Source: Frankia nepalensis
Lineage (GTDB): Bacteria; Actinomycetota; Actinomycetes; Frankiales; Frankiaceae
NCBI RefSeq assembly: GCF_016786325.1
Contig: NZ_JADWYU010000096.1
Span: forward strand, 1-64,000
Length of the DNA stretch: 64,000 nt
Direction: 5' to 3'
Both the position numbers and the translations under genes were made by a program. Below the pieces are notes generated by a model. The model had not been told where the DNA came from. It saw nothing but the letters and a program-made list of their open reading frames with translations, and searched no databases. This document shows, piece after piece, positions 1 to 64,000 of the stretch (positions within the stretch are counted from its first letter, which is position 1; each line of letters opens with the position of its first letter).

Positions 1-363
1 TCGCCGGCGAACCATCCCGGCATGCTCACCCGTCTCGCCTGGCTCCGCAACCGCGAGCGCCGGTCCACGGGTGGGCCCTCAGCCGCCTTCGCGGAGCGGG
101 TTCGCGTTACGGCCGACGTCCTTGTCCTCCGCGTTGGAGGTGCGGCGCTGGTCCCTGGGACGCAGGATGGACCGGAGGGGGCTGCCGGACGTGCCGGCCA
201 GTGGGGGAAGCCTTGATTGCGGCCGTGTTCTGGCTGGTGGGCGCGGATGTCGGCGGGCCGCGCCGCAGGCTCGTCGCGTCGTCGTGTTCCGAGACCGCGC
301 GTCTCCCGGTCGGAGGCTTTCGGCATCTGCCCGTGCTCGGCGATGATCGCGGGAGGGGCCGCC
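1..363. other. upstream region without a convincing gene
   Basis: No reading frame here has a convincing start or recognisable protein. A long reverse-strand open frame runs from here across the glycosidase gene, but it is compositionally a shadow of that gene. The end of the region carries a GGGAGGGG Shine-Dalgarno sequence just before the first gene. Confidence 0.5.
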
Positions 364-2217
364 ATGAACGACTATCCATCGATCGCGAGCCATGGCCTTG
401 TGGGCGACCTGCAGACCGCGGCCCTGGTCGCCGCCGACGGGACCGTGGACTGGTGGTGCACCCCGCGGTTCGACTCCCCGAGCCTGTTCGCCTCGCTGCT
501 CGACAGCGACCGCGGCGGTCACTGCCGCCTGGCGGCGGATCTGGGCGAGGACGGCGAGGCCACCGTCCGGCAGCTCTACCTGACCGACACCGCCGTGCTC
601 GTCACCCGGTTCATGGCACCGGGCGGGGTCGGCGAGGTGGTCGACTTCATGGAGCCCGACCCGTCGGGCACCCCGTCCGCCCGCCATCGGCTGATCCGGG
701 TCGCCCGCGTGGTCCGCGGCAGCCTGCCCTTCGAGCTGGTGTGCCGGCCCCGCTTCGACTATGGCCGCGCGCCGCACTCGTTGCGCCGTCTTGACGACGG
801 ATCGGTGGTCTTCCGCGGTCCCGACACGGATCTGCACGTGCAGGCCACCGCCCCGATCGTGCTCCATCCCGACGGCAGCGACGTCTCCGCCCGCTTCACC
901 CTCCAGGCAGGCCAACTGGCGGCGATTGTCCTCACCAGCGAGAGTGGTGCCGCTGCCGGCCGCGGCGGACGTCCCGGCGGCCCGCCGCCCACCGTGGAAG
1001 CGATCACCGCCGCCTTCGATGCCTGCCGCGCCTTCTGGCTGACCTGGCTGCGTTCCTCCACCTACCGCGGCCGGTGGCACGAGATGGTGACCCGCTCGGC
1101 GATCACCCTGAAACTGCTCACCTATGCCCCCACCGGCGCTCCCATCGCCGCCGCCACGATGGGCCTGCCCGAGCAGGTCGGCGGTGAGCGTAACTGGGAC
1201 TACCGCTACACCTGGATCCGCGACGCGTCCCTGTCCGTCCATGCCCTGACCGCCCTGGGCTTCACCGATGAGGCGAACGCCTTCCGCCGCTGGCTGCGCG
1301 AACGCCTCGACGCCGGTTCCACCGTTTCGGGCGAACCGCTTCAGATCATGTACCGCGTCGACGGTGAGCCCCACCTGACCGAGGAGATCCTCGACCACCT
1401 GGAGGGCTATCGCCGCTCCGCGCCGGTCAGAGCCGGCAATGCCGCGGCCGACCAGATCCAGCTCGACATCTACGGCGAGACCGCCTACGCCCTGGCCGAG
1501 GCGAAGGACATCGGCGGGATCCGCGGCTGGAACGCGTTCGCCGCTGTCATGGACTGGCTCACCGACCACTGGGACCGCCCGGACGAAGGCATCTGGGAAA
1601 CCCGCGGCGGCCGGCAGAACTTCACCTACAGCCGGCTGATGACCTGGGTCGCCTTCGACCGCGCCATCAGGTTCGCCACCGCCCACTCCCGCCCCGCCGA
1701 TCTCACCCGCTGGCAGACGGCACGTGACGCGGTCTTCCGGCAGATCATGGAACGCGGGTGGAATGACAAGCGCCGTGCCTTCGTCCAGCACTACGACACC
1801 GATGTCCTCGATGCCTCCCTGCTGCTCATGACCCGCGTCGGCTTCCTTGCTCCGAACGATCCCGACTGGCTGAGCACCCTCGACGCGATGAACGAAGAAC
1901 TCGTCAGCGACAGCCTGGTCTACCGGTACAACCCGACTGCCTCTCCGGACGGCCTGCGCGGCTGCGAGGGCACGTTCAACCTCTGCACCTTCCTCTACGT
2001 GCAGGCCCTCGCCCGTGCCGGCCGCCTCGATCAGGCGCGCTACGCCTTCGACAAGATGCTCACCTACGCCAATCACGTCGGCCTGTTCGCCGAGGAGATC
2101 GGCCCTTCCGGCGAACAACTCGGCAACTTCCCCCAGGCGTTCACCCATCTCGCCCTGATAGACGCCGCCCTTGCCCTCGACGAGGAACTCGACCGCGCCG
2201 AGCACCTGGTTCGCTGA
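364..2217 (+). CDS. glycoside hydrolase family 15 protein (trehalase/glucoamylase-like)
   Basis: The 617-residue product has the architecture of actinobacterial GH15 enzymes: an N-terminal trehalase-like beta domain (about residues 1-200) and a C-terminal alpha/alpha toroid. Clear motifs are RNWDYRYTWIRDAS near residue 277, DQIQLDIYGE, DEGIWETRG (about 406-414) and the late SGEQLGN segment (about 582); the acidic residues in the last two are the candidate general acid and base. There is no signal peptide, so it should act in the cytoplasm. Mycobacterial relatives hydrolyse trehalose, but substrate cannot be told from sequence, and alpha-1,4-glucans remain possible. The ATG at 364 is chosen because a GGGAGGGG ribosome site precedes it; an in-frame extension upstream looks non-coding. 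The MFS gene follows after 38 bases and may be co-transcribed. Confidence 0.9.
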   Translation: MNDYPSIASHGLVGDLQTAALVAADGTVDWWCTPRFDSPSLFASLLDSDRGGHCRLAADLGEDGEATVRQLYLTDTAVLVTRFMAPGGVGEVVDFMEPDPSGTPSARHRLIRVARVVRGSLPFELVCRPRFDYGRAPHSLRRLDDGSVVFRGPDTDLHVQATAPIVLHPDGSDVSARFTLQAGQLAAIVLTSESGAAAGRGGRPGGPPPTVEAITAAFDACRAFWLTWLRSSTYRGRWHEMVTRSAITLKLLTYAPTGAPIAAATMGLPEQVGGERNWDYRYTWIRDASLSVHALTALGFTDEANAFRRWLRERLDAGSTVSGEPLQIMYRVDGEPHLTEEILDHLEGYRRSAPVRAGNAAADQIQLDIYGETAYALAEAKDIGGIRGWNAFAAVMDWLTDHWDRPDEGIWETRGGRQNFTYSRLMTWVAFDRAIRFATAHSRPADLTRWQTARDAVFRQIMERGWNDKRRAFVQHYDTDVLDASLLLMTRVGFLAPNDPDWLSTLDAMNEELVSDSLVYRYNPTASPDGLRGCEGTFNLCTFLYVQALARAGRLDQARYAFDKMLTYANHVGLFAEEIGPSGEQLGNFPQAFTHLALIDAALALDEELDRAEHLVR

Positions 2218-2255
2218 CCGTCGCCGGCGCAACAGGTAGCGAGGGGGCGGCAACC

Positions 2256-3686
2256 ATGACCGAGCAGACTCCCGACGCCGCTCGCCCCGCCGGGTCGCGG
2301 CCGGGCGGCACCGACCGACGCGTCCTGGCTCCGCTCGCGCTCGCGCAGTTCATCTGCAGCTTCGCCGGGTCGAACATGAACGTCATGATCAACGACATCG
2401 GTCGCGACCTCGACACGACCGTCCAGGGCGTGCAACTCGCCATCACGGTCTTCCTGCTGGTCATGGCCGCGCTGATGATCCCCGGCGGCAAACTCACGGA
2501 CCGTTTCGGCCGCAAACGCTGCTTCCTCGCCGGGCTCGCGCTCTACGGGGTGGGTGCCGTCCTCAGCGCCATGGCGCCCGGGCTAGGTGTACTGATTCTC
2601 GGAAACTCGATTCTCGAAGGGGTCGGCACCGCACTGCTGATCCCCCCGGTCTACATCCTCACCACACTGCTGTTCACCGACGTCACCGCCCGCGCCCGCG
2701 CCTTCGGGATCATCATGGCCGCCGGCGGTGCCGGCGCGGCGGCCGGCCCCCTCATCGGCGGACTGATCACCTCCGCGATCAGCTGGCGCGCGGCGTTCCT
2801 CTTCCAGGCCCTGGTGATCGCGCTCATCCTCGCGCTGAGCCGGTCCCTTGTAGACCCACTCCCGCCGGACCCCCGCCGTCACTTCGACATCCCCGGCGCG
2901 ATCCTGTCTGCCGGCGGCCTGGCCCTGGTTGTCATGGGCATCCTCGCCGCTGACCAGAACCTGATACTGACGGCCGCACTGCTGGCGGCCGGCGCGCTCG
3001 TCCTGGCCGGATTCCTGCACTGGGTGCGCACCGAGGAGCGAGCCGGCCGGGAACCGCTGCTGTCCACCAGTCTGTTCCGCGACCGCGGCTCCAACCTCGG
3101 CCTCGTCACCCAGAACCTCCAGTGGCTGCTGCTCATGGGCTCCTCGTTCACCGTCGCCGCGTTCCTGCAGGTCGTCCGCGGCTACGACGCCATCCAGACA
3201 GGCCTGATCTTCACCGCGGCCACTGTCGGCCTGCTCGCCTCGTCGCTCGCCGCGCAGCACCTCGCGCAACGGCGACCCCAACGCACCCTGATCATGGCCG
3301 GGTTCACCCTGACCATCCTGGGAATCGCCGTCCTGATCGGCCTGGTCGCCGGAACGCCCAGTCCCTGGGCGTTCACCCCCGGGCTGGCGCTGATCGGCCT
3401 CGGCCTCGGCGTGATGCTCACACCCTCGGTCAACGTCGTCCAGTCCGCATTTCCCGAACAACGCCAAGGCGAGATCTCCGGTCTCTCCCGCAGCGTCTCG
3501 AACCTCGGCTCCTCCTTCGGCACCGCCATCGCCGGCACCATCCTCGTCGCCGACCTGACCAAGAACGCCTACGCCGCCGCCATGACCACCCTCGGCGTCC
3601 TCGGCGTCCTCGGCCTGGTAGCCGCGACGCTTCTGCCCCGGGAAACCCCCAAAGGCGACACGTCCGCTGCCAGCCCGCACGACTGA
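2256..3686 (+). CDS. MFS transporter
   Basis: This 476-residue membrane protein has a hydrophilic N-terminal stretch of about 24 residues followed by many transmembrane helices. Between helices 2 and 3 it has the MFS loop signature GGKLTDRFGRKR (about residues 74-85), and later a GPLIGG segment typical of drug:H+ antiporters. Length and helix pattern suit the 14-helix DHA2 group. It probably exports a small molecule with proton exchange, though the substrate is unknown. It lies 38 bases downstream of the GH15 gene with its own G-rich ribosome site, so the two may form an operon, but no functional link is evident from sequence. Confidence 0.88.
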   Translation: MTEQTPDAARPAGSRPGGTDRRVLAPLALAQFICSFAGSNMNVMINDIGRDLDTTVQGVQLAITVFLLVMAALMIPGGKLTDRFGRKRCFLAGLALYGVGAVLSAMAPGLGVLILGNSILEGVGTALLIPPVYILTTLLFTDVTARARAFGIIMAAGGAGAAAGPLIGGLITSAISWRAAFLFQALVIALILALSRSLVDPLPPDPRRHFDIPGAILSAGGLALVVMGILAADQNLILTAALLAAGALVLAGFLHWVRTEERAGREPLLSTSLFRDRGSNLGLVTQNLQWLLLMGSSFTVAAFLQVVRGYDAIQTGLIFTAATVGLLASSLAAQHLAQRRPQRTLIMAGFTLTILGIAVLIGLVAGTPSPWAFTPGLALIGLGLGVMLTPSVNVVQSAFPEQRQGEISGLSRSVSNLGSSFGTAIAGTILVADLTKNAYAAAMTTLGVLGVLGLVAATLLPRETPKGDTSAASPHD

Positions 3687-4386
3687 CTGTTCTCACATCG
3701 ACCGTGCCGAGCCACGCACCGCTCTCGGTCAGCCGGACGAATGCCCGCATCCGGCCCGAGTCTCTGTGCGGTTGGCCACGGAGAAGACGGTTGCTTCGGC
3801 ACGGCGCGGGCACCCTCGTCGCGGTACGCAGGGAGGGCGGTATGTGCAGCTGGATAGGATATAGGGGCAACCCGATCGCCCCACGCGTCCTGTTGCATGA
3901 GCCGGAACGGTCACTGGTCGCCCGGAGCGTCCACATACGCCAGACCTGCTCGAACCGAACGGCGACGGGACCGGTCTCGGCTGGTATGACAGACGAAAGA
4001 CGCCGGCTGTCTTCCGCGGCGACTCGCCCGCCTGGGGAGACGAGAAACCTCCGGGAACTGGCCGACGAGGTCTGTTCGCCACTGTTCCGGGGTATGGCAC
4101 CAGGTACCACCCTCGACGGCGCTTGTCGTCACCGACATGCCGCACGATATCACCTTCCGCCCCCAGCCTCCGGGATAAATTGGTTCCGGGGCTTCGGACC
4201 AGGCCCCAAACCCGCTGTCTGGACGGCGTAAACGGACCCAGTCGGCAGACGGATGGTATGGGACTACGCCCTCTGTTCAAGGTTCCGCTGCTTTTCCGGT
4301 GTTGGGCCAGCGCCGCTCATCCAGCGGACCATCGCGCCGAGTGGGAGGCTGCGATAGTTTCTGTGAGCGGCCGCGGAGGAGTCCAG
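3687..4386. other. 700-base stretch without a recognised gene
   Basis: Several overlapping open frames exist on both strands but none has a recognisable domain or a convincing ribosome site. The last part contains GATAGT at about 4351-4356, a possible -10 element for the downstream peroxidase cluster, followed by a GGAGGAG ribosome site. It separates the MFS gene from a new transcription unit. Confidence 0.45.
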
Positions 4387-4920
4387 ATGGAGATCAGGCC
4401 GCAGGCGGTGGCCATCCCCAAGGAGACCGACCAGCTCGAACAGGGGAAATACGGCCCTGTCTACCCGAGGACGCCGGCGTGCTACGGATTCACCATCATC
4501 GCCAAGGTCAAGCCGGGCCGGGCCGAGGCGATACGCGCACACGGCCGCACTCTTGCCGGCGCGTTGGAGGGGGATCCTCATCTCCTCGCGCCGCTGAAGC
4601 TGCACTACCTGCGCTGGGTGCTCTTCGACGACGACACTCGCTTTATGTATCAGGGGATCTTCGACACGGACTTCGACAAGTACACCGAGGACGCGGTCGC
4701 GCTTTTCAGCAGGGCAGGCGTGAGCACGGCCTTCGAGAATCTCGAAGGTTTCCCCGAGGACTGGCGGACGAACCCTGAGGCCTTCGTCCGTTTCGTACGC
4801 GCACACCACTGCCCGAGCTTCCTTGAGTACGGCGAGTATCCGTACGTCACCTCCGACGAGATCAAGAAGGCCCTGCGAATCAAGAACGCCCTTTCGGAGA
4901 TACTCGACCAGATGCAGTGA
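4387..4920 (+). CDS. conserved hypothetical protein, first gene of the DyP peroxidase cluster
   Basis: The 177-residue soluble protein is not assigned to a named family here. It has no signal peptide or membrane segment. The centre (residues about 35-105) alternates strand and helix, with FTIIAKVKPGRAEAIRAHG and a conserved-looking LHYLRWVLFDDDTRFMYQG segment. This resembles the ferredoxin-like alpha/beta fold used by DyP-type peroxidases and dimeric alpha/beta-barrel proteins, but that is only a shape argument. The ATG at 4387 has GGAGG seven bases upstream. Its position upstream of another unknown gene and a DyP peroxidase on the same strand suggests a joint role, perhaps redox or peroxide related. 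Confidence 0.75.
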   Translation: MEIRPQAVAIPKETDQLEQGKYGPVYPRTPACYGFTIIAKVKPGRAEAIRAHGRTLAGALEGDPHLLAPLKLHYLRWVLFDDDTRFMYQGIFDTDFDKYTEDAVALFSRAGVSTAFENLEGFPEDWRTNPEAFVRFVRAHHCPSFLEYGEYPYVTSDEIKKALRIKNALSEILDQMQ

Positions 4921-5040
4921 TCATCTTCATCGTCACCATGGGAACCAGATCCACCTCGATCGCCAGCCGTGACAGGGAGGCGCCGTGAGAAGGCCACCGT
5001 TCGCACCGTCCGCGCCTTCGGTCGCGCAGCGGAGACCGTG

Positions 5041-6054
5041 ATGCCCGAGCCGCGGACGGCGCGTACCTACAACCAGAACCATGCTCCGCGCACCTACACC
5101 CCGGGCCGGCGGCGGGTGAGCATCTACGTGTCGTGGAGCTATCCGGCCGAGGCCGGCAGGAATCCTGCCGAGCTTGACAACCGGTTCTCCACGATGACCG
5201 AGATCCGGCGGGTCGCCTGGCCCGCCTACGAGGAACCGCGGTGGTCCGACCCGTTCCAGTTCCAGCAGGGCATCGCGGGGGCGCTGGAGTTGTTCTTCTG
5301 GGCCTGGGTTCCGTTCCAGACGTACGTGGAGCAGGTCACCGGGCATCCGGTACCGGTGTATCAGCGGATCGACCAGGCCGGGTTTCGGACCGTGCTGGAC
5401 GAGCGGGTGCTGGCCGACACCGACACCCTGTTCGTGTTCGGACTGGACAACACGATCACCGGGCAGAAGGCAGAGCTGGCGGAGATCGAGGCGCTGCGGC
5501 ACTTCCTGCGCCGCGAGGACGCCTGCCTGATCCTCGGGCCGCATCACGACATCGGAGCCTCCGACGACCTGGCCGTCCGGGACATCGAGTACCACCATCA
5601 CGGAGATCTCCTGGTCCCCCGCCAGCAGCGGCTTGCCGGATACGTCCGCGGCCTCATGCAAGGACTCGGGGTACCCGTCGAGAACCGCTATGGGCTGCGT
5701 CCGGCCGTCCGGGAGCGCAATCAGCCCGCCCCGCTGGCCCTGGCCAGGGACCTGGACCCCAAGGGATGGCTCGACGGGGTCAGCCACTTCAATTTTCACC
5801 AGCATCTACCGCACTACGCGGTGACGACCGATGAGCCGGGTGTCGTCCAGGTACTGGCCAGGCAGCCCATCGACCTGGCAAGACCGCATCCGTTCATCGG
5901 GGCCGGCGGCACCGAGTTCAACACGTTCCTGTGGATGCCTCCCGCGGGAGACCGGGCCGGCGATGTGCTTCTGGCGGACAGCACGATCTTCAGCTCGTTG
6001 TTCGGCGGCGACGAGAGCCTGCGGAACTTCTGGCGCAACCTCGTCTCTCGGTAG
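5041..6054 (+). CDS. hypothetical protein linked to the DyP peroxidase
   Basis: The 337-residue product belongs to no family I recognise. It lacks a signal peptide and transmembrane helices. The middle contains VFGLDNTITGQKAELAEIEA and a GPHHDIG motif (about residues 167-173), followed by an EYHHHGD stretch and, later, NFHQHLPHY; this clustering of histidines and acids could bind a metal, which is inference only. The layout with GPHHDIG after an alpha/beta core faintly recalls class I amidotransferase-like folds. ATG 5041 is preferred because GGAGA lies just before it; an in-frame GTG at 4969 would add 24 basic residues without a ribosome site. The gene ends 21 bases before the peroxidase gene, so the two are very likely co-transcribed. 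Confidence 0.72.
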   Translation: MPEPRTARTYNQNHAPRTYTPGRRRVSIYVSWSYPAEAGRNPAELDNRFSTMTEIRRVAWPAYEEPRWSDPFQFQQGIAGALELFFWAWVPFQTYVEQVTGHPVPVYQRIDQAGFRTVLDERVLADTDTLFVFGLDNTITGQKAELAEIEALRHFLRREDACLILGPHHDIGASDDLAVRDIEYHHHGDLLVPRQQRLAGYVRGLMQGLGVPVENRYGLRPAVRERNQPAPLALARDLDPKGWLDGVSHFNFHQHLPHYAVTTDEPGVVQVLARQPIDLARPHPFIGAGGTEFNTFLWMPPAGDRAGDVLLADSTIFSSLFGGDESLRNFWRNLVSR

Positions 6055-6075
6055 CGCCGGAAGGAGGCCCCGCCT

Positions 6076-7410
6076 GTGACCACGAAGAAGCGCGCCGCGT
6101 TGCAGCTCGACGACATTCAGCGTGGGGTCCTTAGCCCTCGACCGACCCCCTATGCGGCGACCTATCTCCTGTTCCGAGTGGATGACCCGGCGCACGGACG
6201 GGAGCTGATGCGCCGCGTGAGCACGGTGGCGACCTCCGCCGCCGAGCCGGTCAGCCCCCTGGGGAGCACGTGGGTCAGCGTCGCGCTCACCTGCCACGGA
6301 CTGCGGGCACTCGGCGTTCCAGAGCCCGTCCTGGCCACGTTCGCCTGGGAGTTCCGTCAGGGCATGGCCGGCAGGGCCACAGCTCTCGGAGATGTCGGCG
6401 AGAGCGGCCCCGAGAACTGGGAGGCGCCGCTGGGCACGTCCGCTGTCCACGTCGTGCTCCTCGCGGTCGCGCCGGACGCCGCCCGGTTGCAGACGGCCAT
6501 CGACCGGGCCCGGCCCGCCTACGACCACCTGTCGGGCGTGACCGCGATCTGGCGGCAGGACTGCTACACCCTGCCCACCGAGACCGAGCATTTCGGCTAT
6601 CGCGACGGTGTCAGCCAGCCCGCGGTCGAGGGCAGTGGCATCGCCGGGTCAAACACACTGCAGGTGCCGCTGAAGGCCGGCGAGTTCGTGCTCGGCTACC
6701 CCGACGAGCTTGGCGGCGTGCAGGCACCACAACCAGCTGAGCTCGGACGCAACGGCAGCTACGTGGCCATCCGCAAACTCCACCAACGGGTCGGCGCGTT
6801 CCGGCGCTACCTGCGGGACAACGCCATCAGCCCTGAGGACGAGGAGCTGCTGGCCGCCAAGATCATGGGAAGATGGCGCAGTGGCGCGCCACTCGCGCTC
6901 AGCCCTCATCACGACGACCCCGCCCTCGGGGCTGACCCAGAACGGCGCAACGCGTTCCTCTACGAACACGATGACCCCGGCGGATTCATCACCCCCGGCG
7001 GCTGCCACATCCGCCGGGCCAACCCCCGTGACGCCTCGGTAGCGGGCGAGCCACGGCTGCATCGCATGATCAGACGGGGCGGTGTCTACGGCCCGCCGCT
7101 GCCTTCCGGAGTCCTGGACGACGACGGGGCCGATCGCGGCCTGATGTTCACGTTCGTCGGCGCGCACCTCGGGCGGCAGTTCGAGTTCGTCCAGTCCGAA
7201 TGGATGAACGACGGTGTCTTCTTCGGTGCCGGCGGCGCCACGGACCCCATCGCCGGAAGCCACGAAGGCCCCGTCGGGTTCACCATCCCTCGACGGCCAC
7301 TGCGCCGGCGACTGTCCGGGCTGCCACGGTTCGTCGTCACGCGCGGCGGCGAATACTGCTTCCTGCCAGGCCTGAACGCACTGCGCTGGCTGGGCGACCT
7401 GAAGGACTGA
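6076..7410 (+). CDS. DyP-type heme peroxidase
   Basis: This 444-residue protein is a dye-decolorising peroxidase, which uses heme and hydrogen peroxide to oxidise bulky substrates. The GXXDG motif is present as GYRDG (residues 174-178, with Asp177 the likely distal catalytic acid). A CHIRRANPRD segment follows, in which His311 matches the proximal heme ligand of the family, and then RRGGVYG. The length and the wide spacing between GXXDG and the histidine motif fit the longer class V (C/D-type) enzymes. There is no Tat or Sec signal, so it is cytoplasmic or packaged. The GTG start has an ideal AAGGAGG site eight bases upstream. It sits directly after an unknown gene that probably shares its operon. 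Confidence 0.93.
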   Translation: MTTKKRAALQLDDIQRGVLSPRPTPYAATYLLFRVDDPAHGRELMRRVSTVATSAAEPVSPLGSTWVSVALTCHGLRALGVPEPVLATFAWEFRQGMAGRATALGDVGESGPENWEAPLGTSAVHVVLLAVAPDAARLQTAIDRARPAYDHLSGVTAIWRQDCYTLPTETEHFGYRDGVSQPAVEGSGIAGSNTLQVPLKAGEFVLGYPDELGGVQAPQPAELGRNGSYVAIRKLHQRVGAFRRYLRDNAISPEDEELLAAKIMGRWRSGAPLALSPHHDDPALGADPERRNAFLYEHDDPGGFITPGGCHIRRANPRDASVAGEPRLHRMIRRGGVYGPPLPSGVLDDDGADRGLMFTFVGAHLGRQFEFVQSEWMNDGVFFGAGGATDPIAGSHEGPVGFTIPRRPLRRRLSGLPRFVVTRGGEYCFLPGLNALRWLGDLKD

Positions 7411-7473
7411 GCGCGGCGCGGTACCTCGCGCATCACCGCCCCGGCACGCCGCGTCTCCCAGGCGGGAAACCTC

Positions 7474-8385
7474 ATGGACACCCTGCATCCGCTGTTCAAC
7501 GCCATCACAGTGATCTTCATCGCGGCCACCATGTTCGCCGCCGGTCTCGGGGCCACCCTCCCAGCGCTGCGCGCCGTCGTGAGCGACGTCCCGCTGCTGC
7601 CGCTGGCACTGCTGGCCAACATGGTGGCCGTCCCGCTGCTCGGCTGGGGCATCGGCGAGCTGCTCGGCCTTGCCGCCGCGCCGTTCATCGCGCTCGTTCT
7701 GGTCGCGTCGTCCCCGGGCGGACCGTTCGGGGCGAAACTGGCCATGATCCAAGGAGGCGACGTCGCCGCGGGCGCGGCGACGCAGGTGCTGCTCGCCACT
7801 GCCGGTAGCCTCACCTTCGCCCCAACCGTCGACATCATCCTCACCGCCGCCGACGTCGGCGCCGACGTCTCCCTCGATGTCGGGACGCTGGTGCGGACCG
7901 TTGCCCTCCTGCAACTCGTCCCGTTCGCCGTCGGCCTGCTCCTTCGCCGCTACGCCGCCTCCACCGCCCGGTCGTGGCACCCGACCGGGACCATGATCTC
8001 GAACGTGACCTTCCTGATCGTGCTGGTAGGCATGCTGGTGGGCAACTGGCATGACATCGTCGCGCTGCTCGGCTCGCGCACCCTGCTCGCCGGGTTCCTC
8101 CTCGCGGCTGCCGCGTTCGCCGTAGGCACGCTGCTGGCCACGGGCCCGCCCGCACGGCGCACCACCCTGGGAGGGGTCACCGCGGTGCGCAACGCGGGGC
8201 CCGCCCTGGCAGCGATCGGCATCGCGTTCGGCAACGAACCCTCCGTCCTGGGCGCGCTGGCCGCCGTCCTGCTCAGCGGTCTGGCGGCGGCTCTGCCGAT
8301 CGCCGCCGTACTGCGCGGTCAACGACGCGCCATCCCGGCCACCGCCGACCCGCATCGCGGCGACGCTCACGGACCCCGGACGTAG
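7474..8385 (+). CDS. bile acid:sodium symporter (BASS) family transporter
   Basis: The 303-residue product is almost entirely hydrophobic, with about nine or ten transmembrane segments. The N-terminus (ITVIFIAATMFAAGLGAT) and the VASSPGGPFGAKLAMIQGGD segment match the BASS family, where the conserved polar residues around helices 4-5 bind sodium. Family members import organic acids or sterol-like anions; the substrate here is unknown. It starts at ATG 7474 after a GGGAAA site, 63 bases beyond the peroxidase gene, and may be the last gene of that cluster. The cytoplasmic tail is short and rich in His/Arg. Confidence 0.82.
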   Translation: MDTLHPLFNAITVIFIAATMFAAGLGATLPALRAVVSDVPLLPLALLANMVAVPLLGWGIGELLGLAAAPFIALVLVASSPGGPFGAKLAMIQGGDVAAGAATQVLLATAGSLTFAPTVDIILTAADVGADVSLDVGTLVRTVALLQLVPFAVGLLLRRYAASTARSWHPTGTMISNVTFLIVLVGMLVGNWHDIVALLGSRTLLAGFLLAAAAFAVGTLLATGPPARRTTLGGVTAVRNAGPALAAIGIAFGNEPSVLGALAAVLLSGLAAALPIAAVLRGQRRAIPATADPHRGDAHGPRT

Positions 8386-8503
8386 CCGCACCTCCACAGC
8401 GGTGGCCACACGGTCCGGCGACACCCGGGGCACATCAGCCGCCCGGTCCCGCGTTCACCGAGCCGCCGCAACACGCGGGACCGGTCCTGGGACGGCCGCG
8501 GGC

Positions 8504-8685
8504 TCACCGCGGGATCTTCTCCTTCGCGCGCTCGAACTCCGCCGCGGTGAGGTCGCCGCTGGTCTTGAGCCCGGATAGCCTGGCCAGGTCGTCGACATCC
8601 CTATTGGTCCACCAGCCACGTCACCGAGGTAGGCGTTGACCATCCCGCGCTGTTCCCGCAACTGCCGCGCGTTCCGGTCGGCCAT
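8504..8685 (-). pseudogene. small SHOCT-domain protein, apparently frameshifted
   Basis: Reading the reverse strand from the ATG at 8685, the first frame encodes MADRNARQLREQRGMVNAYL, then loses sense near 8610-8620. A second frame then encodes DVDDLARLSGLKTSGDLTAAEFERAKEKIPR-like residues up to a TGA at 8504, a typical SHOCT domain (short helical C-terminal oligomerisation motif). The two halves total 182 bases, so a single missing base would split an intact 60-residue protein. SHOCT proteins of this size are common in actinobacteria and of unknown function. This may be a genuine pseudogene or a sequencing error. Confidence 0.55.
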
Positions 8686-8801
8686 GCTCTGCCCTCTCAC
8701 GACGAGATAGGCGATGTCGTTCGTGGGTCGGGCGCGCCGGTACCTCCGGACCGCGATCCGGTACCCGCGGCCGAGGCCAGCCGCCTCCCTCCGGGGCGAC
8801 C

Positions 8802-9731
8802 GTGGCAGGCATGACGACACCGCCCGCCGGCCTGCCGGCCAGCGCCCCGCCCAGCGCGGGCCTGGCCAACCACACGACAGGCGGCGCTTTCCAGGCGGGC
8901 ATCGGTACGGGCCGGCACGGTATGCGCCGTACCGGCTTGCCTCCCGCCTCCCACGGCGGGGCACGCGCTCACCGGGCTGTCCCGAGGCGCCGCTGGATAC
9001 CCGCCACCATCGCGCTTCTGGCCTTGGGCGTGACCTGGGCCTGCCTGGGTTCCGCCGGCGCGGTCCCCGGCATACCCGGCCTGTCCGGCCGCTTCGGCCC
9101 GGTCTCCGCGCCGGCCCCCGCCCGGGAATCCCCCGGGCCAGGCCCCGCGAGCCCGCCGCCCGCCCCGGTGCTCGTCCCGGAGTCCGGTCCGGGTACCTTC
9201 ACCGTCGCCACCGCCGGGGTCGACGCCACCCGCGTGGGCAGGCCGTACCGGGTGGAGGTCGAGGACGGCACCGGCGTCGACCCCGACGAGGCCGCCGGGC
9301 AGATCGCCGCGATCCTCAACGACGCACAGGGCTGGTCACGCGGCGGCGTCGTGTTCCGGCAGGTCGCCGACGACCGCGCCACGCTGGTGATCCGCATCGC
9401 GACCCCGGACACCGCCGACGCCATCTGCGCGGCCGGCGGCCTCGAGACCCACGGCGAGCTCAACTGCCGGGTCGGTCAGACGGTCGCGGTCAACCTCAGG
9501 CGCTGGCAGCTTGGTTCGCCCGAGTTCGACGGGCCGCCCGAGGAGTACCGGGCGCTGATCATCAACCATGAGGTCGGGCACTGGCTCGGGTACGGCCACC
9601 GCGCCTGCCCCGGGCCTGGAGAGCCGGCGCCCGTGATGATGCAGCAGATCAACGGCCTGCACGGCTGTGTCTCCAACGCCTGGCCCTACGCCCAGGACGG
9701 CACCTTCCACGACGGCCCCCTGGTGCCCTGA
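8802..9731 (+). CDS. DUF3152 domain-containing secreted metalloprotease-like protein
   Basis: The 309-residue protein has a proline/arginine-rich N-terminus, a single hydrophobic segment (about residues 65-90) acting as an anchor or signal, a Pro/Ala-rich linker, and a C-terminal domain of about 180 residues. That domain carries the zinc-binding signature HEVGHWLGYGH with His256, His260 and His266, the HExxHxxGxxH pattern of metzincins, followed by a VMMQQ turn that corresponds to the Met-turn. Four cysteines flank it. DUF3152 proteins are extracellular actinobacterial proteins presumed to be proteases. The start is GTG 8802 or the ATG at 8811; neither has a strong ribosome site. Confidence 0.82.
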   Translation: MAGMTTPPAGLPASAPPSAGLANHTTGGAFQAGIGTGRHGMRRTGLPPASHGGARAHRAVPRRRWIPATIALLALGVTWACLGSAGAVPGIPGLSGRFGPVSAPAPARESPGPGPASPPPAPVLVPESGPGTFTVATAGVDATRVGRPYRVEVEDGTGVDPDEAAGQIAAILNDAQGWSRGGVVFRQVADDRATLVIRIATPDTADAICAAGGLETHGELNCRVGQTVAVNLRRWQLGSPEFDGPPEEYRALIINHEVGHWLGYGHRACPGPGEPAPVMMQQINGLHGCVSNAWPYAQDGTFHDGPLVP

Positions 9732-9942
9732 GTGCCAGGCGGGCACGTCTCGCCGTCCGCATCGGCGCGCGGCGGTGGGTGCGCGCCATCTCCTCCAGCG
9801 TCACGACCAAAGTGGCGGGGGTGACGAGGAACGCCGACCAGCGCGGGCGGGGCAGCGCCCTCGGCCGCGCGGCCGGTGGTGCGGCGGAGGCGTTCGCCGC
9901 GCCACCGGCCAGTGCCTCCTGGGCTTGGCGCCCCTCTCCGCC

Positions 9943-10413
9943 CTACGCCGCTCCGGTCGGCTGCATGCGAGTGCTGATCGCCAGCCGGTTCCACACGTTG
10001 ATCGTGCTGATCGCGGTCAACAGCTTGACGATCTCCTCCTCGGAGAACGAGGCACGCACGCGGTCCCACAGGGCGTCGCTGACGCCACCCTGGCTGATGA
10101 GGGTCACCGCCTCGGTCAGCGCCAGGGCCGCCTGCTCCCGCTCGCTGAACAGGCCGTCGACCTCGTGCCACGCCCGCAGCACATCAAGCCGCAGTTGCGA
10201 CTCACCCTGCTCGCGGGCGTCCCGGTAGTGCATGTCCAGGCAGAAGGCGCACCCGTTGATCTGCGACGCCCGGATCTTGATCAGCTCGTAGAGGCCGGGT
10301 TCCAGGCCGCTGCGGCGCACGTAGCTCTCCATACCCAGCACAGCCTTGTACGCCGCCGGATCGATCTCCCCCGGCGACAGCCGCTGGCCCTTTGTGGTGA
10401 CTGCCTGCGCCAT
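9943..10413 (-). CDS. carboxymuconolactone decarboxylase / AhpD-like protein
   Basis: This 156-residue all-helical protein has the AhpD signature INGCAFCLDMH with Cys55, Cys58 and His62, the thiol pair and histidine used in alkylhydroperoxidase D proteins to reduce peroxides or peroxiredoxin partners. The remaining sequence (SEREQAALALTEAVTLI and INVWNRLAI) matches the CMD family. ATG 10413 follows a GGAGA site. It stands alone on the reverse strand. An antioxidant role is inferred from the CxxC motif; many relatives are uncharacterised. Confidence 0.88.
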   Translation of the reverse strand: MAQAVTTKGQRLSPGEIDPAAYKAVLGMESYVRRSGLEPGLYELIKIRASQINGCAFCLDMHYRDAREQGESQLRLDVLRAWHEVDGLFSEREQAALALTEAVTLISQGGVSDALWDRVRASFSEEEIVKLLTAISTINVWNRLAISTRMQPTGAA

Positions 10414-10793
10414 GGCAGGTCTCCTCACGTCGATGTTGGTCAACATCCCGACCGGCACTCGCCGATCGCCAAACGGGTTGACGAGACGCCATCGACTTGT
10501 GTGACATCGCGCCGCGATCGGCCTCCTCCGCGAACTATCGAGGCCGCGACCGTCACTCATCAAACCGATCACGCCACTGCGCGCGACCGCCGCGCCCATC
10601 GACCCAGGCCACCGGCCCTGGGCCACTTTGGGCACCCCGCCCGGCCGGCCGCTACGGCCGCGACCGCCCTGACCAGGGCGGATGACATATCCGGTAGGCG
10701 CGGTGTCCAGGCCTGTCGCTCGGGCTCGCGCTTCGCGCGCAGCGCCTTTCCTCCCCCGCGGAAATGTCAGTGGCCCCCGCTACTGTGCGGCGC
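10414..10793. other. intergenic region between divergent genes
   Basis: This 380-base region separates the AhpD-like gene from the forward pair at 10794. No protein-coding frame is convincing. TACTGT at 10781-10786 lies seven bases before the ATG at 10794 and could be a -10 element giving a nearly leaderless transcript, although no good -35 hexamer is seen. Confidence 0.35.
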
Positions 10794-11120
10794 ATGTACC
10801 GACAGGGAGACATCCTCATCCTGCCCGTCCTCGAGCAGGATGTTCCGGACAGCGCGCGGGACCTTCCGTCCGCGCCGCGCGACGACCGGGGACGCCTGGT
10901 GCTCGCCCTCGGCGAGGCCACCGGTCACGCGCACGCGATCGCCGGGCCTGGCACCCTGCTGCGCGCCTCCGCCCCGCTGGTCCCCGACTACCTGCACCTG
11001 CCCTCCGGTGGGCGGCTGGTGCACGAGGAGCATGCCCCGATCTCGTTGCCCAAGGGCTGGTTCCGGGTCATCCGCCAGCGCGAGTACGTACCGGGCGCCG
11101 TCCGCGTCGTCGCCGACTGA
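10794..11120 (+). CDS. small hypothetical protein next to DUF6745 gene
   Basis: The 108-residue soluble protein begins MYRQGDILILPV and contains LALGEATGHAHAI, a segment with two histidines and an acid, then a HLPSGGRLVHEEHAPI segment. Short all-beta proteins with this layout occur beside DUF6745 genes; no biochemical role is known to me. There is no Shine-Dalgarno sequence before ATG 10794, but a TACTGT box seven bases upstream suggests a leaderless transcript. It is followed after 46 bases by the DUF6745 gene on the same strand, and both converge on the STM4011-4015 operon, so a shared function is possible. Confidence 0.65.
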   Translation: MYRQGDILILPVLEQDVPDSARDLPSAPRDDRGRLVLALGEATGHAHAIAGPGTLLRASAPLVPDYLHLPSGGRLVHEEHAPISLPKGWFRVIRQREYVPGAVRVVAD

Positions 11121-11166
11121 GCGGGCCGCGGACGCAACGATGCGAAACGCTGAGCGGAGGATGTCC

Positions 11167-12381
11167 GTGCCGACCATGCCTGCCCCGGCCGCCGCGTACC
11201 CGGGCCCGGACCAGGCCGTCGCGTCCGGCCCGGTCCGGGCGCGATCGCGCGCGGACGTCGCCCTTGAATGGCAGTCTGTCGCCTTCTCGTCTGGCCCTAC
11301 CGGACCCACCGAACGCGATCGGGCCGAGTCGGGCATCCACGCCGCCTACACCGCCGCGGGTCTGGCGCCTCCCGAGCACTTCATCTGGGTGCCCTCTCCC
11401 GTTCGCGGGGCGATCGCCGCCGCCCTGCTCGCGGGCCATGGGGATGTCCTGCGCCAGTCGCGTCCGAAGCTGACCGAGAGGCTGGGCGCGGACGTCGAGG
11501 CGGTGACGCCGCTGATCGAGGGGGCCGCCGCTGGGGCGAGCGTTCGGGAGGTCGTACGCACTCGCCCGTGGGAGAGCGCGCGGGCCTCCGCGTGTTCTGG
11601 ACTGGGGCCGCGAGGGTGGGCGCGTGCCTGGGGCGAGACCGGCGGCAGGCTGTGGGCCCAGGTCGACAACCTGGTCTCGCGGGTTCGAGGCGCGATCGGT
11701 GACCTGGCCGGTGACGAGCGCGGGACCGCCACCCTGCTGCGCGGCGCCACCCTCGACGCGATCCTCGGCCAGCACGACGCTCCTTGGCTCTCGCTGTTCG
11801 ACTCCCTCGGCCACCTGGACACGGCGAGCCACCCAGGGGGTTCCCTGTCCTCGATGGCGCGGGTCGCGCGGGTGGCGGGTTGGTGGTGGCCATACGAGCG
11901 GATCGTGATCGTCTCCGAGCGCCCTGTCGACCTGGACCGCGACGAGTCGGGCCGCCTGCACCGGGGCGACGGACCCGCCCTGGCCTACGCCGACGGGTTC
12001 GCCCTGCACGCGTGGCGTGGCATGCCGATACCGGCGGGATTCGTCGAGTCGCTGACCGACCTGTCCCCGTCCCGGATCGAGGCCGAGACCAACGCCGAGC
12101 AGCGCCGGATCATGCTGGAGATCTACGGCTACGACCGCTACCTGGCCGAGTGCGGCGCCGAGCCCGTCCACCGCGACGAAACGGGCACGCTCTGGCGGAT
12201 CGTCCTCCGTCGCGACGAGCCCATCACCCTGGTCGAGGTGGTCAACTCCACCCCCGAACCGGACGGCTCCCGCCGCACCTACTTCCTCCGCGTCCCTCCC
12301 CGGACCCGCACCGCCCGGGAGGGAGTCGCCTGGACGTTCGGCCTCGCGGAAGACGACTACTACCCGGAGAACGAGACCTGA
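11167..12381 (+). CDS. DUF6745 domain-containing protein
   Basis: The product of about 404 residues matches what I recall of DUF6745: WWWPYERIVIVSERP, then DESGRLHRGDGPALAYADG and the FALHAWRGMPIPAGFVE segment in its second half, with a C-terminus on an EEDDYYP-like acidic end. The family is widespread in actinobacteria and has no known function; the GRLH..DGPA motif resembles short MORN-like repeats. The GTG at 11167 is chosen because GGAGG lies six bases upstream; ATGs at 11140, 11161 and 11176 are less well spaced. It ends 71 bases before the convergent STM4011-like gene, with a strong terminator hairpin between. Confidence 0.75.
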   Translation: MPTMPAPAAAYPGPDQAVASGPVRARSRADVALEWQSVAFSSGPTGPTERDRAESGIHAAYTAAGLAPPEHFIWVPSPVRGAIAAALLAGHGDVLRQSRPKLTERLGADVEAVTPLIEGAAAGASVREVVRTRPWESARASACSGLGPRGWARAWGETGGRLWAQVDNLVSRVRGAIGDLAGDERGTATLLRGATLDAILGQHDAPWLSLFDSLGHLDTASHPGGSLSSMARVARVAGWWWPYERIVIVSERPVDLDRDESGRLHRGDGPALAYADGFALHAWRGMPIPAGFVESLTDLSPSRIEAETNAEQRRIMLEIYGYDRYLAECGAEPVHRDETGTLWRIVLRRDEPITLVEVVNSTPEPDGSRRTYFLRVPPRTRTAREGVAWTFGLAEDDYYPENET

Positions 12382-12391
12382 CGAGGTGCCT

Positions 12392-12420
12392 CCCGGTGAA
12401 CGCTTCCGCCGTTCACCGGG
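12392..12420. terminator. bidirectional terminator hairpin
   Basis: An 11-bp perfect stem (CCCGGTGAACG at 12392-12402 with CGTTCACCGGG at 12410-12420) closes a 7-base loop between two convergent genes. There is no U-tract, as usual in actinobacteria. It can serve both the DUF6745 gene and the STM4011-4015 operon. Confidence 0.75.
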
Positions 12421-12452
12421 GCCGTCGCGTCCGCGGCGCGTCTCGTGGGCTT

Positions 12453-13394
12453 TCAGTCGCGCGGATCGAGACCATGAGACGTGCCCCGGCGCGGCCAGGC
12501 GACGGGGATGCGTTCCAGGATCCCACCCGCGAATGTGCCGTAGAGGCCGAGCGGTTCCAGGTGGACGTAGCCGATGTGGCAGTCGCACATGTCCAGGGGG
12601 CATGGCCGGGGGCGCAGTGCCGCGCGGAACGAGCCGTCGTAGAGGTTTCCCAGGGCGGTCGGGACGAAATGGCAGCGCCGTACCGTACCTTCGCCGTCCA
12701 CGGACACGACGGTTTCGCCGGTTCGGCAGGGCAGGCCGTGGCTGGGGTGCGGGTCGCGGCTGTAGGAGAAGAGTGGGTCGATCTCCGTCCAGTGGGCGGC
12801 CTCGGCGTCGGTGTAGACGCGGCCCTCGGCCGCGTTCACCCACAGGTAGACGGTGCCGGGGAGATCTGCGCGCAGACGGCGCGCGGCGGCCAGGTGATCG
12901 GGCTGCCCCACGACGCCGACGCTGAAGCGCACTCCACGTTCGGCCAGGTCAAGACATTTTCCGAGGAAATGCCCGTACGGCACCTGGCTCGGGTGGTAGG
13001 TGCCCCACAGCGCGAGCCGGGACAGATCCGCGTCGGCCGTCCAGGCGACGCGGTGGCTGAGGTTGGTCTGGATCGCGACGCGTTCGACCCGCGGCAGGTG
13101 GCTGAGCTCCACCAACGCCCGCCGGTACCAGGAACGGGTCAGGCCCTCACCCCACGGTGTGAACAGCACCGAGACGCCCTGGCGCTGCTCTCTGACCCAG
13201 TCGGTGAAACGCTCCAGCGCCGCCCGGTCCGACCGCAGCTGCTCGGGTGTGTCCCGCCGCTTCGCGAACGGACAGTAAGGGCAGTCGTAGTCGCAACTGG
13301 CCAGTGGCCCGCGGTAGAGGATCGTCAGGTGCCGCGTCTGAGCCTCCTCCTGAGGGGGAGCGGCGGGCGTCCCGTCGTGGTGGGGAAGTGTCAT
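12453..13394 (-). CDS. STM4011 family radical SAM protein
   Basis: The 313-residue protein carries the radical SAM cluster motif CDYDCPYC (Cys34, Cys38, Cys41), which binds a [4Fe-4S] cluster and S-adenosylmethionine. A second set of cysteines toward the C-terminus (a CRTGE turn, CHF, then CPLDMCDC) suggests an auxiliary iron-sulfur site like SPASM/twitch domains. Overall it matches the STM4011 family, named after a Salmonella locus and functionally uncharacterised. It is the last gene of a five-gene operon and its start codon shares one base with the stop of the STM4012-like gene (TGATG), indicating translational coupling. The substrate is unknown. Confidence 0.87.
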   Translation of the reverse strand: MTLPHHDGTPAAPPQEEAQTRHLTILYRGPLASCDYDCPYCPFAKRRDTPEQLRSDRAALERFTDWVREQRQGVSVLFTPWGEGLTRSWYRRALVELSHLPRVERVAIQTNLSHRVAWTADADLSRLALWGTYHPSQVPYGHFLGKCLDLAERGVRFSVGVVGQPDHLAAARRLRADLPGTVYLWVNAAEGRVYTDAEAAHWTEIDPLFSYSRDPHPSHGLPCRTGETVVSVDGEGTVRRCHFVPTALGNLYDGSFRAALRPRPCPLDMCDCHIGYVHLEPLGLYGTFAGGILERIPVAWPRRGTSHGLDPRD

Positions 13395-14689
13395 CAGCGG
13401 AGGGTGTAGCCGGTCATCAGGGCGCGAACCTGGGGCGAGAAGAGGGCCGGTCCTATGGCGTCGGAATGGGCCAGGCCTTCAGGCGTCAGCCGGATGGTGG
13501 TCGGGCCCTGCTCCAGCCAGCCGCGTTCGGAGAAGACGGTGAGGTCGAAGTCCGCGGTGACGTCGGTGTGGAAACGCTCGCGGTAGGCGGCGCGGTCGAG
13601 GCCTTCCGCCTGCAGCAACGACTGGATCAGGTGGCGTCGCGGGCGCTCGTCGTCGTCGAGGACGAAACCGACCCGGGCGCTGTCGAAGTCCGTTTCGTGA
13701 ACATAGTCGTCGATGATCGCGCGGACGTGCCTGGTGCCCACCGCGTACTCGAACGAGTAGTGCAGAGTCGAGGTATAGGAACGGGCGCCGCATCCCAGGC
13801 CGACCATTCCGTCGGTCTGGCAGCAGTACTCCGTCCCGGAGACACCGTCCCCGGACGGCAGGCGGAACATGCGCATGGAGACCTGCTCGTAACCGTTGGA
13901 CAGAAGGTGGTCCCGGCCGAGGCTGTAGAGATCCATGCGCTGGTCGTCCCAGTCGAGATCGCGGCGGGCCAAACCCGTCAGGGGGCGGACGTACAAGGGG
14001 TACAGGTACATCTCCTCGGGGCGCCAGGCCAGGCTGGCGTCCAGGGAATGCAGCCAGGTGGCGGGGGTCTGGCCATCGATGCCGTAGATGAGGTCGATGT
14101 TCAGCGTCTCGAAGCCGACCGCGCGGATGCGTTCCAGGGCTGACTCGACCTCGGCCCGTTTCTGGGGACGGCCGGCCGCGCGGGCCTCGGAGTCCAGAAA
14201 GCTCTGCACGCCGATCGAGACGCGGGTGGTACCGCGTTCGCGCAGGAGGGTGAGGCGGTCGGTGGTCGCGGTGGCGGGCGAGGTCTCCACCCCGAGCGGG
14301 ATGGCGCCGAGCGTGGCGAGGCGGGCGCCGATGTCACAGAGGCGTTCGAGTTCGAGGGCTGTCAGGTAGGTGGGCGTGCCGCCGCCGAAGGCCGCCGTGG
14401 CGAACGCGGCGTCCCCCAGGGCGTCGGCGACACAGGCAGCCTGGCGTTCAAGCGCGTCCAGATACGCGCCCGTGAGTTCCTCGGGTGCGCCCGTGCGGGT
14501 GAAGAGGTTGCAGAAACCACAGCGCATCTCGCAGAACGGGACATGCAGGTAGAGGAAGAGCGCGGACCGGTCCTCCGTGGCCCACACCTCTCGCAGGGAG
14601 GGGCGGGGCGACAGCGGGCGGTAGGCGGTCTTGTGCGGGTACGCGTAGACATAGTGCTGGTAGGGGCTGCGCTGGTCGGGGCCGGTCAT
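13394..14689 (-). CDS. STM4012 family radical SAM protein (HemN-like)
   Basis: This 431-residue protein has the radical SAM motif CEMRCGFC (Cys53, Cys57, Cys60) within LYLHVPFCEMRCGFC, the form used by HemN/HemW-type enzymes, plus the AFGGGTPTYL and NIDLIYGIDGQTP segments of that group and a C-terminal HemN-like domain. It fits the STM4012 family, always found with STM4011, 4013, 4014 and 4015 proteins. It is probably not coproporphyrinogen dehydrogenase; its reaction is unknown. It overlaps the upstream hydrolase gene by four bases (ATGA) and the downstream gene by one base. Confidence 0.87.
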   Translation of the reverse strand: MTGPDQRSPYQHYVYAYPHKTAYRPLSPRPSLREVWATEDRSALFLYLHVPFCEMRCGFCNLFTRTGAPEELTGAYLDALERQAACVADALGDAAFATAAFGGGTPTYLTALELERLCDIGARLATLGAIPLGVETSPATATTDRLTLLRERGTTRVSIGVQSFLDSEARAAGRPQKRAEVESALERIRAVGFETLNIDLIYGIDGQTPATWLHSLDASLAWRPEEMYLYPLYVRPLTGLARRDLDWDDQRMDLYSLGRDHLLSNGYEQVSMRMFRLPSGDGVSGTEYCCQTDGMVGLGCGARSYTSTLHYSFEYAVGTRHVRAIIDDYVHETDFDSARVGFVLDDDERPRRHLIQSLLQAEGLDRAAYRERFHTDVTADFDLTVFSERGWLEQGPTTIRLTPEGLAHSDAIGPALFSPQVRALMTGYTLR

Positions 14690-15501
14690 GGCAGAACGAA
14701 CTCCCCGTACGGGACGGTCCAGACGACCTCGTGGCCGAGGCGGTGGCCGGTGTGGCCGTCCTCGCCGTACGCGGTCCCGTGGTCCGAGCAGACGATCACG
14801 AAGCAGGGGCGGCGCATCAGGGCGAACAGGCGGCCGAGCTGCCGGTCGACGTGGCGGAGGGCCGCGGCGTGGGAGTCGCGCGAGTCGCCATGGTCGCGGG
14901 TGGCGCCGTCCAGGTAGAACCAGTTTGGCTGGTGCAGCGCGGCCACGTTGAGCAGGAGGAACACCCGTCGATCGGCGGGAAGCCGCCGCATCACCTCGCC
15001 TACCCGGTCGATCTGATTGGCGAGGGAATCGGGGTCGACCACGCCGAATCCGGGCTCCCAGTGGCTTTCGGCGAAGAGCGACGGGAGCGCGGACCCGAGC
15101 GGCGTGAGCTTGTTGAAGAAGCCCACGCCGCCCACACAGACCGTGTGATAGCCGACTTTCGCCAGGCCGGTCGGGATGTCCGCGGCGTCGAATGTCCAGG
15201 TGCCGGCGGCGGTGGTCTCGCTGCCGGGGAACCGTCCGGCGAACAGGCGCGGATGCGGGCCCGGACGGGCCGGTGTCGGCAGGAAGCCCGCGAGCATCGC
15301 GGTGTGCGCCGCGTAGGTGAAGCTGCCCGGGGTGTGGCGGCGTTCCCAGCGGCCGCCGGGCAGCAGGCCGCGAAGGGTGGGCGTCTCGCCGGCGGCGGCG
15401 AGTTCGGCCGCGACGTCGTAGCGCAGGGTGTCGAGCGTCACCAGCAGCAGATCGTGGCTGCCGATGACCTCGTTCATGTCACGGTTCATGTCACGGTTCA
15501 T
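14686..15501 (-). CDS. STM4013/SEN3800 family hydrolase (sulfatase/alkaline phosphatase fold)
   Basis: The 271-residue protein has the alkaline-phosphatase/sulfatase-superfamily pattern: LLLVTLDTLRYDVA near the N-terminus, a HTPGSFTYAAHTAML segment where the nucleophile usually sits, and CSDHGTAYGEDGHTGHR near the C-terminus with the metal-binding Asp-His pair. There is no signal peptide, so it is cytoplasmic, unusual for a sulfatase. It matches the STM4013 family. The start at 15501 makes an ATGA overlap with the STM4014-like stop. Three in-frame ATGs (15501, 15489, 15477) are created by a 12-base tandem repeat encoding MNRD twice. No sulfatase-type Cys-x-Pro-x-Arg motif is seen, so formylglycine activation is not expected. 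Confidence 0.83.
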   Translation of the reverse strand: MNRDMNRDMNEVIGSHDLLLVTLDTLRYDVAAELAAAGETPTLRGLLPGGRWERRHTPGSFTYAAHTAMLAGFLPTPARPGPHPRLFAGRFPGSETTAAGTWTFDAADIPTGLAKVGYHTVCVGGVGFFNKLTPLGSALPSLFAESHWEPGFGVVDPDSLANQIDRVGEVMRRLPADRRVFLLLNVAALHQPNWFYLDGATRDHGDSRDSHAAALRHVDRQLGRLFALMRRPCFVIVCSDHGTAYGEDGHTGHRLGHEVVWTVPYGEFVLP

Positions 15502-16568
15502 GCCGCGCAGGTCGCCAGCGCCGCGCTGACCTGGGCGGCGTAGGTGTCCAGGCCGTCGGCTCGGGTACCCGGCAGTCCGGTGGCCCCGGGCAGCAGGTCG
15601 CCGAACGCATTGACCTCGCCGACCGCGATCCGCCGCCAGCCGACCTGGATGAGCAGGTCGACACCGACCATCAGGCTGCCGGGAAAGCACGCCGCGGTCC
15701 GCGCGCACACCTCCAGGGCCCGTTCCCAGCCGGAAGGGCCGAGCGCGTCGCGCACCGCGCGCACGGAGCCGCGCACTCCGCCCAGGTGCAGGTTGGTCAT
15801 CGGGGAGCGGCTCGTCCGCGCGACGACATGGGTCGGCTCGCCCGCGATCACCACCACCCGCAGGTCGAGGACGCGGCCATCCAGCGCCGCCTTGGGCAGC
15901 CACCGCTCCACGTGCAGCCCGTCCGGCGCCAGCGCGTCGATCAGCGGCGCCACCTCGGACTCGGTCTCGTAGGTCTGGACGCGCAGCGAGTTGACGTAGC
16001 CGGTACCAGCGCGAGCGGCGGACGTGACGGCCTTGATCCGCCCGCTGGGCGCGGTCCGCAGCGCCACGACGCCGGAAGCGGACGACCCGTGCGCCGGTTT
16101 GACGAACACCTGGCGCATGCCCGCGTCCGCCATCCGTTCACGCAGATCGGCGTAGTCGCGGACGCGTGGCAGCGCCTCCGGGACGGGGACACCCGCCGCC
16201 TGGAGGCGAGCGTGGCAGCGCCTCTTGTCACACATCACGGCGATCTCGGGCACGTCGCCGAGTTGCCAGGCGCCCGCCCGCGCGGCCGCGGCGGCGACGC
16301 GCTCCAGGGCCGCGGTGAAGGACGCGTACCACCACGCGCCCCCGGCCACCCTGGCCGGATCACCCGGTCCGCGCAGCAGCGCGTCCACCTCGGCGTCGTC
16401 TCCGGGAGAGTCGATCCGCAGTGGTGAGTCGGGCACGATCGGCAGCTCACCGCCGCGCAGCACCTCCAGCCACGAGACGACACGAGGCCCGTCCAGGCCG
16501 GCCGAGCGGCACGCGGCGGCGAACATCTCGGTGCGCCGATCACCCGGCGTCCCGACCACGGTGAACAT
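15498..16568 (-). CDS. STM4014 family protein (ATP-grasp-like)
   Basis: The product of 356 residues resembles ATP-grasp carboxylate-amine ligases: DKRRCHARLQAAGVPVPEA opens the ATP-binding region (about residue 112), VFVKPAHGSSASGV supplies the flexible nucleotide-binding loop, and GVDLLI followed by VGEVNAFGDLLPG near the C-terminus matches the metal-binding Asp/Glu/Asn end of the fold. It fits the STM4014 family. An amide or peptide bond-forming role is inferred from the fold. ATG 16568 or the adjacent GTG 16571 both overlap the stop of a 39-codon ORF, so it is translationally coupled. In the operon it stands between the LRR protein and the hydrolase. Confidence 0.82.
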   Translation of the reverse strand: MFTVVGTPGDRRTEMFAAACRSAGLDGPRVVSWLEVLRGGELPIVPDSPLRIDSPGDDAEVDALLRGPGDPARVAGGAWWYASFTAALERVAAAAARAGAWQLGDVPEIAVMCDKRRCHARLQAAGVPVPEALPRVRDYADLRERMADAGMRQVFVKPAHGSSASGVVALRTAPSGRIKAVTSAARAGTGYVNSLRVQTYETESEVAPLIDALAPDGLHVERWLPKAALDGRVLDLRVVVIAGEPTHVVARTSRSPMTNLHLGGVRGSVRAVRDALGPSGWERALEVCARTAACFPGSLMVGVDLLIQVGWRRIAVGEVNAFGDLLPGATGLPGTRADGLDTYAAQVSAALATCAA

Positions 16569-16687
16569 CACGCGAAGGCGACGTCGGCGGCGGACGGGAG
16601 AGCGGCCTTCGTGCCGTCGAGTTCGATGACCGAGCGGCCGCCGAACTCCGCCGGATGATCACCGATGGTCACGGTGCCCCAGGTCAT
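16568..16687 (-). CDS. 39-residue ORF, apparent truncated STM4015-like N-terminus
   Basis: This short reading frame starts with an ATGA overlap with the STM4015 stop codon and ends in a TGA that overlaps the STM4014 start. It encodes a protein beginning MTWGTVTIGDHPAEFGGR. Its pattern (H-x-x-EF-GG-x-V, then LPSAADVAFA) lines up with the N-terminus of the neighbouring STM4015 protein (HLTEFAGKPV, then ASAGDVTWRVA). I infer a second STM4015 copy that was deleted down to its first 39 codons but kept in frame for translational coupling. It could instead be a genuine micropeptide. Confidence 0.6.
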   Translation of the reverse strand: MTWGTVTIGDHPAEFGGRSVIELDGTKAALPSAADVAFA

Positions 16688-17646
16688 TCGGAGACCGCGA
16701 TGTAGAACCAGTCGCCGTTGGGGCTTTCCTGCTCGTCAAGGTCGACCTCGACGCCGGGCAGGGAACCCCGCACACGATCCATCGTGGAGTCGGTCAGGAA
16801 GTGGTGGTGCAGGTCGAGCCGCCTGAGGTGCGTGAGCGGCTGGCCGGACAGCAGCGACTCGGCGCCCCGGTCGGTGAGCGCCCCCATGGCCAGGCTGAGC
16901 GACTCCAGTCGCGCGACGATCGGCGCGCCCGCGACCGCCGAGGCGACCTCGTCCGCTATCTCGGCGTCCTCCAGCCCCAGGTGCCGCAGCGCGGGCAGCC
17001 GTTCCCCGTCCAGGACCCCCGCCAGATCGGCCGTGGTCGCGTCGCCACCGTAGTTGTCGGTGCCCAGCCACAGGTCGAGGTGCTCCAGGGCAGGAAGGTC
17101 GCTCTCGCCCACAGCCCGTACCACCGTGGCGGGCAGCCCACCCGACTCGAACCGCAGGGTCCGCAGGACACGGCTCTGGAAGGGGCGCAGCTCCAGCCCC
17201 TCGCCCCCACGGACCTCGAGGTGTTCAAGACCGGGGAACGCGTTGAAGAGGCGCGTGACGTCGGACTGCTCGATCCAGGAGATCTCCGCCTCTTCCATCA
17301 CGATGTCGCCCAGGAACAGCGCGCGGAGCGCGGGCAGCCGGCCGGCCGCTCCCACCAGCAGTTCCACCGGGTCGGGGACGCCCTTGTCGTAGGAGGCCCC
17401 CCAGTAGCCGATGACGAGATGGGTCACCTCGGCCGTCTCGACCTCGTCCAGGAACTTCTGGAAGACGTCGCCGAACCCGGGACCGTCGAACCAGGTAGCG
17501 ACCCGCCAGGTGACGTCACCCGCCGAGGCTGGAGGTTCGAGGAAGTTCGGCCCATAGTAATCGGAAGAGGACTCGCCGTCGTGCTCGTAACGGAAGTTGG
17601 CCACCGGCTTCCCGGCGAACTCGGTGAGGTGCTCGTTGATCGTCAT
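16684..17646 (-). CDS. STM4015 family protein (leucine-rich repeats)
   Basis: The 320-residue soluble protein begins MTINEHLTEFAGKPVANF and continues into at least five leucine-rich repeats from about residue 95 (for example LPALRALFLGDI, FPGLEHLEVRGG, LPALEHLDLWLG, LPALRHLGLEDA, LTHLRRLDLHHHFLTD), so it should form a solenoid for protein binding. It matches the STM4015 family found with the radical SAM pair. ATG 17646 follows an AAGGGA site and is taken as the first gene of the operon; the open frame upstream is Arg/Pro-rich and non-coding in character. The LRR protein could be a scaffold or substrate-recognition unit for the downstream enzymes. Confidence 0.85.
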   Translation of the reverse strand: MTINEHLTEFAGKPVANFRYEHDGESSSDYYGPNFLEPPASAGDVTWRVATWFDGPGFGDVFQKFLDEVETAEVTHLVIGYWGASYDKGVPDPVELLVGAAGRLPALRALFLGDIVMEEAEISWIEQSDVTRLFNAFPGLEHLEVRGGEGLELRPFQSRVLRTLRFESGGLPATVVRAVGESDLPALEHLDLWLGTDNYGGDATTADLAGVLDGERLPALRHLGLEDAEIADEVASAVAGAPIVARLESLSLAMGALTDRGAESLLSGQPLTHLRRLDLHHHFLTDSTMDRVRGSLPGVEVDLDEQESPNGDWFYIAVSE

Positions 17647-18585
17647 CCGGTTCCCTTCGGAGGGCCTCGCCGCATACGTCCTATCAGCCGACGCCGACAA
17701 CCGAGGCGCCCAGTCCGGCGTTGGCGGCTTGGCTGCCGAGGCCCTCGGGTCGGCCACGACGTCGACCGGTATCCGTGGAACGTCGTGCCTGGCCGCATCA
17801 CGGCGGCCACAGGTTCGTGGCCACCGAGGAGGTGGCCGGCGGTGCCGCGAAGCCCCGTCGCCCAGCGCTGACCACGTTGCGCGAGGCCGAACGGCACGAC
17901 GCGCGCCCTCCGGCATCTCACCGCGCGCAACCGGGACCGTGCGGGCGGCCAGCACCGCGCACCGACATACCCGCCTCACCCGAAGCCGGTTTCGAGAACC
18001 TGTTTCAGTTCGCGGCGCCGAAACCCTACCGACCGGTTCGATATTCCGAGCGGATTGCGACCGAGCCTTGCGACCGCCAGGCCCGGGAGGCCGCGCGCAG
18101 GGCGCCACAATGTTGTCCTGGAGTCCTGGTCATGCGGCCTTGCCGCGCATCAGGCCGCCGAGTTTCCTGGCGATGCGGCGTTCCACGGTCGTTCGTGGCG
18201 CGCCGGGCAGGCAAAGGCGGAAAGATGCCGAGGGAGCAGCGTGCGCGGAGCTATGGACTTGCGAGACCCGGTCCACATCGTCCGGGGTGGACCGACCCGA
18301 ACCGGCCCGGGCGGCCCGAGTACGCTGAACGGCCCCGCCATGGCATCTGATCGTTGCCTGCGCACCGAAGCCGGCGGACAGGCGCCCGACATCCCCGCAT
18401 CCGTGGCGCTTTGGCCGTATCATTCGCAGCTACCGGGGCGGGCGGTCGGGGGACCCGCCGGTAGGCCTACGCCCTCGTCCGACGCGCCGGCGGCGCGCAC
18501 GCGGGGGGACCGGAGAAAGGACCTGCGCAGTGCCGCGAGCCCATCCTTCCGCCAGCGTCCCGGTCCCAGCCCGGACGGTGCGTGG
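17647..18585. other. 939-base stretch without a recognised gene
   Basis: This region lies between the divergent STM4015-like gene and the forward gene at 18586 and should hold both promoters. No frame encodes a recognisable protein. A GGTCCAC...GTGGACC inverted repeat (18270-18276 and 18287-18293) is present. Near the end, GGAGAAAGGA (18512-18521) precedes a 19-codon ORF starting GTG 18530 whose TGA overlaps the GTG of the next gene. Confidence 0.4.
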
Positions 18586-19701
18586 GTGAGCCTCGTGGGA
18601 GCACGCCCCAAGGGGCCGCGCGCGGATCTGAAGGATGGGCCCCAGAAAGTCCTCCTGACCCGGCTGAACGAGCTCAACAATCCTTACCGGGTCAGCTACG
18701 AAATGGTTTCCCGGCAGCTCTGGTCGGACCAGGGGCCGACCAAGATCCAGCGCTCCCGGTCACGGGATCTGAGCCGACAGTTCCGCGGCGAGAAAGCCAT
18801 CGAATGGCGAGTCGTCGAGATCTACGTCAACCTGCTCTTCGACGCGACCGACCCGGCTTTGGCCGCCGAGCTCACGTCTCTTCGCGCACTGCACGCGCAG
18901 GCGTTCGAAACGACAATCGACCCCGACGGCACCCCCTCCCCCGGCCCCGCCCCCTCCCCCGAGCCCACGGCCGCGCCGGTCGACCCGGCCTACGTCGCCG
19001 AGCTGGAACGCCAGCTGGAGGAGGCCAGGACCCGCGCGGCCTTCGCCACCGCGCTGCTCGTGATCGTGCAGGCGGAGAACACAGCGCTGCGCGGCCGCGG
19101 CTCATCCTTCGGCTGGTTCAGCCCGGCTCCCCGCGCGGGCGACAACGCGGCCGAGGCCGCCGAAGCCGGCTCCCGGCCACGCACCGGCAAGCGGGCCGCC
19201 GCCAAACCAGCCACCACGGCCGACCACCACGCCGCCGGACGACCCGCCGGCGGCCGTACCAGGGGCGCCCGGTCCGGCACGGGTGCCCCGGCGGATGCCT
19301 CCTCCCCCGCCACGCCGCCCGCGGCCAGTTCCACGCCGGCGACGGGACGCCGAGACCCCCGTCCTCACTCCGACGCCGACGCCTCGCGGCCCATCGACCC
19401 GGCCACGACGCCGATCGTCCGGCGCCAGGGCCACCGCGGCGCGCCGCGCCGCCGCCCCGTCTCGAACAGACCTGCCATGGCCGACGCCTTCCCGCCGGCC
19501 GGCCGCGCGCCGGCCTACCCCGCCGTCGCGCCACCCGCTCCCTCGTCGACGCCGGCCCCCTCGACGCTGGCCGCCCTCGCCCGCAGCCGCTCGGCGTCGG
19601 GCTCCCCGCGCCGCGCCCCGACATCCGAGCCGCTCGCGGACGACTCCGGCCTGGACGTTCTGGTCAGCGGCGAAAGGCGCCGCCGCGGCAAGGACGGCTG
19701 A
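18586..19701 (+). CDS. hypothetical protein with N-terminal helical domain, coiled coil and disordered tail
   Basis: The product of about 371 residues has three zones. Residues about 1-100 (KVLLTRLNELNN, then SRSRDLSRQFRGEKAIEW) resemble N-terminal helical regions of actinobacterial helix-turn-helix-like regulators. Residues about 125-165 form a short coiled coil (VAELERQLEEARTR). The rest is an Ala/Pro/Arg-rich, probably disordered tail. No catalytic motif is seen. The start is uncertain: GTG 18586 overlaps the stop of a 19-codon leader ORF with a strong ribosome site; longer in-frame starts exist upstream but the sequence there looks non-coding. A DNA-binding or scaffold role is a guess. 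Confidence 0.6.
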   Translation: MSLVGARPKGPRADLKDGPQKVLLTRLNELNNPYRVSYEMVSRQLWSDQGPTKIQRSRSRDLSRQFRGEKAIEWRVVEIYVNLLFDATDPALAAELTSLRALHAQAFETTIDPDGTPSPGPAPSPEPTAAPVDPAYVAELERQLEEARTRAAFATALLVIVQAENTALRGRGSSFGWFSPAPRAGDNAAEAAEAGSRPRTGKRAAAKPATTADHHAAGRPAGGRTRGARSGTGAPADASSPATPPAASSTPATGRRDPRPHSDADASRPIDPATTPIVRRQGHRGAPRRRPVSNRPAMADAFPPAGRAPAYPAVAPPAPSSTPAPSTLAALARSRSASGSPRRAPTSEPLADDSGLDVLVSGERRRRGKDG

Positions 19702-19815
19702 GCGTCGGTGCCCCGTCGGCTCTCCACCGGGCCGCCGGGACGGAGGACCTACCCGAAGGCCGCCTGACCTGGTCCGACGCGACCGTGCCCGCGCGCCGGA
19801 CGCGACGCCGGATGC

Positions 19816-20466
19816 TCAGGCTGGGGCATCCGCGACGGCGCCGCGAGGGTAGAGCGCACGGGTGAGCAGCGCCGTCTCGGCGGCCCGCCACCGCCGCCGG
19901 TCGTCCTCATCGTCGAAGTCCAGCCGCAGCGCGTGTTCCAGGTGCGGCCGGAGCAGCACCGGCGCGAATCCCAGCAGGGCCAGCATCGCGGCTGTCATGC
20001 GGACGTCGACCGACGGCCGGGCGATGCCGAGCGCCTCCCGCTGGTTCAGTCCGGCCTCCGAGGCGTCGACCGTCCTGGCGAACCATTCCAGGCCGTTCTC
20101 GGTGCCGTCGAGCAGCATCCGGCGCAGGTAGGCGCCGAGCAGCGGCACCTCGGTGGTCATCCGCTCGAACCGGAGCTGGCGGCGGCGGTGCGCCTCGGCC
20201 GGGCCCGCCTGGGGGTCGGTGTCCCGCGTGACGTCGCCGAGGACGTCGGCCACCCAGGTCGCGACCTCGTCGACGACGCCCTGCTTCGAGCCGAAGTGGT
20301 GCAGGACGAGGCTGGGCGAGACATCCGCCCGGCGGGCGATGGCCCGCACCGTGGCCGCGTCGACTCCGTCCTGCGCGATCAACGCGAAGGCCGCGTTGCG
20401 GATGCGTGCCTTCGCGGTGAGGTCATCCGGTCGCACCGGTGCCTGCTCGTCTGCTGCTCGCTCCAC
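19816..20466 (-). CDS. TetR/AcrR family transcriptional regulator
   Basis: The 216-residue protein has a TetR helix-turn-helix at residues about 18-65 (RIRNAAFALIAQDGVDAATV, then RADVSPSLVLHHFGSKQGV) and an all-helical ligand-binding C-terminus. The GTG start has a GAGGAG site. It is divergent from a four-gene metabolic operon at 20670-25209, and a GTTCAGC-TT-GCTGAAC palindrome lies between them, so it probably represses that operon and itself until a pathway metabolite binds. The ligand is unknown. Confidence 0.88.
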   Translation of the reverse strand: MERAADEQAPVRPDDLTAKARIRNAAFALIAQDGVDAATVRAIARRADVSPSLVLHHFGSKQGVVDEVATWVADVLGDVTRDTDPQAGPAEAHRRRQLRFERMTTEVPLLGAYLRRMLLDGTENGLEWFARTVDASEAGLNQREALGIARPSVDVRMTAAMLALLGFAPVLLRPHLEHALRLDFDDEDDRRRWRAAETALLTRALYPRGAVADAPA

Positions 20467-20518
20467 TGGTGCTCCTCGCTCCGCTGATGTCCTTCGCCAC
20501 CCCCGGGACTGTACAGCT

Positions 20519-20534
20519 GTTCAGCTTGCTGAAC
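20519..20534. promoter_or_regulatory. probable TetR operator
   Basis: Perfect 7-base arms GTTCAGC and GCTGAAC separated by TT lie 53 bases from the regulator start and 136 bases before the divergent operon. The placement and symmetry are typical of a TetR site shared by divergent promoters. Binding is inferred. Confidence 0.55.
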
Positions 20535-20669
20535 GCTGGTTGACCGGCCAGAGGCGGCTGGGGACGATTGGCCGCCGCGCTCGCCCGTGGCCTCGGCCCC
20601 CACCAGGACCCGTGTCCGCCGAGAACGGCCGCGAGCCCGGACGGCCGCGTCGCGACAGGGAGGAGCGAG

Positions 20670-21800
20670 ATGAGCATTCGGGTTGTCGTCTGCTACACGG
20701 GAGGCGTCGGGTCCCAGGCGATCAGGCTGCTGGCCGGTGAGCCCGGTCTGGAACTCGTCGGCGTTCTCGTCCACCACGAGGACAAGGAGGGGCGCGACGT
20801 CGGCGAGCTGGTCGGGATCGGGCCGATCGGGCTCGCGGCGACCCGGGACGTCGACGCGCTGGTCGCGCTGCGCGCCGACTGCATGCTCTGGCACTCGCTG
20901 ACCTGGGAGCCGGAGACCATCGCCCGGTTCCTCGCCGCGGGGACCAACGTCTACTCGAGCATGGGCGGCTGGTGGCCGGCCTTCATCCCCGCCGAGCGCG
21001 AGGTTCTCGACAGGGCGTGCGCCGAGGGCGGCTCGACGTTCCTCGCCGGTGGCAACATCCCCGGGCTGGTCAGCGACGTGCTGCCGCTGTTCGTCTCCGG
21101 CTACGCCGGGCGGGTCGAGAAGATCCGCTGCTGGCAGAGCGACTACGTGCCGCACTATCCGGGTGCCCAGCAGCTCCAGGGGGCGCTGGGCATGGGCCTG
21201 CCGGTTCCCGAGGACTCCTCGCCCACCGAGGCCGACCAGGGCTGGGTCTGGGGGATCCGGCAGTCCGCGGAGATCGTCGCCGCGGGCCTCGGGTTCGAGC
21301 TGACCGACGTGCGGGTGAGCAAAAAGGAGTACGCCTCGGCGCTCGAGGACGTCGTGCTCCAGCCCAGCGGGCTGGAGGTCAGAAAGGGCACGATCGCCGG
21401 CGCCCGCTGGACGTTCACCGCGTACACCGGCGCGGACGGCGACGTGCCGTTCTACGAGGTCGTCAACGAGCAGACGGTCGGCCTCGGCCTGGCACCCGGC
21501 TGGCGGGTCAGCGAGGACGAGCCCAACTGGAAGGTCGAGATCAGCGGAGTCCCGGCCATCACCTGCGTGTTCGACCTGGCCTTCGACCCGGACCTGGAGC
21601 CGGTCTCGGCGCTCAACGCCGCCCGCGCCGTCAACTTCGTCCCGATCCTCGTCGCCGCCGAACCGGGGGCGAAGACCGTGCTCGACGTGCCGGCGCCGCG
21701 GGCCGCCACCCTTGCGCACCGCGCGACGCCAGCGCCGACGGCGACGTCAGCGACAACCGCGACGCCAGCGGCAACCGCGACGGCGGCGGGCCGGCCGTGA
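20670..21800 (+). CDS. dihydrodipicolinate reductase-like NAD(P)-binding protein
   Basis: The 376-residue protein begins with a Rossmann fold (IRVVVCYTGGVGSQAIRLLA, residues 3-22) and continues with the two-domain layout of dihydrodipicolinate reductases and 2,4-diaminopentanoate dehydrogenases (GTNVYSSMGGWW, then FLAGGNIPGLVSDVLPLFVSG). Members of this larger group without a role in lysine synthesis act in amino acid or sterol-related catabolism; the substrate here is unknown. The last 30 residues are a Thr/Ala repeat that seems dispensable. ATG 20670 follows GGGAGGAG. Its stop overlaps the PanC-like start (GTGA), so it leads a coupled operon. Confidence 0.78.
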   Translation: MSIRVVVCYTGGVGSQAIRLLAGEPGLELVGVLVHHEDKEGRDVGELVGIGPIGLAATRDVDALVALRADCMLWHSLTWEPETIARFLAAGTNVYSSMGGWWPAFIPAEREVLDRACAEGGSTFLAGGNIPGLVSDVLPLFVSGYAGRVEKIRCWQSDYVPHYPGAQQLQGALGMGLPVPEDSSPTEADQGWVWGIRQSAEIVAAGLGFELTDVRVSKKEYASALEDVVLQPSGLEVRKGTIAGARWTFTAYTGADGDVPFYEVVNEQTVGLGLAPGWRVSEDEPNWKVEISGVPAITCVFDLAFDPDLEPVSALNAARAVNFVPILVAAEPGAKTVLDVPAPRAATLAHRATPAPTATSATTATPAATATAAGRP

Positions 21801-22789
21801 GCGAGGCGACCGGCGCCGCGGGCACGACGACAGCGGCGAGCACGACGACAGTGGCGGGAACGACGGGCACGGCGATGCGGACGCTGCACGGCCACCGGGA
21901 GGCCCGGGCGCTGCTCGACGCCCACCGGGCGGCCGGCCGGACCGTCGGGATGGTCGGTACCAGCGGCGCCATTCACGAGGGCCACCTGTCGCTGGTCGAG
22001 CGGGCCCGGCGGGAGAACGACGTCGTGGCCCTCTTCTACGCCGGCGTGGTGCGGCTCGACTGGACACCGGTGTCGGCGCAGGTCTACGAGCGCGACATCG
22101 AACGGGACAAGGAACTGCTGGCGGCCGCTGGCGTCGACCTCTTTCTGGTGATGCGGCGCGATGACTTGTACGCGCGGCGCCCGGTCACCTTCCTCGCGCA
22201 GTCGGAGCTCGTGCCGGACGTGCCCGGGCTGCTCGGGCACGACCACGCGAGCATTCTCGCCACGATGGTGATCAGCATGCTGAACATCGCCGGACCGTGC
22301 ACGAACTACTCCGGTGAGAAGGACTGGCAGCAGCTCGTCCTGTTCAGGCGGGCGGCCCAGGACCTGCTGCTGCCGTCCACGGTCGTCGGCTGTCCGACGG
22401 TGCGCGAGCCGGACGGCGTCGCGCGGTCGAGCCGCAACGTGCGGCTCACCGCCTCCCAGCGCGCGGCCGCCCCGGTGATCTACCGCGCGCTCACCGAGGC
22501 CGCCCGGCTGGTCCACGCGGGGGAACGCGACGCGCGGGCCGTCACCAGCCTGGTCGCGGACCGGGTCGGCGGCGTCGCGGCCGTCGACTACGTACACGCC
22601 GTCGAGGCGGACACGCTGCGCCCGCTCGACCACCTCGCGGGAGACGTCCGGCTGCTCGTCTCGGCCACGTTCGGCGACACCCCGCTGGTCGACAACATCG
22701 GCGTCACCGTCCCCGCCCAGACCGGCCGGGTCGGGGCCGCCGACGGCGGGGCCTCCACCGGGAACGACACGACGAAAGGTGTGGAATGA
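21797..22789 (+). CDS. PanC-like ATP-dependent ligase with altered substrate site
   Basis: The 330-residue protein (or 304 from ATG 21875) is clearly related to pantoate-beta-alanine ligase, an adenylate-forming enzyme of the HIGH/KMSKS nucleotidyltransferase superfamily. The HIGH-type motif HEGH (60-63), GEKDWQQL (173-180) and the SSRN loop (211-214) are kept. However, the pantoate-binding PTMGA is replaced by VGTSGA (53-58), and the NPxQF strand that supplies a pantoate-binding Gln is replaced by YAGVVRLDW (81-89). I infer that it activates another acid. The first 26 residues are a Thr/Ala low-complexity extension. It overlaps both neighbours (GTGA upstream, ATGA downstream). Confidence 0.82.
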   Translation: MSEATGAAGTTTAASTTTVAGTTGTAMRTLHGHREARALLDAHRAAGRTVGMVGTSGAIHEGHLSLVERARRENDVVALFYAGVVRLDWTPVSAQVYERDIERDKELLAAAGVDLFLVMRRDDLYARRPVTFLAQSELVPDVPGLLGHDHASILATMVISMLNIAGPCTNYSGEKDWQQLVLFRRAAQDLLLPSTVVGCPTVREPDGVARSSRNVRLTASQRAAAPVIYRALTEAARLVHAGERDARAVTSLVADRVGGVAAVDYVHAVEADTLRPLDHLAGDVRLLVSATFGDTPLVDNIGVTVPAQTGRVGAADGGASTGNDTTKGVE

Positions 22790-23607
22790 GACTGCGGGAA
22801 AAGGTAGCGCTGATCACCGGCGGCACCGCGGGAATCGGCGCCGGGATCGTGACGATGTTCGCCGAGCAGGGCGCGTCGGTCGCCTTCACCGGCCGCGACG
22901 CGGGCCGCGGCAAGGATCTGGAGGCGACATTGCGCGCCGGCGGCCACGCCGTCACCTATGTCCAGGCCGACAGCTCGGTCGAACAGGACGTCGCGCACGC
23001 GGTCGCCACGGCCGTCGAGACCTACGGCCCGGTCACCGCGCTCGTCAACAGCGCGGCCGCCACCGACGTGACCGCGAGCGGCCGCGACAACCACGTCGAC
23101 GAGATCAGCACCGAGGACTGGGACTACATCATCCGCACCGCGCTCTACGGCACGATGTGGGCCTGCAAGTACGCCATCCCGCACATGCGGGCCGCGGGCG
23201 GCGGCTCGATCGTCAACATCTCGGCGTCGTCCAGCCTGCGCTCGCTGCGGTCCCGGCCCGCCTACCAGTCGGCGAAGGGCGGCGTGAACGTGCTGACCCG
23301 GCAGCTCGCCGCCGACTACGGCGCCGACAGCATCCGCGCCAACGCGATCATCGTCGGCTTCATCTACACAGGCGAGGAGGGCATGCGCAACCTGCTCGCC
23401 GACGAGGAGTACATGCAGGTCATCCGCGGCATGCTGGTCCTGCCCCGGCTGGGCGAGCCGGCCGACATCGCCGCCGCCGCCGTCTACCTGGCCTCCGACG
23501 AGTCCAAGTACGTCACCGGTACTCAGATCACCGTCGACGGCGGGGCCAGCAACTTCCAGCCCACCCTCCAGCGCTACAACCTGCCCGCCGCCCGCGGCGC
23601 CAGCTGA
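22786..23607 (+). CDS. SDR family oxidoreductase
   Basis: This 273-residue classical short-chain dehydrogenase has TGGTAGIG (11-18) for NAD(P), NSA at the NAG position, a catalytic Ser in NISASSS, and Tyr160 and Lys164 (YQSAK). Its substrate is probably an alcohol or ketone intermediate in the same pathway as the ALDH and the PanC-like ligase. The start makes an ATGA overlap with the preceding gene, so all three genes are coupled. The C-terminal GTQITVDGG segment is typical of the FabG-like class. Confidence 0.9.
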   Translation: MRLREKVALITGGTAGIGAGIVTMFAEQGASVAFTGRDAGRGKDLEATLRAGGHAVTYVQADSSVEQDVAHAVATAVETYGPVTALVNSAAATDVTASGRDNHVDEISTEDWDYIIRTALYGTMWACKYAIPHMRAAGGGSIVNISASSSLRSLRSRPAYQSAKGGVNVLTRQLAADYGADSIRANAIIVGFIYTGEEGMRNLLADEEYMQVIRGMLVLPRLGEPADIAAAAVYLASDESKYVTGTQITVDGGASNFQPTLQRYNLPAARGAS

Positions 23608-23718
23608 GCGCCGGCGATCCGGGCGGCCCGCTGGTCGGTGGCACCCGGTCCGGCCTCACTCGCGGCGCGCCGCGCCCGTCGTGACCATCAACGGCATCTC
23701 ACCTGTCGAGGAGCACGC

Positions 23719-25209
23719 ATGTCGGCAAACGTGATCACCCCATCCGGCCTGTTCGTCGAGGAGCGCCTGTTCATCAGCGGCGAGCTGCGCCCGGCGGCCG
23801 GCGGGCGGACCTACGAGAACGTCAACCCGGCGACCGAGGAGGTCATCGGCGTCGCGGCCGACGCGACGGCCGAGGACATGCGCGACGCGATCGCCGCCGC
23901 CCGGGGCGCCTTCGACGAGGGCACCTGGGCGAGCGACGTCGGGTTACGGGTCCGCTGCCTGCGCCAGCTGCACGCCGCGCTGCTGCGGCATGCGCCGGAG
24001 CTGCGCGAGACGATCCGCGCGGAGGTCGGCGCGACGAACGTCAGCCTGGACGTACCGCTGTTCGCCCGCGCCCTGGACAACATCACCTACGCCGCGGACC
24101 TCGCCGAGCGATACACGTTCGTCCAGGACCTGGGTGTCGGCGAGTCGATGGGGCGGATGAGCCGGCGCCGCCAGTACCGCGAACCGGTCGGCGTGGTCGC
24201 GGCGATCACCCCGTGGAACGCGCCGATGCAGGTCAACCTGGCAAAGGCGGCGTTCGCGCTGGCCGCGGGGTGCACGGTCATTCTCAAGCCCGCGCCGGAC
24301 ACGCCGTGGAACGCCACCGCGCTGGGCCGGCTGGTGGCCGAGGAGACCGACATGCCGCCGGGTGTCTTCAACGTCGTGCCCACGTCCGACAACGCCGTCG
24401 CCCAGCTGCTGGCCGAGGACCCACGGGTGGACCTGATCAGCTTCACCGGGTCGACGGCTGTCGGCCGGCACCTGATGGCCGTCGCCGCGAGCACGGTCAA
24501 GAAGGTCTTCCTGGAGCTCGGCGGCAAGTCCGCCTGGATCCAGTGCGACGACGCCGATGTCGACACGAACGCGCTCATGATCGCCTACCAGTCGCTGTCG
24601 CAGGCCGGGCAGGGGTGCTCGATCAACACCCGGCTGCTGGTCCAGCGCCCTCGCTACGAAGAGACGATCGCCAAGGTCGCGGACGCCTTCCGCGCCGTTC
24701 CCTACGGCGACCCGGCCGACCCGAACACCTACATGGGCCCGCTGATCAACGCGAAGCAGCGCCAGCGGGTGCTGGACTACATCGAGATCGGCAAGGCGGA
24801 GGGGGCCCGGCTCGTCCTCGGCGGCGGCAAGCCCACGCATCTGGAACGCGGCTACTTCGTCGAGCCGACGATCTTCGCGGACGTCGACCCGGACTCCCGG
24901 ATCGCCCAGGAGGAGATCTTCGGTCCGGTGCTGGTCATCATCCCGTTCGACACCGACGAGGACGCGGTCCGGATCGCCAACTCGACCATCTTCGGGCTCG
25001 CCGGCACGGTCGAGAGCGCCGATGTCGACCGTGCCCGCGCGATCGCCGAGAAGATCCGCTCGGGCGTCGTGAACGTCAACGGCGGGATGTACTTCAGCTG
25101 CGCGGTGCCGTTCGGCGGCTACAAGCAAAGTGGCATCGGCCGCGAGATGGGCGCCCTCGGCTTCGAGGAGTACACGGAAGTGAAGATCATCAGTGAGGGA
25201 GTCGCGTAG
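23719..25209 (+). CDS. aldehyde dehydrogenase family protein
   Basis: The 496-residue NAD(P)-dependent aldehyde dehydrogenase has TPWN (Asn167), Lys190, the Rossmann motif FTGSTAVG, Glu266 in LELGGKS and the catalytic Cys300 in GQGC. It oxidises an aldehyde to an acid; chain length cannot be predicted. ATG 23719 has GAGGAG nearby. The gap to the SDR gene is 111 bases, larger than the overlaps upstream, but the direction and the reaction type make it the likely last gene of the TetR-controlled operon. Confidence 0.92.
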   Translation: MSANVITPSGLFVEERLFISGELRPAAGGRTYENVNPATEEVIGVAADATAEDMRDAIAAARGAFDEGTWASDVGLRVRCLRQLHAALLRHAPELRETIRAEVGATNVSLDVPLFARALDNITYAADLAERYTFVQDLGVGESMGRMSRRRQYREPVGVVAAITPWNAPMQVNLAKAAFALAAGCTVILKPAPDTPWNATALGRLVAEETDMPPGVFNVVPTSDNAVAQLLAEDPRVDLISFTGSTAVGRHLMAVAASTVKKVFLELGGKSAWIQCDDADVDTNALMIAYQSLSQAGQGCSINTRLLVQRPRYEETIAKVADAFRAVPYGDPADPNTYMGPLINAKQRQRVLDYIEIGKAEGARLVLGGGKPTHLERGYFVEPTIFADVDPDSRIAQEEIFGPVLVIIPFDTDEDAVRIANSTIFGLAGTVESADVDRARAIAEKIRSGVVNVNGGMYFSCAVPFGGYKQSGIGREMGALGFEEYTEVKIISEGVA

Positions 25210-25255
25210 GGCGGCACTGGCTCCACGAAGGCTTCGGAACCCGATGGGACGATGA

Positions 25256-25271
25256 CCCGCGCGCTCGCGGG
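25256..25271. terminator. possible terminator between convergent operons
   Basis: CCCGCG and CGCGGG form a 6-bp GC stem with a CGCT loop, 46 bases beyond the aldehyde dehydrogenase stop, in the 223-base gap before the convergent importer genes. Confidence 0.4.
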
Positions 25272-25432
25272 CCGACGGGCCGGCGAGACGTCGAGACGGT
25301 TTGGGCAGGGTGGCCGGCAGGGCGCGGTTCCCTGCCCTACGACCGGCCCAACGCGCACCGCGCTCGGGCTGACGGCGCTTCGAGCGCGCGGGACATCGTG
25401 AAAGAGGGTTCTCCGAACGCGTCGGCTCCGGG

Positions 25433-26629
25433 TCAGGTGGCGGCCGGGGCGTCCAGGTTGCGACCGGTGTCGGGGTCGAACAGGTGCAGCTGGTCGGTGT
25501 CCAGCCAGAGCTCGGCGTTCTCGCCCTCACGGATCCGGCTGACCGCGTCGAGCCGGGCGACGATCTGGGGGTCCCCGCTGGCCAGGTCGACGGTGCCGGC
25601 GTCATGGGCCAGCTCCTCGAGGTCGGCGGCCCTGGCCCGGCCGCCGGCCACCGTGAAGTAGGCATAGCTGTCCGAGCCGAGCCGCTCCAGCACGTCCACC
25701 GTGACCGTGAACCGCGGGCCGGGGCGGTCCTTCACCTGCTCCAGCGCGGCGTCCTCGAAGTGCTCGGGCCGCGCCCCGACGATCAGCGACCGGCCGCCGG
25801 CCGCGCCGCCGTTCCAGCCTTCCAGCAGCCGCCGCTGCCGGTCGTCCGGGGTGATCGTCCCGAACGGGGTGCGCAGCTCGCCCTCCTCGAGGGTCGCCGG
25901 CACGAAGTTCATCGCCGGTGAGCCGATGAAGCCGGCCACGAACACGGTCGCCGGCCGGCTGTACAGCTCGGTCGGCGTGCCGACCTGCTGAATCCGCCCG
26001 GACCGCAGGACCGCCACCCGGTCGCCGAGCGTCATCGCCTCGGTCTGGTCGTGGGTCACGTAGACCGTGGTGGTGCCGAGCCGGTTCTGGAGCCGGGAGA
26101 CCTCGGTGCGCATCTGCACCCGCAGCTTGGCGTCCAGGTTGGACAGCGGCTCGTCCATCAGGAACGCCTTCGGGGAACGGACGATCGCCCGGCCCATCGC
26201 GACCCGCTGCCGCTGCCCGCCGGACAGCTGGGCCGGCTTGCGGTCGAGGTGCTCGGTGAGGTCGAGCACCTGGGCGGCCTCCTCGACCTTCCGGTTGATC
26301 TCGTCCTTCGGGCGTTTCGCCAGCGCCAGCGCGAAGCCCATGTTCTTCCGTACCGTCATGTGCGGGTAGAGCGCGTAGCTCTGGAACACCATGGCGATGT
26401 CGCGGTCCTTCGGCGCCAGGTCGTTGACCATCTTGCCGCCGATCCGCAGCTCGCCGGTGGTGATGTCCTCCAAGCCGGCGATCATGTTCAGGGTGGTCGA
26501 CTTCCCGCAGCCGGACGGGCCGACCAGGATGACGAACTCGCCGTCGGTGATGGACAGGCTCGCGTCGTCCACCGCGAGCCGGCCGTCCGGGAACCGCTTG
26601 GTGACGTGGTCGAGAACGATGTCCGCCAT
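25433..26629 (-). CDS. sugC: sugar ABC transporter ATP-binding protein (SugC/MsmX type)
   Basis: The 398-residue ATPase has Walker A GPSGCGKST (37-45), the LSGGQRQR signature, Walker B FLMDEP and a C-terminal TOBE/MalK-like regulatory domain. It is the right length for SugC/UgpC proteins that power carbohydrate importers. ATG 26629 is chosen because the MADIVLDHVTKRF start is family-typical. It follows the permease gene by eight bases and is last in an operon with two permeases and a lipoprotein similar to LpqY, so trehalose is the most likely substrate. Confidence 0.9.
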   Translation of the reverse strand: MADIVLDHVTKRFPDGRLAVDDASLSITDGEFVILVGPSGCGKSTTLNMIAGLEDITTGELRIGGKMVNDLAPKDRDIAMVFQSYALYPHMTVRKNMGFALALAKRPKDEINRKVEEAAQVLDLTEHLDRKPAQLSGGQRQRVAMGRAIVRSPKAFLMDEPLSNLDAKLRVQMRTEVSRLQNRLGTTTVYVTHDQTEAMTLGDRVAVLRSGRIQQVGTPTELYSRPATVFVAGFIGSPAMNFVPATLEEGELRTPFGTITPDDRQRRLLEGWNGGAAGGRSLIVGARPEHFEDAALEQVKDRPGPRFTVTVDVLERLGSDSYAYFTVAGGRARAADLEELAHDAGTVDLASGDPQIVARLDAVSRIREGENAELWLDTDQLHLFDPDTGRNLDAPAAT

Positions 26630-26637
26630 GGCCGGGC

Positions 26638-27546
26638 CTATCCCTTCACCGCGCCGGACGTCAGCCCGGCGACGATCCGACGTTGGAACAGCAGCACGAA
26701 AATGATGATCGGGATGGTGATGACGACGGCCGCCGCCGCGATCGAGCCGATCGGCTGGGCGAACTGCGACGCCCCGGTGAAGAACGCGATGGCGGCCGGG
26801 ACCGTCCGCGACTGCTCCGTCGACGTCAGCGAGATCGCGAACAGGAAGTCGTTCCAGCAGAAGATGAACACCAGGATCGCGGTGGTCACCATGCCCGGCG
26901 CGGCGAGCGGGGCGATGACCCGCAGGAACGCCTGCAACGGGGTGGCGCCGTCGACCTGCGCGGCTTTCTCCAGGTCCCACGGGATCTCCCGGAAGAAGGC
27001 CGACAACGTGTAGATGGCCAGCGGCAGCGAGAACGTCAGATACGGGATGATGAGCCCGATCCAGGTGTCGAAGATGCCAATCTGCCGCCAGAGGTTGAAC
27101 AGCGGGCTGACCAGCGAAATCTGCGGGAACATGGCGATCAGCAGGGCCAGCCCGATGAGCAGCCGCTTACCCGGGAAGGCGAGCCGGGCGATCGCGTAGG
27201 CGGCCATCGAGCCGAGCACCACCGCGAGCACGGTGGAGATGAGCGCGATCCCGAGGCTGTTCAGCAGCGCCCGGGTGAACAGCGACTCACCGAAGATCCC
27301 CCGGTAGTTCTCCAGGGTCCACTCGTTCGGGATGAAGCTGCCGTCGGTGATGCTGGCCGGCGTCTTGAACGACAGCGACACCAGCCACAGCAGCGGCACC
27401 AGCGAGATTCCGAGGATGAGGAGGTTCGCGGCCGACCAGCCGAGCAGCGCGGTGCGCTCCCCGGACGGGCGCCGGCCACGCGCGGTGGTACCAGGAGCGG
27501 AGGCACCGGGAGTAGAGGCACCGGGAGTAGAGGCGATGGTGGCCAT
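26638..27546 (-). CDS. sugB: sugar ABC transporter permease (SugB-like)
   Basis: This 302-residue inner-membrane protein has about six transmembrane helices and the EAA loop [18 protein letters not shown], which contacts the ATPase. The N-terminal 35 residues are Thr/Ala/Pro-rich with a repeated PGAS segment. It matches MalG/SugB-type permeases. Its start codon shares one base with the stop of the other permease gene (TGATG). It acts with SugA, SugC and the LpqY-like lipoprotein. Confidence 0.88.
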
Positions 27547-28499
27547 CAGCGGCGGCCCTCCCCACCGGGTGCGGCGGTGCCGAACCCCTTGACGAAGATG
27601 AACGCGACGAGCGCCACGACGAGGAAGATGAGCACCGACAACGACGAGCCGACGCCCAGGTTCAGCGCCGTGAACAGGTTGTCGTAGCCCAGGATCGACA
27701 CCGACCGGGTGTCGTACGCCCCGGCGGTCAGCACATAGATGCTGTCGAAGATGCGGAAGGCGTCCAGCACCCGGAACAGCAGCGCGACGAGGATCGCCGG
27801 CTTCATCAGCGGCAGCATCACCCGGGTGAACCGCTGCCAGGCGGTCGCCCCGTCGACCTTCGCCGCCCGCAGCAGCTCCTCCGGGACCAGCGCCAGCCCG
27901 GCGAGCAGCAGCAACGCCATGAACGGCGTCGTCTTCCACACCTCGGCCAGGATGATCACCGCGATGCCCCAGACCTGCGAGCTCAGCGGTGTGGCGTCGC
28001 CGAACAGGCCGGACAGGTAGCCGGTGTCCGGCGTCCAGGCGTACCGCCAGCCGAACGCCGCGACCACGGTCACGATCCCGTACGGGATGAGGATCACCGT
28101 CCGGATCAGGCCGCGGCCGACGAGCGCCCGGTGCATCGTCAGCGCCAGCGCCATCCCCAGCACGAACTGGATCGCCACCGAGATCACCGTGATGATCACG
28201 GTCACCGCGAGCGCCTGCCACCACAGCGACGACGTCAGGACGGTCGCGTAGTTCGCCAGCCCGACGAACTTCGAGTCGTCCGGGAACCGCAGGTCGTAGC
28301 GCCGCAGGGACAGGTAGACCGCGTATCCGATCGGGTAGGCGGTCACCGCCAGGATGACGATGACCGCCGGCGCGCACAGCGCCCAGCCGAGCCGGCGTTC
28401 CGCCCGCGCCCCCGCCGACAGCGGCGCCCGTCGCCGGTTCGCCGGTGCCGGGCCGTTCGTCCGCTCATCGGCGTTCGTCGGCTCACCGGCGTTCGCCAT
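27546..28499 (-). CDS. sugA: sugar ABC transporter permease (SugA-like)
   Basis: The 317-residue permease has about six to seven transmembrane helices, starting at [20 protein letters not shown], and an EAA loop ([18 protein letters not shown]). It is of the MalF/SugA type. ATG 28499 is selected; the frame stays open far upstream, but that region overlaps the lipoprotein gene in another frame and is not coding. It pairs with the SugB-like permease downstream. Confidence 0.88.
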
Positions 28500-28603
28500 C
28501 GCCTCGCCGGCGGTCTGTGTCTCTGGTTCGCTCCGTCTCCGCACGGCGCTCCGCCTCCGTCCTCCTCCGTCGGACGGGCGCCCCACGCCATGCTCCGCTC
28601 CGC

Positions 28604-29998
28604 TCACGGCACCAGTCCCTTCGACTCGAGGGCGTCGGCGATCGCCTCGCGCAGGCTGTCGAGCCGCCCCAGGCTCGCCGAGGAGGGCGGTGACAGGGTG
28701 TGCGCGATCTGCAGCGACACGCTCTGGTAGGCCGGCGTCTGCGGTCGCACGCTGGCGTTCCGCAGCGCCTCGTAGATCGCGGGAGCGAACGGGTAGCCGC
28801 CGTCGATGAACTCCTGGTCGGTGTAGAGATCCTCGATGGTCGGCGGCAGCCCGCCGTCGATCGCGGTCCGGATCTGGTTCTCCCGGCTGGTCATGCACTC
28901 GATCGCCGCGGCCGCCTGCGCCTTGTGCGGGCTGTAGGCGCCGATCGCGAGGTTGTAGCCGCCGATCGTGGTGTGCGACGGCTGTCCGGGCACCAGCGTC
29001 GGCCACTGGGTCCAGCCGATCTTGTCGGCCAGCTCCGGGTTGTTCTGCCGCGCCGACGGATAGATGAACGGGTAGTTCAGCTGGAAGGCGGCTGACCCGG
29101 TCTCGAACGCGAGGCGGTTGTCGTCCTCCTTCTGGTTCGACCAGGACGGGTCGGCCGCCGGCGAGTGGGCCAGGGCGCGGATCGCCTCGACGGCCTTCTC
29201 CGCCGGCGGGCCGAGCACCACCTCGGTGCCCTCGTCGTTCAGGATCTGGCCGCCGGCCGAGGCCACCAGCGAGTTGAACAGCACGGTGTAGCCCTCGTAC
29301 TGGGCGCCCTGGACCTCGACGTAGTGCGGCTTGCCCGCCTCGGCCAGCCGCCGGGCCTCGGCCAGCATGTCGTCCCAGGTCCGCGGCGGGTTCGGCACCA
29401 GGTCCTTGCGGTACCACAGGAGCTGGGCGTTGGTGTTCAGCGGCACGGCGTAGAGCTGGTCCTCCCAGGTGCCGGTCTCCACCGCGACCGGCAGCATCCC
29501 GTCGGTGACCCGCCTGGCCTCCGCCGCCGGGAACGGCACGGCCCAGCCGGCCTCGGCGAACTCGGCGGTCCAGGTCACGTCCAGCGTGAGGATGTCCATC
29601 GAGGAGTCCTCGGCGGCGAGCCGCCGGACCAGCTGCTGGCGCTGCCCGTCGGAGTCGTTCGGCAGCACGTTGATGCCGATCGTGTACCGGCCGTCCGACG
29701 CGGCCGAGCAGTCGGCGGCGGCCTTCGCAAACGAACCGGACGACTCGTTGTAGACGTACCAGGTCAGGGAGACCGGCCCGCGCCCGCCATTCCCGTCGTC
29801 GGAACCACCGCAACCGGCCAGCGCCGACCCCGCGGCCAGCGCGAGCGCTCCCGCCACGGCCGCCGTGGACCGGCGGCCCCGGCTGGTCCTCGGGTCGCGG
29901 TGGCCGCCGTGGACGGGCACCGCCGCTCCCGGACCGGGACCGAAATGTCGGCTGGGCCGACGGGGTCCACGGGGTCGACGGGATTGTCGAATTCTCAT
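28604..29998 (-). CDS. lpqY: LpqY-like trehalose-binding lipoprotein
   Basis: The 464-residue extracellular solute-binding protein has a lipobox (ALAGC, Cys63) after a hydrophobic segment. The mature sequence shows the layout of mycobacterial LpqY, including ILTLDVTWTAEFAEAGWAVP, NTNAQLLWYRKDLV and the C-terminal RPQTPAYQSVSLQIAHTLS. LpqY recycles trehalose released during cell-envelope mycolate transfer in mycobacteria; the importer here probably takes up trehalose from outside. The ATG at 29998 gives an unusually long basic n-region, so a later GTG may be the true start. Confidence 0.86.
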   Translation of the reverse strand: MRIRQSRRPRGPRRPSRHFGPGPGAAVPVHGGHRDPRTSRGRRSTAAVAGALALAAGSALAGCGGSDDGNGGRGPVSLTWYVYNESSGSFAKAAADCSAASDGRYTIGINVLPNDSDGQRQQLVRRLAAEDSSMDILTLDVTWTAEFAEAGWAVPFPAAEARRVTDGMLPVAVETGTWEDQLYAVPLNTNAQLLWYRKDLVPNPPRTWDDMLAEARRLAEAGKPHYVEVQGAQYEGYTVLFNSLVASAGGQILNDEGTEVVLGPPAEKAVEAIRALAHSPAADPSWSNQKEDDNRLAFETGSAAFQLNYPFIYPSARQNNPELADKIGWTQWPTLVPGQPSHTTIGGYNLAIGAYSPHKAQAAAAIECMTSRENQIRTAIDGGLPPTIEDLYTDQEFIDGGYPFAPAIYEALRNASVRPQTPAYQSVSLQIAHTLSPPSSASLGRLDSLREAIADALESKGLVP

Positions 29999-30331
29999 GG
30001 GCCGTGCTCACCACCCCACGTCACGCTGCCAGGGCGACGCGGGGCGGGAGACGTCCATGACCGGATGATGTCCGCTCCGCCACCGACGACCGGGCCACGT
30101 CGCCCCGCGTCGTGCATCCACCGGTCTCAGTGACCAGCGGTGGCTCCGCCATTCCCGGGCATATGAAGACGTAAACCCGCCGTTACGGGACCATTTCTCG
30201 TGATCTTCAAATTGTCGTCCGCTCCGTTGCGCGGCCCCGACGGCGCGATTGCGCCCCTGCGCGTATTGGCATCGAGATGCCGGGTTGGAAGGTGAAGAAC
30301 TGTGACGGCGCCCGGTACCAGGCCGAAGCCG
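29999..30331. other. upstream region of the lpqY-sugABC operon
   Basis: This 333-base region between two reverse-strand genes should contain the importer promoter. It includes a relatively AT-rich part (about 30160-30220). I see no clear LacI or other operator palindrome. Confidence 0.4.
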
Positions 30332-30856
30332 CTACTGGCCCGAACGGTGGAGATCCGGCGTCACCAGGTACTCGACCGTGGCGTCCTCGGACGGATAGCC
30401 GCGCAGCAGCCACGCGTCGCCCTTCCGGGTGCGCCCGTCGGAACTCGGCACGCCGTGGCGCCCGCGCGCGTGCCAGGCCTCGAACAGGTCGCGCAGCCGC
30501 TCGCCGTGCGTGCACAGCACCGCGCCGTCGGCCTCGTCGGAGGCCAGCAGCTCGAGCAGCGCCCGCGCGGATCCGTCGACGCCGAGCGCGGCGCGGCGCA
30601 GCAGCGGGACCCGGCGGGCGGCGACGAGCGGGGCGACGGTCTGCTCGCAGCGCAGCGTCGGGCTGGTGAGCACACGTCGGACCGGCAGATCCCTGGTCAC
30701 CACCTGGGCGAAGGTGGCGGCCTGGCGGACACCCGCCGCGGTCAGCGGGCGATCGGCGTCGGGGCCGGTCCAGCTGTCCTTCGGGATGGCCCTGGCATGA
30801 CGGACTATCAGCACGGTGCGGCCCGGTGTCGGCTGGGCGGCGGCGGGAGGAGTCAC
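30332..30856 (-). CDS. SixA-like histidine phosphatase
   Basis: The 174-residue protein has the phosphohistidine RHG-type motif as VRHARA, the SPTLRCEQT segment and a second His in CTHGERL, as in SixA and related small histidine phosphatases. These dephosphorylate phosphohistidines on proteins or small phosphoesters. GTG 30856 is selected because AGGA lies seven bases upstream; the longer frame from 30904 lacks a site. It lies 120 bases from the end of the phosphate transporter gene on the same strand, which fits a phosphate-related theme. Confidence 0.85.
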   Translation of the reverse strand: MTPPAAAQPTPGRTVLIVRHARAIPKDSWTGPDADRPLTAAGVRQAATFAQVVTRDLPVRRVLTSPTLRCEQTVAPLVAARRVPLLRRAALGVDGSARALLELLASDEADGAVLCTHGERLRDLFEAWHARGRHGVPSSDGRTRKGDAWLLRGYPSEDATVEYLVTPDLHRSGQ

Positions 30857-30976
30857 AGTAGGTTCCTGCCAGTTTGTCGGGTGAATAACGCCCGGTGCCG
30901 CCAATGGGCTCCGGCGATCGGCCGCCGGGCCGAGTCGGCCTTGTGCCGGGTCGACACCGCGGGGCGGCCCGGCGGC

Positions 30977-32371
30977 TCACAGGGGGCGCCGACGATCCGC
31001 GCGGCGTTCCGTTCCCGCGGCGGACGGCGCGCGGTCGCCGGCGGAGGCGCCGGCGTGCCCGCGACCGGCATGGTCTTCGGAGACGCGGTCTTCAGAGGTG
31101 CGTTCTTCAGAGGTGCGGTCCTCAGAAGTCCGGCCCGCGCAGACACGGTCTTCGGGGGCGTCGCGACGGCCACCGCCCGCGCTCTCGTCCTCGCGGTGCA
31201 CGATGACCGAGCCGGTACCGGGCCGAAGCGGCACCGGAACCTCCCGCCTGCCCGCGCCGTCGTCGAGCTCGGCGCCGATGTCCGCGGCGCGCGGGGCGCT
31301 GCGCAACGCCAGCCCCAGGGCCGCCAGCAGCACCAGCAGCACGAGGGTGACGAGTGACGCGGCGAGCGGCTGGTTCGGGATCGTGGTCAGCCAGTACATG
31401 ACGGCGGCGCAGGCCGCCGCGAACGGGATCGTGACGATCCAGGCGACGATCAGCTTGGAGAAGACCGACCATCTGACCGGCGCCGCCCCGTTCGCCGTGC
31501 CGACCCCGGTGATGGCGCCGGCGACGGTGTGGGTGGTCGAGACCGGGGCGCCCACCGCCGTCGAGGCGAAGATCGCCGCCGCCGCGGACGTCTCCGCGGC
31601 GAACCCGCTGACGGGGCGCAGCTCGGTGATGCTCATGCCCATCGTGCGCACCAGCCGCCAGCCGCCGGACAGCGTGCCGGCGGCGATCGCGGCATGCGCG
31701 GCCAGGACCACCCAGAGCGGGATGTCGAGCTTCTCGCCGCCGTCCAGGTGCCCGGTGGCGACCAGCAGTGCCGCGATCACCCCCATCGTCTTCTGGGCGT
31801 CGTTGCCGCCGTGTCCCAGCGAGACCGCGGCCGACGAGGCCAGCTGGGCGAACCGAAAGCCGCGTTCGGTGCGCTCGACGTCATGCCTGGCGAGCAGCAG
31901 CCGAAGCAGCGCCATCAGTGCCATGCCGACCAAAAGCCCGGCTACTGGTGAGATCACCATGAACAGGAGCGTCTTCTGCACGCTCGACGCCTTGATGGCG
32001 TCCAGGCCGGCGGCGGCGAGCCCGGCGCCGACGAGGCCTCCGACCAGCGCGTGGGACGACGAGGTTGGCAGGCCCAGGTGCCATGACAGGTAGTTCCACG
32101 TGATCGCGCCGAGCAGAGCCGCGAAGATCACCGCGAGATCGACGAACTCCTCCTTCACGGTCGCCGCGACCGTGTTGGCGACGAGCGTCCCAAAGATCCC
32201 GAACGCCACCAGATTGAAGAACGCCGCCCACGCCACCGCCCAGCGGGGGCGCAGTACCCGGGTGGCCACGACGGTCGAAATCGCGTTTGCCGCGTCATGG
32301 AAGCCGTTGGTGTAGTCGAACAGCAGCGCGAGCGCGACCAGTCCGATCAGCGACACCGTCGTCAGATCCAT
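30977..32371 (-). CDS. PiT family inorganic phosphate transporter
   Basis: The 464-residue protein has the PiT signature at its N-terminus (FDYTNGFHDAANAI, residues 18-31) and a second copy in SLGHGGNDAQKTMG, with about ten transmembrane helices. PiT proteins import phosphate with a proton or metal-phosphate complexes. The C-terminal 110 residues are hydrophilic and contain a degenerate TSEDR/TSEER repeat, absent from typical PiT proteins. No Shine-Dalgarno is evident before ATG 32371. The gene is divergent from a GPP34 gene. Confidence 0.9.
   Translation of the reverse strand: MDLTTVSLIGLVALALLFDYTNGFHDAANAISTVVATRVLRPRWAVAWAAFFNLVAFGIFGTLVANTVAATVKEEFVDLAVIFAALLGAITWNYLSWHLGLPTSSSHALVGGLVGAGLAAAGLDAIKASSVQKTLLFMVISPVAGLLVGMALMALLRLLLARHDVERTERGFRFAQLASSAAVSLGHGGNDAQKTMGVIAALLVATGHLDGGEKLDIPLWVVLAAHAAIAAGTLSGGWRLVRTMGMSITELRPVSGFAAETSAAAAIFASTAVGAPVSTTHTVAGAITGVGTANGAAPVRWSVFSKLIVAWIVTIPFAAACAAVMYWLTTIPNQPLAASLVTLVLLVLLAALGLALRSAPRAADIGAELDDGAGRREVPVPLRPGTGSVIVHREDESAGGGRRDAPEDRVCAGRTSEDRTSEERTSEDRVSEDHAGRGHAGASAGDRAPSAAGTERRADRRRPL
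31070..31129. repeat. 15-base tandem repeat in the PiT C-terminus
   Basis: Four imperfect copies of a 15-base unit (forward strand GCGGTCTTCAGAGGT type) encode the pentads TSEDR, TSEER, TSEDR, VSED in the PiT transporter tail. It looks like a slippage-derived charged linker. Confidence 0.65.
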
Positions 32372-32470
32372 GCAGCCGCGCTACCCGCTGTCGGGTGAAC
32401 CGCACCTGGCCATCGCCAGAACACCGGGCACCGGGGTAGCCCGGCGCCGCGGGCGGCGGGCCGCGGTGCC

Positions 32471-32500
32471 GCGGGCGGCGGGCGGCGGGCGGCGGGCGGC
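32471..32500. repeat. heptamer tandem repeat in the pitA-like promoter region
   Basis: Just over four copies of GCGGGCG lie 100-130 bases before the PiT start, in the divergent intergenic region shared with the GPP34 gene. Such pure GC repeats can vary by slippage. Confidence 0.6.
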
Positions 32501-32635
32501 ATGGAAGTGCGCTGGGAGCAGGAGTGAGCCCGGGTCGGGTGGGTAGCGAGATCACGTCAGCGATCGGTGCCGAGCGTGACCGATCACGCCGCACGACAGG
32601 CCACAGCCAGCCAAAGACGACCTTGGAGGCGGACC

Positions 32636-33304
32636 GTGCTCATTGCCGAGGAACTGCTCCTGCTCGCCCTCGACCCGGCCGAAGGCTCGCCGGTGAACTC
32701 GTCGCGGCAGCCGCTGACCATGACGCTGAGCGGCGCGCTCATCGCCGAACTCGGCCTCGCCCACGGCGTGGTCGTGGACGGCAAGCGGTTCCACCCGGTG
32801 GGGCCGACGCCGCCCGACCCGCTGCTGGCGGCGGCGCACCGCGCGGTCGGCACGGTGAAGGGCCGCCGAGCCGCCGACCAGGTTCGCCGGCTCGACAAGG
32901 CGCTCGGCGGGGTGTGGAGCACGGTGGTCGACCGTCTGGTCGAGGAGAAGGTCATCGGGCGGGAACGGCGTCGGATGCTGCTGTTCCCGGTCACCCGTCA
33001 TCCGGTGCTGCGGACCGACCTGCGCGACGAGGTCGTGCGCCGCGCCCAGGAGGCGGCCCGTGGCAGCGGCCCGCTCGACGCCCGCACCGCGGCGCTGCTC
33101 GCGCTCGCCGGCCCGTCGCGGCTGCTCGAGGTCGTGGCGCCCGACCGGGCCGACCACAAGCACGCCAAGGAGCGGATCGCCACGGCCACAGCCGCGACGC
33201 CGGTCGCCCCGGTCGTGGTGCGCGTCCTGCGGGAGGCGCAGGCGGCGACCAACGCGGCGATCGGCGCCAGCGTGGCGGCCACCGCGGGCAGCAGCTCGGC
33301 CTGA
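32636..33304 (+). CDS. GOLPH3/VPS74 (GPP34) family protein
   Basis: The 222-residue soluble, mainly helical protein matches the GPP34 family: LIAEELLLLALDP at the start, GALIAELGLAHGVVVDG, and the basic KHAKERI region near the C-terminus. Eukaryotic members bind phosphatidylinositol-4-phosphate; the bacterial proteins are abundant in actinobacteria and uncharacterised. GTG 32636 has GGAGG six bases upstream. It precedes a glycerophosphodiesterase gene on the same strand by 130 bases, possibly a membrane lipid link. Confidence 0.85.
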   Translation: MLIAEELLLLALDPAEGSPVNSSRQPLTMTLSGALIAELGLAHGVVVDGKRFHPVGPTPPDPLLAAAHRAVGTVKGRRAADQVRRLDKALGGVWSTVVDRLVEEKVIGRERRRMLLFPVTRHPVLRTDLRDEVVRRAQEAARGSGPLDARTAALLALAGPSRLLEVVAPDRADHKHAKERIATATAATPVAPVVVRVLREAQAATNAAIGASVAATAGSSSA

Positions 33305-33434
33305 CCCACGGCACTGCCTGGCGGTCCGGCATGCCGGTGGCTCGCGTGGACGGGCTGCGCGGGGGCCGGGGACGGACAATGGAGGGGCCGACCGCCCACT
33401 GACCGCCACACGCCGAGAGGACCCGCGACGTTCA

Positions 33435-34610
33435 ATGGCCCGCCATGCGTACCTCGATCACCCGGGGCCCATCCCCTTCGCGCACCGGGGCGGAGCCGGG
33501 CCGTGGCCGGAGAACTCGTGGCCGGCGTTCGAGAACGCCGTCGCGCTCGGGTACCGCTATCTGGAGACCGACGTCCGCGCCACCCGGGACGGCACGGTCA
33601 TGATCCTGCACGACTCGACCCTGGAACGCGTGGCGGACCGGGCCACCCGGCTCGCCGACCTGACCCTCGCCGAGGCCAGCCGGGTCCGCCTCGTCCGCCC
33701 GCGCACGCCAGCGGCGGCGCCGGCTGCCCACGAGGCCGTCTCCCCCGCCGCTTCTCCCCAAGGGCCGGCTGCTTCTCCCCAGGGATCGACGACTTCTCCC
33801 CAGGGGCCGGCGGCGCCCGGCGGCGCGGGCGGCGACGCCGGGGCACGGGACGACGGCGGCTGGGTGGGCTCGGCGGACGGGGAGCCGATCCCGCGGCTGG
33901 ACGACCTGTTGGACCGCTGGCCGGACCTGCGGTTGAACCTCGACGTCAAGGAGCCGGCCGCGCTCGCCCCGACGCTCGAGGCCCTGCGCCGGGCGAACGC
34001 GCTGGACCGCGTCTGCGTCACCTCCTTCGACGATGCCGTCGCCCGCGAGGCGCGCCGGCTGGCGGGGCCGGGGCTGTGCGTCGGGGCGGGCATGTCGGCG
34101 ATCGCGGTCGCCCGCCTGCGCAGCGTCCTGCCTCCCTGGCTGAGCGTCAGCCAACGCGGCCGCCGGCCCTCCTGGGGCTCGCGCCTCGGCGGCCACGGCT
34201 CCAGCCGGACGGCGGGAGTGGGAGCGGACGGCGCCATGCCGAGTCCCGGGGCACGCGGCCTCGGCCGGGCCGCCGGCGACGACGGCGCGGCGGGCGACCA
34301 CGCGGCGGGCGGCGCCGCCACGGTGGTGCCGGCGCAGGCCACCGCCGCGGCGAACGGGCACCGCAGGCCGCGCGGGCTCATCGGGCGGGACGTCGTCCAG
34401 GTGCCGGTGTCGTTCCGCGCGCTTCCGGTGTGCGACGCGCGGTTCGTGCGCTACATGAACACGGTCGGCCTGCCGGTGCACGTCTGGACGGTCAACGACG
34501 AGGCCTCGATGTCCATGCTGTTGAGGCTCGGCGTCGACGGCATCATCACCGACCGCCCGGAGCTGCTCCGCGAGGTCCTGCGGCGCCACGACCTGTGGCC
34601 TGCCGCCTGA
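33435..34610 (+). CDS. glycerophosphodiester phosphodiesterase family protein
   Basis: The 391-residue protein has the GDPD signature motifs: AHRGGAGPWPENS near residue 17, ETDVRATRDG and MILHD, LNLDVKE in the middle and VHVWTVND near the C-terminus. It hydrolyses glycerophosphodiesters to glycerol-3-phosphate and an alcohol. There is no signal peptide, so it is cytoplasmic. Compared with the usual 230-280 residues it carries two low-complexity insertions, about residues 94-140 (with an SPQG repeat) and 235-300. These separate the conserved blocks without disrupting them. ATG 33435 has a GAGAGGA site at a rather long spacing. Confidence 0.87.
   Translation: MARHAYLDHPGPIPFAHRGGAGPWPENSWPAFENAVALGYRYLETDVRATRDGTVMILHDSTLERVADRATRLADLTLAEASRVRLVRPRTPAAAPAAHEAVSPAASPQGPAASPQGSTTSPQGPAAPGGAGGDAGARDDGGWVGSADGEPIPRLDDLLDRWPDLRLNLDVKEPAALAPTLEALRRANALDRVCVTSFDDAVAREARRLAGPGLCVGAGMSAIAVARLRSVLPPWLSVSQRGRRPSWGSRLGGHGSSRTAGVGADGAMPSPGARGLGRAAGDDGAAGDHAAGGAATVVPAQATAAANGHRRPRGLIGRDVVQVPVSFRALPVCDARFVRYMNTVGLPVHVWTVNDEASMSMLLRLGVDGIITDRPELLREVLRRHDLWPAA
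33751..33813 (+). repeat. 21-base tandem repeat inside the GDPD gene
   Basis: Three copies of a 21-base unit starting CTTCTCCCCA encode three SPQG-containing heptads in an inserted loop between catalytic blocks of the phosphodiesterase. Confidence 0.75.
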
Positions 34611-34636
34611 CCGGCCGACGGCCTTAGCCGACGGTT

Positions 34637-35755
34637 TCAGGGACCGGCCGGGCCGGTACCGATCCCGCCGGCTCCGCCGGCCTCGCCCGGCTCCGCGGCC
34701 AGCGAGGCCGCGATGCCGTCGATGAGCCAGTCGAGGCCGTCGGCGAAGAGGCGGTCGGCGGCGTCGGGCTCGGCCTCATGCGCGTCGATCAGGGCGTCGA
34801 TCCCGAACTCGGCGATGTGCGGGTACCCACCGGTGTCGATCAGCCGGCGCAGGTAGCCCTCGGCCGCCCGGAGCCGGGAACCGGGTGCCCGGGCGTCGCC
34901 GGCCGCCGGGGCCGGCTGGGACGCCCGTTGGGCCGCCAGCTCCCGGACGACCTGGCCGACGGTGTAGGTGTCGACGGCGAACAGGATCGCGAGCTTGCGG
35001 TCCCGGTCGAGGTCCAGCCCGGACAGGGCCGCGAGCGACTGGTCGAAGTGGCGCAGCGCGTTCGGGCTGATCGCGGCGCTCTTCGCGGTCACCGACAGCA
35101 TCCACGGATGGCGGCGCGCTCCGGCGCGGGTGTGGTGGGCGACCACGCGCAGCGCCTCGCGCCAGTCCGCCGGCAGCTCCCCCGGAACCAGCCAGGTGCC
35201 GGCCGCTTCGTTGACCATCAGGTCGATCAGGTCCTGCTTACGCGCGATGTGCGAGTACAGGCTCATGGGCCGGACACGCAGTTCGCCGGCCACCCGCCGG
35301 ATGGAGACCGCCTCGATGCCCTCGGCGTCCGCGAGCGCCATCGCGGTGGCGACGATCGCCTCCCGGGTCAGCGCCGCCGGCCGTTCGGCTCGCGGGGGGC
35401 GCAGCCACAGCGCTTCGAGCGCGTCCGGGCCGTCGCCGGCCGACGGGTCCGGACGGTCCGCCGCGGGTCCGTCGGGGGGCACGGGCGCCCGCGGGGGGCC
35501 GGTCCCGCGCCGGCGGTCCTGGCCCGGCCAGTCCAGGAGCCCGTAGGCGTCGCCGGCGCCCGTGTGCCGGCTCTCCGCCGGACCCGCTGGCCCCGTGGGG
35601 ACGGCGGGCTCGACGGGACCGGCGGGCTCGACGGGACCGGCGGGCTCGACGGGCCCCGGACGGCCGGAAGGATTGACGTGCCTGGGTTCACCGAACGGGC
35701 CGGGACCGGGCGCGGCGCCGTTCGGCGTGCGGGGCATGTCCGCGGGGCCTCGCAT
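34637..35755 (-). CDS. TetR/AcrR family regulator with a long Pro-rich N-terminus
   Basis: The product of 372 residues has a TetR helix-turn-helix at about residues 130-180 (LTREAIVATAMALADAEG, then LRVRPMSLYSHIARKQDL) and a C-terminal TetR_C-like all-helical domain. The first 125 residues are an unusual Pro/Gly/Ala-rich extension with three GPVEPA repeats, so an in-frame start farther downstream is also possible. It is divergent from a DHA2 exporter gene, and two palindromes containing GATAC-N3-GTATC lie between them. The natural reading is a repressor of the exporter. Confidence 0.83.
   Translation of the reverse strand: MRGPADMPRTPNGAAPGPGPFGEPRHVNPSGRPGPVEPAGPVEPAGPVEPAVPTGPAGPAESRHTGAGDAYGLLDWPGQDRRRGTGPPRAPVPPDGPAADRPDPSAGDGPDALEALWLRPPRAERPAALTREAIVATAMALADAEGIEAVSIRRVAGELRVRPMSLYSHIARKQDLIDLMVNEAAGTWLVPGELPADWREALRVVAHHTRAGARRHPWMLSVTAKSAAISPNALRHFDQSLAALSGLDLDRDRKLAILFAVDTYTVGQVVRELAAQRASQPAPAAGDARAPGSRLRAAEGYLRRLIDTGGYPHIAEFGIDALIDAHEAEPDAADRLFADGLDWLIDGIAASLAAEPGEAGGAGGIGTGPAGP
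35603..35653 (-). repeat. 18-base tandem repeat in the TetR N-terminus
   Basis: Nearly three exact copies of an 18-base unit (GGCGGGCTCGACGGGACC on the forward strand) encode successive GPVEPA hexapeptides in the regulator's disordered N-terminal extension. Confidence 0.75.
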
Positions 35756-35832
35756 CGCCCCAGGATACGGAGCCGGCGGATCCGGGTCAGGGGGTTGACA
35801 TCCACGCGCCCGCAACCCACCACCCCCGCTGT

Positions 35833-35847
35833 CGATACGCCGTATCG
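35833..35847. promoter_or_regulatory. TetR operator palindrome 1
   Basis: CGATACGCCGTATCG is a perfect 7-bp inverted repeat around one base. It lies 79 bases from the regulator start and 20 bases (two helical turns) from a second, near-identical site. Confidence 0.7.
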
Positions 35848-35852
35848 GAAGG

Positions 35853-35867
35853 CGATACGCTGTATCG
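35853..35867. promoter_or_regulatory. TetR operator palindrome 2
   Basis: CGATACGCTGTATCG repeats site 1 with one arm base changed. The pair of GATAC/GTATC boxes spaced two helical turns apart suggests cooperative binding of two TetR dimers. Confidence 0.7.
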
Positions 35868-36083
35868 ACCAACCGCGGCGGGAGCCTTCGGCACCCTGTC
35901 GCGGGCGGTCGCCGACGCGCCCGACGCGCCGCCGCCCCCCGGAAACTCGCTACCGTCCGCCCCGGTCCGGCGGCAGACCGCGACCTGGGGGGCCGGCGGC
36001 GCGCCGGCGCCACCGGCAACGACCACCCGCTCGGGGTCCTCCGTCGACGGCCCAGGGCACCCACAGCCCCAACGGAGAGGCCG

Positions 36084-37781
36084 ATGAGCTCGCCACCATC
36101 CGAGACACCAGCCGCGTCCGCGCCGGCCGGCACCGGCATCGCCACCAGCGCGAAGGACGAGAAGCTCGACCCGGCGGTGATCCGGCTCGCGCTCGTCATC
36201 CTGGTGGGCGCGGTCGCCGTGCAGCTGGACGCGACGATCACCTCGGTCGCCATCGAGACGCTGGGCAGGACGTTCGACGTCGGCGTCTCGACGATCCAGT
36301 GGGTCACGACCGCCTACCTGCTGGCGCTGGCGATGGTCATCCCGTTGACCGGCTGGTCCGTGGAACGCTTCGGCGGCAAGCGGATGTGGATCGTGTCGCT
36401 CGTGCTGTTCCTGGCCGGCTCGGTGCTGTGCGGGCTCGCCTGGTCGGCGGAGAGCCTGATCGCCTTCCGGGTGGTGCAGGGCCTCGGTGGTGGCCTGCTG
36501 CTGCCCCTGATGCAGACGCTCCTCGCGCAGGCCGCGGGCCCCGCCCAGTTGCCGAAGCTGATCGCGGCGATCTCGGTGCCGTCGATCCTCACCCCGGTCC
36601 TCGGCCCGATCCTCGGCGGCGTGATCGTCGACAGCGTCAGCTGGCGTTGGATCTTCCTCATCAACATCCCGGTCTGCCTGATCGCGATTTTCCTGGCGAT
36701 CCGGGTCCTGCCGGACCCGCGCGGGAGCGAACGCCATCCGCTCGACATCCTGGGCCTGGCCCTGCTCTCCCCCGGCCTCGCGATCGCCGTCTACGGCTTC
36801 TCCGAGGCCGGCAGCGAGGGCAGCTTCGACAACGCGCGCGTGCTGGTCCCGCTGCTGATCGGGCTCGCGCTGCTCGCCGCCTTCACCGTGCACGCGCTGC
36901 GCGCCCGGATCGAGCCGATCATCGACCTGCGGCTGCTGCGCAACCCGGCGTTCCTCGGCTCGACCGGCCTGATGTTCCTGTTCGGCATGTCCCTGTTCGG
37001 CGCCATGTTCCTGACCCCGATCTACGAGCAGGTGGCCCGCGGCCGCAGCGCCACCGAGGCCGGGCTGCTGCTGGCCCCGCAGGGCCTGGGCATGGGGATC
37101 GGCCTGATCGTCTTCGCGCCGCGGGCGAACAGGCTCTCCGCGCGCGGCATGGTGATCGCCGGCCTGGTGCTGACCGTGCTCGGCTCGGTCGCCTACACCC
37201 AGGCCGGGCACACCCCGAGCGAGTGGCTGCTCGGGTCCTCGCTGGCGGTCCGCGGCCTCGGCATGGCCATCACGATGATCCCGACGATGACCGCGACCTA
37301 CCACGGCCTGCGCCACGACCAGATCCCCCGGGCGACGACCACCTCGCGGATCCTGCAGCAGATCGGCGGATCCCTCGGGACGGCGGTCCTCGCCGTCGTC
37401 CTGGCCACCGAGATCCGCGAGCGCGCCGGCTCGGCGGGCTCGGCCGGCGCCCCGGTGACGGCCGAGAGCGTCGCGGCGGCGGGCGGCCCGGTGCCGAACT
37501 GGCTCGCGGAGGCGTTCGGGACGACGTTCTGGTGGCCGGTGATCTTCACCCTGATCTCGATCCCGGCCGCGTTCCTGATCCCCAGGAGGCTCGCCAGCGC
37601 GGAGCAGGGCCCGGGGGCATCGGCGGCGTCACCGGCCCCCGGTCCGTCGGACCCGGACCCGGCGCGGGCCGGTCTCGCCGCGGACCCTCTCGCCCCGACA
37701 CCGCGGCCCACGGCCGAGCCCACCCTCGCCGCCGACGACCGGGAGGCCCGGCGGGATCCCCCGGCCGTGGTGCTCGACTAA
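36084..37781 (+). CDS. DHA2 family MFS drug transporter (EmrB-like)
   Basis: The 565-residue protein has about 14 transmembrane helices with LDATITSVAIETLG in helix 1 (the DHA2 Asp-x-Thr-Ile/Val-Val pattern), ERFGGKRMW in the loop, and SILTPVLGPILGG as motif C for antiporters. It should export drugs or other lipophilic compounds by proton antiport. The C-terminal 75 residues are a hydrophilic Pro/Asp-rich tail. ATG 36084 has a GGAGAGG site. It is controlled presumably by the divergent TetR through the two palindromes upstream. Confidence 0.9.
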   Translation: MSSPPSETPAASAPAGTGIATSAKDEKLDPAVIRLALVILVGAVAVQLDATITSVAIETLGRTFDVGVSTIQWVTTAYLLALAMVIPLTGWSVERFGGKRMWIVSLVLFLAGSVLCGLAWSAESLIAFRVVQGLGGGLLLPLMQTLLAQAAGPAQLPKLIAAISVPSILTPVLGPILGGVIVDSVSWRWIFLINIPVCLIAIFLAIRVLPDPRGSERHPLDILGLALLSPGLAIAVYGFSEAGSEGSFDNARVLVPLLIGLALLAAFTVHALRARIEPIIDLRLLRNPAFLGSTGLMFLFGMSLFGAMFLTPIYEQVARGRSATEAGLLLAPQGLGMGIGLIVFAPRANRLSARGMVIAGLVLTVLGSVAYTQAGHTPSEWLLGSSLAVRGLGMAITMIPTMTATYHGLRHDQIPRATTTSRILQQIGGSLGTAVLAVVLATEIRERAGSAGSAGAPVTAESVAAAGGPVPNWLAEAFGTTFWWPVIFTLISIPAAFLIPRRLASAEQGPGASAASPAPGPSDPDPARAGLAADPLAPTPRPTAEPTLAADDREARRDPPAVVLD

Positions 37782-37782
37782 G

Positions 37783-37827
37783 CCGTCCGCGATCCGCGCG
37801 AGCGACGTGTGCGCGGATCGCGGACGG
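37783..37827. terminator. strong bidirectional terminator
   Basis: A perfect 17-bp stem (37783-37799 with 37811-37827, GATCGCGG core) closes an 11-base loop, directly after the exporter stop and before the convergent SDR gene. No other hairpin in the window is as long. Confidence 0.85.
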
Positions 37828-37864
37828 GGCGGCCTGGAAGGATTCGCGGGACGGTCAGGGTGCC

Positions 37865-38629
37865 CTAGCGCGGGGCCATGCGGATGGCGCCGTCGAGGCG
37901 GATGACCTCGCCGTTGAGCATGGGGTTGGCCACGATGTGCTCGACCAGGGCGGCGTACTCGTCGGGGTCGCCGAGCCGGCTCGGGTGCGGGGTCTGCCGG
38001 CCGAGCGACTCCTGCGTCTCCGTCGGCAGGCCGAGCATCATCGGGGTCGCGAACGTGCCCGGCGCGATCGACACCACCCGGATCAGCTTGTCCGCGAGGT
38101 CACGGGCGATCGGCAGCGTCATGCCGACGACTCCGCCCTTGGAGGCCGAGTAGGCGGCCTGGCCGATCTGCCCGTCGAACGCGGCGACCGACGCGGTGTT
38201 CACGATGACGCCGCGCTCTCCGTTCGGCAGCGGCTCGGTGCGCACGATCCGTTCGGCGCCGAGCCGCAGCACGTTGAAGGTGCCGATCAGGTTGACGCCC
38301 ACGACCTTGGCGAACAGGTCGAGCGCGTGGACGCCCGAACGGCCGAGCACCCGGGCCGGGGGCGCGATCCCCGCGCAGTTGACCACCACCCGTACCGGGC
38401 CGAGCTCCTCGGCCGCGTCGAAGGCCGCCGCGACCGTGGCCTCGTCGGTGACGTCGGCGGCGGCGAACCGGGCCCGCTCGCCGAGCTCGGCGGCGGCCTT
38501 CTCGCCCGCGCTGGTCGGCAGGTCGAGCAGGACGACGCTGGCGCCGGCCTTGTGCATCCGCTTGGCGGTGGCCAGGCCCAGACCTGAGGCGCCGCCGGTC
38601 ACGACGGCTACCGCACCCGCAATCTCCAC
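37865..38629 (-). CDS. SDR family 3-hydroxyacyl-CoA dehydrogenase-like protein
   Basis: This 254-residue SDR has TGGASGLG (11-18), NCAG (84-87), Ser147, Tyr160 and Lys164 (YSASK). The overall sequence, including [12 protein letters not shown] and [15 protein letters not shown], resembles type II 3-hydroxyacyl-CoA dehydrogenases (HSD17B10-like), which oxidise 3-hydroxyacyl-CoA in beta-oxidation. GTG 38629 has a GGAGG site nine bases upstream. A CoA-transferase gene lies 144 bases upstream on the same strand, consistent with acyl-CoA metabolism. Confidence 0.88.
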
Positions 38630-38773
38630 GTGCCGCTTCCTCCCTCGCGCCACCGGGCGCGCTCATGAACGCTCACTCAGTATTGCGCGGCCGCGGGAGG
38701 ACAGGCGTCCCGGCATACCGGGAATCACTCGGCCCGGCGTGGTCGCGCGAACGGCCGGCCGGGCGGCCGCGCG

Positions 38774-39970
38774 TCAGGCCTGGGCCGAGGCGGCGCCCGA
38801 CGGCTCTCCTTCGCCCGCCGCGGTGCCGGCCGCGGCCGGCGACGCGCCGAGCCAGTCGGCGAAGACCGCCTCCGTGTCGGCCCCGGCCGCGGGAGGCAGG
38901 GCCGGCGTGACGGGAACCGTCCGGGAGAAGCGGGGCGCCGGCGCGGGCTGCTCGATGCCGTCGAGGGTCACCAGCGCGCCCCTGGCGGCCATGTGCGGAT
39001 GCGACGACACCTCGGCGAACGTCAGCACCGGGGTGACGCAGGCGTCCGTGCCGTCGAACACGGCGGCCCACTCGTCCCGGCTTCTCGCCAGGAAAGCGGC
39101 GGTGAACCGGGCGCGCAGGGCCGGCCAGCCGGCGCGGTCGTTCTGGCCGGGCAGGTCGGCGTCGGCCAGGCCGAGACCGGCGAGCAGGGCGGCGTAGAAC
39201 TGCGGCTCGATCGCGCCGACCGCGACGTAGCGGCCGTCGGAGCAGACGTAGGTGTCGTAGTAGGGAGCGGCGCCGTCGAGCACGTTGACGCCGCGCTCGT
39301 CGGACCAGAAGCCGGTCCCCCGCCAGGCCCACATCATCTGGGCGAGGATGCCCGCGCCGTCGACCATCGCGGCGTCGACGACCTGCCCGGCGCCGGAACG
39401 CTCCCGCTCCCACAGGGCGGCGAGGATCCCGGTCAGCAGGAACATCGACCCGCCGCCGAAGTCCCCGACCAGGTTGAGCGGCACCGCCGGCTTGCCGTCC
39501 TTCGGGCCGATCGCGTGCAGGACGCCGGTGACGGAGATGTAGTTGAGGTCATGGCCGGCAGTCCGCGCCCAGGGACCGTCCTGGCCCCAGCCGGTCATCC
39601 GGCCGTAGACCAGCCGCGGATTGCGCTCCAGGCACACGTCGGGGCCGATGCCGAGCCGCTCGGCGACGCCGGGCCGGTAGCCCTCGATGAGCACGTCGGC
39701 GCGCTCGACGAGGGCCAGTAGCCGGTCCCGGCCGGCGGGGTCCTTCAGGTCGAGCACCACCGAGCGCCGGTTGCGCAGCAAATGGTCCTTCGACGGGGCT
39801 CCCGGGACGCCTCCGCCGGCAGGCCGGTCCACCCGGACCACGTCGGCCCCCAGGTCGGCGAGCACCATCGCGGCATGCGGGCCAGGACCGATCCCGGCGA
39901 GCTCCACCACCCGCAGGCCGGTCAGCGGCCCCCCGGACGTCGTGGCCTGGACGCCTGGCGCCATCGGCAT
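38774..39970 (-). CDS. CaiB/BaiF family CoA transferase
   Basis: The 398-residue enzyme has the class III CoA-transferase layout: [27 protein letters not shown] at the N-terminus, NLKDPAG-type segment as [26 protein letters not shown], and the interlocked-dimer core with [13 protein letters not shown]. Close relatives include alpha-methylacyl-CoA racemases and formyl-CoA transferases; which activity applies is unclear. The ATG at 39970 (or 39964) follows GGAGGGGAAGG. With the SDR it probably serves branched or aromatic acyl-CoA degradation. Confidence 0.88.
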
Positions 39971-40220
39971 GTCCTTCCCCTCCGAACAGCTCTCGCCCTG
40001 AACCGGCTCACGGAGCGGATGCTGGCCCAGCGGAGCTGGAACCGGCTTTCACACCGCCGCAGACCGGTCTACTCGCCCGGCGCTGTTCGGTCCACCGATG
40101 GCATGGCGGCTCTCGGGCCCGCCGCGGGGTCGGGAGCGCGCCGCCGCGGACGGGCCGCGCGGCGCGGGTCTCCCGGGCGGGCCGTCGGTCAGGCGGCCGT
40201 CGGTCAGGTGGGGCCGTCGG

Positions 40221-40925
40221 TCAGGCGAGGGCGTCCGCCGTGGCGAGGGCCTCCAGGAAGGCGATGGTGTGCGCGGCCGTGGCGCGCCAGCTGGGCTCCG
40301 CGAGCACCTGGTGGCCGGCGGGGACCGTCACCAGATGCGAGCGCGGCGCGGTGCGGGTCGTCATGCGCACGACCGGCAGCGGGCTGACCTCGTCGTCGCT
40401 GCCGTGGACCAGCAGGATCGGGAGGTCGGGCAGGGCGCGCGGCGGCGGCTCGGACGGGACCTCGCCGCCGACCGGGCGGTAGAGCAGCGGCAGGCCGAGC
40501 AGCACGAGCGCGTCGGCGCGCAGCGCCGGCGAACCGGCGGCGGTGAGCGCCCGCAGCGCGCCGGTGTCGGAGCCGACGAGCGCGAACAGCCGCCCAGGAA
40601 CGCGGCACTCGCCAAGCGCGAGCGTGCTGTCCTCGCCCGGCCCGAGGTAGGTCACCTTGTAGCCGTCGAGCGCGAGACGGAACGCGAGCGGCTCGAACAG
40701 GTCAGCGGTCTCGCCGCGCCCGGGCAGCACGACCACCGAGCCGCGCGGCTTGTCGGCGGCCTCCGCGCTCGGCCAGGAGCGGGCGTCCCGGCCCTCGAAG
40801 CGGCCGCGCGCCTCGCCGCGGCCGGCCCGCGCTGGCTTGGGAATCTCCAGCGCCGAGGGATCCGCGGGCGCCGGGATCGTGACGGTCCCGGCCGGTGGAG
40901 GGGCCGGGCTGAGCGTTGGGGTCAT
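40221..40925 (-). CDS. alpha/beta hydrolase-like protein
   Basis: The 234-residue soluble protein has an alpha/beta hydrolase core: VVVLPGRGETADLFEPLA at the oxyanion region, LLVHGSDDEVSPL for the acid residue, and PAGHQVL with the catalytic His. The nucleophile elbow reads LVGSDTGALRA (Gly118-Ser-Asp120-Thr-Gly122), so the position usually held by Ser is Asp. This could mean a dehalogenase-like Asp nucleophile or an inactive enzyme. ATG 40925 has an AGGAGTG site. No operon partner is evident. Confidence 0.72.
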   Translation of the reverse strand: MTPTLSPAPPPAGTVTIPAPADPSALEIPKPARAGRGEARGRFEGRDARSWPSAEAADKPRGSVVVLPGRGETADLFEPLAFRLALDGYKVTYLGPGEDSTLALGECRVPGRLFALVGSDTGALRALTAAGSPALRADALVLLGLPLLYRPVGGEVPSEPPPRALPDLPILLVHGSDDEVSPLPVVRMTTRTAPRSHLVTVPAGHQVLAEPSWRATAAHTIAFLEALATADALA

Positions 40926-41792
40926 CGAACACTCCTGGTTTCTGGCCGGCGGCCGCCGGCCGTCGTGGTGCCGTACCGGCGGTCGCCGGTCTGTCGATGC
41001 CTGGCCGACGGGAGCCGGCCGAGCCGGGCCGGCGCGGGCCGGCCCTGGTGTCCCGGCTGGCGGCCACGGGCCGGGCTGTCGCCGGCTCGCGGCCGCCGGG
41101 CCGGCGGGGTTCGCCGAGGACCGGAACCGTACGCGGCACGCGTTGACGCGCGGCCACGTCTCGTGAGCGCCATGGCGCGTTCGCGAGACGGGACGACGGC
41201 GGACAGTACCGCGTCCGGCTCAGCCCGAACACGAGGGGGCACCCGTTCACGGTGCGCCCGCGAAACCTGGCCGTTCCCACGCCGGGGTAGCGAGAGAACG
41301 AACTCCCGGCGAAGAGGCGCGCGCTGGCGGCGAGGGCGCCGTCCGACGGGGCAGGGGCGGGCGCGGGTGCCGTCAGCCAGCGACTGGGAGCCTGCTTCCC
41401 GCCGGCGCAGGCTTTCCTGCCGACGTCGGCCGGCCGGCCTCTGGCGTCAGCGGGTGACGGGCGCCGGGCTGGCCGGGAGCGGGAGACAGGGAAGATCCGA
41501 TCGACACGGCCACGCCGGCACGACGGCGGCCGGGCAGGGGCCGGACGACGGGTGGATGCGCGCGCGAGCCATGAGCATATGTTCACTAGATCGGTGAAGA
41601 ATGTCAATCACATCTGCGCGCCAGGAGATCTGGGCGAGATAGAAACGTAATCTCACAGAAACACAATCTCACGAGAGCCGGGCTCTCAAACACCCTCCGC
41701 GCGCGTCACCGCTCACGCGCAGGCCAGGCGGCCCGGCGGCCAGGTGGCCCGCTCGCTCGCCGGGCCACCGGTCCGACCGGCCCGGCGCCGCG
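40926..41792. other. 867-base gene desert with a conspicuous AT-rich palindrome
   Basis: No open frame encodes a plausible protein; those present are Arg/Pro-rich shadows. The segment 41571-41670 is markedly AT-richer than its surroundings and includes TGAGCATATGTTCA and TTCAC-N7-GTGAA, which look like an operator. A palindrome GAGAGCCGGGCTCTC sits at 41673-41687. The region may hold a lost gene or an unseen RNA. Confidence 0.45.
41571..41597. promoter_or_regulatory. overlapping palindromes without a nearby gene start
   Basis: TGAGCATATGTTCA (one mismatched pair) at 41571-41584 overlaps TTCACTAGATCGGTGAA (5-bp arms, 7-base gap) at 41581-41597. It resembles a repressor site, but the nearest start codons are over 600 bases away. 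Confidence 0.35.
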
Positions 41793-42668
41793 TCAGCCGA
41801 AGACCCCACGGGCGACGGCGAGACCGTAGCGGCGGGCGCCGCTGGAGTACTCGGCGCAGATGCCGGCCGGCTCGACCGGGTGAGGGCAGAAGTGCACACC
41901 GTCCGGGGCGCGCACCGTGATCCGGCCGTCCGGCCCGCACGGTTCTTCTGGCTCGCAGGGCAGGGTCGGGGTGAACCGACCCTGGTCGGTGACCGCCAGC
42001 GAGGCACGCACCACCGTGGTGTTCGGCCAGGTGCTCGCGATCTCCTCCCACAGCAGGCCCAGCTGGGTGCGGCCGGCGGCGTCGACGGTGTCCCGGATGG
42101 TCGCCGGCTCCTCGACGAGGTACACCCGCGCGCCCGCCGCGGTCAGGGCCGCGACCATGACCGTGACGTCCCGCCGGTAGCTCTCGACGAGGTCGCCCCC
42201 GGCCATGCAGGGCCGCGGGTTGCCGGAGAACCCGATGACCGCGATGACGGGCTTGAAGTCGCGGGCCGTGGCCGCCACGTCGTCGACCCAGTCACACGGC
42301 GCGGTCCCACTCCAGATCTTCTGGCGGATCGTGCCAGCCCCGGACCGCCTGGCAGCGTCCCGGAAGTCCTGCTGGGACTCGACCATCAGCGAGTCCCCGT
42401 AGACCAGCACCCGCGGGCCCGTCGGCAGGAGGATGCCGCGCAGCGCGACCGCTCCGGCCAGGACGCCGACGACGACCGCCATCACGGCGACGGTGCGCCA
42501 CGACCAGCCACGCGCCGCGTTCCGGTGCCGCGCGGCCCGGCGGGACGCCACCCGCTCGCGCGGCTCGTCGGATGGGTCGGCCGGGTCGACTCCTTCGTAC
42601 CTCCCGCCAGGACCCCTCCGGTCAGCGGGGGCAAGGCGGTCGGATCGCTCGGACTGCGCGGCGGGCAC
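41793..42668 (-). CDS. membrane-anchored SGNH/GDSL hydrolase-like protein
   Basis: The 291-residue protein has a hydrophilic cytoplasmic N-terminus (1-57), one transmembrane helix (about 58-80), and an extracytoplasmic domain beginning VLVYGDSLMVESQ, where GDSL (91-94) supplies the catalytic Ser. FSGNP matches the Gly/Asn oxyanion block and DGVHFCP near the C-terminus gives the Asp-x-x-His dyad. Such enzymes are esterases or acyltransferase domains acting outside the membrane. The GTG start has GAAGGAG nearby. Six cysteines in the outer domain could form disulfides. Confidence 0.82.
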   Translation of the reverse strand: MPAAQSERSDRLAPADRRGPGGRYEGVDPADPSDEPRERVASRRAARHRNAARGWSWRTVAVMAVVVGVLAGAVALRGILLPTGPRVLVYGDSLMVESQQDFRDAARRSGAGTIRQKIWSGTAPCDWVDDVAATARDFKPVIAVIGFSGNPRPCMAGGDLVESYRRDVTVMVAALTAAGARVYLVEEPATIRDTVDAAGRTQLGLLWEEIASTWPNTTVVRASLAVTDQGRFTPTLPCEPEEPCGPDGRITVRAPDGVHFCPHPVEPAGICAEYSSGARRYGLAVARGVFG

Positions 42669-42819
42669 GGCGCTCCTTCGGGAAGTGGAGTGCTGTCCCC
42701 CTTACCGACGCGGCGTAACCCCCAATCCGTTGAAAGCGGGCACACCTCGCCCATGTCCCAAAGATGACATGTCCGCTCGAACCGCCGCCGGTGACCCCGG
42801 CCGCGGAGCCAGTGACGAC

Positions 42820-44229
42820 TCAGACCGGATCGATGACCTTGAGCATTCCCAGGAACCGAAGAAGATGGATCTTCTGCGCCTCGGTGAGTGGCTTGGGATC
42901 GAAATGCATGATCTCGTTGCGGATCTGCCGGACCTGGTCGAGATCCCGGAGGAACGAGGCGTGATCGACCGTCTTGCACTTCAGGCGCTCCCAGTGCTCC
43001 CGCGAGCGCAGCAAACGGTGGTACTCGCCGAACATCAGGTTGCTGACGCTGTCCGCTTCCGGGTTGACGGTCCTCAGGTCGTTCACGTCGAACGTCCGCC
43101 CGAGCATGCGGCGCAGGCGGCGCTCGATCTCCCCGACCAGGAAGTAGGGGCGCGCCAGCCGGTGGTAGGCGGTCGCCAGGTCCGCCGTCGTGACGATCCC
43201 GCGCACCTGGCCGTGCTCCCAGACGATCACGTAGCCGCTGGCGGTGACCCGGGGCAGGGTCGCCAGCAGGTCGTCGTTCATCTGGGCGTGCTCGACCTTC
43301 GGGTCCAGCGCGTTCAGCAGCGTGGGCCTCTTGTCCGAGCCGTACATGGCGGCGATCGAACGCCAGGTGACCACCCCGACCAGCATCCGCGACCCGTCGA
43401 GGACCGGAAGCTGCGAGAAGTCGTGCTTCACCATCAGGTGGGTCGCCCTCGCCAGCGTCGCCCCCGACGGCACGCTGCACACGCTTCCAGTCGCCCGGGC
43501 CAGGTGGCCGATGGTCAGCGCCACCCGCGGCAGCGCGTCGCCGACGGGGCCGGCCCCCGTGGCGGCGCCGCCCTTCTTCCGGCGCCGGCCGCGCCGGCGC
43601 GCGCTGGCCGTCGCCGGCTCGCCCGGGCCGGCCGACCCGGGCGAGCCTGGCGGGCCTGACTGGCCTGGCGGGCCAGCGACGTTCACGGAGGGTGGTCGCG
43701 GCCTCGGGCTCGACCCCGGCCCCGGCCCCGGCCCCGGCTCCGGCCGCGGCCGCGGCTCGCCCGGCGTCGGTCCCGCGCCGGAACCCCGGTCAGCGCCCCG
43801 GCCCGCGCCGCCGCGCTGGCCCGCGCCCGCCCCGGGACCGGAGGTCACCGGATCCCGGATGGCCGGCCCGGTGGCGGCGGCCGCGTCGGCCCGCGGCACG
43901 GCGAGGACGGCCGGTTCATCCTCCGTATCCGGCTCATCGGCGTCCGTGTCCGGCTCATCAGCGTCGAGCCCACGGGCGTCGAGCCCGCCGGCGTCCAGCT
44001 TGCCGGCGTCGGCGCCGGTGGTCCCGGGGCCGGGTAGCGGCACGATCCGCAGCAGGGTGCTGGCCGGGCCGCGGGCGAAGCTCGGCTGCGTGGTCAGGCC
44101 GGCGGCCTCGAGCTCGCGGGTGATCAGCGGCACCACGATGTCATCGCGGACCTTGTAACCCCACCTGGCCAGCAGCTGGCCGATCGTCAGTGAGGCGCCC
44201 AGCAGCGCCCGGACCTCGGCCGCGTCCAT
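42820..44229 (-). CDS. CBS-domain protein with C-terminal HEPN-like motif
   Basis: The 469-residue protein has an N-terminal helical domain of about 65 residues, a long Pro/Gly/Ala linker (about 66-225), two CBS domains (about 230-350; HLARATGSVCSVPSGATLA, then FSQLPVLDGSRMLVGVVTW), and a helical C-terminus. CBS pairs bind adenine nucleotides. The end contains IRNEIMHFD (Arg437 to His442), an Rx4H pattern with Asn after the Arg, as in HEPN RNases. It lies 15 bases behind a DUF262 gene, so the two form an operon. I infer a nucleotide-sensing partner or toxin in a defence-type system; the HEPN call rests on motif and helical context only. Confidence 0.72.
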   Translation of the reverse strand: MDAAEVRALLGASLTIGQLLARWGYKVRDDIVVPLITRELEAAGLTTQPSFARGPASTLLRIVPLPGPGTTGADAGKLDAGGLDARGLDADEPDTDADEPDTEDEPAVLAVPRADAAAATGPAIRDPVTSGPGAGAGQRGGAGRGADRGSGAGPTPGEPRPRPEPGPGPGPGSSPRPRPPSVNVAGPPGQSGPPGSPGSAGPGEPATASARRRGRRRKKGGAATGAGPVGDALPRVALTIGHLARATGSVCSVPSGATLARATHLMVKHDFSQLPVLDGSRMLVGVVTWRSIAAMYGSDKRPTLLNALDPKVEHAQMNDDLLATLPRVTASGYVIVWEHGQVRGIVTTADLATAYHRLARPYFLVGEIERRLRRMLGRTFDVNDLRTVNPEADSVSNLMFGEYHRLLRSREHWERLKCKTVDHASFLRDLDQVRQIRNEIMHFDPKPLTEAQKIHLLRFLGMLKVIDPV

Positions 44230-44244
44230 CGTCCCGCCCCGCGC

Positions 44245-46086
44245 TCACGCGTCGGCCGGGCCGGCCGCGCCGGCACCGGCGGCCCGCACCGCGCGCTTGC
44301 CCATCGCGTCGTCCACGAGGTCCAGCAACCGGGCGGTGCGGTCGGCGTAGAACGCGTCGAAGTCGGCGGCCCGCAGCAGCGCCGGCTCGATCAGGTGTGT
44401 GGCGACGCGGTCGTCGAGCCAGTCGGCGGGCACGCCCGACTCGCGGGCGAGCACGTCCAGGTAGGCGGCCGGCGCGCGGGCGGTCATCCGCTGACTGGCC
44501 TGGTAGGACAGCACGGTCTTGTTCACCACGCTGTTCATCCGGGCGTCCCTGCGCGCGGTCCGCTGGAACCAGGACTTCGGGAAGATCATCCGGATGTCGA
44601 CGTCGCGGCCGACGGCGGTGTCACCGTCGATCGGCGCCTCGGTGAAGTGCCAGTCGTAGGCCCCCTGCTTCACCAGCAGCGCGTACACGCCCTTGTAGGC
44701 GGCGGAGTTGCGGGTGGTCAGCGTCGCCAGCCGCTGCTCGTGGAACGTCGCCTCGACGATGGTGTCCGGCTCCGGGCCGCCGGCGACCCAGGCGACCACC
44801 TGTTCGACGTCCTTCGAGAAGCGGCTCTCGAACGTGCCGCTGTAGAGCTCGCCGAGCACGCCGCACCAGTACCAGCGGGCGAGCCGCTCGCGGACCTCCG
44901 GCTTGTCCGCCTCGTCGCCGAGGATCACCCGGATCGCGGCCAGCGGGATCAGCTGGGTGCGATACGGCAGGAAGTTGGACTGGAAGACGCACTGCTCGCG
45001 CAGGAACGCGCCGGTCCAGGCGAACGCGTCGGCGACCTGGTCGGCCCACCGGCGGTAGTCGGCCAGCGGCAGGTCCAGCAGGTCACGGCGCTTGCAGCCG
45101 ATGGCGGGCGCGGTGCCCGCCGGCGCGGTCCCGGCCGGTCCGCTCGCGAGCCAGGCCCGTCGGCGCTGGTAGGTGACGACGAGCGCGACGGCCTGCAGGA
45201 AGTCGATGTTCTGCAGTTCGGCGAGCGCCTCGTGCGCCTCGACGAGCACCGCCTTCCTGGCCTCCCAGTCCTGGGCGAGGTGGAAGTCGGCGCCGGCCTC
45301 CCGGAAGTAGCCGCTGTCCCCGGCGTACATCGCGGTGAGCAGCTCGAACACGTTGAGCACGACGCCGCCGGTGTTCACCTTCTCGAACACCGCGCACACC
45401 GCGACCTTGTCGGTCTCCTTCGGCAGCTTGATCATCGGGACCTGGTAGCGGGTGATCTTGTGTAGGGCGTACTTCTCGAAGGCCGACCAACGGTCCCAGT
45501 TGGTGTCGTCAGCCCGCGCCCGGACGAACACCCGCTGCCAGGCCACGACCCGGTCGTTGTCGAAAACGATGTTCAGCGGGAACAGCCCGGCCGCGCACTC
45601 GCCCTGGGTCGTGGACAGGTCGGTTCTGACCCTGCGCCCGAAGTCCTCCCGGATGACCCGCTCGGGCGGCACCGAGACGATCGCTTCCTCCCGGTCCGTC
45701 GACAGGTCGATCGCCTTGTCGATCTCGACGTAGTACCAGCGCTGGATCGCCTTGTGCCGGGAGTCCTCGGTGTCGACGGGGCGGTCGGCCAGGAGCGCCT
45801 GGTAGAGCGAGGTGAGCCGCTGCTGGCCGTCGAGCAGCAGTTGCTCGGGCTCCGCGGCGGCCGGCCCCGGCGGGACCCCGTGCAGCGCCCTGGCGCGAAA
45901 CCGGGTCTCGCCGCCGGTTTCCAGCGTCATCACGACACCGAGCGGGTAGTCCAGCGTGACAGTGGCCAGAAGCGACCTGATGCGGTCGTCGTCCCACTTC
46001 CAGGCCCGCTGGAACTCGGGAAGCTGCACCTGGCCGGCTGCGACCTGCCTTAGCAGCTTCTCCAGCCCGATGTTGTCAAGCGCCAC
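44245..46086 (-). CDS. DUF262 (GmrS/ParB-like) protein with degenerate HNH C-terminus
   Basis: The 613-residue protein has the DUF262 signature: QLPEFQRAWKWDDDRIRSLL (21-40), LLLDGQQRLTSLYQAL with DGQQR at 86-90, and FEKVNTGG. In GmrSD-type systems DUF262 is a ParB-like NTPase/nucleotide-binding domain usually followed by a DUF1524 HNH nuclease. The C-terminal region keeps the frame of that motif (VDIRMIFPKSW at 496-506, then NSVVNKTVLS and APAAYL) but the HH of the expected DxHHIFPK is replaced by RM, so nuclease activity there is doubtful. GTG start with AAGGGG site. It is co-transcribed with the CBS-HEPN gene. Likely phage or foreign-DNA related, by family. Confidence 0.85.
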   Translation of the reverse strand: MALDNIGLEKLLRQVAAGQVQLPEFQRAWKWDDDRIRSLLATVTLDYPLGVVMTLETGGETRFRARALHGVPPGPAAAEPEQLLLDGQQRLTSLYQALLADRPVDTEDSRHKAIQRWYYVEIDKAIDLSTDREEAIVSVPPERVIREDFGRRVRTDLSTTQGECAAGLFPLNIVFDNDRVVAWQRVFVRARADDTNWDRWSAFEKYALHKITRYQVPMIKLPKETDKVAVCAVFEKVNTGGVVLNVFELLTAMYAGDSGYFREAGADFHLAQDWEARKAVLVEAHEALAELQNIDFLQAVALVVTYQRRRAWLASGPAGTAPAGTAPAIGCKRRDLLDLPLADYRRWADQVADAFAWTGAFLREQCVFQSNFLPYRTQLIPLAAIRVILGDEADKPEVRERLARWYWCGVLGELYSGTFESRFSKDVEQVVAWVAGGPEPDTIVEATFHEQRLATLTTRNSAAYKGVYALLVKQGAYDWHFTEAPIDGDTAVGRDVDIRMIFPKSWFQRTARRDARMNSVVNKTVLSYQASQRMTARAPAAYLDVLARESGVPADWLDDRVATHLIEPALLRAADFDAFYADRTARLLDLVDDAMGKRAVRAAGAGAAGPADA

Positions 46087-46118
46087 GCCCCCACCCCTTC
46101 ATCACCCCGGTCTCCCGG

Positions 46119-46137
46119 CGCGCCGAAGAACGGCGCG
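46119..46137. terminator. hairpin between helD-like and DUF262 genes
   Basis: CGCGCCG and CGGCGCG (7 bp) enclose AAGAA, 71 bases after the end of the HelD-like gene and 33 bases before the DUF262 start. It suggests that the DUF262/CBS pair is transcribed separately. Confidence 0.45.
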
Positions 46138-46207
46138 TGGCCAGGGAAGAGGGTGCGCCAACCATACCGAAGTGGACTTCCCGCACAGCACGGGACCGGC
46201 TGGGCGG

Positions 46208-48703
46208 TCAGGCCGCGAGGCGCCCCAGCACGCTGGGCAGGTCGTCGCTGTGCACGACGGTCAGTGAACGGGTGGCGCGGGTGAGGGCCACGTAGAGGTC
46301 GGCCAGGCCCCTGGTCGGCCCGGCGAGCAGCGCCGCCGGCTCGACCAGGAGCACGGCGTCGAACTCCAGGCCCTTGCTGTCGGCGACGGTCAGCACCGCC
46401 ACCCGGGCGTCGAGCAGGTCCGCGGCCGCCTCGGCGCGGGCGTCGGCTCCCGCCGGCACCCGGGCGGCGACGGTGGCACCGAGCAGCTCGGGCGCGACCC
46501 GGGCCAGCGCCGCGCGCACCGGGCCGCTCGCCTGGGGCGGGCAGATCACCGCGATCCGGCCCTCGCCGATCATCCCCGCCGTCCGGATGGTCTCGGCGAC
46601 CACCGTGTCGGCCAGCGCGCCGCCCGAGGACACCCGAACCGCCAGCGGCTCCTCCCCCGCCGAGCGGACCGACTCCGGCGCGGCCGCGGCCGAGCCGGTC
46701 GCGGCCAGCACGTCCGCGGCGACGTCCATGATCTCCCGCGGGGTGCGGTAGTTGACCGTGAGGCGCTCCACGCGGAACCGGTCGCCGACGTGCGGGGTGA
46801 GGATCTCGGCCCAGGTGGCTGGCGCGCCGGGGCGCGCCGCCTGGGCGAGGTCGCCGACGAGGGTGGCGCTGCGCGCCGGGCACCGCCGCCACAACAGCCG
46901 CCACAGCATCGGCGAGACCTCCTGCGCCTCGTCGACGATCAGATGCCCGAACGCCCACTCCCGGTCGGCCGCGCCGTGCTCGGCGGCGCTAGCCCGCCGC
47001 CGCGGCCCGCGCCAGCGGTCGGCGACCGTCTCCGCGTCGAGCTGCCCGGTCAGGCCCAGCATGTCCAGCACGTCCTCGGCGTAGCGGCGCTGCGCGGCCC
47101 GCTCCCGCGCGGCCGCCGCCTCGGCCGCCGCGCGGCTGCCCTCGTCCGGGTCACCGAGCAGCTCGGCCAGCTCGTCGAGCAGCGGCACGTCCGCCACCGT
47201 CCACGCCCGCGGCTCGCGGCGGGTGGCCGGTGAGGGCGGGGGCGGCGCCGGGCGCTCCGCGGCCTCGAGCGCGCTGAACAGGTCCTCGCCGCCGTCCGGC
47301 GGGCGGGCGGCCACCGGGCGGGCGGCCGAGGATCGGGGCGACGAGGGCCGGGTCGGCGCGGCGCCCCGCAGCAGGGCCTGCTCGGCCGGCGACAGGAGCC
47401 GCCCGGCGGCGCGCGCCAGCAGGGCGGGGTCGGCGTAGAGCCGCTCGAGCAGCCCGGCGGGGGTGAGCCGGGGCCACAGCGCGTCGAGCGCCCCGCGGAC
47501 CGCGGGGTCGGCCCACAGGCCGTCACGGACGTCGGCGCGCTCGTCCTCGTCGAGCAGCCCGCCGGAGATCTGCCGGATGACCTGGCTCGTCAGCTCGCCG
47601 AGCAGCTCGCGCAGGAAGACCAGCCGGGCGCCGTTGTGCGGCCGGCGGCTGCGCCGCGCCCGGGTGCGCGCGCGGGCGACGGTGTCCTGGTCGAGCCGCA
47701 GCACGCGGTCCGAGTCGTGGATGATCTCGATCGGGCGGCGCGGCAGCCGCTGGTGGTCGCGCACCGCGGCGGCGAGCACCTCCGCCATCCGGTGGTCGCC
47801 CTTGAGCGTGGCCACCGGCACCGGGTCGTTCGCGGTGGCCTTGACGCCGGGGAAGAGCCGGCCGGGGGTCGCGAACACCACGCCGGTCTCACCGAGCGAC
47901 GGCAGCACCTGCTCGATGTAACGCAGGAACACCGGGCTCGGGCCGACCACGAGCACGCCGGAGCGCTCCAGCCGGGCGCGCTCGGTGTAGAGCAGGTAGG
48001 CGGCCCGGTGCAGCGCCACCGCCGTCTTGCCGGTGCCCGGCCCGCCGTCGACGACCAGCACCGAGCGGGCGTCGGCCCGGATGATCCGGTCCTGCTCGGC
48101 CTGCAGGGTGGCGATGATGTCGCCCATCCGGCCGGTGCGCGGCGCGGACAGCGCCTCCAGCAGCATCACGTCGCCGGTGGCGACGTCCGCCTCGCCGGCG
48201 TCGGTGGCCGCGCCCCGCCCGGCGCCGCCAGAGCCGCCGGAACCGCCAGAGCCGCCAGAGCCGACGGCGAGCAGGTCGTCGGCGACGCCGGTGACCTCGC
48301 GGCCCTTGGTCCGCAGGTGGCGGCGCCGCGTGAGCCCGCGCGGGTCGGCGAGGGTGGCCTGGTAGAACGCGGTGGCGACCGGCGCCCGCCAGTCGACCAG
48401 GATCGGCTCCTGTTCGGCGTCGGAGAGCCCGATACGGCCGATGTAGGTCCGTGTCCCGTCGGACCGGTCCATCGCCCCGAAGCAGAGCCGGCCCTCCGCG
48501 GCCTCGAGCCGGGCCAGCCGCTCGGCGTGGGTGGCCGCGAAGACGTCACGCTCGACGACGGCCTGCGGGGTGCCGGTGCCCGCCTCCAGCAGGACCTGGC
48601 GCAGCTGGCGGCGGGTGATCTCGCTGACCTCGTCGAGGCGCGCGTAGAGGAGATCGAGATAGGCCTGCTCTCGGGCGAGCCGTGGGTCACGGGTCGAGGA
48701 CAC
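46208..48703 (-). CDS. HelD/HelR-like RNA polymerase recycling ATPase (UvrD-like superfamily 1)
   Basis: The 831-residue protein has an N-terminal coiled-coil-like arm (1-75), Walker A GGPGTGKT (220-227), DEAQ box (LIVDEAQEVSP), and C-terminal UvrD-like motifs (VNYRTPREI, then LTVADSKGLEFDAVLLVEP and VALTRATRSLTVV). This is the layout of HelD and the actinobacterial HelR, which pull stalled or rifamycin-bound RNA polymerase off DNA. A Gly/Ser linker (148-160) and a Pro/Arg-rich stretch in the middle are low complexity. The GTG start has GGAGGAGA. No clear rifamycin-associated element is seen upstream, so HelR versus HelD is undecided. Confidence 0.88.
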   Translation of the reverse strand: MSSTRDPRLAREQAYLDLLYARLDEVSEITRRQLRQVLLEAGTGTPQAVVERDVFAATHAERLARLEAAEGRLCFGAMDRSDGTRTYIGRIGLSDAEQEPILVDWRAPVATAFYQATLADPRGLTRRRHLRTKGREVTGVADDLLAVGSGGSGGSGGSGGAGRGAATDAGEADVATGDVMLLEALSAPRTGRMGDIIATLQAEQDRIIRADARSVLVVDGGPGTGKTAVALHRAAYLLYTERARLERSGVLVVGPSPVFLRYIEQVLPSLGETGVVFATPGRLFPGVKATANDPVPVATLKGDHRMAEVLAAAVRDHQRLPRRPIEIIHDSDRVLRLDQDTVARARTRARRSRRPHNGARLVFLRELLGELTSQVIRQISGGLLDEDERADVRDGLWADPAVRGALDALWPRLTPAGLLERLYADPALLARAAGRLLSPAEQALLRGAAPTRPSSPRSSAARPVAARPPDGGEDLFSALEAAERPAPPPPSPATRREPRAWTVADVPLLDELAELLGDPDEGSRAAAEAAAARERAAQRRYAEDVLDMLGLTGQLDAETVADRWRGPRRRASAAEHGAADREWAFGHLIVDEAQEVSPMLWRLLWRRCPARSATLVGDLAQAARPGAPATWAEILTPHVGDRFRVERLTVNYRTPREIMDVAADVLAATGSAAAAPESVRSAGEEPLAVRVSSGGALADTVVAETIRTAGMIGEGRIAVICPPQASGPVRAALARVAPELLGATVAARVPAGADARAEAAADLLDARVAVLTVADSKGLEFDAVLLVEPAALLAGPTRGLADLYVALTRATRSLTVVHSDDLPSVLGRLAA

Positions 48704-48735
48704 GGCCTATCTCTCCTCCGCGCGGGAACGGACAG

Positions 48736-48765
48736 CGGCCGGCCGGCGTCAGCGCCGGCCGGCTG
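48736..48765. promoter_or_regulatory. GC-rich hairpin upstream of the HelD-like gene
   Basis: An 11-bp perfect stem (GGCCGGCCGGC-type arms, 48738-48748 with 48753-48763) with a TCAG loop, extended by a G-U and a C-G pair, lies 33 bases upstream of the HelD-like start. It could be a terminator of the preceding gene or an attenuator in the HelD leader. Confidence 0.5.
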
Positions 48766-48941
48766 GCTGTGAAGGTCTGCGACGCCTGTCAGGGCGAGCT
48801 GGGCGGGCCCGCCGCTCGTGGGCGAAGCACGCACCGTAACAGCTCGGCCGGCGTCAATCTTCCCAGCCCCGTCCCGACAACGTCCCCAGCCCCGTCCCAG
48901 CGGCCCGGCGCGGGTCCCGGCGACCGCGCGTCCGCGGCGGG

Positions 48942-49607
48942 CTACCGGTGGGCGGCGGCGTCGATCACCTCGTCGACGTCGTGTTCCAGCCGGCTGCGGA
49001 CCAGCGCGGCGACCAGGCGCGGGAACTCCTCGCGCTCGACCTCGTCGAGCAGCCGGCGCGGGTCGCCCGGTAAACCGAGCTCGCGAGCGGTCGTCCGCGT
49101 GCGGGCGTCGACGTAGGGAATCAGCTCATCCCAGCCGGCCTGCGCCTCGCGCAGGAAGATGTCGGCGCCGACGGGGCCGATGCCCTTGATCTCCAGGAGC
49201 AGGGCGTGCTCCCGGTCGCGCTGGTGGTCGGCGGCGTCGCGCAGCCCGCGCACGTCGCCGTCGTAGGTCTCGAGCAGGTAGTGACACGACTCGCCGAGGG
49301 TGCGCGCGGCGCTCTCGTCGTAACGCGCGTAGCCGTGCTGGTTGAGCACCTGGACCCGCTGCTCCCAGGTGGAGTCGGCCATCGCGGCGGGACTCGTCCA
49401 CCCCTCCTTGAACAACGCGTTGGAGGCCTGCACCGCCGCCGACGACCGGATGCGTGCGCTCGCCAGCGTCGCGAAGACGAGCAGCCGGAACATGGCCTCC
49501 GCGGTGTCGGCGGCGACATCTGCGTCGATGTCCTCAGCGAAGGTGCGACCGTGCCGGGACAACAGCTCGGCCATGACCGCGCTCGGATCGGCTCCAGCCA
49601 TTCCCAT
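48942..49607 (-). CDS. HhH-GPD base-excision repair-like protein
   Basis: The 221-residue protein has a helix-hairpin-helix (LLLEIKGIGPVGADIFLRE, about residues 136-154) followed by YVDARTR, which aligns with the catalytic Asp loop of endonuclease III. The Lys that makes EndoIII bifunctional is replaced (GIGPVGA instead of GVGRKTA) and no four-cysteine iron-sulfur cluster is present. A monofunctional glycosylase or DNA-binding relative is most likely. It is first in a reverse-strand series of nucleic-acid genes but is separated from the HelD-like gene by 238 bases and a hairpin. Confidence 0.78.
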   Translation of the reverse strand: MGMAGADPSAVMAELLSRHGRTFAEDIDADVAADTAEAMFRLLVFATLASARIRSSAAVQASNALFKEGWTSPAAMADSTWEQRVQVLNQHGYARYDESAARTLGESCHYLLETYDGDVRGLRDAADHQRDREHALLLEIKGIGPVGADIFLREAQAGWDELIPYVDARTRTTARELGLPGDPRRLLDEVEREEFPRLVAALVRSRLEHDVDEVIDAAAHR

Positions 49608-49856
49608 GGGCTACCCGCCGCTACGCATAGTCACTCCCGGGAGGACAACACCCCATCCCTACTAGCACTCTTGGACCACTCTGGGAGGATTCCTCGGGAC
49701 GATGTGCCCTACGGTCACGGACGAAGGCCTTATAGCTGGTCCGAACGGCGATGGTCTCGTCGTCCAGCGCCTCCGGGACGTGACAACAGTCACGATCGCG
49801 GCTCCCGGCGGAAGGCGCTGACGGCACCGACGGTCGAGGGGAAGCGTGAAGCGGGC

Positions 49857-52505
49857 GTGCTGACTCCGTTAAGCCCGGGAGACCGGCGCGCGCTCGGTCA
49901 ATACCGGTTGAAGGGCCGGCTCGGGACCGGCGGGATGGGCACGGTGTTCCTCGGTGTCAGCCCGGAGGGCCGCCCGGTCGCCGTCAAGGTCATCCGCGCC
50001 GACCTGCTCGACGAGCCCGAGTTCCGCGAGCGTTTCCGCCGCGAGGTCACCGCCGCGGCCCGGGTCCGCGGCGACCACGTCGCCCGGGTCCTCGACGCCG
50101 ACCTGGACGCCGAGCAGCCCTGGATGGCCACGGAGTACGTCGAGGGCACGAACCTGATGACGGCGGTCACCCGGCACGGCCGCCTCGACGGGACCAGCCT
50201 GGCCACGCTCGCCGCCGGCCTCGCCGAGGGCCTGGTCGCCGTGCACGCGGCCGGGGTCGTGCACCGCGACCTCAAGCCCGCGAACATCCTGCTCACCTGG
50301 GAAGGCCCGAAGATCATCGACTTCGGGCTGGCCAGGGCCGACGACCTGACCGGCAACACCAGCGGCGGCAACCTGATCGGCACCGTCGCCTGGATGGCCC
50401 CCGAGCAGCTCAACGGCGACCCGGCGACGCCGGCGACCGACGTCTTCAACTGGGGGCTGTGCGTCGCGTTCGCGGCGCGCGGGCGCCACCCGTTCGAGGC
50501 GCAGACGGCGGCCGCGACCGCGATGCGGATCCTGTCCACCGAGCCCGCGCTGGACGGCGTGCCACCCCAGACGCGCGCGCTCGTCGCCGCGGCGCTCGAC
50601 CGGGACCCGGCGGCCCGGCCCAGCGCCGTCGCGCTCGTCGCGGACCTTGCCGGCCAGCCGGTGGACAGCCCGGCGGCGGCGGGCGCGGCGGCCCGGCGGA
50701 CGCCGCGGGACTGGGTGCCACCGGCCGCCGTGCCCCAGGCGGGCGCCATGCCCGCGGCCGGCCCCATGCCGACGGTGGGCGCGGTACCGCCAGCGGGCGC
50801 GGTGCCGCCGGCGAGCGCGGTGCCGCCGGCGAGCGCGGTGCCATCAGCGAGCGCGGTGCCATCGGCGAGCGCCGGACCGATCGAGGCCCCCGGCTTCTCG
50901 TCCGGCCGCTCCCCTGGCCAGTCGACGGCCGCGGGCGGAAGCAGGCCGGGCGGGCAGGACCCGCTCGCCGCGGCACTGGCCGCCATCGACGCCGCCCAGG
51001 CGCGGCTGGCGGCGAGCGCGACACCCACCGGTCTCGTCGCCGCCGAGCCGTCCGCCCACGCCAACCGCGGCTCCGGCGGCGTCACCGACGCGCTGGTGCT
51101 CCAGACGCCCGTCGCCCGCGAGGTCGAGCTGTTGGGGACCCAGGAGACCGCCGGCCGCCCAGCAGACCCTCCGGGTCATCTTCCAGACCTTCCCGATCGG
51201 CCCCGGCGGCGCCGCGGGGCCCCGGCGTCCGACAGGAACCCCGTCGCCGACGGGGCAGGAAGCCCCAATCCGGCGGGAACCGCTGGCTTCGCGGGTCTCC
51301 CGGTAATCCCGGCGCCGGCCGCGCCGTACCCGCTCGGCCAGGACCCCGGGGAGTCCACCACCCCGCTACGTCAGCCGGGCGCCACGCGAACCGGGTCGCC
51401 GATCGCCCCCCTGGCCGGGTCACCGATCGTTCCCCTGGCCGGGTCGCCAGGCGCCCCCCCGGCCGGGTCACCGGCCGACGGGCCGTCCCCGCTCGTCGTC
51501 CTCGCCGAACCCGCCGACGCGCCGGGCGAGCCGCCCGACGCGGACACCGCGGTCGCCCGCCGCCGGCGCCGGCGGCGGCTCCTGCTCGCGGCGCTGGCGT
51601 TCCTGCTGCTGGTCAGCGCCGCGCTGGCCCGGCCGTTACTGCTCGGCGACGGCGAAGGCGCCGACACCAGCCCGCCGGGCGCCCGGCCGGGCGGCGCCCC
51701 CGAGGTCTCCGGCCAGGCCCATGGTGGGCCGGGGAGCACAGCCGACGCCGGCACGGTCCTCGGCGCCGAGCCCGGTCCCGGTCAGCCCTCCGGCTCCGCC
51801 GCCGTCCCCGGCACCCCGACCGGTACCGCGACCGGGCTCGGCGCCGCGTCAGGCGGGCCGTCGGCCGGCCCCGGCGGCACCGCGACCGTGCCCGCCGACC
51901 TGCCCCGCGCCACGACCAGCGGCCGGCCCCTCTCGGACGCCGCGGCGAGCCCGACGACCGTCGTCGCGCCGGAGGGCGGCGGCCAGGTGCCCACCTACCG
52001 AGGCCCGTCGACCGGCGGCCAGTTCGGCGGATCGGGCAGCCCGGTGCCGAGCGGCACCGCCGTCGACGTCTACTGCGGCCTCTACGCCCAGCAGGTCAAC
52101 GCCACCGGGTCCCCGTCGCGGCTGTGGGTCTACACCGACGAGGGCTGGATCCCGGCGGGCTACGTCCAGACAGGCCAGACGCCGCCGTCGGCCGCGCCGG
52201 CCTGCGCGGGCACGGTCAGCTCGCCAAAGGTGGGCTCCGGCTCCACGAGCCCGGCCACCGGGCCGTTCCCGATCGTCCAGAACGCGACGGTCCTGAGCAT
52301 CGTCGGCGGAGTGGTGAACAGCCTGACCGAGGCGCTGCTGGGCGCGGAGCCCTCCCGCCGCCTGGTCAACGGTGACCTCGTCACGCTGCTGTGCCACTCG
52401 GTGGACGCCGACGGCGTCACCTGGGACCAGCTCGCGGGCGGCGGCTGGGTCGAGCATCGGTACGTTTACAGCGGTACCAGCGGTTCTCCCGCCCCCAGGT
52501 GCTGA
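49857..52505 (+). CDS. transmembrane serine/threonine protein kinase
   Basis: The 882-residue protein has an N-terminal kinase domain (about 14-275): glycine loop GTGGMG (23-28), Lys44, HRD (136-138) and DFG (155-157). Then a long Pro/Ala-rich juxtamembrane segment (about 285-570), a single transmembrane helix (about 574-597) and an outer Gly/Ser/Pro region that ends in two short Cys-containing domains (DVYCGLYAQQVNATGS, then GDLVTLLCHSVDADGVTWDQ). The latter have an SH3-like look and may sense cell-wall or ligand signals. PASTA repeats are absent. GTG 49857 is preferred. It stands alone, divergent from the HhH gene. Confidence 0.9.
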   Translation: MLTPLSPGDRRALGQYRLKGRLGTGGMGTVFLGVSPEGRPVAVKVIRADLLDEPEFRERFRREVTAAARVRGDHVARVLDADLDAEQPWMATEYVEGTNLMTAVTRHGRLDGTSLATLAAGLAEGLVAVHAAGVVHRDLKPANILLTWEGPKIIDFGLARADDLTGNTSGGNLIGTVAWMAPEQLNGDPATPATDVFNWGLCVAFAARGRHPFEAQTAAATAMRILSTEPALDGVPPQTRALVAAALDRDPAARPSAVALVADLAGQPVDSPAAAGAAARRTPRDWVPPAAVPQAGAMPAAGPMPTVGAVPPAGAVPPASAVPPASAVPSASAVPSASAGPIEAPGFSSGRSPGQSTAAGGSRPGGQDPLAAALAAIDAAQARLAASATPTGLVAAEPSAHANRGSGGVTDALVLQTPVAREVELLGTQETAGRPADPPGHLPDLPDRPRRRRGAPASDRNPVADGAGSPNPAGTAGFAGLPVIPAPAAPYPLGQDPGESTTPLRQPGATRTGSPIAPLAGSPIVPLAGSPGAPPAGSPADGPSPLVVLAEPADAPGEPPDADTAVARRRRRRRLLLAALAFLLLVSAALARPLLLGDGEGADTSPPGARPGGAPEVSGQAHGGPGSTADAGTVLGAEPGPGQPSGSAAVPGTPTGTATGLGAASGGPSAGPGGTATVPADLPRATTSGRPLSDAAASPTTVVAPEGGGQVPTYRGPSTGGQFGGSGSPVPSGTAVDVYCGLYAQQVNATGSPSRLWVYTDEGWIPAGYVQTGQTPPSAAPACAGTVSSPKVGSGSTSPATGPFPIVQNATVLSIVGGVVNSLTEALLGAEPSRRLVNGDLVTLLCHSVDADGVTWDQLAGGGWVEHRYVYSGTSGSPAPRC
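50781..50870 (+). repeat. 18-base tandem repeat in the kinase linker
   Basis: Five copies of an 18-base unit (GCGGTGCCGCCGGCGAGC type) encode AVPPAG/AVPPAS/AVPSAS hexapeptides in the proline-rich region between kinase domain and membrane helix. Confidence 0.8.
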
Positions 52506-52543
52506 GGCCTCGCCGTCGCGCGGGGCGGACCTCCCGAAGCGAA

Positions 52544-52573
52544 GGGCCGTTCGGCTCCCGGGACAAACGGCCC
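52544..52573 (+). terminator. terminator after the kinase gene
   Basis: GGGCCGTT and AACGGCCC form an 8-bp stem with a 14-base loop, 38 bases beyond the kinase stop and before the nitroreductase start. Confidence 0.5.
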
Positions 52574-52633
52574 GGTGTGGGGAACATGACGGGGAAACCG
52601 CGAAGGGCGCTCGGCGGGACGAGGGGACGGATC

Positions 52634-53740
52634 ATGGTCACGCACGGCACGACGATCTCCCGGGATCAGGTGCACGCGGCGGTCGAGGCGGCGAACCTGG
52701 CCCCTTCGATCCACAACAGCCAGCCGTGGCGCTGGCGCTTCCGCGACGACGCGCTCGAGCTGTCGGCCGACCTGGGCCGGGCCTTGCCCGTCGCGGACCC
52801 CGACCACCGCCAGCTGCTGGTCAGCTGCGGCGCCGCCCTGCTGAACGGGTGGCTGGCGCTGCGGGCCGCCGGCCTGGACGTCGAGGTAGCCGAGCTGCCC
52901 GACGGGCCGGACATCGCCACCGGCCGTCTCGCGGCCCTGCGGATCGTCGGCCTGCGCCCGCCGACCGACGAGGAGACGCGCCTGGCCGCGGCGGTCGGCC
53001 ACCGGCACACCGACCGCCGCCCGTTCGAACCGGCCGAACTGCCCGCCGACGCGGTCCGCGAGCTGCGCCACGCCGCCGAGGCGGAAGGCTGCTGGCTGGC
53101 GTCGCTGACCAGCGAACAGGCCCGCGTCGAGCTCGCGGTGCTGCTGGCCCGGGCCGACTGGGTGGAGCAGCACGACCCCGCCTACCAGACCGAGCTCGCC
53201 GCGTGGACCCGGGCCGACCCCGACGCCACCGACGGCGTCCCGCTCACGGCGGCGCCTGGTTCCGGCGAGCCCCGCCGCTCGGAGTTCGCGCTGCGCTCCT
53301 TCGCGCCGGCCGGCGAGACCGGCGCGGCCACGGGTGGGGCTGCCGGGGCCGTGGCTGGGGCTGGAGCTGGGGAGGCCGCGGGCGGGTCTGGCGGGGCCGA
53401 GCCCGGCCCGGCCCCGGCCGAGCCGCCGGTCGAGCACCCGGGTGTGCTGGTCCTCGGCACCGACGCGGACGGCCCGGCCGACCGGCTGCGCGCCGGCCGC
53501 GGCCTCGGCCGCGTGCTGCTGACGGCGACCGCCGCCGGGCTCGCCACCTCACCGCTCGGCCAGGCGATCGACATGGAGGCGACCCGCGCCCTGGTCCGCT
53601 CCGCCACCGGCGGCACCGGCCACACCCAGATGATCCTCCGGGTCGGCTACCCCGACCACTCCGCCCCGCCCCTGACCCCCACCGGGCGCCGCCCCGTAGC
53701 CGAGGTCCTCGAGGAGTTCGGCACCCCGCCGGCGTCGTAG
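52634..53740 (+). CDS. Acg family nitroreductase-like FMN oxidoreductase
   Basis: The 368-residue protein begins with the Acg-type nitroreductase block NLAPSIHNSQPWRWRF (about residues 22-37), contains RHTDRRPFEP and ends with LATSPLGQAIDM and MILRVGYP. In mycobacteria Acg is a DosR-regulated, FMN-binding nitroreductase-fold protein without classical activity. A Gly/Ala repeat (GAGAGEAAGGSGG) interrupts the fold near residue 240. ATG 52634 is chosen; an in-frame ATG at 52586 is possible. It is not obviously linked to its neighbours, though a PPOX/F420 protein follows convergently. Confidence 0.85.
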   Translation: MVTHGTTISRDQVHAAVEAANLAPSIHNSQPWRWRFRDDALELSADLGRALPVADPDHRQLLVSCGAALLNGWLALRAAGLDVEVAELPDGPDIATGRLAALRIVGLRPPTDEETRLAAAVGHRHTDRRPFEPAELPADAVRELRHAAEAEGCWLASLTSEQARVELAVLLARADWVEQHDPAYQTELAAWTRADPDATDGVPLTAAPGSGEPRRSEFALRSFAPAGETGAATGGAAGAVAGAGAGEAAGGSGGAEPGPAPAEPPVEHPGVLVLGTDADGPADRLRAGRGLGRVLLTATAAGLATSPLGQAIDMEATRALVRSATGGTGHTQMILRVGYPDHSAPPLTPTGRRPVAEVLEEFGTPPAS

Positions 53741-53811
53741 CCGCGGGTCGTGGCCGCGGACCGTGGCCGGCAGGGGATCATCTCGACAGCCGCGATTCCC
53801 GTCTCGACCGC

Positions 53812-54306
53812 TCAAGATCCGCGAGAGACGCCGTCGGGACCGGGATCGGTGAAAGCCCACCCGGACCAGCGGGTCACGGCGACCACGATGGCCGGGCCGG
53901 CCGGCGGGTGCTCGCGGTACTGCGCGTAACGCGCGGCCAGCGCGCGGACGGCGGCCATGTACGCGGGATCCGGCGGCTCGACGACGTGGGCAAGGCCATC
54001 CGCCCGGGCCCACCACAGCCGCGTCCAGTCGTCGTCGTACTCGTCGGCGAGCAGCGTCACCCGCGGCTGGCGCGCGATGTCCTCAAGCCGGCGCAGCCGG
54101 GTGCTCCGCTTGGGCTTGTGGTCGACGGCCGTCACGATCGTCCCGCGGGCCTGAAGCGTCCCGAAGTCGCCGGAGGGCCCCAGCGCGGCGAACGTGACCG
54201 GGACCAGGCGGGGCGCGCCGTCGGCGCTGACGGTCGCGAGCCGGGCCACCCGGGCGGCGGCGAACCGGGCCCGCGTCTGGGCATCGTCGAGATTCACGGC
54301 GCTCAC
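53812..54306 (-). CDS. PPOX class F420-dependent oxidoreductase-like protein
   Basis: The 164-residue split-barrel protein begins RFAAARVARLATVSADGAPRLVPVTFA and has DHKPKRSTRLRRLEDIARQPRV, which match the TIGR03668-type PPOX/F420 proteins, and WWARADG, WAFTD later. It probably binds F420 or flavin and reduces an unknown substrate. GTG 54306 lacks a good ribosome site; an in-frame GTG a few codons downstream is an alternative. Convergent with the Acg-like gene and divergent from an acyl-CoA dehydrogenase. Confidence 0.83.
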   Translation of the reverse strand: MSAVNLDDAQTRARFAAARVARLATVSADGAPRLVPVTFAALGPSGDFGTLQARGTIVTAVDHKPKRSTRLRRLEDIARQPRVTLLADEYDDDWTRLWWARADGLAHVVEPPDPAYMAAVRALAARYAQYREHPPAGPAIVVAVTRWSGWAFTDPGPDGVSRGS

Positions 54307-54422
54307 GGTAGGTCGGTGACGCGACGAGCCAGACGAGCGGACTGGTGCCGCGAGCCGCTGGAATCGCCGGTACGGCCCCTGGCAGGCGGCCGGGAAGTAC
54401 GCTTCCGCCGAAAGTTACCCAT

Positions 54423-54472
54423 CGGTATGCTTACCGTGCGGTACTCAGCGGTATCAGCCGTAGCAGCGGTAT
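54423..54472. promoter_or_regulatory. CGGTA repeat cluster upstream of the acyl-CoA dehydrogenase
   Basis: CGGTA occurs at 54423, 54439, 54449 and 54467; the first forms CGGTA-TGCT-TACCG, an inverted repeat. The cluster lies 29 to 78 bases before the acyl-CoA dehydrogenase start and is AT-richer than its surroundings. It looks like a regulator-binding region. Confidence 0.45.
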
Positions 54473-54500
54473 CGAAACTCAGGTGGAGGGACCGACCACG

Positions 54501-55715
54501 ATGAGTGGCTTCAGCCTCGATCTCTCGGACGAGCAGCGCGAACTGCGGGACTGGGCGCACGGCTTCGCCGCCGACATCGTGCGGCCGGCGGCGTCCGAGT
54601 GGGACGAGCGCGAGGAGACCCCCTGGCCCGTCATCCAGGAGGCCGCCAAGATCGGCCTGTACGGCTTCGACACGATCGCGACGCTGTTCGCCGACGAGAC
54701 CGGCCTGTCCCTGCCAGTGCTGTGCGAGGAGCTGTTCTGGGGAGACGCCGGAATCGGCATGTCCCTCATGGGCACCTCGCTGGCCGTCGCCGGCATCTCC
54801 TCGGCCGGCACCACCGAGCAGCTGTTCGAATGGGCGCCGCAGTGCTACGGCGACGCCGCCGACCCGAAGCTCGGCGCGTTCTGCGTCTCCGAGCCGGGCG
54901 CCGGCTCCGACGTCTCCTCGCTGCGCACCCGGGCCCGCTACGACGAGGCCAGCGACGAGTGGGTCATCAACGGCCAGAAGGCCTGGATCACCAACGGCGG
55001 AATCGCGGACGTCCACGTCGTCGTCGCCTCCGTCGAACCCGAGCTCAAGGCCCGCGGCCAGGCCACCTTCGTCGTCCCGCCGCGCGCCAAGGGCCTGGAG
55101 GCCGCCAAGAAAATCAAGAAGCTCGGCCTGCGCGCCTCGCACACCGCGGACGTCTTCTTCGACGACGTCCGGCTGCCCGGCAGCTGCCTGCTCGGCGGCA
55201 AGGAGAAGCTCGACGCCCGGCTCGCCAGGGCCCGGGAGGGCACCAGCGCCAAGGGCCAGGCCGCGATGGCGACGTTCGAGCGGACCCGCCCGACCGTCGG
55301 CGCCCAGGCGATCGGCATCGCCCGCGCGGCCTACGAATACGCGCTGGAATACGCCAAGACCCGCGAGGCCTTCGGCCGCCCCATCATCGAGAACCAGGCG
55401 ATCGCGTTCGCCCTCGCCGACATGCGCATGGAGATCGACGCGGCCCGGCTGCTGGTCTGGCGCGCCGCCTGGATGGGCAAGCAGAGCAAGACCTTCGAGG
55501 CTGGCGAGGGCTCGATGTCCAAGCTGAAGGCCGGCGAGGTCGCGGTGGCGGTCACCGAGAAGGCCGTCCAGATCCTCGGCGGCGCCGGCTACAGCCGCGA
55601 GCACCCCGTCGAGCGCATGTACCGCGACTCCAAGATCTACACCATCTTCGAAGGCACGAGCGAGATCCAGCGTCTGGTGATCGCCCGCGCCATCTCTGGC
55701 CTGCACATTCGCTGA
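54501..55715 (+). CDS. acyl-CoA dehydrogenase
   Basis: This 404-residue FAD enzyme has the family signatures: CVSEPGAGSDVSSLRT in the middle domain, WITNGG, and the C-terminal FEGTSEIQRLVIARAI containing the Glu usually acting as catalytic base (the IFEGT motif). It introduces the alpha,beta double bond into acyl-CoA. ATG 54501 follows GGAGGG at a spacing of eleven bases. It is not in a full fatty-acid operon here. An upstream cluster of CGGTA boxes suggests regulation by a TetR-type fatty-acid regulator. Confidence 0.93.
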   Translation: MSGFSLDLSDEQRELRDWAHGFAADIVRPAASEWDEREETPWPVIQEAAKIGLYGFDTIATLFADETGLSLPVLCEELFWGDAGIGMSLMGTSLAVAGISSAGTTEQLFEWAPQCYGDAADPKLGAFCVSEPGAGSDVSSLRTRARYDEASDEWVINGQKAWITNGGIADVHVVVASVEPELKARGQATFVVPPRAKGLEAAKKIKKLGLRASHTADVFFDDVRLPGSCLLGGKEKLDARLARAREGTSAKGQAAMATFERTRPTVGAQAIGIARAAYEYALEYAKTREAFGRPIIENQAIAFALADMRMEIDAARLLVWRAAWMGKQSKTFEAGEGSMSKLKAGEVAVAVTEKAVQILGGAGYSREHPVERMYRDSKIYTIFEGTSEIQRLVIARAISGLHIR

Positions 55716-56623
55716 GGCGCGGTTAGCGGGCGCTCACCGCTCCGCGCCGCTCCGCAAGATCGAATCCACGTATAGTCCACAGCGGTCCCGGCAGCCTCGC
55801 CCGGATAGCACCTGGCACAGGGCGGTGGATGCCTCGGCGGACGCGACGCAAGTCGAGCTGAGTGGTGCCCGGTGGAAGCCTGGCAGCGGAGTTCCTGGTC
55901 GCGGCCAGGACTCGTCCTGCTCCAGCGCTGCCCGGCATTGCCGTTCCGTTGGACATCGCCTGGATCACCTAGCCGTGGCTCGCCGGGCGCCTCAATGGCG
56001 GCGGCAGGGCCTAGTGGACAGGTGAGGCGATCGCCGAGGGTCGCGGCGGCGGCCAAGACGTCCTGGGCGACGTGAACAACGGCTAGGGACGCGGTGGCCT
56101 GCCGCGGCCGCTCCCCAGGCGTCAGCCAGCCGTCGACGCCGCGGAAACGCCGGGACGTGACCTGCCGACCGTGCTCGCGGGCTTCGCGGTCACCACCAGG
56201 CTCCAGACCGCCTCGTCGCTGCCTGGCTGGCATCCCGCGCTGGGACGGGGGTCCTCATGTGGGTCTCGTCTCGACGCCGCTCGGCCGGCTCCACGGAGAC
56301 AACGTGGAGGCGAGCCCGTATTGGTCCGGCCCACCCGCGGGGGCATCGTCGGCGGCCTCGCGAGGGACATCGCCGCCAACATCGCGGACTCCTGCACCGC
56401 ACGCGGGCAGCGCGGTTCCCGACTCAGGCCGTGCGGGCCGTGAGGGCTTGCGCGAGGGCCGGTGCGAGGTGTGGAGATCCCAGGGTTGTCCACAGGCAGC
56501 GACAGCGGCCCGGCGTCGCGGGCTCGGTGATGGTGCCGTGGTCTCGACGAAGGCCCGGCGTGCCCGAAGGCGCGCCGCGCTGCGGCCGGTGACCTGGCGG
56601 TCTGGGACATCAGAGGAGGCGCG
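55716..56623. other. 908-base stretch without a recognised gene
   Basis: Only short, compositionally random open frames occur on either strand. I see no RNA gene or repeat. The last 20 bases contain AGAGGAGGCGCG before the next gene. The stretch marks a boundary between the acyl-CoA dehydrogenase and the region leading to the lanthipeptide cluster. Confidence 0.4.
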
Positions 56624-56989
56624 ATGGGCTGGCATACGCGGGCGGCAGAGCTGACCGGCGGCGAGGAGGTCGGGGCGCGGGTGGCGTTGATGTTGCTGGA
56701 GCATGCCGCGTCCGGGTTGCTGCACGCCCCGGCCCGCGAGAGCCTGGCCGGGCTGACCGCACGGGCGGACGTGCACCTGGCCGTCTACGAGCTCGACACC
56801 GCAGGGGTGGCGGCCCCGCCGGCGTTCGAGGCCGGCCTGGAGCGCGTCACGACAGGGGACGTACGACCCCTGCTGGAAGGGGCGGTGTCGCTGCTGGTGG
56901 CGGCGGTCGACATCGCGGTCGACCCGGTTCCGATCGCCCGCGCGGCGGTCCGCACCCGCCGGGCGCTCGCGGCGCTGGGCCGTGGCTGA
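56624..56989 (+). CDS. small hypothetical protein, partner of the following gene
   Basis: The 121-residue Ala/Leu-rich helical protein (RVALMLLEHAASGLLHAP, then LEGAVSLLVAAVDIAV) has no recognised family. An excellent AGAGGAGG site precedes ATG 56624. Its end overlaps the next gene by eight bases, so the two are translationally coupled. Function unknown. Confidence 0.65.
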   Translation: MGWHTRAAELTGGEEVGARVALMLLEHAASGLLHAPARESLAGLTARADVHLAVYELDTAGVAAPPAFEAGLERVTTGDVRPLLEGAVSLLVAAVDIAVDPVPIARAAVRTRRALAALGRG

Positions 56990-58607
56990 CCCGGTCACCT
57001 ACGGCGGTCTCGTCGACGACGCCGTACGGATCGCCGCCCGCGCCACGGCCCGGGGGACGACGCGACCTGTCGAGCTGGACACGACCGGGCTGGTCGGGCT
57101 GGTTCGGGTCGCCGGCCGGCACGCCTCGCTGTTGTCCCGGCGGTTCGGCGTGTCCCATCCCGCGTGGAGCCTCGCCGATGTCGTTGGCCGCACCGTCGCC
57201 GCCCTCCCCTCCAGCGACACCCCACGGCCAGGTGTGGAGGGGGCGAGCCCGTGGCACGTGGCGGCCGGCCGGCTCGCGCTGGCCCACGACCTGCTCGCCC
57301 AGCAGGTCGGCCCGGACGGGCAGGAGCTCGGCCCGGACGCGCGCCACCTGGCCGACCGCGACGCCACCGTCGCGGCAACAGGCAGGGTCGCGACCCTGAC
57401 CGCCCTCGCGGCCGACGCCGCGCAGGACCTGTTCACCGAACTGCGCACGGCGGCACCGCCGGACTCGGCCGAGCGAAGGCCCGTCGTGTCCGGCAGCCAG
57501 CTGCCCCCCAACGCGCGAGCACTATGGCTGATCCGCGGCCTGGCCGTCCCGGCCGGCGACATCGTCGACCAGTGCGGCGGCCCCGACCGGCCCGGCCCTC
57601 TCGACGACCTCCAACCCCTGTTCGCCGACCGCGACCTGCCTGTCCTGGACCGCCGGCTCGAACAGCTCCGCCTCGCCGCGTTCGTCCTCAGCCAGCCCGA
57701 CGCCTCCCCCACCCACCACGCCCTGGCCGCCCTGGCCGACCTTGCGGCGGTCATCGCCGGCCAGACCAACCTCGCGCTACGCCCCTACAGCAACCCCGGC
57801 AGGCGGACCGCCTCCCCCCACGACCAGGCCAGCAAACAGGCCGTCGCGACCGCCGCGGCGTGGGAGATCATCCCGAGGATGCTGGCCCACACCGTGTCTT
57901 TGGGAACCGAAGGCCGGGTGGCCCTCGCCCTCGCCGAGGACATCCGGCAACGCCTGACCGGCGCCCTCGCCGGCGACACCCCGCAGGGCCTGGCCCCGTT
58001 CCGCCGCGCCGCGCTGGTCCTGCCCGACCTCGCCCTCAGCGGCGCCGTCACCGCCAGGCGGCTGCTCGGCGGTGACCTGCTGACCTACCGCGCCAGCCAC
58101 GACATTCACATCCGCCTCGACCGCCGGCGCGCCGCCCGTCTGACCCAGGCCTACACCGACGCGCTCGCCGCTTCCCACGCCCTCGTCGCCCGCCTCGCCG
58201 AACTCCCCGGCACTCAGCCCCGGCCCCACCTGGCCGCCCACCTCGGCTCACAGACTCCCAGGCCACCCACGACCAGCCAGGCCCACCAGCCTGCGGACAT
58301 CCGCCCGCCGCGGCTGACCACCCCTGCCGGAGAGCCGCGATGGGTCGAGATCAACGACCGTGAGCACGGCACACTGCACTGCCTGTCCGACGACCTCGTC
58401 CGCGCGCTGCGCCACCCCACCGACGACCTACGCCAGATCCTCGCCCCGCTCGCCCACCAGCTCGGCCTGTCCGGCCGGGAACCCCACATCACCCTCGCTG
58501 TTCTCGCCATCCACCATCTCGCCGACAAGATCGCACCGGCGGCCGAGTTCGCCCCTGACCCGAGTGCCGGTACGGCGCCACCCCCAACCATCGGATTTGA
58601 TCTTTAA
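56982..58607 (+). CDS. large hypothetical helical protein
   Basis: The 541-residue protein is rich in Ala, Leu, Arg and Pro and appears entirely helical until residue about 400, then Pro-rich and ending in a small helical domain (LAVLAIHHLADKIAP). No transmembrane helix, catalytic motif or known domain is evident. GTG 56982 lies within the end of the preceding gene. Such Ala-rich coupled pairs occur in accessory regions of filamentous actinomycetes; I cannot assign a function. Confidence 0.65.
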   Translation: MADPVTYGGLVDDAVRIAARATARGTTRPVELDTTGLVGLVRVAGRHASLLSRRFGVSHPAWSLADVVGRTVAALPSSDTPRPGVEGASPWHVAAGRLALAHDLLAQQVGPDGQELGPDARHLADRDATVAATGRVATLTALAADAAQDLFTELRTAAPPDSAERRPVVSGSQLPPNARALWLIRGLAVPAGDIVDQCGGPDRPGPLDDLQPLFADRDLPVLDRRLEQLRLAAFVLSQPDASPTHHALAALADLAAVIAGQTNLALRPYSNPGRRTASPHDQASKQAVATAAAWEIIPRMLAHTVSLGTEGRVALALAEDIRQRLTGALAGDTPQGLAPFRRAALVLPDLALSGAVTARRLLGGDLLTYRASHDIHIRLDRRRAARLTQAYTDALAASHALVARLAELPGTQPRPHLAAHLGSQTPRPPTTSQAHQPADIRPPRLTTPAGEPRWVEINDREHGTLHCLSDDLVRALRHPTDDLRQILAPLAHQLGLSGREPHITLAVLAIHHLADKIAPAAEFAPDPSAGTAPPPTIGFDL

Positions 58608-58848
58608 CCGGGCCCCGCGGCGTTCGCGCCGAGCGGGTCGACTGGGCAGACGTGCTCGGCGACCAGAGCGGTGGCCCCGCGCGCGATGCCAGATCCGGAT
58701 CATCGAACCTGGCATGGGTCCGCGACGGGGTATGCAACAGTCGCACCTCGTAGATGCCCGCTCGGTCAGGTCGGATCGGTCCTTCAACAAGACCGTCATC
58801 CCAGCTCAAGGGCATTTACGCGTTTGCGACACCATCAAGCAGCCGCAA

Positions 58849-59985
58849 CTACCGATGCATCCAGGCCGAGCTGTCGGCGTATTGGGCTTTTCTCTGCCGC
58901 GTGGACCACAGCGGAAAGGCATCGTGGCCGGGTTGGATCGATGTGAGGAGTTCTCTCAGTTCCGGCGCCTCGATCCTGGGCGCTTTGATCGCCTCGGCGA
59001 TCCGCCGGCAGGTGAGAAGGTCGATGCCCCGCTGGCCGGCGTCTTCGACGTATGCCAGCGCTCTCGCCGTGAGGTCGGCGGGACTTGGTTGCTCATCTCC
59101 TGGAGGTAGGGTCTTGAGCTTTCGCCTTTCGTAGTCGATCTCGGATGTGCCCCGTGCACCGCGAACCGCGTCCTCGGCCTCTGCCAGGGAGCGGGTGTCG
59201 GTGAGGAGCGGGGCGAGAAGGCTTCCCTCGTACACCTGACGGAGATCGGCGACGTAGACGTCCGCGCTCGCGTCGTTCAGTTCGACTGTCGCCCCTTCGC
59301 CGCGCAGCTCGACGGTTCCGCGGTGGCCGCGCGCGGCGGCGGCCAGGAGCGCCGTGGCCTCGGTGGGGTGCCATGCGAGGATCGTGCGCACGGCGTCGGC
59401 GTCCTGGTGGCCTACGGATGATGTTCGTCGTCCGCCGAGACCGCGAAGCCGGTTCAGCACGGCGGAGGCGGCGAGTTCGCCGTCCAGGCCCGGCCCGGCC
59501 ACGACCAGCTCCGTGGGCACGTCGAGACTCGCGCAGGCGGCGATGGCCAGGGTGTCGGCGAGCGGGCTCAGGAGTTCGGGCTCGTCACCTCGTGCGACCG
59601 CGTCTCCGCCGACGTCGATGAGCGAAACCTTGTCAACGTCCTCACGTTTGATGATCTCGCTGAGCTGGTCGTGGATTCCGACTGCGCCCTGGGACGGGTC
59701 GAGGAGGAGGAGAGGCGTGTCGATCGACCCCGCGAGCCGCGGGAGGGTCGATCTGCTGGGCGGGCTGACAGCTGTGGAGGACACGATGCGGGCGTTGAGG
59801 TCGCCGAACGGCCGCAGGCCGTTGAAGTCCCCGGCTCGTCGCGGTCCGGGCAACGGGTCGACGCGCAGGCGCTCCCAGGCGTAGGTGAGGATCGCTACAT
59901 CGACGTCGGACTGATCCGCCCGACCGATCATCACTGCGCCCAGGGCGTCGCCGCCGCCGCCGGTGGCCACGACCAGACGTCTCAT
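58849..59985 (-). CDS. DUF1152 domain-containing protein
   Basis: The 378-residue protein begins VVATGGGGDALGAVM, the glycine-rich start typical of DUF1152, and continues with LLLLDPSQG and VSLIDVGGDAVARGDEPEL, a second Gly-rich Asp-containing block. This suggests a nucleotide or sugar-phosphate binding Rossmann-like fold. Function is unknown. It is divergent from the GntR regulator of the lanthipeptide cluster, with a palindromic operator between them, so it may belong to the same regulon. Confidence 0.8.
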   Translation of the reverse strand: MRRLVVATGGGGDALGAVMIGRADQSDVDVAILTYAWERLRVDPLPGPRRAGDFNGLRPFGDLNARIVSSTAVSPPSRSTLPRLAGSIDTPLLLLDPSQGAVGIHDQLSEIIKREDVDKVSLIDVGGDAVARGDEPELLSPLADTLAIAACASLDVPTELVVAGPGLDGELAASAVLNRLRGLGGRRTSSVGHQDADAVRTILAWHPTEATALLAAAARGHRGTVELRGEGATVELNDASADVYVADLRQVYEGSLLAPLLTDTRSLAEAEDAVRGARGTSEIDYERRKLKTLPPGDEQPSPADLTARALAYVEDAGQRGIDLLTCRRIAEAIKAPRIEAPELRELLTSIQPGHDAFPLWSTRQRKAQYADSSAWMHR

Positions 59986-60029
59986 GGCGCAACCCTAGAT
60001 TCCGAGCGGCCCTCGTGGCGTACGCTGGC

Positions 60030-60053
60030 GGCCAGTGGCCAATGCCACTGGCC
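60030..60053. promoter_or_regulatory. GntR operator 1 (autoregulatory site)
   Basis: Perfect 10-base arms GGCCAGTGGC and GCCACTGGCC flank CAAT, directly between the DUF1152 gene and the GntR start. It shares GTGGC-N4-GCCAC with two sites downstream of the regulator. Confidence 0.75.
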
Positions 60054-60067
60054 GAAAGGGTGTTGCC

Positions 60068-60814
60068 GTGCCTGACCTTCAGCGGGTGCTTCCGAAGTAT
60101 CTGCAGATCGCGAACCATCTCCGAGATCAGATCCTGCGCGGCGATCTTCGGCCTGGCGCGGAGGTCCCGTCCGAGCGAACCCTTGCTGTCGACTGGAAGG
60201 TCAGCCGACCAACGGCAACGAAGGCCCTGGAGGCGCTGCGCGTGCAGGGCCTGATCGAGTCCCGGCAGGGCTCCGGCAGCTACGTCGTGGATCAGATGGG
60301 CGTTCATCGGCGGGCTCGCGAGCGGTATGGCCGAGGGCGCGAGACTGGTGCGATCTACCCGCCGAACGAGTGGGCCCGCATCGTCGCGGCCGAGATCGTG
60401 GCGGCGCCAGAGCATGTGGAAGCAGCGCTGGGCGGCGACGTGCCGCGGGTGATCCGGCGCCACCGGATCACCCATGGCGACGACGGACCCGTGGAGGTCT
60501 CCACGTCCTGGATCTCTGCCGCCCTGGCCGACGTGGCCCCTCGTCTGCTCCAGACCGAGCGGATCCGCGAAGGCACACTGGCCTACCTCGCGAGCGTCAC
60601 CGGCCTGCGAGCCCGCCTGGCCCGGGATCGGGTCACCGCCCGGCTGGCCACCGACACCGAGGCAGCCGACCTGGAACTGGGCCCCGGGCCGCACGCGGTT
60701 CTGGTGGTACGCCATGTCGTCTGCACCGAGGCGAACCAGCCTCTGGAGTTCGTCGAGGCTGTCTACCCGCCTGAGAGCTGGACGTTTGAGCAGGAATACC
60801 CCGTGACGAGCTAG
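60068..60814 (+). CDS. GntR family regulator with UTRA domain
   Basis: The 248-residue protein has a GntR winged helix (about residues 8-72; YLQIANHLRDQILRGDLRPG, then PSERTLAVDWKVSRPTATKALEALR) and a UTRA ligand-binding domain (about 90-245). It is of the HutC/YvoA type that senses small molecules. GTG 60068 has an AAAGGG site. The gene is flanked by one palindrome upstream and two downstream that share GTGGC-N4-GCCAC, so it probably represses both itself and the lanthipeptide genes that follow. The ligand is unknown. Confidence 0.87.
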   Translation: MPDLQRVLPKYLQIANHLRDQILRGDLRPGAEVPSERTLAVDWKVSRPTATKALEALRVQGLIESRQGSGSYVVDQMGVHRRARERYGRGRETGAIYPPNEWARIVAAEIVAAPEHVEAALGGDVPRVIRRHRITHGDDGPVEVSTSWISAALADVAPRLLQTERIREGTLAYLASVTGLRARLARDRVTARLATDTEAADLELGPGPHAVLVVRHVVCTEANQPLEFVEAVYPPESWTFEQEYPVTS

Positions 60815-60851
60815 GGACCCCGTCGCGAGCGCCGGGTTCTTGCTAAACCAG

Positions 60852-60890
60852 GTGGCATATGCCACTCTGAGGCAAGTGGCATATGCCACT
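60852..60890. promoter_or_regulatory. GntR operators 2 and 3 upstream of the FxLD methyltransferase
   Basis: GTGGCATATGCCAC at 60852-60865 and AGTGGCATATGCCACT at 60875-60890 are perfect palindromes. Their cores start 24 bases apart, in a 308-base region between the regulator and the methyltransferase gene, where they could cover its promoter. Confidence 0.75.
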
Positions 60891-61122
60891 GTCGGCATCA
60901 GTCCTTGATCCGGAGTCCGAAGGTGGCGTCGTCGGCCGAGAGCATGCCGGGGATCCGCTCACAGGCATGATCCGGAGCCGGGGCGCCGAGCGGCTTCCGC
61001 CGCCGCGACCAGCTACGTCACGGGGCTGGACGCCAGCAACCAAAGCCCGAATACCAACGCGCAGACCTTCCAGGAAGCGCCCGAGACCGCGTTACCCGCG
61101 GACATCAGGAAAGGGCACCGTC

Positions 61123-62343
61123 TTGAGCACCAGCACGAGCACCCGGGCTGAGGATCTTCGTAACGCCCTCGTCGACAAGATTGTCGCGGGGCATGTGCGG
61201 CAAGGGCTGACGATGCGCGCCGAGGTGGAGCGGGCGCTGAGGAAGGTGCCGCGTGAGTTGTTCACGCCGGGCGTGCCGCTCGAGGAGGCATACCGGGACG
61301 GCGCCGTCATCACCAAACGCAGCGCCGACGGCGTGAATCTGAGTTCGGTATCCGCGCCCTATCTGATTGCGGAGATGCTGGGCCAGGCGAAAGGCCGGCA
61401 CGTCCTTGAGATCGGCAGCGGGGGGTACAACGCCGCCTTGCTGCGGGAGATCGCCGGGCCAGGCGGGTCGGTGCTGACGGTCGATATCGACCAGGAGGTC
61501 ACCGACCGGGCCCGCGCCTGCCTGGACACGGCGGGCTATTCCGATGTTGAGGTCGTGTGCGCGGACGCCGAGTTCGAGATCGAGCCTGGCCGCGGGTTCG
61601 ATCTCATCGAGGTCACGGTCGGTGCGTGGGATATCCCGCCGGCCTGGATCAGCCAGCTCGCCGAAGGCGGCACCCTGGTCGTCCCGCTCCGCACCTTGGG
61701 CATGACCCGGTCGTGGGCACTGCGGCGCGCCGGGAATCACCTTGTGAGCACCAGCAACCTGCTGTGCGGATTCGTCCCCATGCAGGGCGAGGGCGCCAGC
61801 AAGGGCCGCAGTGTCCCCCTCGGCGACGGCGTCACGCTGTGGCTCAACGAGCATCAGCAGGACATCGACGGCGACCCGGTCGCCGCCGTGTTCTCCCAGG
61901 AACGGCATGAGGCACGGTCGGGGGTGACGGTCCCCAGCGGCCGGCTCTCCGCTGATCTTGACCTGTGGCTGGCGACCCACCTGCCCAATTTCGGCCTGAT
62001 GATTACCGAACTGGCGGCGATCGACAACGGCCTCGTCGTCCCGTCGTGGCGCTTCGGAACCCCGGCGTTCGTCGACGGTGCGACCCTGGCCTACCGGGGG
62101 AAGCTCCGCCAGGTCGACGACACCACGACCGAATTCGAGTACGTCGTCTACGCGCACGGACCCGATGCCGCCAGGCTCGCCGAGCAGATGGCCGACCAGA
62201 TCCGCGCCTGGGACAGGGCCGGCCGGCCTACTTCGACGTTGTGTGTCTTCTCCATCGGCACTCCCGACGCCGATCTTCCTGACGGAATGGTGTTGGACAA
62301 GAAGCACACCCGTCTCGTGTTCACCTGGCCAACCGCCAAGTAG
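61123..62343 (+). CDS. FxLD-system methyltransferase (PIMT-like)
   Basis: The product of 406 residues matches the methyltransferase of FxLD lanthipeptide systems: PRELFTPGVPLEEAYRDGAV at the N-terminus, SSVSAPYLIAEMLG, and the S-adenosylmethionine motif VLEIGSGGYNAALL (94-107), with a C-terminal domain specific to this family. Related PIMT-like enzymes in other lanthipeptide clusters methylate an Asp of the core and lead to isoaspartate or succinimide. The TTG at 61123 is used because AGGAAAGGG precedes it; the longer frame upstream crosses the operators. The precursor and dehydratase genes follow on the same strand. Confidence 0.87.
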   Translation: MSTSTSTRAEDLRNALVDKIVAGHVRQGLTMRAEVERALRKVPRELFTPGVPLEEAYRDGAVITKRSADGVNLSSVSAPYLIAEMLGQAKGRHVLEIGSGGYNAALLREIAGPGGSVLTVDIDQEVTDRARACLDTAGYSDVEVVCADAEFEIEPGRGFDLIEVTVGAWDIPPAWISQLAEGGTLVVPLRTLGMTRSWALRRAGNHLVSTSNLLCGFVPMQGEGASKGRSVPLGDGVTLWLNEHQQDIDGDPVAAVFSQERHEARSGVTVPSGRLSADLDLWLATHLPNFGLMITELAAIDNGLVVPSWRFGTPAFVDGATLAYRGKLRQVDDTTTEFEYVVYAHGPDAARLAEQMADQIRAWDRAGRPTSTLCVFSIGTPDADLPDGMVLDKKHTRLVFTWPTAK

Positions 62344-62438
62344 CGGCCCTCCCCGGGTGCCACTCCCTCTTTTGCGCAGAAGGGGGAATGGTTCCCGGGA
62401 ATGGCTCCCGGGACCGACGGCAGAAAGGACGGCCCTCC

Positions 62439-62576
62439 ATGGACCCCACGGAGTTCCAGCTCAACGTCCACCTCGTCGACGCCGGACCCGCCGGCGCGGT
62501 CGCGTCGGAGGACTGCACCTCCGACGAGTGCGGCTCGGGTGAGACCAGCAGCGACGCCTGCACGACCAACAGCTGA
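62439..62576 (+). CDS. FxLD-type lanthipeptide precursor
   Basis: The 45-residue peptide begins MDPTEFQLNVHLVDAGPAG, the leader pattern of the FxLD family, although the position of the D in FxLD is N (FQLN). The C-terminal 24 residues hold the likely core with Cys26, Cys31 and Cys41, several Ser/Thr residues (for example Thr27, Ser28, Ser33, Thr36, Ser37, Ser38, Thr42, Thr43) and acids Asp25, Glu24, Asp29, Glu30 and Asp39, the latter possible targets for the methyltransferase. AGAAAGGAC lies upstream. It sits between the methyltransferase and dehydratase genes, as expected. Confidence 0.8.
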   Translation: MDPTEFQLNVHLVDAGPAGAVASEDCTSDECGSGETSSDACTTNS

Positions 62577-62584
62577 CGCCAACA

Positions 62585-62614
62585 GGTGGCCCGGCCCCCG
62601 CGGGCCGGGCCACC
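62585..62614 (+). terminator. hairpin between precursor and dehydratase genes
   Basis: GGTGGCCCGGCCC and GGGCCGGGCCACC form a perfect 13-bp stem with a CCGC loop, nine bases after the precursor stop. A partial terminator or mRNA stabiliser here would yield more precursor than dehydratase. Confidence 0.75.
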
Positions 62615-62642
62615 CGCCCAACGGCCACAGGCAGAGGTAGCG

Positions 62643-64000
62643 GTGCACACATACCAAGCGGTGGACGCGGCGCTGATCAGGACCACGACCTTTCCCACCG
62701 GTCTGGAGTTACCACCGTGGCCGGACCTGAACAGCGACGACGTCGCGACCTGGCAGCTGTGGCTGCGGCAGGCATGGGCGTTGGACGGGTTCGCCGTCGC
62801 GGTGCGGGGCGCCTCGCGGGAGTTGGCCGCCCAGGTGGAGCGGCAGCTCGCCTCGCCTGCAGCAGCCGACCGGTCCTCGGTGCGGTCGGTGCGGCGGCTG
62901 GTGGAGACGCTGATGCGGTATTTGCTGCGCTGGACGAGCAGAGCAACCCCGTTTGGGCTGTTCGCCGGCATCGCTCCCGTCGAGTTCGACGCCCGGGCGC
63001 GCGCCGCCTGGGAAGGCGACCACCGGGTGGTGCACCGGCCGGACGGTCTGCTCGTGGCGGAGCAGGCCGGGCGGATCGAAGCGCGGCTGGACATGTTGCG
63101 GACGGTCCCGGTGGTGACCAACAGCCTCGGGTTTGCCCGCGGCAGGGTGTGGGTCGTGCCGGGCGTGAGCGCCGACGGCCAGCTCTGGGACGCCGAGGTG
63201 AACCTGACCCGCCCCGTGCGGCTGGCTGTGGACCTGGCCCGCCGGCCGATCGGGTTCGCCGACCTCGCCGCGAAGCTGGCCGTCGACGCACCGACGGTCG
63301 AGCGAGCGGTCATCGAACGGATGCTGGCCGGCCTGGTGGCCCACCGGGTCCTGGTGACACCGGTACGTCCCCCGATGACCGTGACCGACCCGGCGACGCA
63401 CCTCGCCCGCTACACCCCCGGCCCGGAGCCGGAGCCGGCCGTACGGCCGGCGGCCGACGTTCGAGTGGGCTGTGCGGTGGCGCTGCCTGCGGCGGTGCTG
63501 CGCGAGGCCGAACGCGCCGCTTCGGTCCTCACCCTGGTCGCGCCGGAGATGCCCGGCTGGCGGCCCTATCACCAGGAGTTCCTCGACCGGTACGGACCGG
63601 GGGCGGCGGTGCCTGTCCGGGAACTGGTCGGCGGATCCGGGCTGGGCCTGCCCCCGGGATACCGGGCGTCGCACCGGCGCGCGCCGCGGCTGCTCACCGC
63701 CCGCGACGTCACGCTGGCGAAGATCGCACAGCACGCCGCCCTCGACGGCCGTGCCGAGGTGCTCCTGGGCGACGAGCTGATCGCCGCGCTGACGGTCGCG
63801 GATCGGCCGCCGGTTCCGCACACCGAACTCCGTTTCAGCCTCGCGGCCGAGTCGCTGGGCGATCTTGATCGTGGCGCGTTCACGCTGACCGTGATCAGCG
63901 GTGCCCGGCATGCCGGTGTGACCGTCGGCCGGTTCCTCCACCTGCTCGACCCCGCCGAACAGGAGCGCTTCCGCCACGCCTACGCGACGCTGCCGACCGC
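62643..64000 (+). CDS. lantibiotic dehydratase (LanB-type), cut by window end
   Basis: The open frame from GTG 62643 has no stop before the window end, giving 452 residues. It begins MHTYQAVDAALIRTTTFPTG and contains the LanB N-terminal signature TPFGLFAG (102-109) after an ETLMRYLLRWTSR helix; later parts match the glutamylation domain of lantibiotic dehydratases. These enzymes use glutamyl-tRNA to dehydrate Ser/Thr in the precursor. It should be about 800-1000 residues long in full. An AGAGG site precedes the start. The C-terminal elimination domain and cyclase should lie beyond the window. Confidence 0.87.
   Translation, partial: MHTYQAVDAALIRTTTFPTGLELPPWPDLNSDDVATWQLWLRQAWALDGFAVAVRGASRELAAQVERQLASPAAADRSSVRSVRRLVETLMRYLLRWTSRATPFGLFAGIAPVEFDARARAAWEGDHRVVHRPDGLLVAEQAGRIEARLDMLRTVPVVTNSLGFARGRVWVVPGVSADGQLWDAEVNLTRPVRLAVDLARRPIGFADLAAKLAVDAPTVERAVIERMLAGLVAHRVLVTPVRPPMTVTDPATHLARYTPGPEPEPAVRPAADVRVGCAVALPAAVLREAERAASVLTLVAPEMPGWRPYHQEFLDRYGPGAAVPVRELVGGSGLGLPPGYRASHRRAPRLLTARDVTLAKIAQHAALDGRAEVLLGDELIAALTVADRPPVPHTELRFSLAAESLGDLDRGAFTLTVISGARHAGVTVGRFLHLLDPAEQERFRHAYATLPT

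Follow-up and report, generated by a model that had tools for sequence, protein, structure and literature searches.

The STM4011-4015 operon of Frankia nepalensis encodes, besides four enzymes, an LRR protein (STM4015) that ends in an almost fixed peptide closing on glutamate, and we consider it probable that this protein is the substrate of the set. It would be a carrier or precursor of protein size, modified by the neighbouring enzymes on its C-terminal Glu tail. The core of the argument is that the folds nearest to the ATP-grasp enzyme STM4014 include two enzymes that work on a C-terminal Glu of a protein and that its neighbour STM4015 ends in a near-invariant Glu. The window (the whole stretch of 64,000 nucleotides that was analysed, 72% G+C, from a 10.7-Mb genome) carries on its minus strand, from 17646 to 12453, a five-gene operon in the order STM4015, STM4014, STM4013, STM4012, STM4011:

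16684..17646, minus strand: STM4015 family LRR protein, 320 aa, proposed substrate (carrier or precursor); NF038076, 368.6 bits, cut-off 275.
16687..16710, minus strand: conserved C-terminal tail of STM4015, last eight codons W-F-Y-I-A-V-S-E, proposed modification site with the terminal Glu as proposed acceptor; alignment and end-position counts of 149 STM4015 ORFs.
15498..16571, minus strand: STM4014, RimK/LysX-like ATP-grasp ligase; NF038074, 438.1 bits, cut-off 175, and AlphaFold2 model.
14686..15477, minus strand: STM4013, NPP-like hydrolase of the alkaline phosphatase superfamily with Thr nucleophile; NF038075, 408.6 bits, cut-off 250.
13394..14689, minus strand: STM4012, HemN-like radical SAM protein with Cys-x3-Cys-x2-Cys; NF006067, 627.8 bits, cut-off 380.
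12453..13394, minus strand: STM4011, SPASM/Twitch-like radical SAM protein with five further invariant Cys; NF038073, 401.6 bits, cut-off 200.
11161..12381, plus strand: convergent DUF6745 protein, optional accessory, start uncertain; PF20530, 338 bits, Pfam cut-off 27.
10764..11120, plus strand: 118-aa partner of DUF6745 with a conserved His/Glu cluster and an all-beta model; adjoins DUF6745 in 18 of 18 loci.

All five operon products lie above curated NCBIfam cut-offs and their genes are adjacent, which places the operon in the STM4011-4015 set. The pairs STM4014/STM4013 (the STM4013 start codon was picked by homology), STM4013/STM4012 and STM4012/STM4011 overlap, which is typical of coupled genes. 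The original prediction was correct on which genes are present, where they lie and how they are oriented, including the DUF6745 protein and its small partner that converge on the operon.

Aligned STM4015 proteins contain an acidic linker of variable length followed by a conserved peptide located exactly at the C-terminus, with the consensus R-[Y/F]-x-[A/S]-[V/L/I]-x-Glu-COOH. End positions were counted in 149 STM4015 ORFs (matches above 80 bits to an STM4015 profile built in this analysis) from 112 stretches and nine phyla; the stretches comprise 80 scan loci (the best 80 of at least 576), 10 plasmid stretches, 21 genome stretches and the window. Glutamate is the last residue in 145 of the 149 ORFs. 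Position -6 is aromatic in 143 (Tyr in 130 and Phe in 13), position -7 is Arg in 130, position -4 is Ala or Ser in 126, and position -3 is Val, Leu or Ile in 142; the STM4015 of the window has Phe at -7 instead of the usual Arg. Because Phe replaces Tyr in those 13 ORFs, the aromatic residue at -6 may be a recognition point rather than a target. The acidic fraction is 0.46 directly before the tail and 0.15 in the remainder of the protein. Paenibacillaceae loci (L112-L161) supply 50 of the 149 ORFs, and Glu is last in 95 of the other 99.

The tail is nearly exclusive to STM4015. A simple tail motif ends 122 of the 13,917 stop-ended ORFs in the 112 stretches, and 121 of these are STM4015; the single exception is an unrelated ORF of 70 aa, and a separate precursor peptide was rejected on this account. 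When a stricter motif was searched as a DNA pattern in 22 whole genomes, 29 matches were obtained (16 with the backward control), including 21 STM4015 ends. Six of the remaining eight read TGG instead of a stop, and two end in TGA, one in an open frame of 64 residues that matches none of the set's profiles and the other in no motif-bearing open frame of at least 40 residues. G028 is the only relative that has an STM4015 but no STM4014 over the cut-off; its STM4015 closes without the tail, but at a point where the contig itself breaks off, so the case carries no weight. A 39-codon ORF between STM4015 and STM4014 of the window was also considered as a precursor and rejected; it looks like a remnant because the two genes touch in L062 and L068, leaving no room for it. 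The original prediction held that no precursor is obvious and proposed a search of neighbouring genes for a substrate peptide. The motif search in the 112 stretches yielded no separate peptide and left STM4015 itself as the candidate, and the former statement is very probably wrong given the near-fixed, Glu-ended tail shared by STM4015 C-termini.

STM4015 genes outnumber the enzyme genes. Among 196 genomes sampled around the window's own genome, 40 STM4015 genes exceed the cut-off in 23 genomes, 11 of which hold two to five copies (five in tandem in G087), while STM4014 is single in each of the 22 genomes where it exceeds its cut-off. Two weak matches (G050 and G184) are generic LRR proteins and were left out of these counts. 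Fourteen genomes, picked from the loci for diversity, gave 37 STM4015 matches (one a fragment) against 14 STM4014, one each. Extra STM4015 genes lie away from the set, on another contig or 100 kb off, in four actinobacterial genomes; all four orphans end in Glu with an aromatic residue at -6, and no other gene of the set occurs in the 6-8 kb around each of them. Orphans in Streptomyces cadmiisoli and Embleya likewise show this ending. A Calothrix genome holds seven STM4015 genes; three (two with the tail, one without) lie some 4 Mb away from the enzymes and have no other gene of the set in 16 kb. Paralogs within a locus show a mean likeness of 54% over the body and 67% over the final seven residues, and the tail is more alike than the body in 54 of 66 pairs. 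The domains preceding the LRR vary, with WGR and TIGR02996 in a myxobacterium and a HEAT-like domain in a cyanobacterium. Multi-copy, orphan and tail-conserving STM4015 proteins form the pattern expected if one maturation set serves several substrates.

The AlphaFold2 model of STM4014 (30 sequences; mean pLDDT 93.3, pTM 0.92) has a RimK/LysX-like ATP-grasp fold. Its best PDB match in Foldseek is the ArgX:LysW complex (3vpb, 3.4e-14), followed in order by DcsG, LysX/ArgX carrying LysW-gamma-AAA, the graspetide ligase PsnB, LysX and RimK. With VIA-align, ArgX reaches Z 24.0 (rmsd 2.8, 271 aligned), LysX 23.7 and RimK 23.4-22.5, where values within 1 Z count as tied, and DcsG (21.9), PPIP5K (21.8) and glutathione synthetase (21.4) follow. 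Seven residues are invariant in 30 rows (K116, K158, E222, D236, R238, D305 and N321), which we take to be the expected ATP- and metal-binding residues of ATP-grasp enzymes. By sequence profile, inositol phosphate kinase comes first, and LysX and RimK stand near the top with marginal E-values (7e-4 to 3e-3). The NCBIfam scores of STM4014 are far below the cut-offs for RimK (19 bits, cut-off 143.4) and LysX (14.6 bits, cut-off 275.6); these scores, together with DcsG, PPIP5K and glutathione synthetase being only 2-3 Z behind, weaken the case for STM4015 as a substrate.

LysX couples aminoadipate through its amino group to LysW, at the gamma-carboxyl of the C-terminal Glu, and LysW proteins end in EDWGE (PMC10433800); RimK attaches glutamate to the S6 C-terminus (PMC8939145). 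The LysW/ArgW systems with LysX/ArgX share with the present set the nearest ligase fold and an acidic protein, in the present set a putative carrier, with a conserved terminal Glu. LysW, however, is a small zinc protein with EDWGE at its end (PMC10433800), whereas STM4015 belongs to the LRR proteins and its end reads R-[YF]-x-[AS]-[VL]-x-E. Neither the zinc-binding Cys nor the C-terminal EDWGE of a LysW-type carrier is found in STM4015. The LysW/LysX pathway is not known to have radical SAM partners. RimK shares its ligase fold with STM4014, and it resembles the role proposed for STM4014 in having a folded protein as substrate and in acting at the C-terminus (PMC8939145), but it modifies one ribosomal protein, and STM4014 sits in an operon with two radical SAM enzymes. 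Like the route proposed here, PEARL pathways (pearlins) add a group to the C-terminus of a reusable scaffold in an ATP-dependent step followed by tailoring; they differ in their lantibiotic-dehydratase-like enzymes, in the use of aminoacyl-tRNA and in their peptide scaffolds (PMC12715798). The set resembles LysW/LysX or PEARL systems in its working but lies outside their definitions, since it has no EDWGE zinc carrier and is below the RimK/LysX cut-offs.

STM4012 is nearest in sequence to HemN (1olt, 1.6e-57) and to NocN (9p2u, 2.9e-36), a radical SAM methyltransferase according to its PDB entry name, and it is below the equivalog cut-offs for HemW (133.9 bits vs 205.4) and HemN (122.6 vs 324.95). 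STM4011, with eight invariant Cys, matches only SkfB (6efn, 3.2e-4). Both SkfB and NocN act on RiPPs. In STM4013, Asp, Thr and Asp-His-Gly align with the nucleotide pyrophosphatase/phosphodiesterase NPP (2gsn). The formylglycine motif of sulfatases is Cys/Ser-x-Pro-x-Arg; STM4013 lacks it and has an invariant Phe-Thr at that place, with the Thr aligned to the NPP Thr, consistent with the originally predicted sulfatase-fold hydrolase without formylglycine. The early suggestion of a RiPP-like product is likewise supported by these relatives, namely SkfB, NocN and RimK/LysX/PsnB.

If STM4015 is the substrate, its LRR domain may represent a large recognition or presentation domain placed before the acidic, probably flexible linker and the tail. 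STM4014 would activate the carboxylate of the C-terminal Glu by forming an acyl phosphate, and would join an amine-bearing group to it. STM4011 (SPASM/Twitch-like) and STM4012 (HemN/class-C-methylase-like) might afterwards modify the tail or the attached group, and the phosphodiesterase-like STM4013 may trim or transfer a phosphorylated group. One enzyme set would serve one to seven STM4015 proteins, some of them encoded elsewhere in the genome. Both the order of the steps and the identity of the added group are provisional in this scheme, and the product might either stay on the protein or be released.

Graspetides and radical SAM RiPPs (PsnB, SkfB and NocN) share with the set a related ligase fold and related radical SAM enzymes, and STM4015 would fit a RiPP precursor in its gene place, copies and fixed tail. 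It seems rather unlikely that the tail is a RiPP-like core, perhaps cut off later, that receives no outside group but an internal cross-link or a lactam or lactone made by STM4014 and the radical SAM enzymes (for example, a linkage from the terminal Glu to Ser/Thr at -2 or to the aromatic residue at -6). The match of the STM4014 model to PsnB, the action of SkfB and NocN on RiPPs, and Ser or Thr at -2 in 98 of the 149 ORFs agree with such a core, but PsnB stands behind ArgX/LysX in Foldseek, and position -2 is Gly, Ala or another residue in 51. Together with the Phe at -6 noted above, this variation means that no side chain except Glu is near-constant. The precursors of graspetides and radical SAM RiPPs are generally short, whereas STM4015 has a folded LRR domain and a tail that hardly varies. 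The Pfam/NCBIfam output for the locus names no protease, which speaks against an internal core, and no protease or RRE domain, which counts against STM4015 as a substrate as well.

A constant C-terminus could also be a docking signal, and this weakens the case for a modified tail. STM4015 proteins would then be adaptors or sensors. Their C-terminus would serve as a signal for docking, localisation or degradation by binding either one of the set's enzymes or some other partner, and the product of the enzymes would be unrelated. LRR, WGR and HEAT-type domains suit binding roles, and a fixed C-terminus after an acidic linker resembles a docking peptide too. We regard this as improbable, since it does not account for the adjacent ligase having its nearest matches among enzymes that act on a C-terminal Glu, and up to seven adaptors for a single enzyme set would be unusual. 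That the four enzymes make a free small molecule, with STM4015 as bystander or regulator, is very improbable: all four have small-molecule relatives (HemN, NPP, glutathione synthetase), but this would leave the fixed tail unexplained, and equally the occurrence of STM4015 genes in several copies, in tandem and as orphans.

Modification of an STM4015 tail must also be reconciled with several loci that weaken it. A Bacteroides plasmid locus keeps the tail, but STM4012 was not found there and STM4013 is a fragment. Four loci (L165, L167, L180 and L182) have no STM4015 within the stretch examined. The four ORFs of the 149 without a final Glu all belong to multi-copy loci (L163, L172, L174 and L185), and Salmonella STM4015 keeps the pattern only in its last residues, T-E.

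The set was originally described as recurrent, and a scan of genome contigs with an STM4013 alignment gave at least 576 relatives. The set, or most of it, is present in Actinomycetota, Deinococcota, Pseudomonadota, Bacillota, Bacteroidota, Cyanobacteriota, Myxococcota, Chloroflexota and Planctomycetota. Quite possibly, STM4011-4015 is a pan-bacterial system in which one enzyme set serves several LRR proteins, present in multiple copies, and assembles on their C-terminal Glu tail a modified group that might be a cofactor or a reactive warhead. The Salmonella locus has no near match in E. coli within a collection of 5,426 genomes. Clustering of neighbouring ORFs revealed no pathway gene common across phyla, only transporters, a HAD hydrolase, lineage-specific neighbours and antisense artefacts, and a defence role found no match in PADLOC except a marginal radical SAM stretch.

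In the open-licence PMC literature, the STM4011-4015 families are named without an assigned function, in line with the original prediction that the set has no described function. In the PMC text available to the search, STM401x gene names occur as table entries only (sigma-54 binding sites and a selection study) and PRK08208 is mentioned once. Searches of the open-licence PMC literature gave no mention of DUF6745 or of the NF and family names and, among the matches listed, no LRR-plus-radical-SAM system, and the main text of a graspetide survey contains no 'LRR', 'leucine-rich' or 'STM40' (PMC8939145). Nowhere in these searches, which took in few subscription papers or preprints, was the set described as a modification system. 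With STM4015 as the proposed substrate, an orphan operon of at least nine phyla, Salmonella included, is reduced to a one-experiment question on the mass of the STM4015 C-terminal peptide. If the modification is present, it would open up radical SAM and ATP-grasp chemistry on a scaffold that is a folded repeat protein, with the LRR paralogs as ready-made substrates, and it would constitute a class of protein-borne modification without description in the open-licence PMC literature.

DUF6745 is a non-random neighbour yet an optional accessory of the set. Within the 196 genomes, it exceeds the Pfam cut-off in 14 and accompanies the set in 9 of 22 cases. All nine strong matches (E < 1e-90) lie within about 6 kb of STM4014, while none of the weaker ones do, indicating that this subfamily belongs with the set; random association, the outcome originally named as contrary to a link, is thus not what was found. 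Besides the window, DUF6745 occurs in 18 of 111 compared loci, which belong to Actinomycetota, Deinococcus, Methylobacterium and Chloroflexota; the loci of Paenibacillus, cyanobacteria and myxobacteria among the 112 stretches showed none. DUF6745 was rejected as a second tail-bearing substrate, as most rows end in Y-x-P-x-x-[E/Q]-T without the STM4015 tail. The model of the 118-aa partner (pLDDT 82) has no clear fold match in the fold search (best Foldseek E 0.98, best Z 3.4, some cupins at Z 2.1-2.5). A weaker DUF6745 subfamily occurs with the small partner in loci without the set (L048-L051).

Genes of the STM4011-4015 set were also identified on plasmids. The Bacteroides finegoldii plasmid locus L037 carries STM4015, STM4014 and STM4011 together with a fragment of STM4013, and STM4012 was not found at this locus, which could represent either a reduced form of the set or a decayed one. 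A plasmid of Calothrix sp. PCC 7716 encodes a hypothetical protein that is STM4015-like and has the C-terminal tail RYCSVAE (L109:2014-3288); none of the 10 other annotated genes in the 11-kb stretch that was covered is named as a member of the set.

Within the operon of the window, a short ORF lies between STM4015 and STM4014:

16568-16687, minus strand: 39-codon ORF overlapping the STM4015 stop and the STM4014 start

Because this ORF begins with a stretch similar to the STM4015 N-terminus (T-I-x-[DE]-H-x-x-E-F-x-G), it may be what is left of a second copy of the STM4015 gene. A 65-codon ORF occupies the equivalent position in the relative's genome G004 (locus L063).

The record of L177 is titled Comamonas sp. 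KCTC 72670, but its gene order and neighbors match those of the Myxococcus loci L164, L172 and L181, a possible sign of mislabeling or of an assembly error. The 5.9-kb record OR850900.1 (search match H28), named Salmonella phage S.Kent 1-2-1, encodes a relative of STM4012 and is probably bacterial DNA within a phage collection.

The DUF6745 gene and its small partner (10764-12381, plus strand) each match a PHROG family of unknown function (phrog_31813 and phrog_27831), and the pair is therefore known from phages too. Beside it lies a further ORF:

9943-10635, minus strand: ORF with a C-x-x-C-x-x-x-H motif in its sequence

By this motif, its product is presumably AhpD/carboxymuconolactone-decarboxylase-like.

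Follow-up and report, generated by a model that had tools for sequence, protein, structure and literature searches.

Introduction

PIMT homologues are the commonest auxiliary enzymes of class I lanthipeptide clusters, more than 1300 PIMT-associated clusters have been reported, and two methyltransferases of the kind, OlvSA and CoiSA, have been characterised (PMC7268733, PMC10787088, PMC13001092). Isoaspartate lanthipeptides are very common, but few have been isolated in their mature form. In the olv system of Streptomyces olivaceus (OlvA/B/C/SA), which comprises LanB, LanC and a PIMT-type methyltransferase, the latter modifies a conserved Asp enclosed by a methyllanthionine ring (PMC9486935, PMC13001092); OlvSA turns this Asp into isoaspartate (PMC13001092). 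The coi system of Streptomyces coelicolor (CoiA1/B/C/SA) combines a PIMT-type methyltransferase and a full-length LanB with an extra syn-glutamyl lyase, and this domain of CoiSA was shown experimentally to eliminate glutamate and to give D-allo-L-methyllanthionine (PMC9486935). A described system of quite another kind is that of KorSA of pSAM2 and SCO3932, GntR/UTRA regulators with sites at the promoters of their own and of a neighbouring gene, of which SCO3932 was reported as a link between integrative elements and secondary metabolism (PMC8584621).

Here, we analysed a stretch of 64,000 nucleotides (the window; bases 1-64000 of contig C376, 120,151 bases, in a genome of 10.7 Mb), in which features of both kinds meet. 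We consider it very likely that the locus holds a full operon for a class I lanthipeptide of the FxLD type with its PIMT homologue, that Asp29 of its product becomes isoaspartate and that a GntR regulator probably controls it. The least expected feature of the cluster is this regulator, which is of a type found mostly in integrative elements.

Gene order and class of the cluster

The lan operon starts on the + strand with the gene of a 406-aa FxLD-system methyltransferase of the PIMT-like LanSA type (61123..62343, TTG start codon at 61123). The protein matches TIGR04364 over its full length (E 7.9e-134; 446.6 bits, cut-off 320) and PF01135 (E 7.5e-29), and its homologues include PIMTs with a solved structure (1DL5, E 1.5e-23), which bears out its description as PIMT-like in the earlier note on this DNA. 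It is followed on the same strand by the gene of a 45-aa precursor, MDPTEFQLNVHLVDAGPAGAVASEDCTSDECGSGETSSDACTTNS (62439..62576), and by that of a 978-aa LanB dehydratase, which begins with GTG at 62643 and ends at contig position 65579, past the window end at 64000. Beyond the window, the same contig supplies the LanB C-terminus, a LanC (contig 65576-66646; PF05147, E 1e-30) and a stand-alone Lant_dehydr_C protein (66661-67434; TIGR03891, E 1e-58), predicted to be a glutamyl lyase of the syn type. The earlier note had named a GntR/UTRA regulator, the methyltransferase, the precursor and LanB in this order and had proposed that the cluster runs on past the window; all four genes are present on the + strand and the cluster does continue, with a cyclase and a second elimination domain encoded downstream. 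A transporter, which it also expected there, was not found: the downstream genes, read as far as about contig position 79000, include none recognisable as a transporter or a leader protease, and the nearest of them encode an SDR, a TetR regulator and a P450.

A search with the genome's own four methyltransferases gathered 80 named actinomycete loci, and most of them share the five-gene order methyltransferase, precursor, LanB, LanC and stand-alone lyase. The short ORF has orthologues in the same slot between methyltransferase and LanB in most of these loci, in support of its proposed identity as an FxLD-type precursor. The closest relative of the operon among the 80 is that of Protofrankia coriariae BMG5.1, with 79% identity for the methyltransferase, 75% for LanB, 65% for LanC and 68% for the lyase. 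The closest operon relatives, like those from the genome search, suggest a Frankia-like soil bacterium of the Frankiaceae as the host. Next to the fourth methyltransferase of the genome (C375), a search for an adjacent precursor found none.

The TIGR04364 match, the gene families and their order support the assignment to FxLD-type class I lanthipeptide clusters with a PIMT-like methyltransferase, and the cluster belongs to the widespread PIMT-associated class I lanthipeptides ('lanthimiditides', OlvSA/CoiSA type). This class is already populous and partly characterised. The view that FxLD systems are known from sequence needs correction for the PIMT-associated kind, which is well described, with OlvSA and CoiSA characterised. 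The product of the cluster at hand is undescribed as far as the literature searched shows. The operon also differs from both model systems. The olv system is devoid of a syn-lyase, whereas the window cluster comes with a stand-alone lyase as well as a GntR regulator. In coi, methyltransferase and lyase form one fused protein, while here the lyase is encoded separately by the last gene of the operon.

A regulator of integrative-element type ahead of the operon

The on/off switch of the lan operon seems to have been taken over from a mobile genetic element. Ahead of the operon lies a gene for a HutC-type GntR/UTRA regulator resembling KorSA and SCO3932 (60068..60814, + strand; PF00392, E 1.6e-17; PF07702, E 1.6e-15). 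Its frame can be read from 60035, yet the GTG at 60068, which has a ribosome-binding site, is the likelier start. Its divergent partner on the - strand encodes a DUF1152 protein (58849..59985; PF06626, E 4.5e-74) and is part of an integrative-element-type module. Three candidate operators accompany the regulator gene: O1, AGTGGCCAATGCCACT (60034..60049), in the divergent promoter region between the DUF1152 and GntR genes, with two mismatches to the palindrome and overlapping the longer reading of the GntR frame, which would start inside it; O2, GGTGGCATATGCCACT (60851..60866), with a perfect 14-bp core, GTGGCATATGCCAC; and O3, AGTGGCATATGCCACT (60875..60890), exactly 24 bp after O2. O2 and O3 follow the palindromic consensus AGTGGC-N4-GCCACT, and the 10.7 Mb genome has no more than two copies of the perfect core, both of them at this locus. 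The two sites lie 37-76 bp past the GntR stop and about 230 bp ahead of the methyltransferase start, within the single stretch of intergenic DNA that precedes the lan operon. Hence, the KorSA-like protein may bind O2 and O3 ahead of the operon and O1 ahead of its own gene, probably controlling expression; regulator binding and the direction of regulation are what we infer from this arrangement. It resembles that of KorSA and SCO3932, with candidate sites in place of the established ones, but the published SCO3932 motif, AC[TC]T[AG]TT[GC][TG][GT]ACG, differs from AGTGGC-N4-GCCACT, and the downstream gene is pra there and a lanthipeptide operon here.

The module is conserved elsewhere. A congener (G033, locus L150) has a GntR orthologue of 88% identity with the same divergent DUF1152 gene; its three operators agree with those of the window in position and in the 24-bp spacing, and their half-sites are largely preserved. 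A site like O1 is found in the same place in G033 (L150:3270), L166 (7827) and L171 (7231). A wider search of 394 genomes turned up 12 more loci with a relative of the regulator, spread over 11 genomes; these relatives are 49-66% identical and mostly located in integrative elements. Tandem AGTGGC-N4-GCCACT sites at exactly 24-bp spacing are present at eight of these 12 (at nine other loci when G033 is included), a divergent DUF1152 gene stands beside the GntR gene at ten (it is absent in L174 and L175), and FtsK/TraSA-like or RepSA genes occur within the stretch read at nine. Where such element genes are present, the genes past the operators appear to be owned by the element, whereas in the window this place is taken by the lan methyltransferase. 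Neither in the window nor downstream was a RepSA or FtsK gene recognised beside the GntR gene, and we thus call the regulator KorSA-like rather than KorSA.

An element-type switch, as judged from its sequence, now seems to stand before a lanthipeptide operon, and we regard GntR control of the operon as putative. We only tentatively suggest that a regulator and tandem-operator module whose usual targets are transfer or replication genes of an actinomycete integrative element has captured the operon; in that case, a single switch would join two processes that are usually studied apart, and an isoaspartate peptide would be under element-type repression, perhaps as cargo of the element or else as a weapon or signal in conflicts between mycelia. 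A literature search on GntR, operator and lanthipeptide together yielded nothing relevant. The claim that a GntR regulator heads the cluster is correct for this locus, but such a gene is no normal part of these clusters: a recognisable GntR gene is found near two of the 80 related lan loci, in each case with less than 30% identity to the regulator studied here.

It is conceivable, with a chance that has to be taken seriously, that the GntR gene is a bystander left from an integrative element and plays no role in lan expression. Most of its relatives reside in integrative elements that carry RepSA or FtsK genes, and in P. coriariae, which has the closest orthologous lan operon, another regulator stands upstream and AGTGGC operators are absent. 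However, the position of O2 and O3 in the sole intergenic region before the operon, the uniqueness of their core in the genome and the preservation of the operator half-sites in G033 argue against a mere bystander. If the regulator does control the operon, its recognisable gene and the three mapped candidate operators offer a direct handle for switching the cluster on by removal of the regulator and for learning what it does.

Precursor peptide and proposed isoaspartate formation

The precursor ORF is preceded by a ribosome-binding site, AGAAAGGA. Its product matches TIGR04363 with E 1e-6 and 28.6 bits (26.8 bits in the genome search), slightly below the cut-off of 30, and a seed-built precursor HMM with E 4.6e-14, the seeds of which included the window precursor itself; a search of solved structures with the precursor gave no match. 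The peptide has the leader motif FQLN and a core comprising S23-C26, T27-S-D29-E-C31 and T36..C41. With the same seed-built HMM, 76 precursors were collected from the related loci and the genome's own clusters, 75 of them with a recognisable core. A T/S-x-D-x-C motif, TSDEC in the window, is present in all 75, with an invariant Asp and with Thr at the first position in 74. The residue after the Asp is Asn in 35 precursors, Gly in 28, Glu and Asp in five each, and Lys and Thr in one each. The residues published for this position are mostly Gly, and also Thr, Asn and Asp (PMC13001092), so that Glu, found in the window, in Frankia and in others, and Lys, found in Protofrankia, extend the list. 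The P. coriariae core (..SDDCTSDKCGSGETGSDACTTNG) has Lys where the window core has Glu. On the methyltransferase tree, charged residues after the Asp require seven changes.

The window core is further distinguished from that of olv by its Glu after the Asp and by an extra Cys directly before the T-x-D-x-C ring. This Cys is shared with 11 relatives, and all 12 precursors have a Ser or Thr in the column three residues ahead of it, compared to none of the other 63 (Fisher 4e-14, with sequences counted individually). Since both features change only twice on the methyltransferase tree, in lockstep (sign test p 0.5), relatedness accounts for most of this count, and we dropped the coupling as an independent proof of a ring between S23 and C26. 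Nevertheless, the pattern is suggestive and would fit an added S23-C26 lanthionine beside the Asp-containing T27-C31 ring; OlvA, compared by its published description, likewise has an additional N-terminal lanthionine (PMC9486935).

We infer the chemical steps, ring connectivity and stereochemistry stepwise by homology, for the methyltransferase from the PIMTs of known structure and the precedent of OlvSA. The FQLN leader would present the precursor to LanB, which would glutamylate Ser and Thr residues of the core from Glu-tRNA and then eliminate the glutamate; at selected Thr residues, the elimination would be carried out by the stand-alone lyase with syn geometry. LanC would close thioether rings, most likely T27-C31, S23-C26 and T36-C41, of which T27-C31 would be a methyllanthionine ring enclosing Asp29 and S23-C26 an extra N-terminal lanthionine. 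The methyltransferase would finally methylate Asp29 within the T27-C31 ring, and the ester would collapse to an aspartimide, the opening of which would give mainly isoaspartate. By analogy, Asp29 is thus probably converted to isoaspartate.

Aspartimide formation is expected to be slower at Asp-Glu than at Asp-Gly. The Glu after Asp29 counts against our main explanation, as do the TIGR04363 score under the cut-off, the insertion and L963 of LanB described below, and the lack of a recognised transporter or protease in the vicinity. The unusual core also provides a natural test of two questions: do PIMT-type enzymes act on Asp-Glu as they do on Asp-Gly, and does an extra S-x-x-C ring beside the modified ring alter the outcome? 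It is rather unlikely, yet worth considering, that the mature product retains the electrophilic aspartimide in place of isoaspartate: some PIMT-associated lasso peptides and graspetides are known to carry a stable aspartimide (PMC13001092) and Glu at n+1 may alter aspartimide hydrolysis, but in the characterised lanthipeptide OlvA the aspartimide is hydrolysed to 70-80% isoAsp (PMC13001092).

Integrity of LanB and LanC

The glutamylation and elimination domains of LanB are both present (PF04738, PF14028), and so are R744, R746, R827 and H944, the equivalents of NisB R784, R786, R826 and H961. In LanC, the zinc ligands C240, C289 and H290 are intact and conserved across 64 sequences. LanB has one conspicuous irregularity, an in-frame insertion of 39 residues in the lyase domain (residues about 758-796, contig about 64914-65033), located between the R744/R746 strand and the next helix. 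None of the 59 aligned LanB relatives carries it, the P. coriariae protein included. In addition, L963 occupies a position where relatives have a near-invariant Arg. A search for a mobile element as the origin of the insertion found no second full copy in the genome and merely 7-bp end repeats, and this origin was rejected.

The insertion may do no harm, or it may mark the onset of decay. We consider it improbable that the operon is decaying, with a LanB damaged by the insertion and a product that is no longer made or only partly dehydrated. The uniqueness of the insertion and L963 would fit such a decay, as would the congener G033, which keeps regulator and operators but has a methyltransferase cut down to about its first 85 residues. 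On the other hand, all frames of the operon are open with a coding-like third-position GC, the insert included (0.85), structure prediction renders this insert as a disordered loop (pLDDT 27-41), the catalytic residues of LanB are intact, and the syn-lyase of the coi system is able to perform all eliminations (PMC9486935).

The predicted stand-alone glutamyl lyase

The published signature of syn-lyases consists of a Lys in place of the NisB Tyr, a hydrophobic residue in place of Arg826, a kept Arg pair and the absence of the catalytic His base (PMC9486935, PMC9011353). At the NisB Tyr position, the stand-alone protein has K50, as Lys in all 61 stand-alone proteins compared, whereas LanB has Tyr in 53 of 60 sequences. 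A95 replaces Arg826 (Ala in 57 of 61), while the corresponding LanB R827 is kept in 59 of 60. The Arg pair for the glutamate carboxylate, R54 (60/61) and R56 (61/61), aligns with R744 and R746 of LanB. With most of the published signature present, we predict that the protein is a syn-type glutamyl lyase. Its predicted structure (pLDDT 91.8) matches the lyase domains of MadB, NisB and MibB with Z 17-18.

That the protein catalyses something else, for instance a [4+2] cyclisation of the thiopeptide type, as raised by Walker et al. (PMC7268733), seems very improbable, for although the pyridine synthases PbtD and TbtD match the predicted structure only slightly less well than the LanB lyase domains, the defining residues of syn-lyases, an Arg pair that binds glutamate and the catalytic Lys, are kept, and the related domain of CoiSA eliminates glutamate (PMC9486935). 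The fold search itself was discarded as a means to tell a glutamyl lyase from a [4+2] cyclase, as both match without separation. Two histidines of the lyase, H227 and H231, lie near the position of the catalytic His, in a region where the alignment is ambiguous.

The switch upstream of the lanthipeptide methyltransferase, made up of a divergent DUF1152 gene, a GntR/UTRA regulator and the operators O1-O3, is retained with all three operators in a congener (G033:C73:12000-17371), where the methyltransferase is reduced to roughly its first 85 residues; the lan operon behind the switch appears to have been lost in that congener. At loci carrying relatives of the regulator (L165-L173 and L151), which are spread over several actinomycete families, DUF1152, GntR and AGTGGC-N4-GCCACT operators likewise form a module; the operators are arranged in tandem in most of them, with a fixed spacing of 24 bp, and most modules adjoin TraSA/RepSA-like genes.

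Just beyond the window, the lyase domain of LanB contains 39 extra residues in frame (contig C376, about 64914-65033; L007:5915-6034 in the extracted locus), which are predicted to be disordered. None of the 59 aligned relatives has this insertion, and no second copy was found in the genome.

Three further FxLD-type methyltransferases are encoded in the genome, on contigs C25, C353 and C375 (loci L009, L023 and L024). Two have a precursor, LanB and LanC nearby, with cores ..SEPCSGDNCTGTGDSAGVTC and ..CDTSDTCGSTCGSACISD. The C375 enzyme, which gives the best score for the FxLD-system methyltransferase family TIGR04364, has neither precursor nor LanB nor LanC beside it; the gene found a short way downstream is similar to those for non-canonical NTP pyrophosphatases.

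Elsewhere in the window, two neighbouring genes (12453-14689, minus strand) encode proteins with CxxxCxxC-like motifs, which are suggestive of radical SAM enzymes.

Follow-up and report, generated by a model that had tools for sequence, protein, structure and literature searches.

The window analyzed here, a stretch of 64,000 nucleotides from Frankia nepalensis, carries copies of one palindrome on both sides of a gntR gene, which raises the question of which protein these sites serve and which genes they control. A sequence-only reading of this DNA had described three GTGGC-N4-GCCAC palindromes, one with a CAAT center before gntR and two with ATAT centers behind it, and a scan of the window found all three exactly as stated (60035-60048, 60852-60865 and 60876-60889). 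They lie inside the operators termed O1, O2 and O3 (Table 1), and the O1 arms are perfect over 11 bp (CGGCCAGTGGC-CAAT-GCCACTGGCCG). There are no further copies in the 64 kb, where 0.31 would be expected, and none of 100 shuffles reached three. The tandem pair is indeed upstream of a methyltransferase gene, but it is ~234 bp from the start codon (TTG 61123) rather than immediately before it.

Table 1. Features of the locus in window coordinates.
Feature	Positions	Strand	Remarks
DUF1152 (PF06626) gene	58849..59985	-	Pfam 4.5e-74; divergent to gntR
Putative gntR -10 box, TACGCT	60021..60026	+	TANNNT just before the operator in most orthologs, by inspection
Operator O1, 26-bp palindrome	60029..60054	.	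Core AGTGGCCAATGCCACT, 60034-60049
gntR	60068..60814	+	HutC/UTRA subfamily repressor; R37, R47 and G68/G70 at DNA-reading positions (alignments)
Putative -35 box, TTGCTA	60840..60845	+	Operator-overlaid promoter
Operator O2, GGTGGCATATGCCACT	60851..60866	.	Within the -35/-10 spacer
Putative -10 box, CACTCT	60863..60868	+	Overlaps right arm of O2
Operator O3, AGTGGCATATGCCACT	60875..60890	.	24 bp from O2; predicted transcription start
Predicted leader/junction	60891..61122	+	AgB1.9 module homology ends at 60891 (blastn, window vs. AgB1.9 contig)
FxLD-system methyltransferase (PIMT-type, LanS_A-like)	61123..62343	+	TTG start; TIGR04364, 446.4 bits (cut-off 320)
Putative lanthipeptide precursor, MDPTEFQLNVHLVDAGPAGAVASEDCTSDECGSGETSSDACTTNS	62440..62577	+	Read from sequence
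LanB dehydratase	62586..64000	+	Continues past the window to contig position 65579; PF04738, 2.4e-167

A whole-genome motif search had also been proposed as a check, and its outcome depends on the motif used. The bare GTGGC-N4-GCCAC pattern occurs at 54 places in the 10.73-Mb genome, and extrapolation of the window shuffles predicts nearly as many (~52); thus the pentamer palindrome by itself has no specificity. The 16-mer AGTGGCATATGCCACT, when up to two mismatches are allowed, is found in the genome solely at O1, O2 and O3. At three mismatches there are seven additional places, and the reversed-pattern control gives 44. The single extra AT-rich match to the bare motif (C365:37451) overlaps the 3' end of an open reading frame. 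A genome-wide regulon was rejected because, beyond the three local sites, none lies within two mismatches of this 16-mer.

The local GntR protein combines an N-terminal GntR wHTH domain (PF00392, 1.5e-17, 63.4 bits) with a C-terminal UTRA domain (PF07702, 1.4e-15, 57.7 bits), both above cut-off, which places it in the HutC subfamily. Orthologs with 49-88% identity are present in other Frankia, a Dactylosporangium MAG, Actinokineospora terrae and others, on Streptomyces plasmids, and at seven loci from one genus of another family, taken as Streptomyces-like, that are closely related and count as one lineage. Most orthologs are followed by genes of mobile elements called AICEs, the integrative conjugative elements of actinobacteria (Pra, FtsK/TraSA, RepSA, Xis and Int; the RepSA of locus L055 matches PF20199 at 1.3e-108), and this company marks the protein as a KorSA-type AICE repressor.

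The operators accompany these orthologs. The fuller motif AGTGG-N6-CCACT, counted at up to two mismatches in the 460 bp that surround each of 15 orthologs, gave 45 matches, whereas its frequency in the remainder of the loci predicts 2.5. Typically, one operator precedes the gntR start by ~31-36 bp and two follow the gene at a start-to-start distance of 24-25 bp, a spacing shared by Frankia, Dactylosporangium, Actinokineospora, G256 and Streptomyces-like genomes. In genome G001, ~800 bp separate gntR from the pair, which lies right at pra. When O1 of the window is compared with that of Frankia sp. AgB1.9 (G033, contig NZ_JADWYX010000166.1), a member of the same genus, the 22 arm bases are identical and all four center bases differ. 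Plasmid p3 of Streptomyces angustmyceticus (L177; NZ_CP104320.1, 6431-7560) keeps DUF1152 and all three operators; its gntR, which matches in two pieces and is unannotated, may be broken.

A further tie between sites and protein comes from the way in which a relative reads its DNA. NagR recognizes GTGG-N6-CCAC by contacts from Arg38 to G-5, Arg48 to G-4 and Gly69 to G-7 (PMC4333415). With residue equivalence taken from aligned motifs (PSER, SRPT and the wing) rather than from a structure of the local GntR, the corresponding R37, R47 and G68/G70 are present in 16 of 16 orthologs, and base -4 is G in those that carry R47. Members of a neighboring AICE clade carry N, H, L, M or T at position 47, and the half-sites of their operators are of the GTGT or GCGT type, with T at -4 in a GTNCTAGNAC frame. 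L107, a distant homolog that retains R47, has the site AGTGGACCAGTCCAGT, and L058, with R47 but Q37, has no clear site with either G or T at -4. Base -4 thus follows residue 47, which ties the local palindromes to the local GntR proteins in a pattern matching the solved NagR-operator contact. Judged from these comparisons, the neighboring GntR repressor very probably binds the three palindromes.

The placement of the sites suggests what they do. By inspection, most orthologs have a TANNNT box 3-7 bp upstream of O1. In 13 of 14 orthologs, against a background of 1.7%, a TTG begins 11-12 nt ahead of the first member of the tandem pair, and CACTCT, CACTAT, CACTGT or CAGTAT follows the -35 hexamer by 17-18 bp in 13 orthologs, although predicted -10 boxes such as CACTCT are weak matches to TANNNT. 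In the window, the -35 box at 60840 and the -10 box at 60863 enclose O2 in their spacer, and the predicted start, at ~60875, falls on the first base of O3. Because the tandem pair overlays a promoter, GntR most likely represses both itself and that promoter, and a repressor seated on O1-O3 would block RNA polymerase. Less in favor of this reading, a leader of ~250 nt would lie between the predicted start and the methyltransferase gene; a DNA search for the origin of its 60891-61122 portion gave short, weak matches alone. An in-frame ATG at 60883, inside O3, would lengthen the methyltransferase by 80 codons, but this extension resembles noncoding leader; G001 has a comparable in-frame ATG within the operator before pra.

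By its gene content, the locus that this promoter faces belongs to the FxLD/PIMT type of class I lanthipeptide clusters. LanB and LanC homologs are present (PF04738, PF14028 and PF05147), and LanB is followed by a LanC-like gene and a Lant_dehydr_C gene. The candidate precursor, a 45-aa open reading frame with an FQLN leader motif and a Cys-containing core, matched no family in profile searches, and locus L145 has a similar short gene at the equivalent place. The nearest relatives of the methyltransferase are in L152 (91%, truncated), which backs the TTG start, and L145 (79%), and neither has related operators nearby. In L152 (G031:C1:3658553-3662212), the methyltransferase is cut after ~220 aa and followed by an apparent tyrosine-recombinase gene. 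Among 59 FxLD loci sampled, the operators occur in the window alone; at 57 of the 58 others, a related gntR is missing within 1.5 kb, none has the tandem AGTGG-N6-CCACT pair, and the operators were accordingly rejected as a general feature of FxLD clusters. A Frankia FxLD methyltransferase at L154 (G021:C209, ~100-1000) has a divergent HutC GntR with ~28% identity to the present group and three CTTCCTAGGAAG palindromes near its start, possibly an independent case of GntR control over an FxLD cluster.

Since nearly all the other FxLD loci manage without a nearby related gntR, and all of them without the tandem operators, such clusters evidently need no control of this sort, and the operators might act on gntR and DUF1152 only, with the lanthipeptide genes using their own promoter in 60891-61122 and the neighborhood being incidental. 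The AgB1.9 comparison bears on this reading in both directions. By blastn, the window matches AgB1.9 at 82% DNA identity across 58896-60891, a block that begins at the end of DUF1152 and stops one base beyond O3; outside it, the only similarity is a short methyltransferase stretch, and this stop right behind O3 favors the incidental reading. However, O2 and O3 overlay a conserved promoter aimed at the methyltransferase, no other gene is evident between O3 and that gene, and in AgB1.9 a methyltransferase start codon lies ~30 bp past O3. The incidental reading is unlikely. The AgB1.9 methyltransferase is truncated, and is 83.5% identical to that of L151, another AgB1.9 locus, and only 54% to that of the window, so one regulatory module stands before methyltransferases of two clades. 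Because of this truncation, the link between gntR and lanthipeptide genes stands on one intact case.

It is also conceivable that a different HutC regulator of the DasR/NagR type binds the sites. The dre operators share the GTGG-N6-CCAC frame, such that the cluster would answer to amino-sugar signaling instead of the local GntR. DasR and NagR (YvoA) are among the closest solved relatives, and NagR uses a GTGG half-site with 6-nt spacing. The dre consensus is A[GC]TGGTCTAGACCA[GC]T, and the local operators depart from it at the center (GGCATATGCC vs. GGTCTAGACC). Furthermore, the exact dre-like sequence STGGTCTAGACCAS is absent from the genome, matches to it with one or two mismatches number 138 vs. 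238 for the reversed control, and the sites track the korSA-like gntR across genera at fixed positions, all of which make control by such a regulator distinctly improbable. Least credible, to the point of being very improbable, is that the palindromes are RNA hairpins (a terminator or attenuator behind gntR) rather than operators: O2 and O3 could jointly form a hairpin with 15-bp arms, but no T run follows the palindromes, the centers of O2 and O3 differ in most relatives, which therefore conserve AGTGG/CCACT but not the long hairpin, one copy also precedes gntR, and base -4 tracks protein residue 47.

If local GntR control is accepted, the origin of the switch can be considered. The modules in the window and AgB1.9 precede FxLD methyltransferases without nearby AICE genes. 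The 120-kb contig that includes the window has no AICE gene (tblastn) and no tRNA, and on this basis a location inside an AICE was rejected; the four RepSA genes of the genome are all on other contigs. In the gntR tree, which leaves the deeper branching order without resolution, the window and AgB1.9 are sister to two other Frankia loci (92/86), one in a complete AICE and one with a Pra remnant. From this tree and the AICE linkage of other orthologs, we infer that the module descends from AICEs, and the arrangement resembles an AICE repressor cassette that has come to stand in front of biosynthetic genes. A bolder idea, possible although somewhat doubtful, is that the DUF1152-gntR-tandem-operator block might be a portable cassette that escaped from mobile elements and was set repeatedly before different lanthipeptide clusters (or with the downstream genes swapped later), so that the output of antibiotic-type peptides would obey a former conjugation signal.

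The constant partner of the gntR orthologs is the divergent DUF1152 gene, not the methyltransferase, and for this reason the earlier suggestion that O1 also acts on DUF1152 is plausible. Sequence searches found no solved relative of DUF1152, and Foldseek, queried with an AlphaFold model (pLDDT 68.5), returned no match at E <0.001. Alignment of model residues 1-254 by VIA-align ranked PIG-L/LmbE-type N-deacetylases best (Z 10.4, 3.9 A, 187 residues), and the top 11 rows were all of this type. The HPDD metal motif is not evident, with GGGGDA in place, and the deacetylase likeness may serve as a lead only. As NagR takes amino-sugar ligands, DUF1152 might conceivably be connected with the ligand of the UTRA domain.

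Read together, the computed features (sites, conservation, genome exclusivity, residue/base covariation, promoter overlay and AICE linkage of relatives) suggest how binding, repression, ligand release and the direction of descent might fit into one scheme, and it is likely that a three-operator GntR switch of KorSA/AICE origin governs this FxLD lanthipeptide cluster. A GntR dimer on O1, at the gntR start point, would repress gntR and perhaps the divergent DUF1152 gene. A pair of dimers, bound at O2 and O3 with a spacing of 24 bp, would cover the spacer, -10 box and start point, keeping off the promoter read toward the cluster until a UTRA ligand releases the repressor and turns it on. DUF1152, gntR and the tandem operators would derive from a KorSA-type AICE switch, whose operator pair would control pra or another first element gene in AICEs, and which would have been placed before lanthipeptide genes in the present Frankia lineage. 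The cluster-specific control by the adjacent GntR proposed in the sequence-only reading is upheld by the ortholog-linked conservation, the covariation and the lack of genome sites elsewhere, but that account was incomplete, lacking the AICE/KorSA type of the regulator, its usual mobile-element targets and the FxLD lanthipeptide nature of the cluster. An AICE-type repressor with its operators physically within a biosynthetic cluster presents a testable takeover of a mobile-element switch for the control of a peptide natural product. The AGTGG-N6-CCACT motif and the rule relating residue 47 to base -4 offer target prediction for the whole repressor group, and gntR deletion might be a route to waking a silent Frankia lanthipeptide cluster.

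Several known systems resemble parts of this arrangement. KorSA, a HutC/GntR repressor, controls the AICE pSAM2 by its own operators, with autoregulation and pra as the next gene (PMC8584621). The AICE Faln1739 of F. alni ACN14a carries a KorSA-like GntR and is reported to excise in culture and nodules (PMC3218068), and this GntR is very probably the ortholog at L055 (63%). Like the window, L055 has DUF1152, O1 and tandem operators, followed by pra, traSA, repSA, xis and int; unlike the window, its operator pair is ~800 bp behind gntR, before pra, in a mobile element reported to excise. NagR (YvoA) and DasR belong to the same protein family and read GTGG-N6-CCAC by an Arg-Arg-Gly set (PMC4333415) that has aligned equivalents in the local GntR, but they serve an amino-sugar catabolism regulon, are distant in protein similarity (E ~1e-14 to 1e-22) and use another operator center. 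On the biosynthetic side, the FxLD/LanS_A PIMT-type clusters ("lanthimiditides", PMC13001092) have methyltransferase, LanB, LanC-like and Lant_dehydr_C genes in common with this locus, along with a small precursor gene, for which the locus has a candidate, and the sampled FxLD loci differ from the window in the near-universal absence of a nearby related gntR. No described case of an AICE-type switch before a lanthipeptide cluster was found in the open-licence literature. SCO3932, from an AICE remnant in S. coelicolor, binds secondary-metabolite promoters in trans, and a 2021 report presented it as the first AICE regulator with a demonstrated connection to secondary metabolism (PMC8584621). The window shares with KorSA and SCO3932 a HutC/GntR repressor gene that adjoins its operators, and the local repressor would likewise act on its own gene and on the next one; the window differs from both in having no AICE, an operator pair directly before a lanthipeptide cluster and a divergent DUF1152 gene. 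With its action in trans from an AICE remnant and a different reported motif (AC[TC]T[AG]TT[GC][TG][GT]ACG, PMC8584621, vs. AGTGG-N6-CCACT here), SCO3932 is the nearest precedent.
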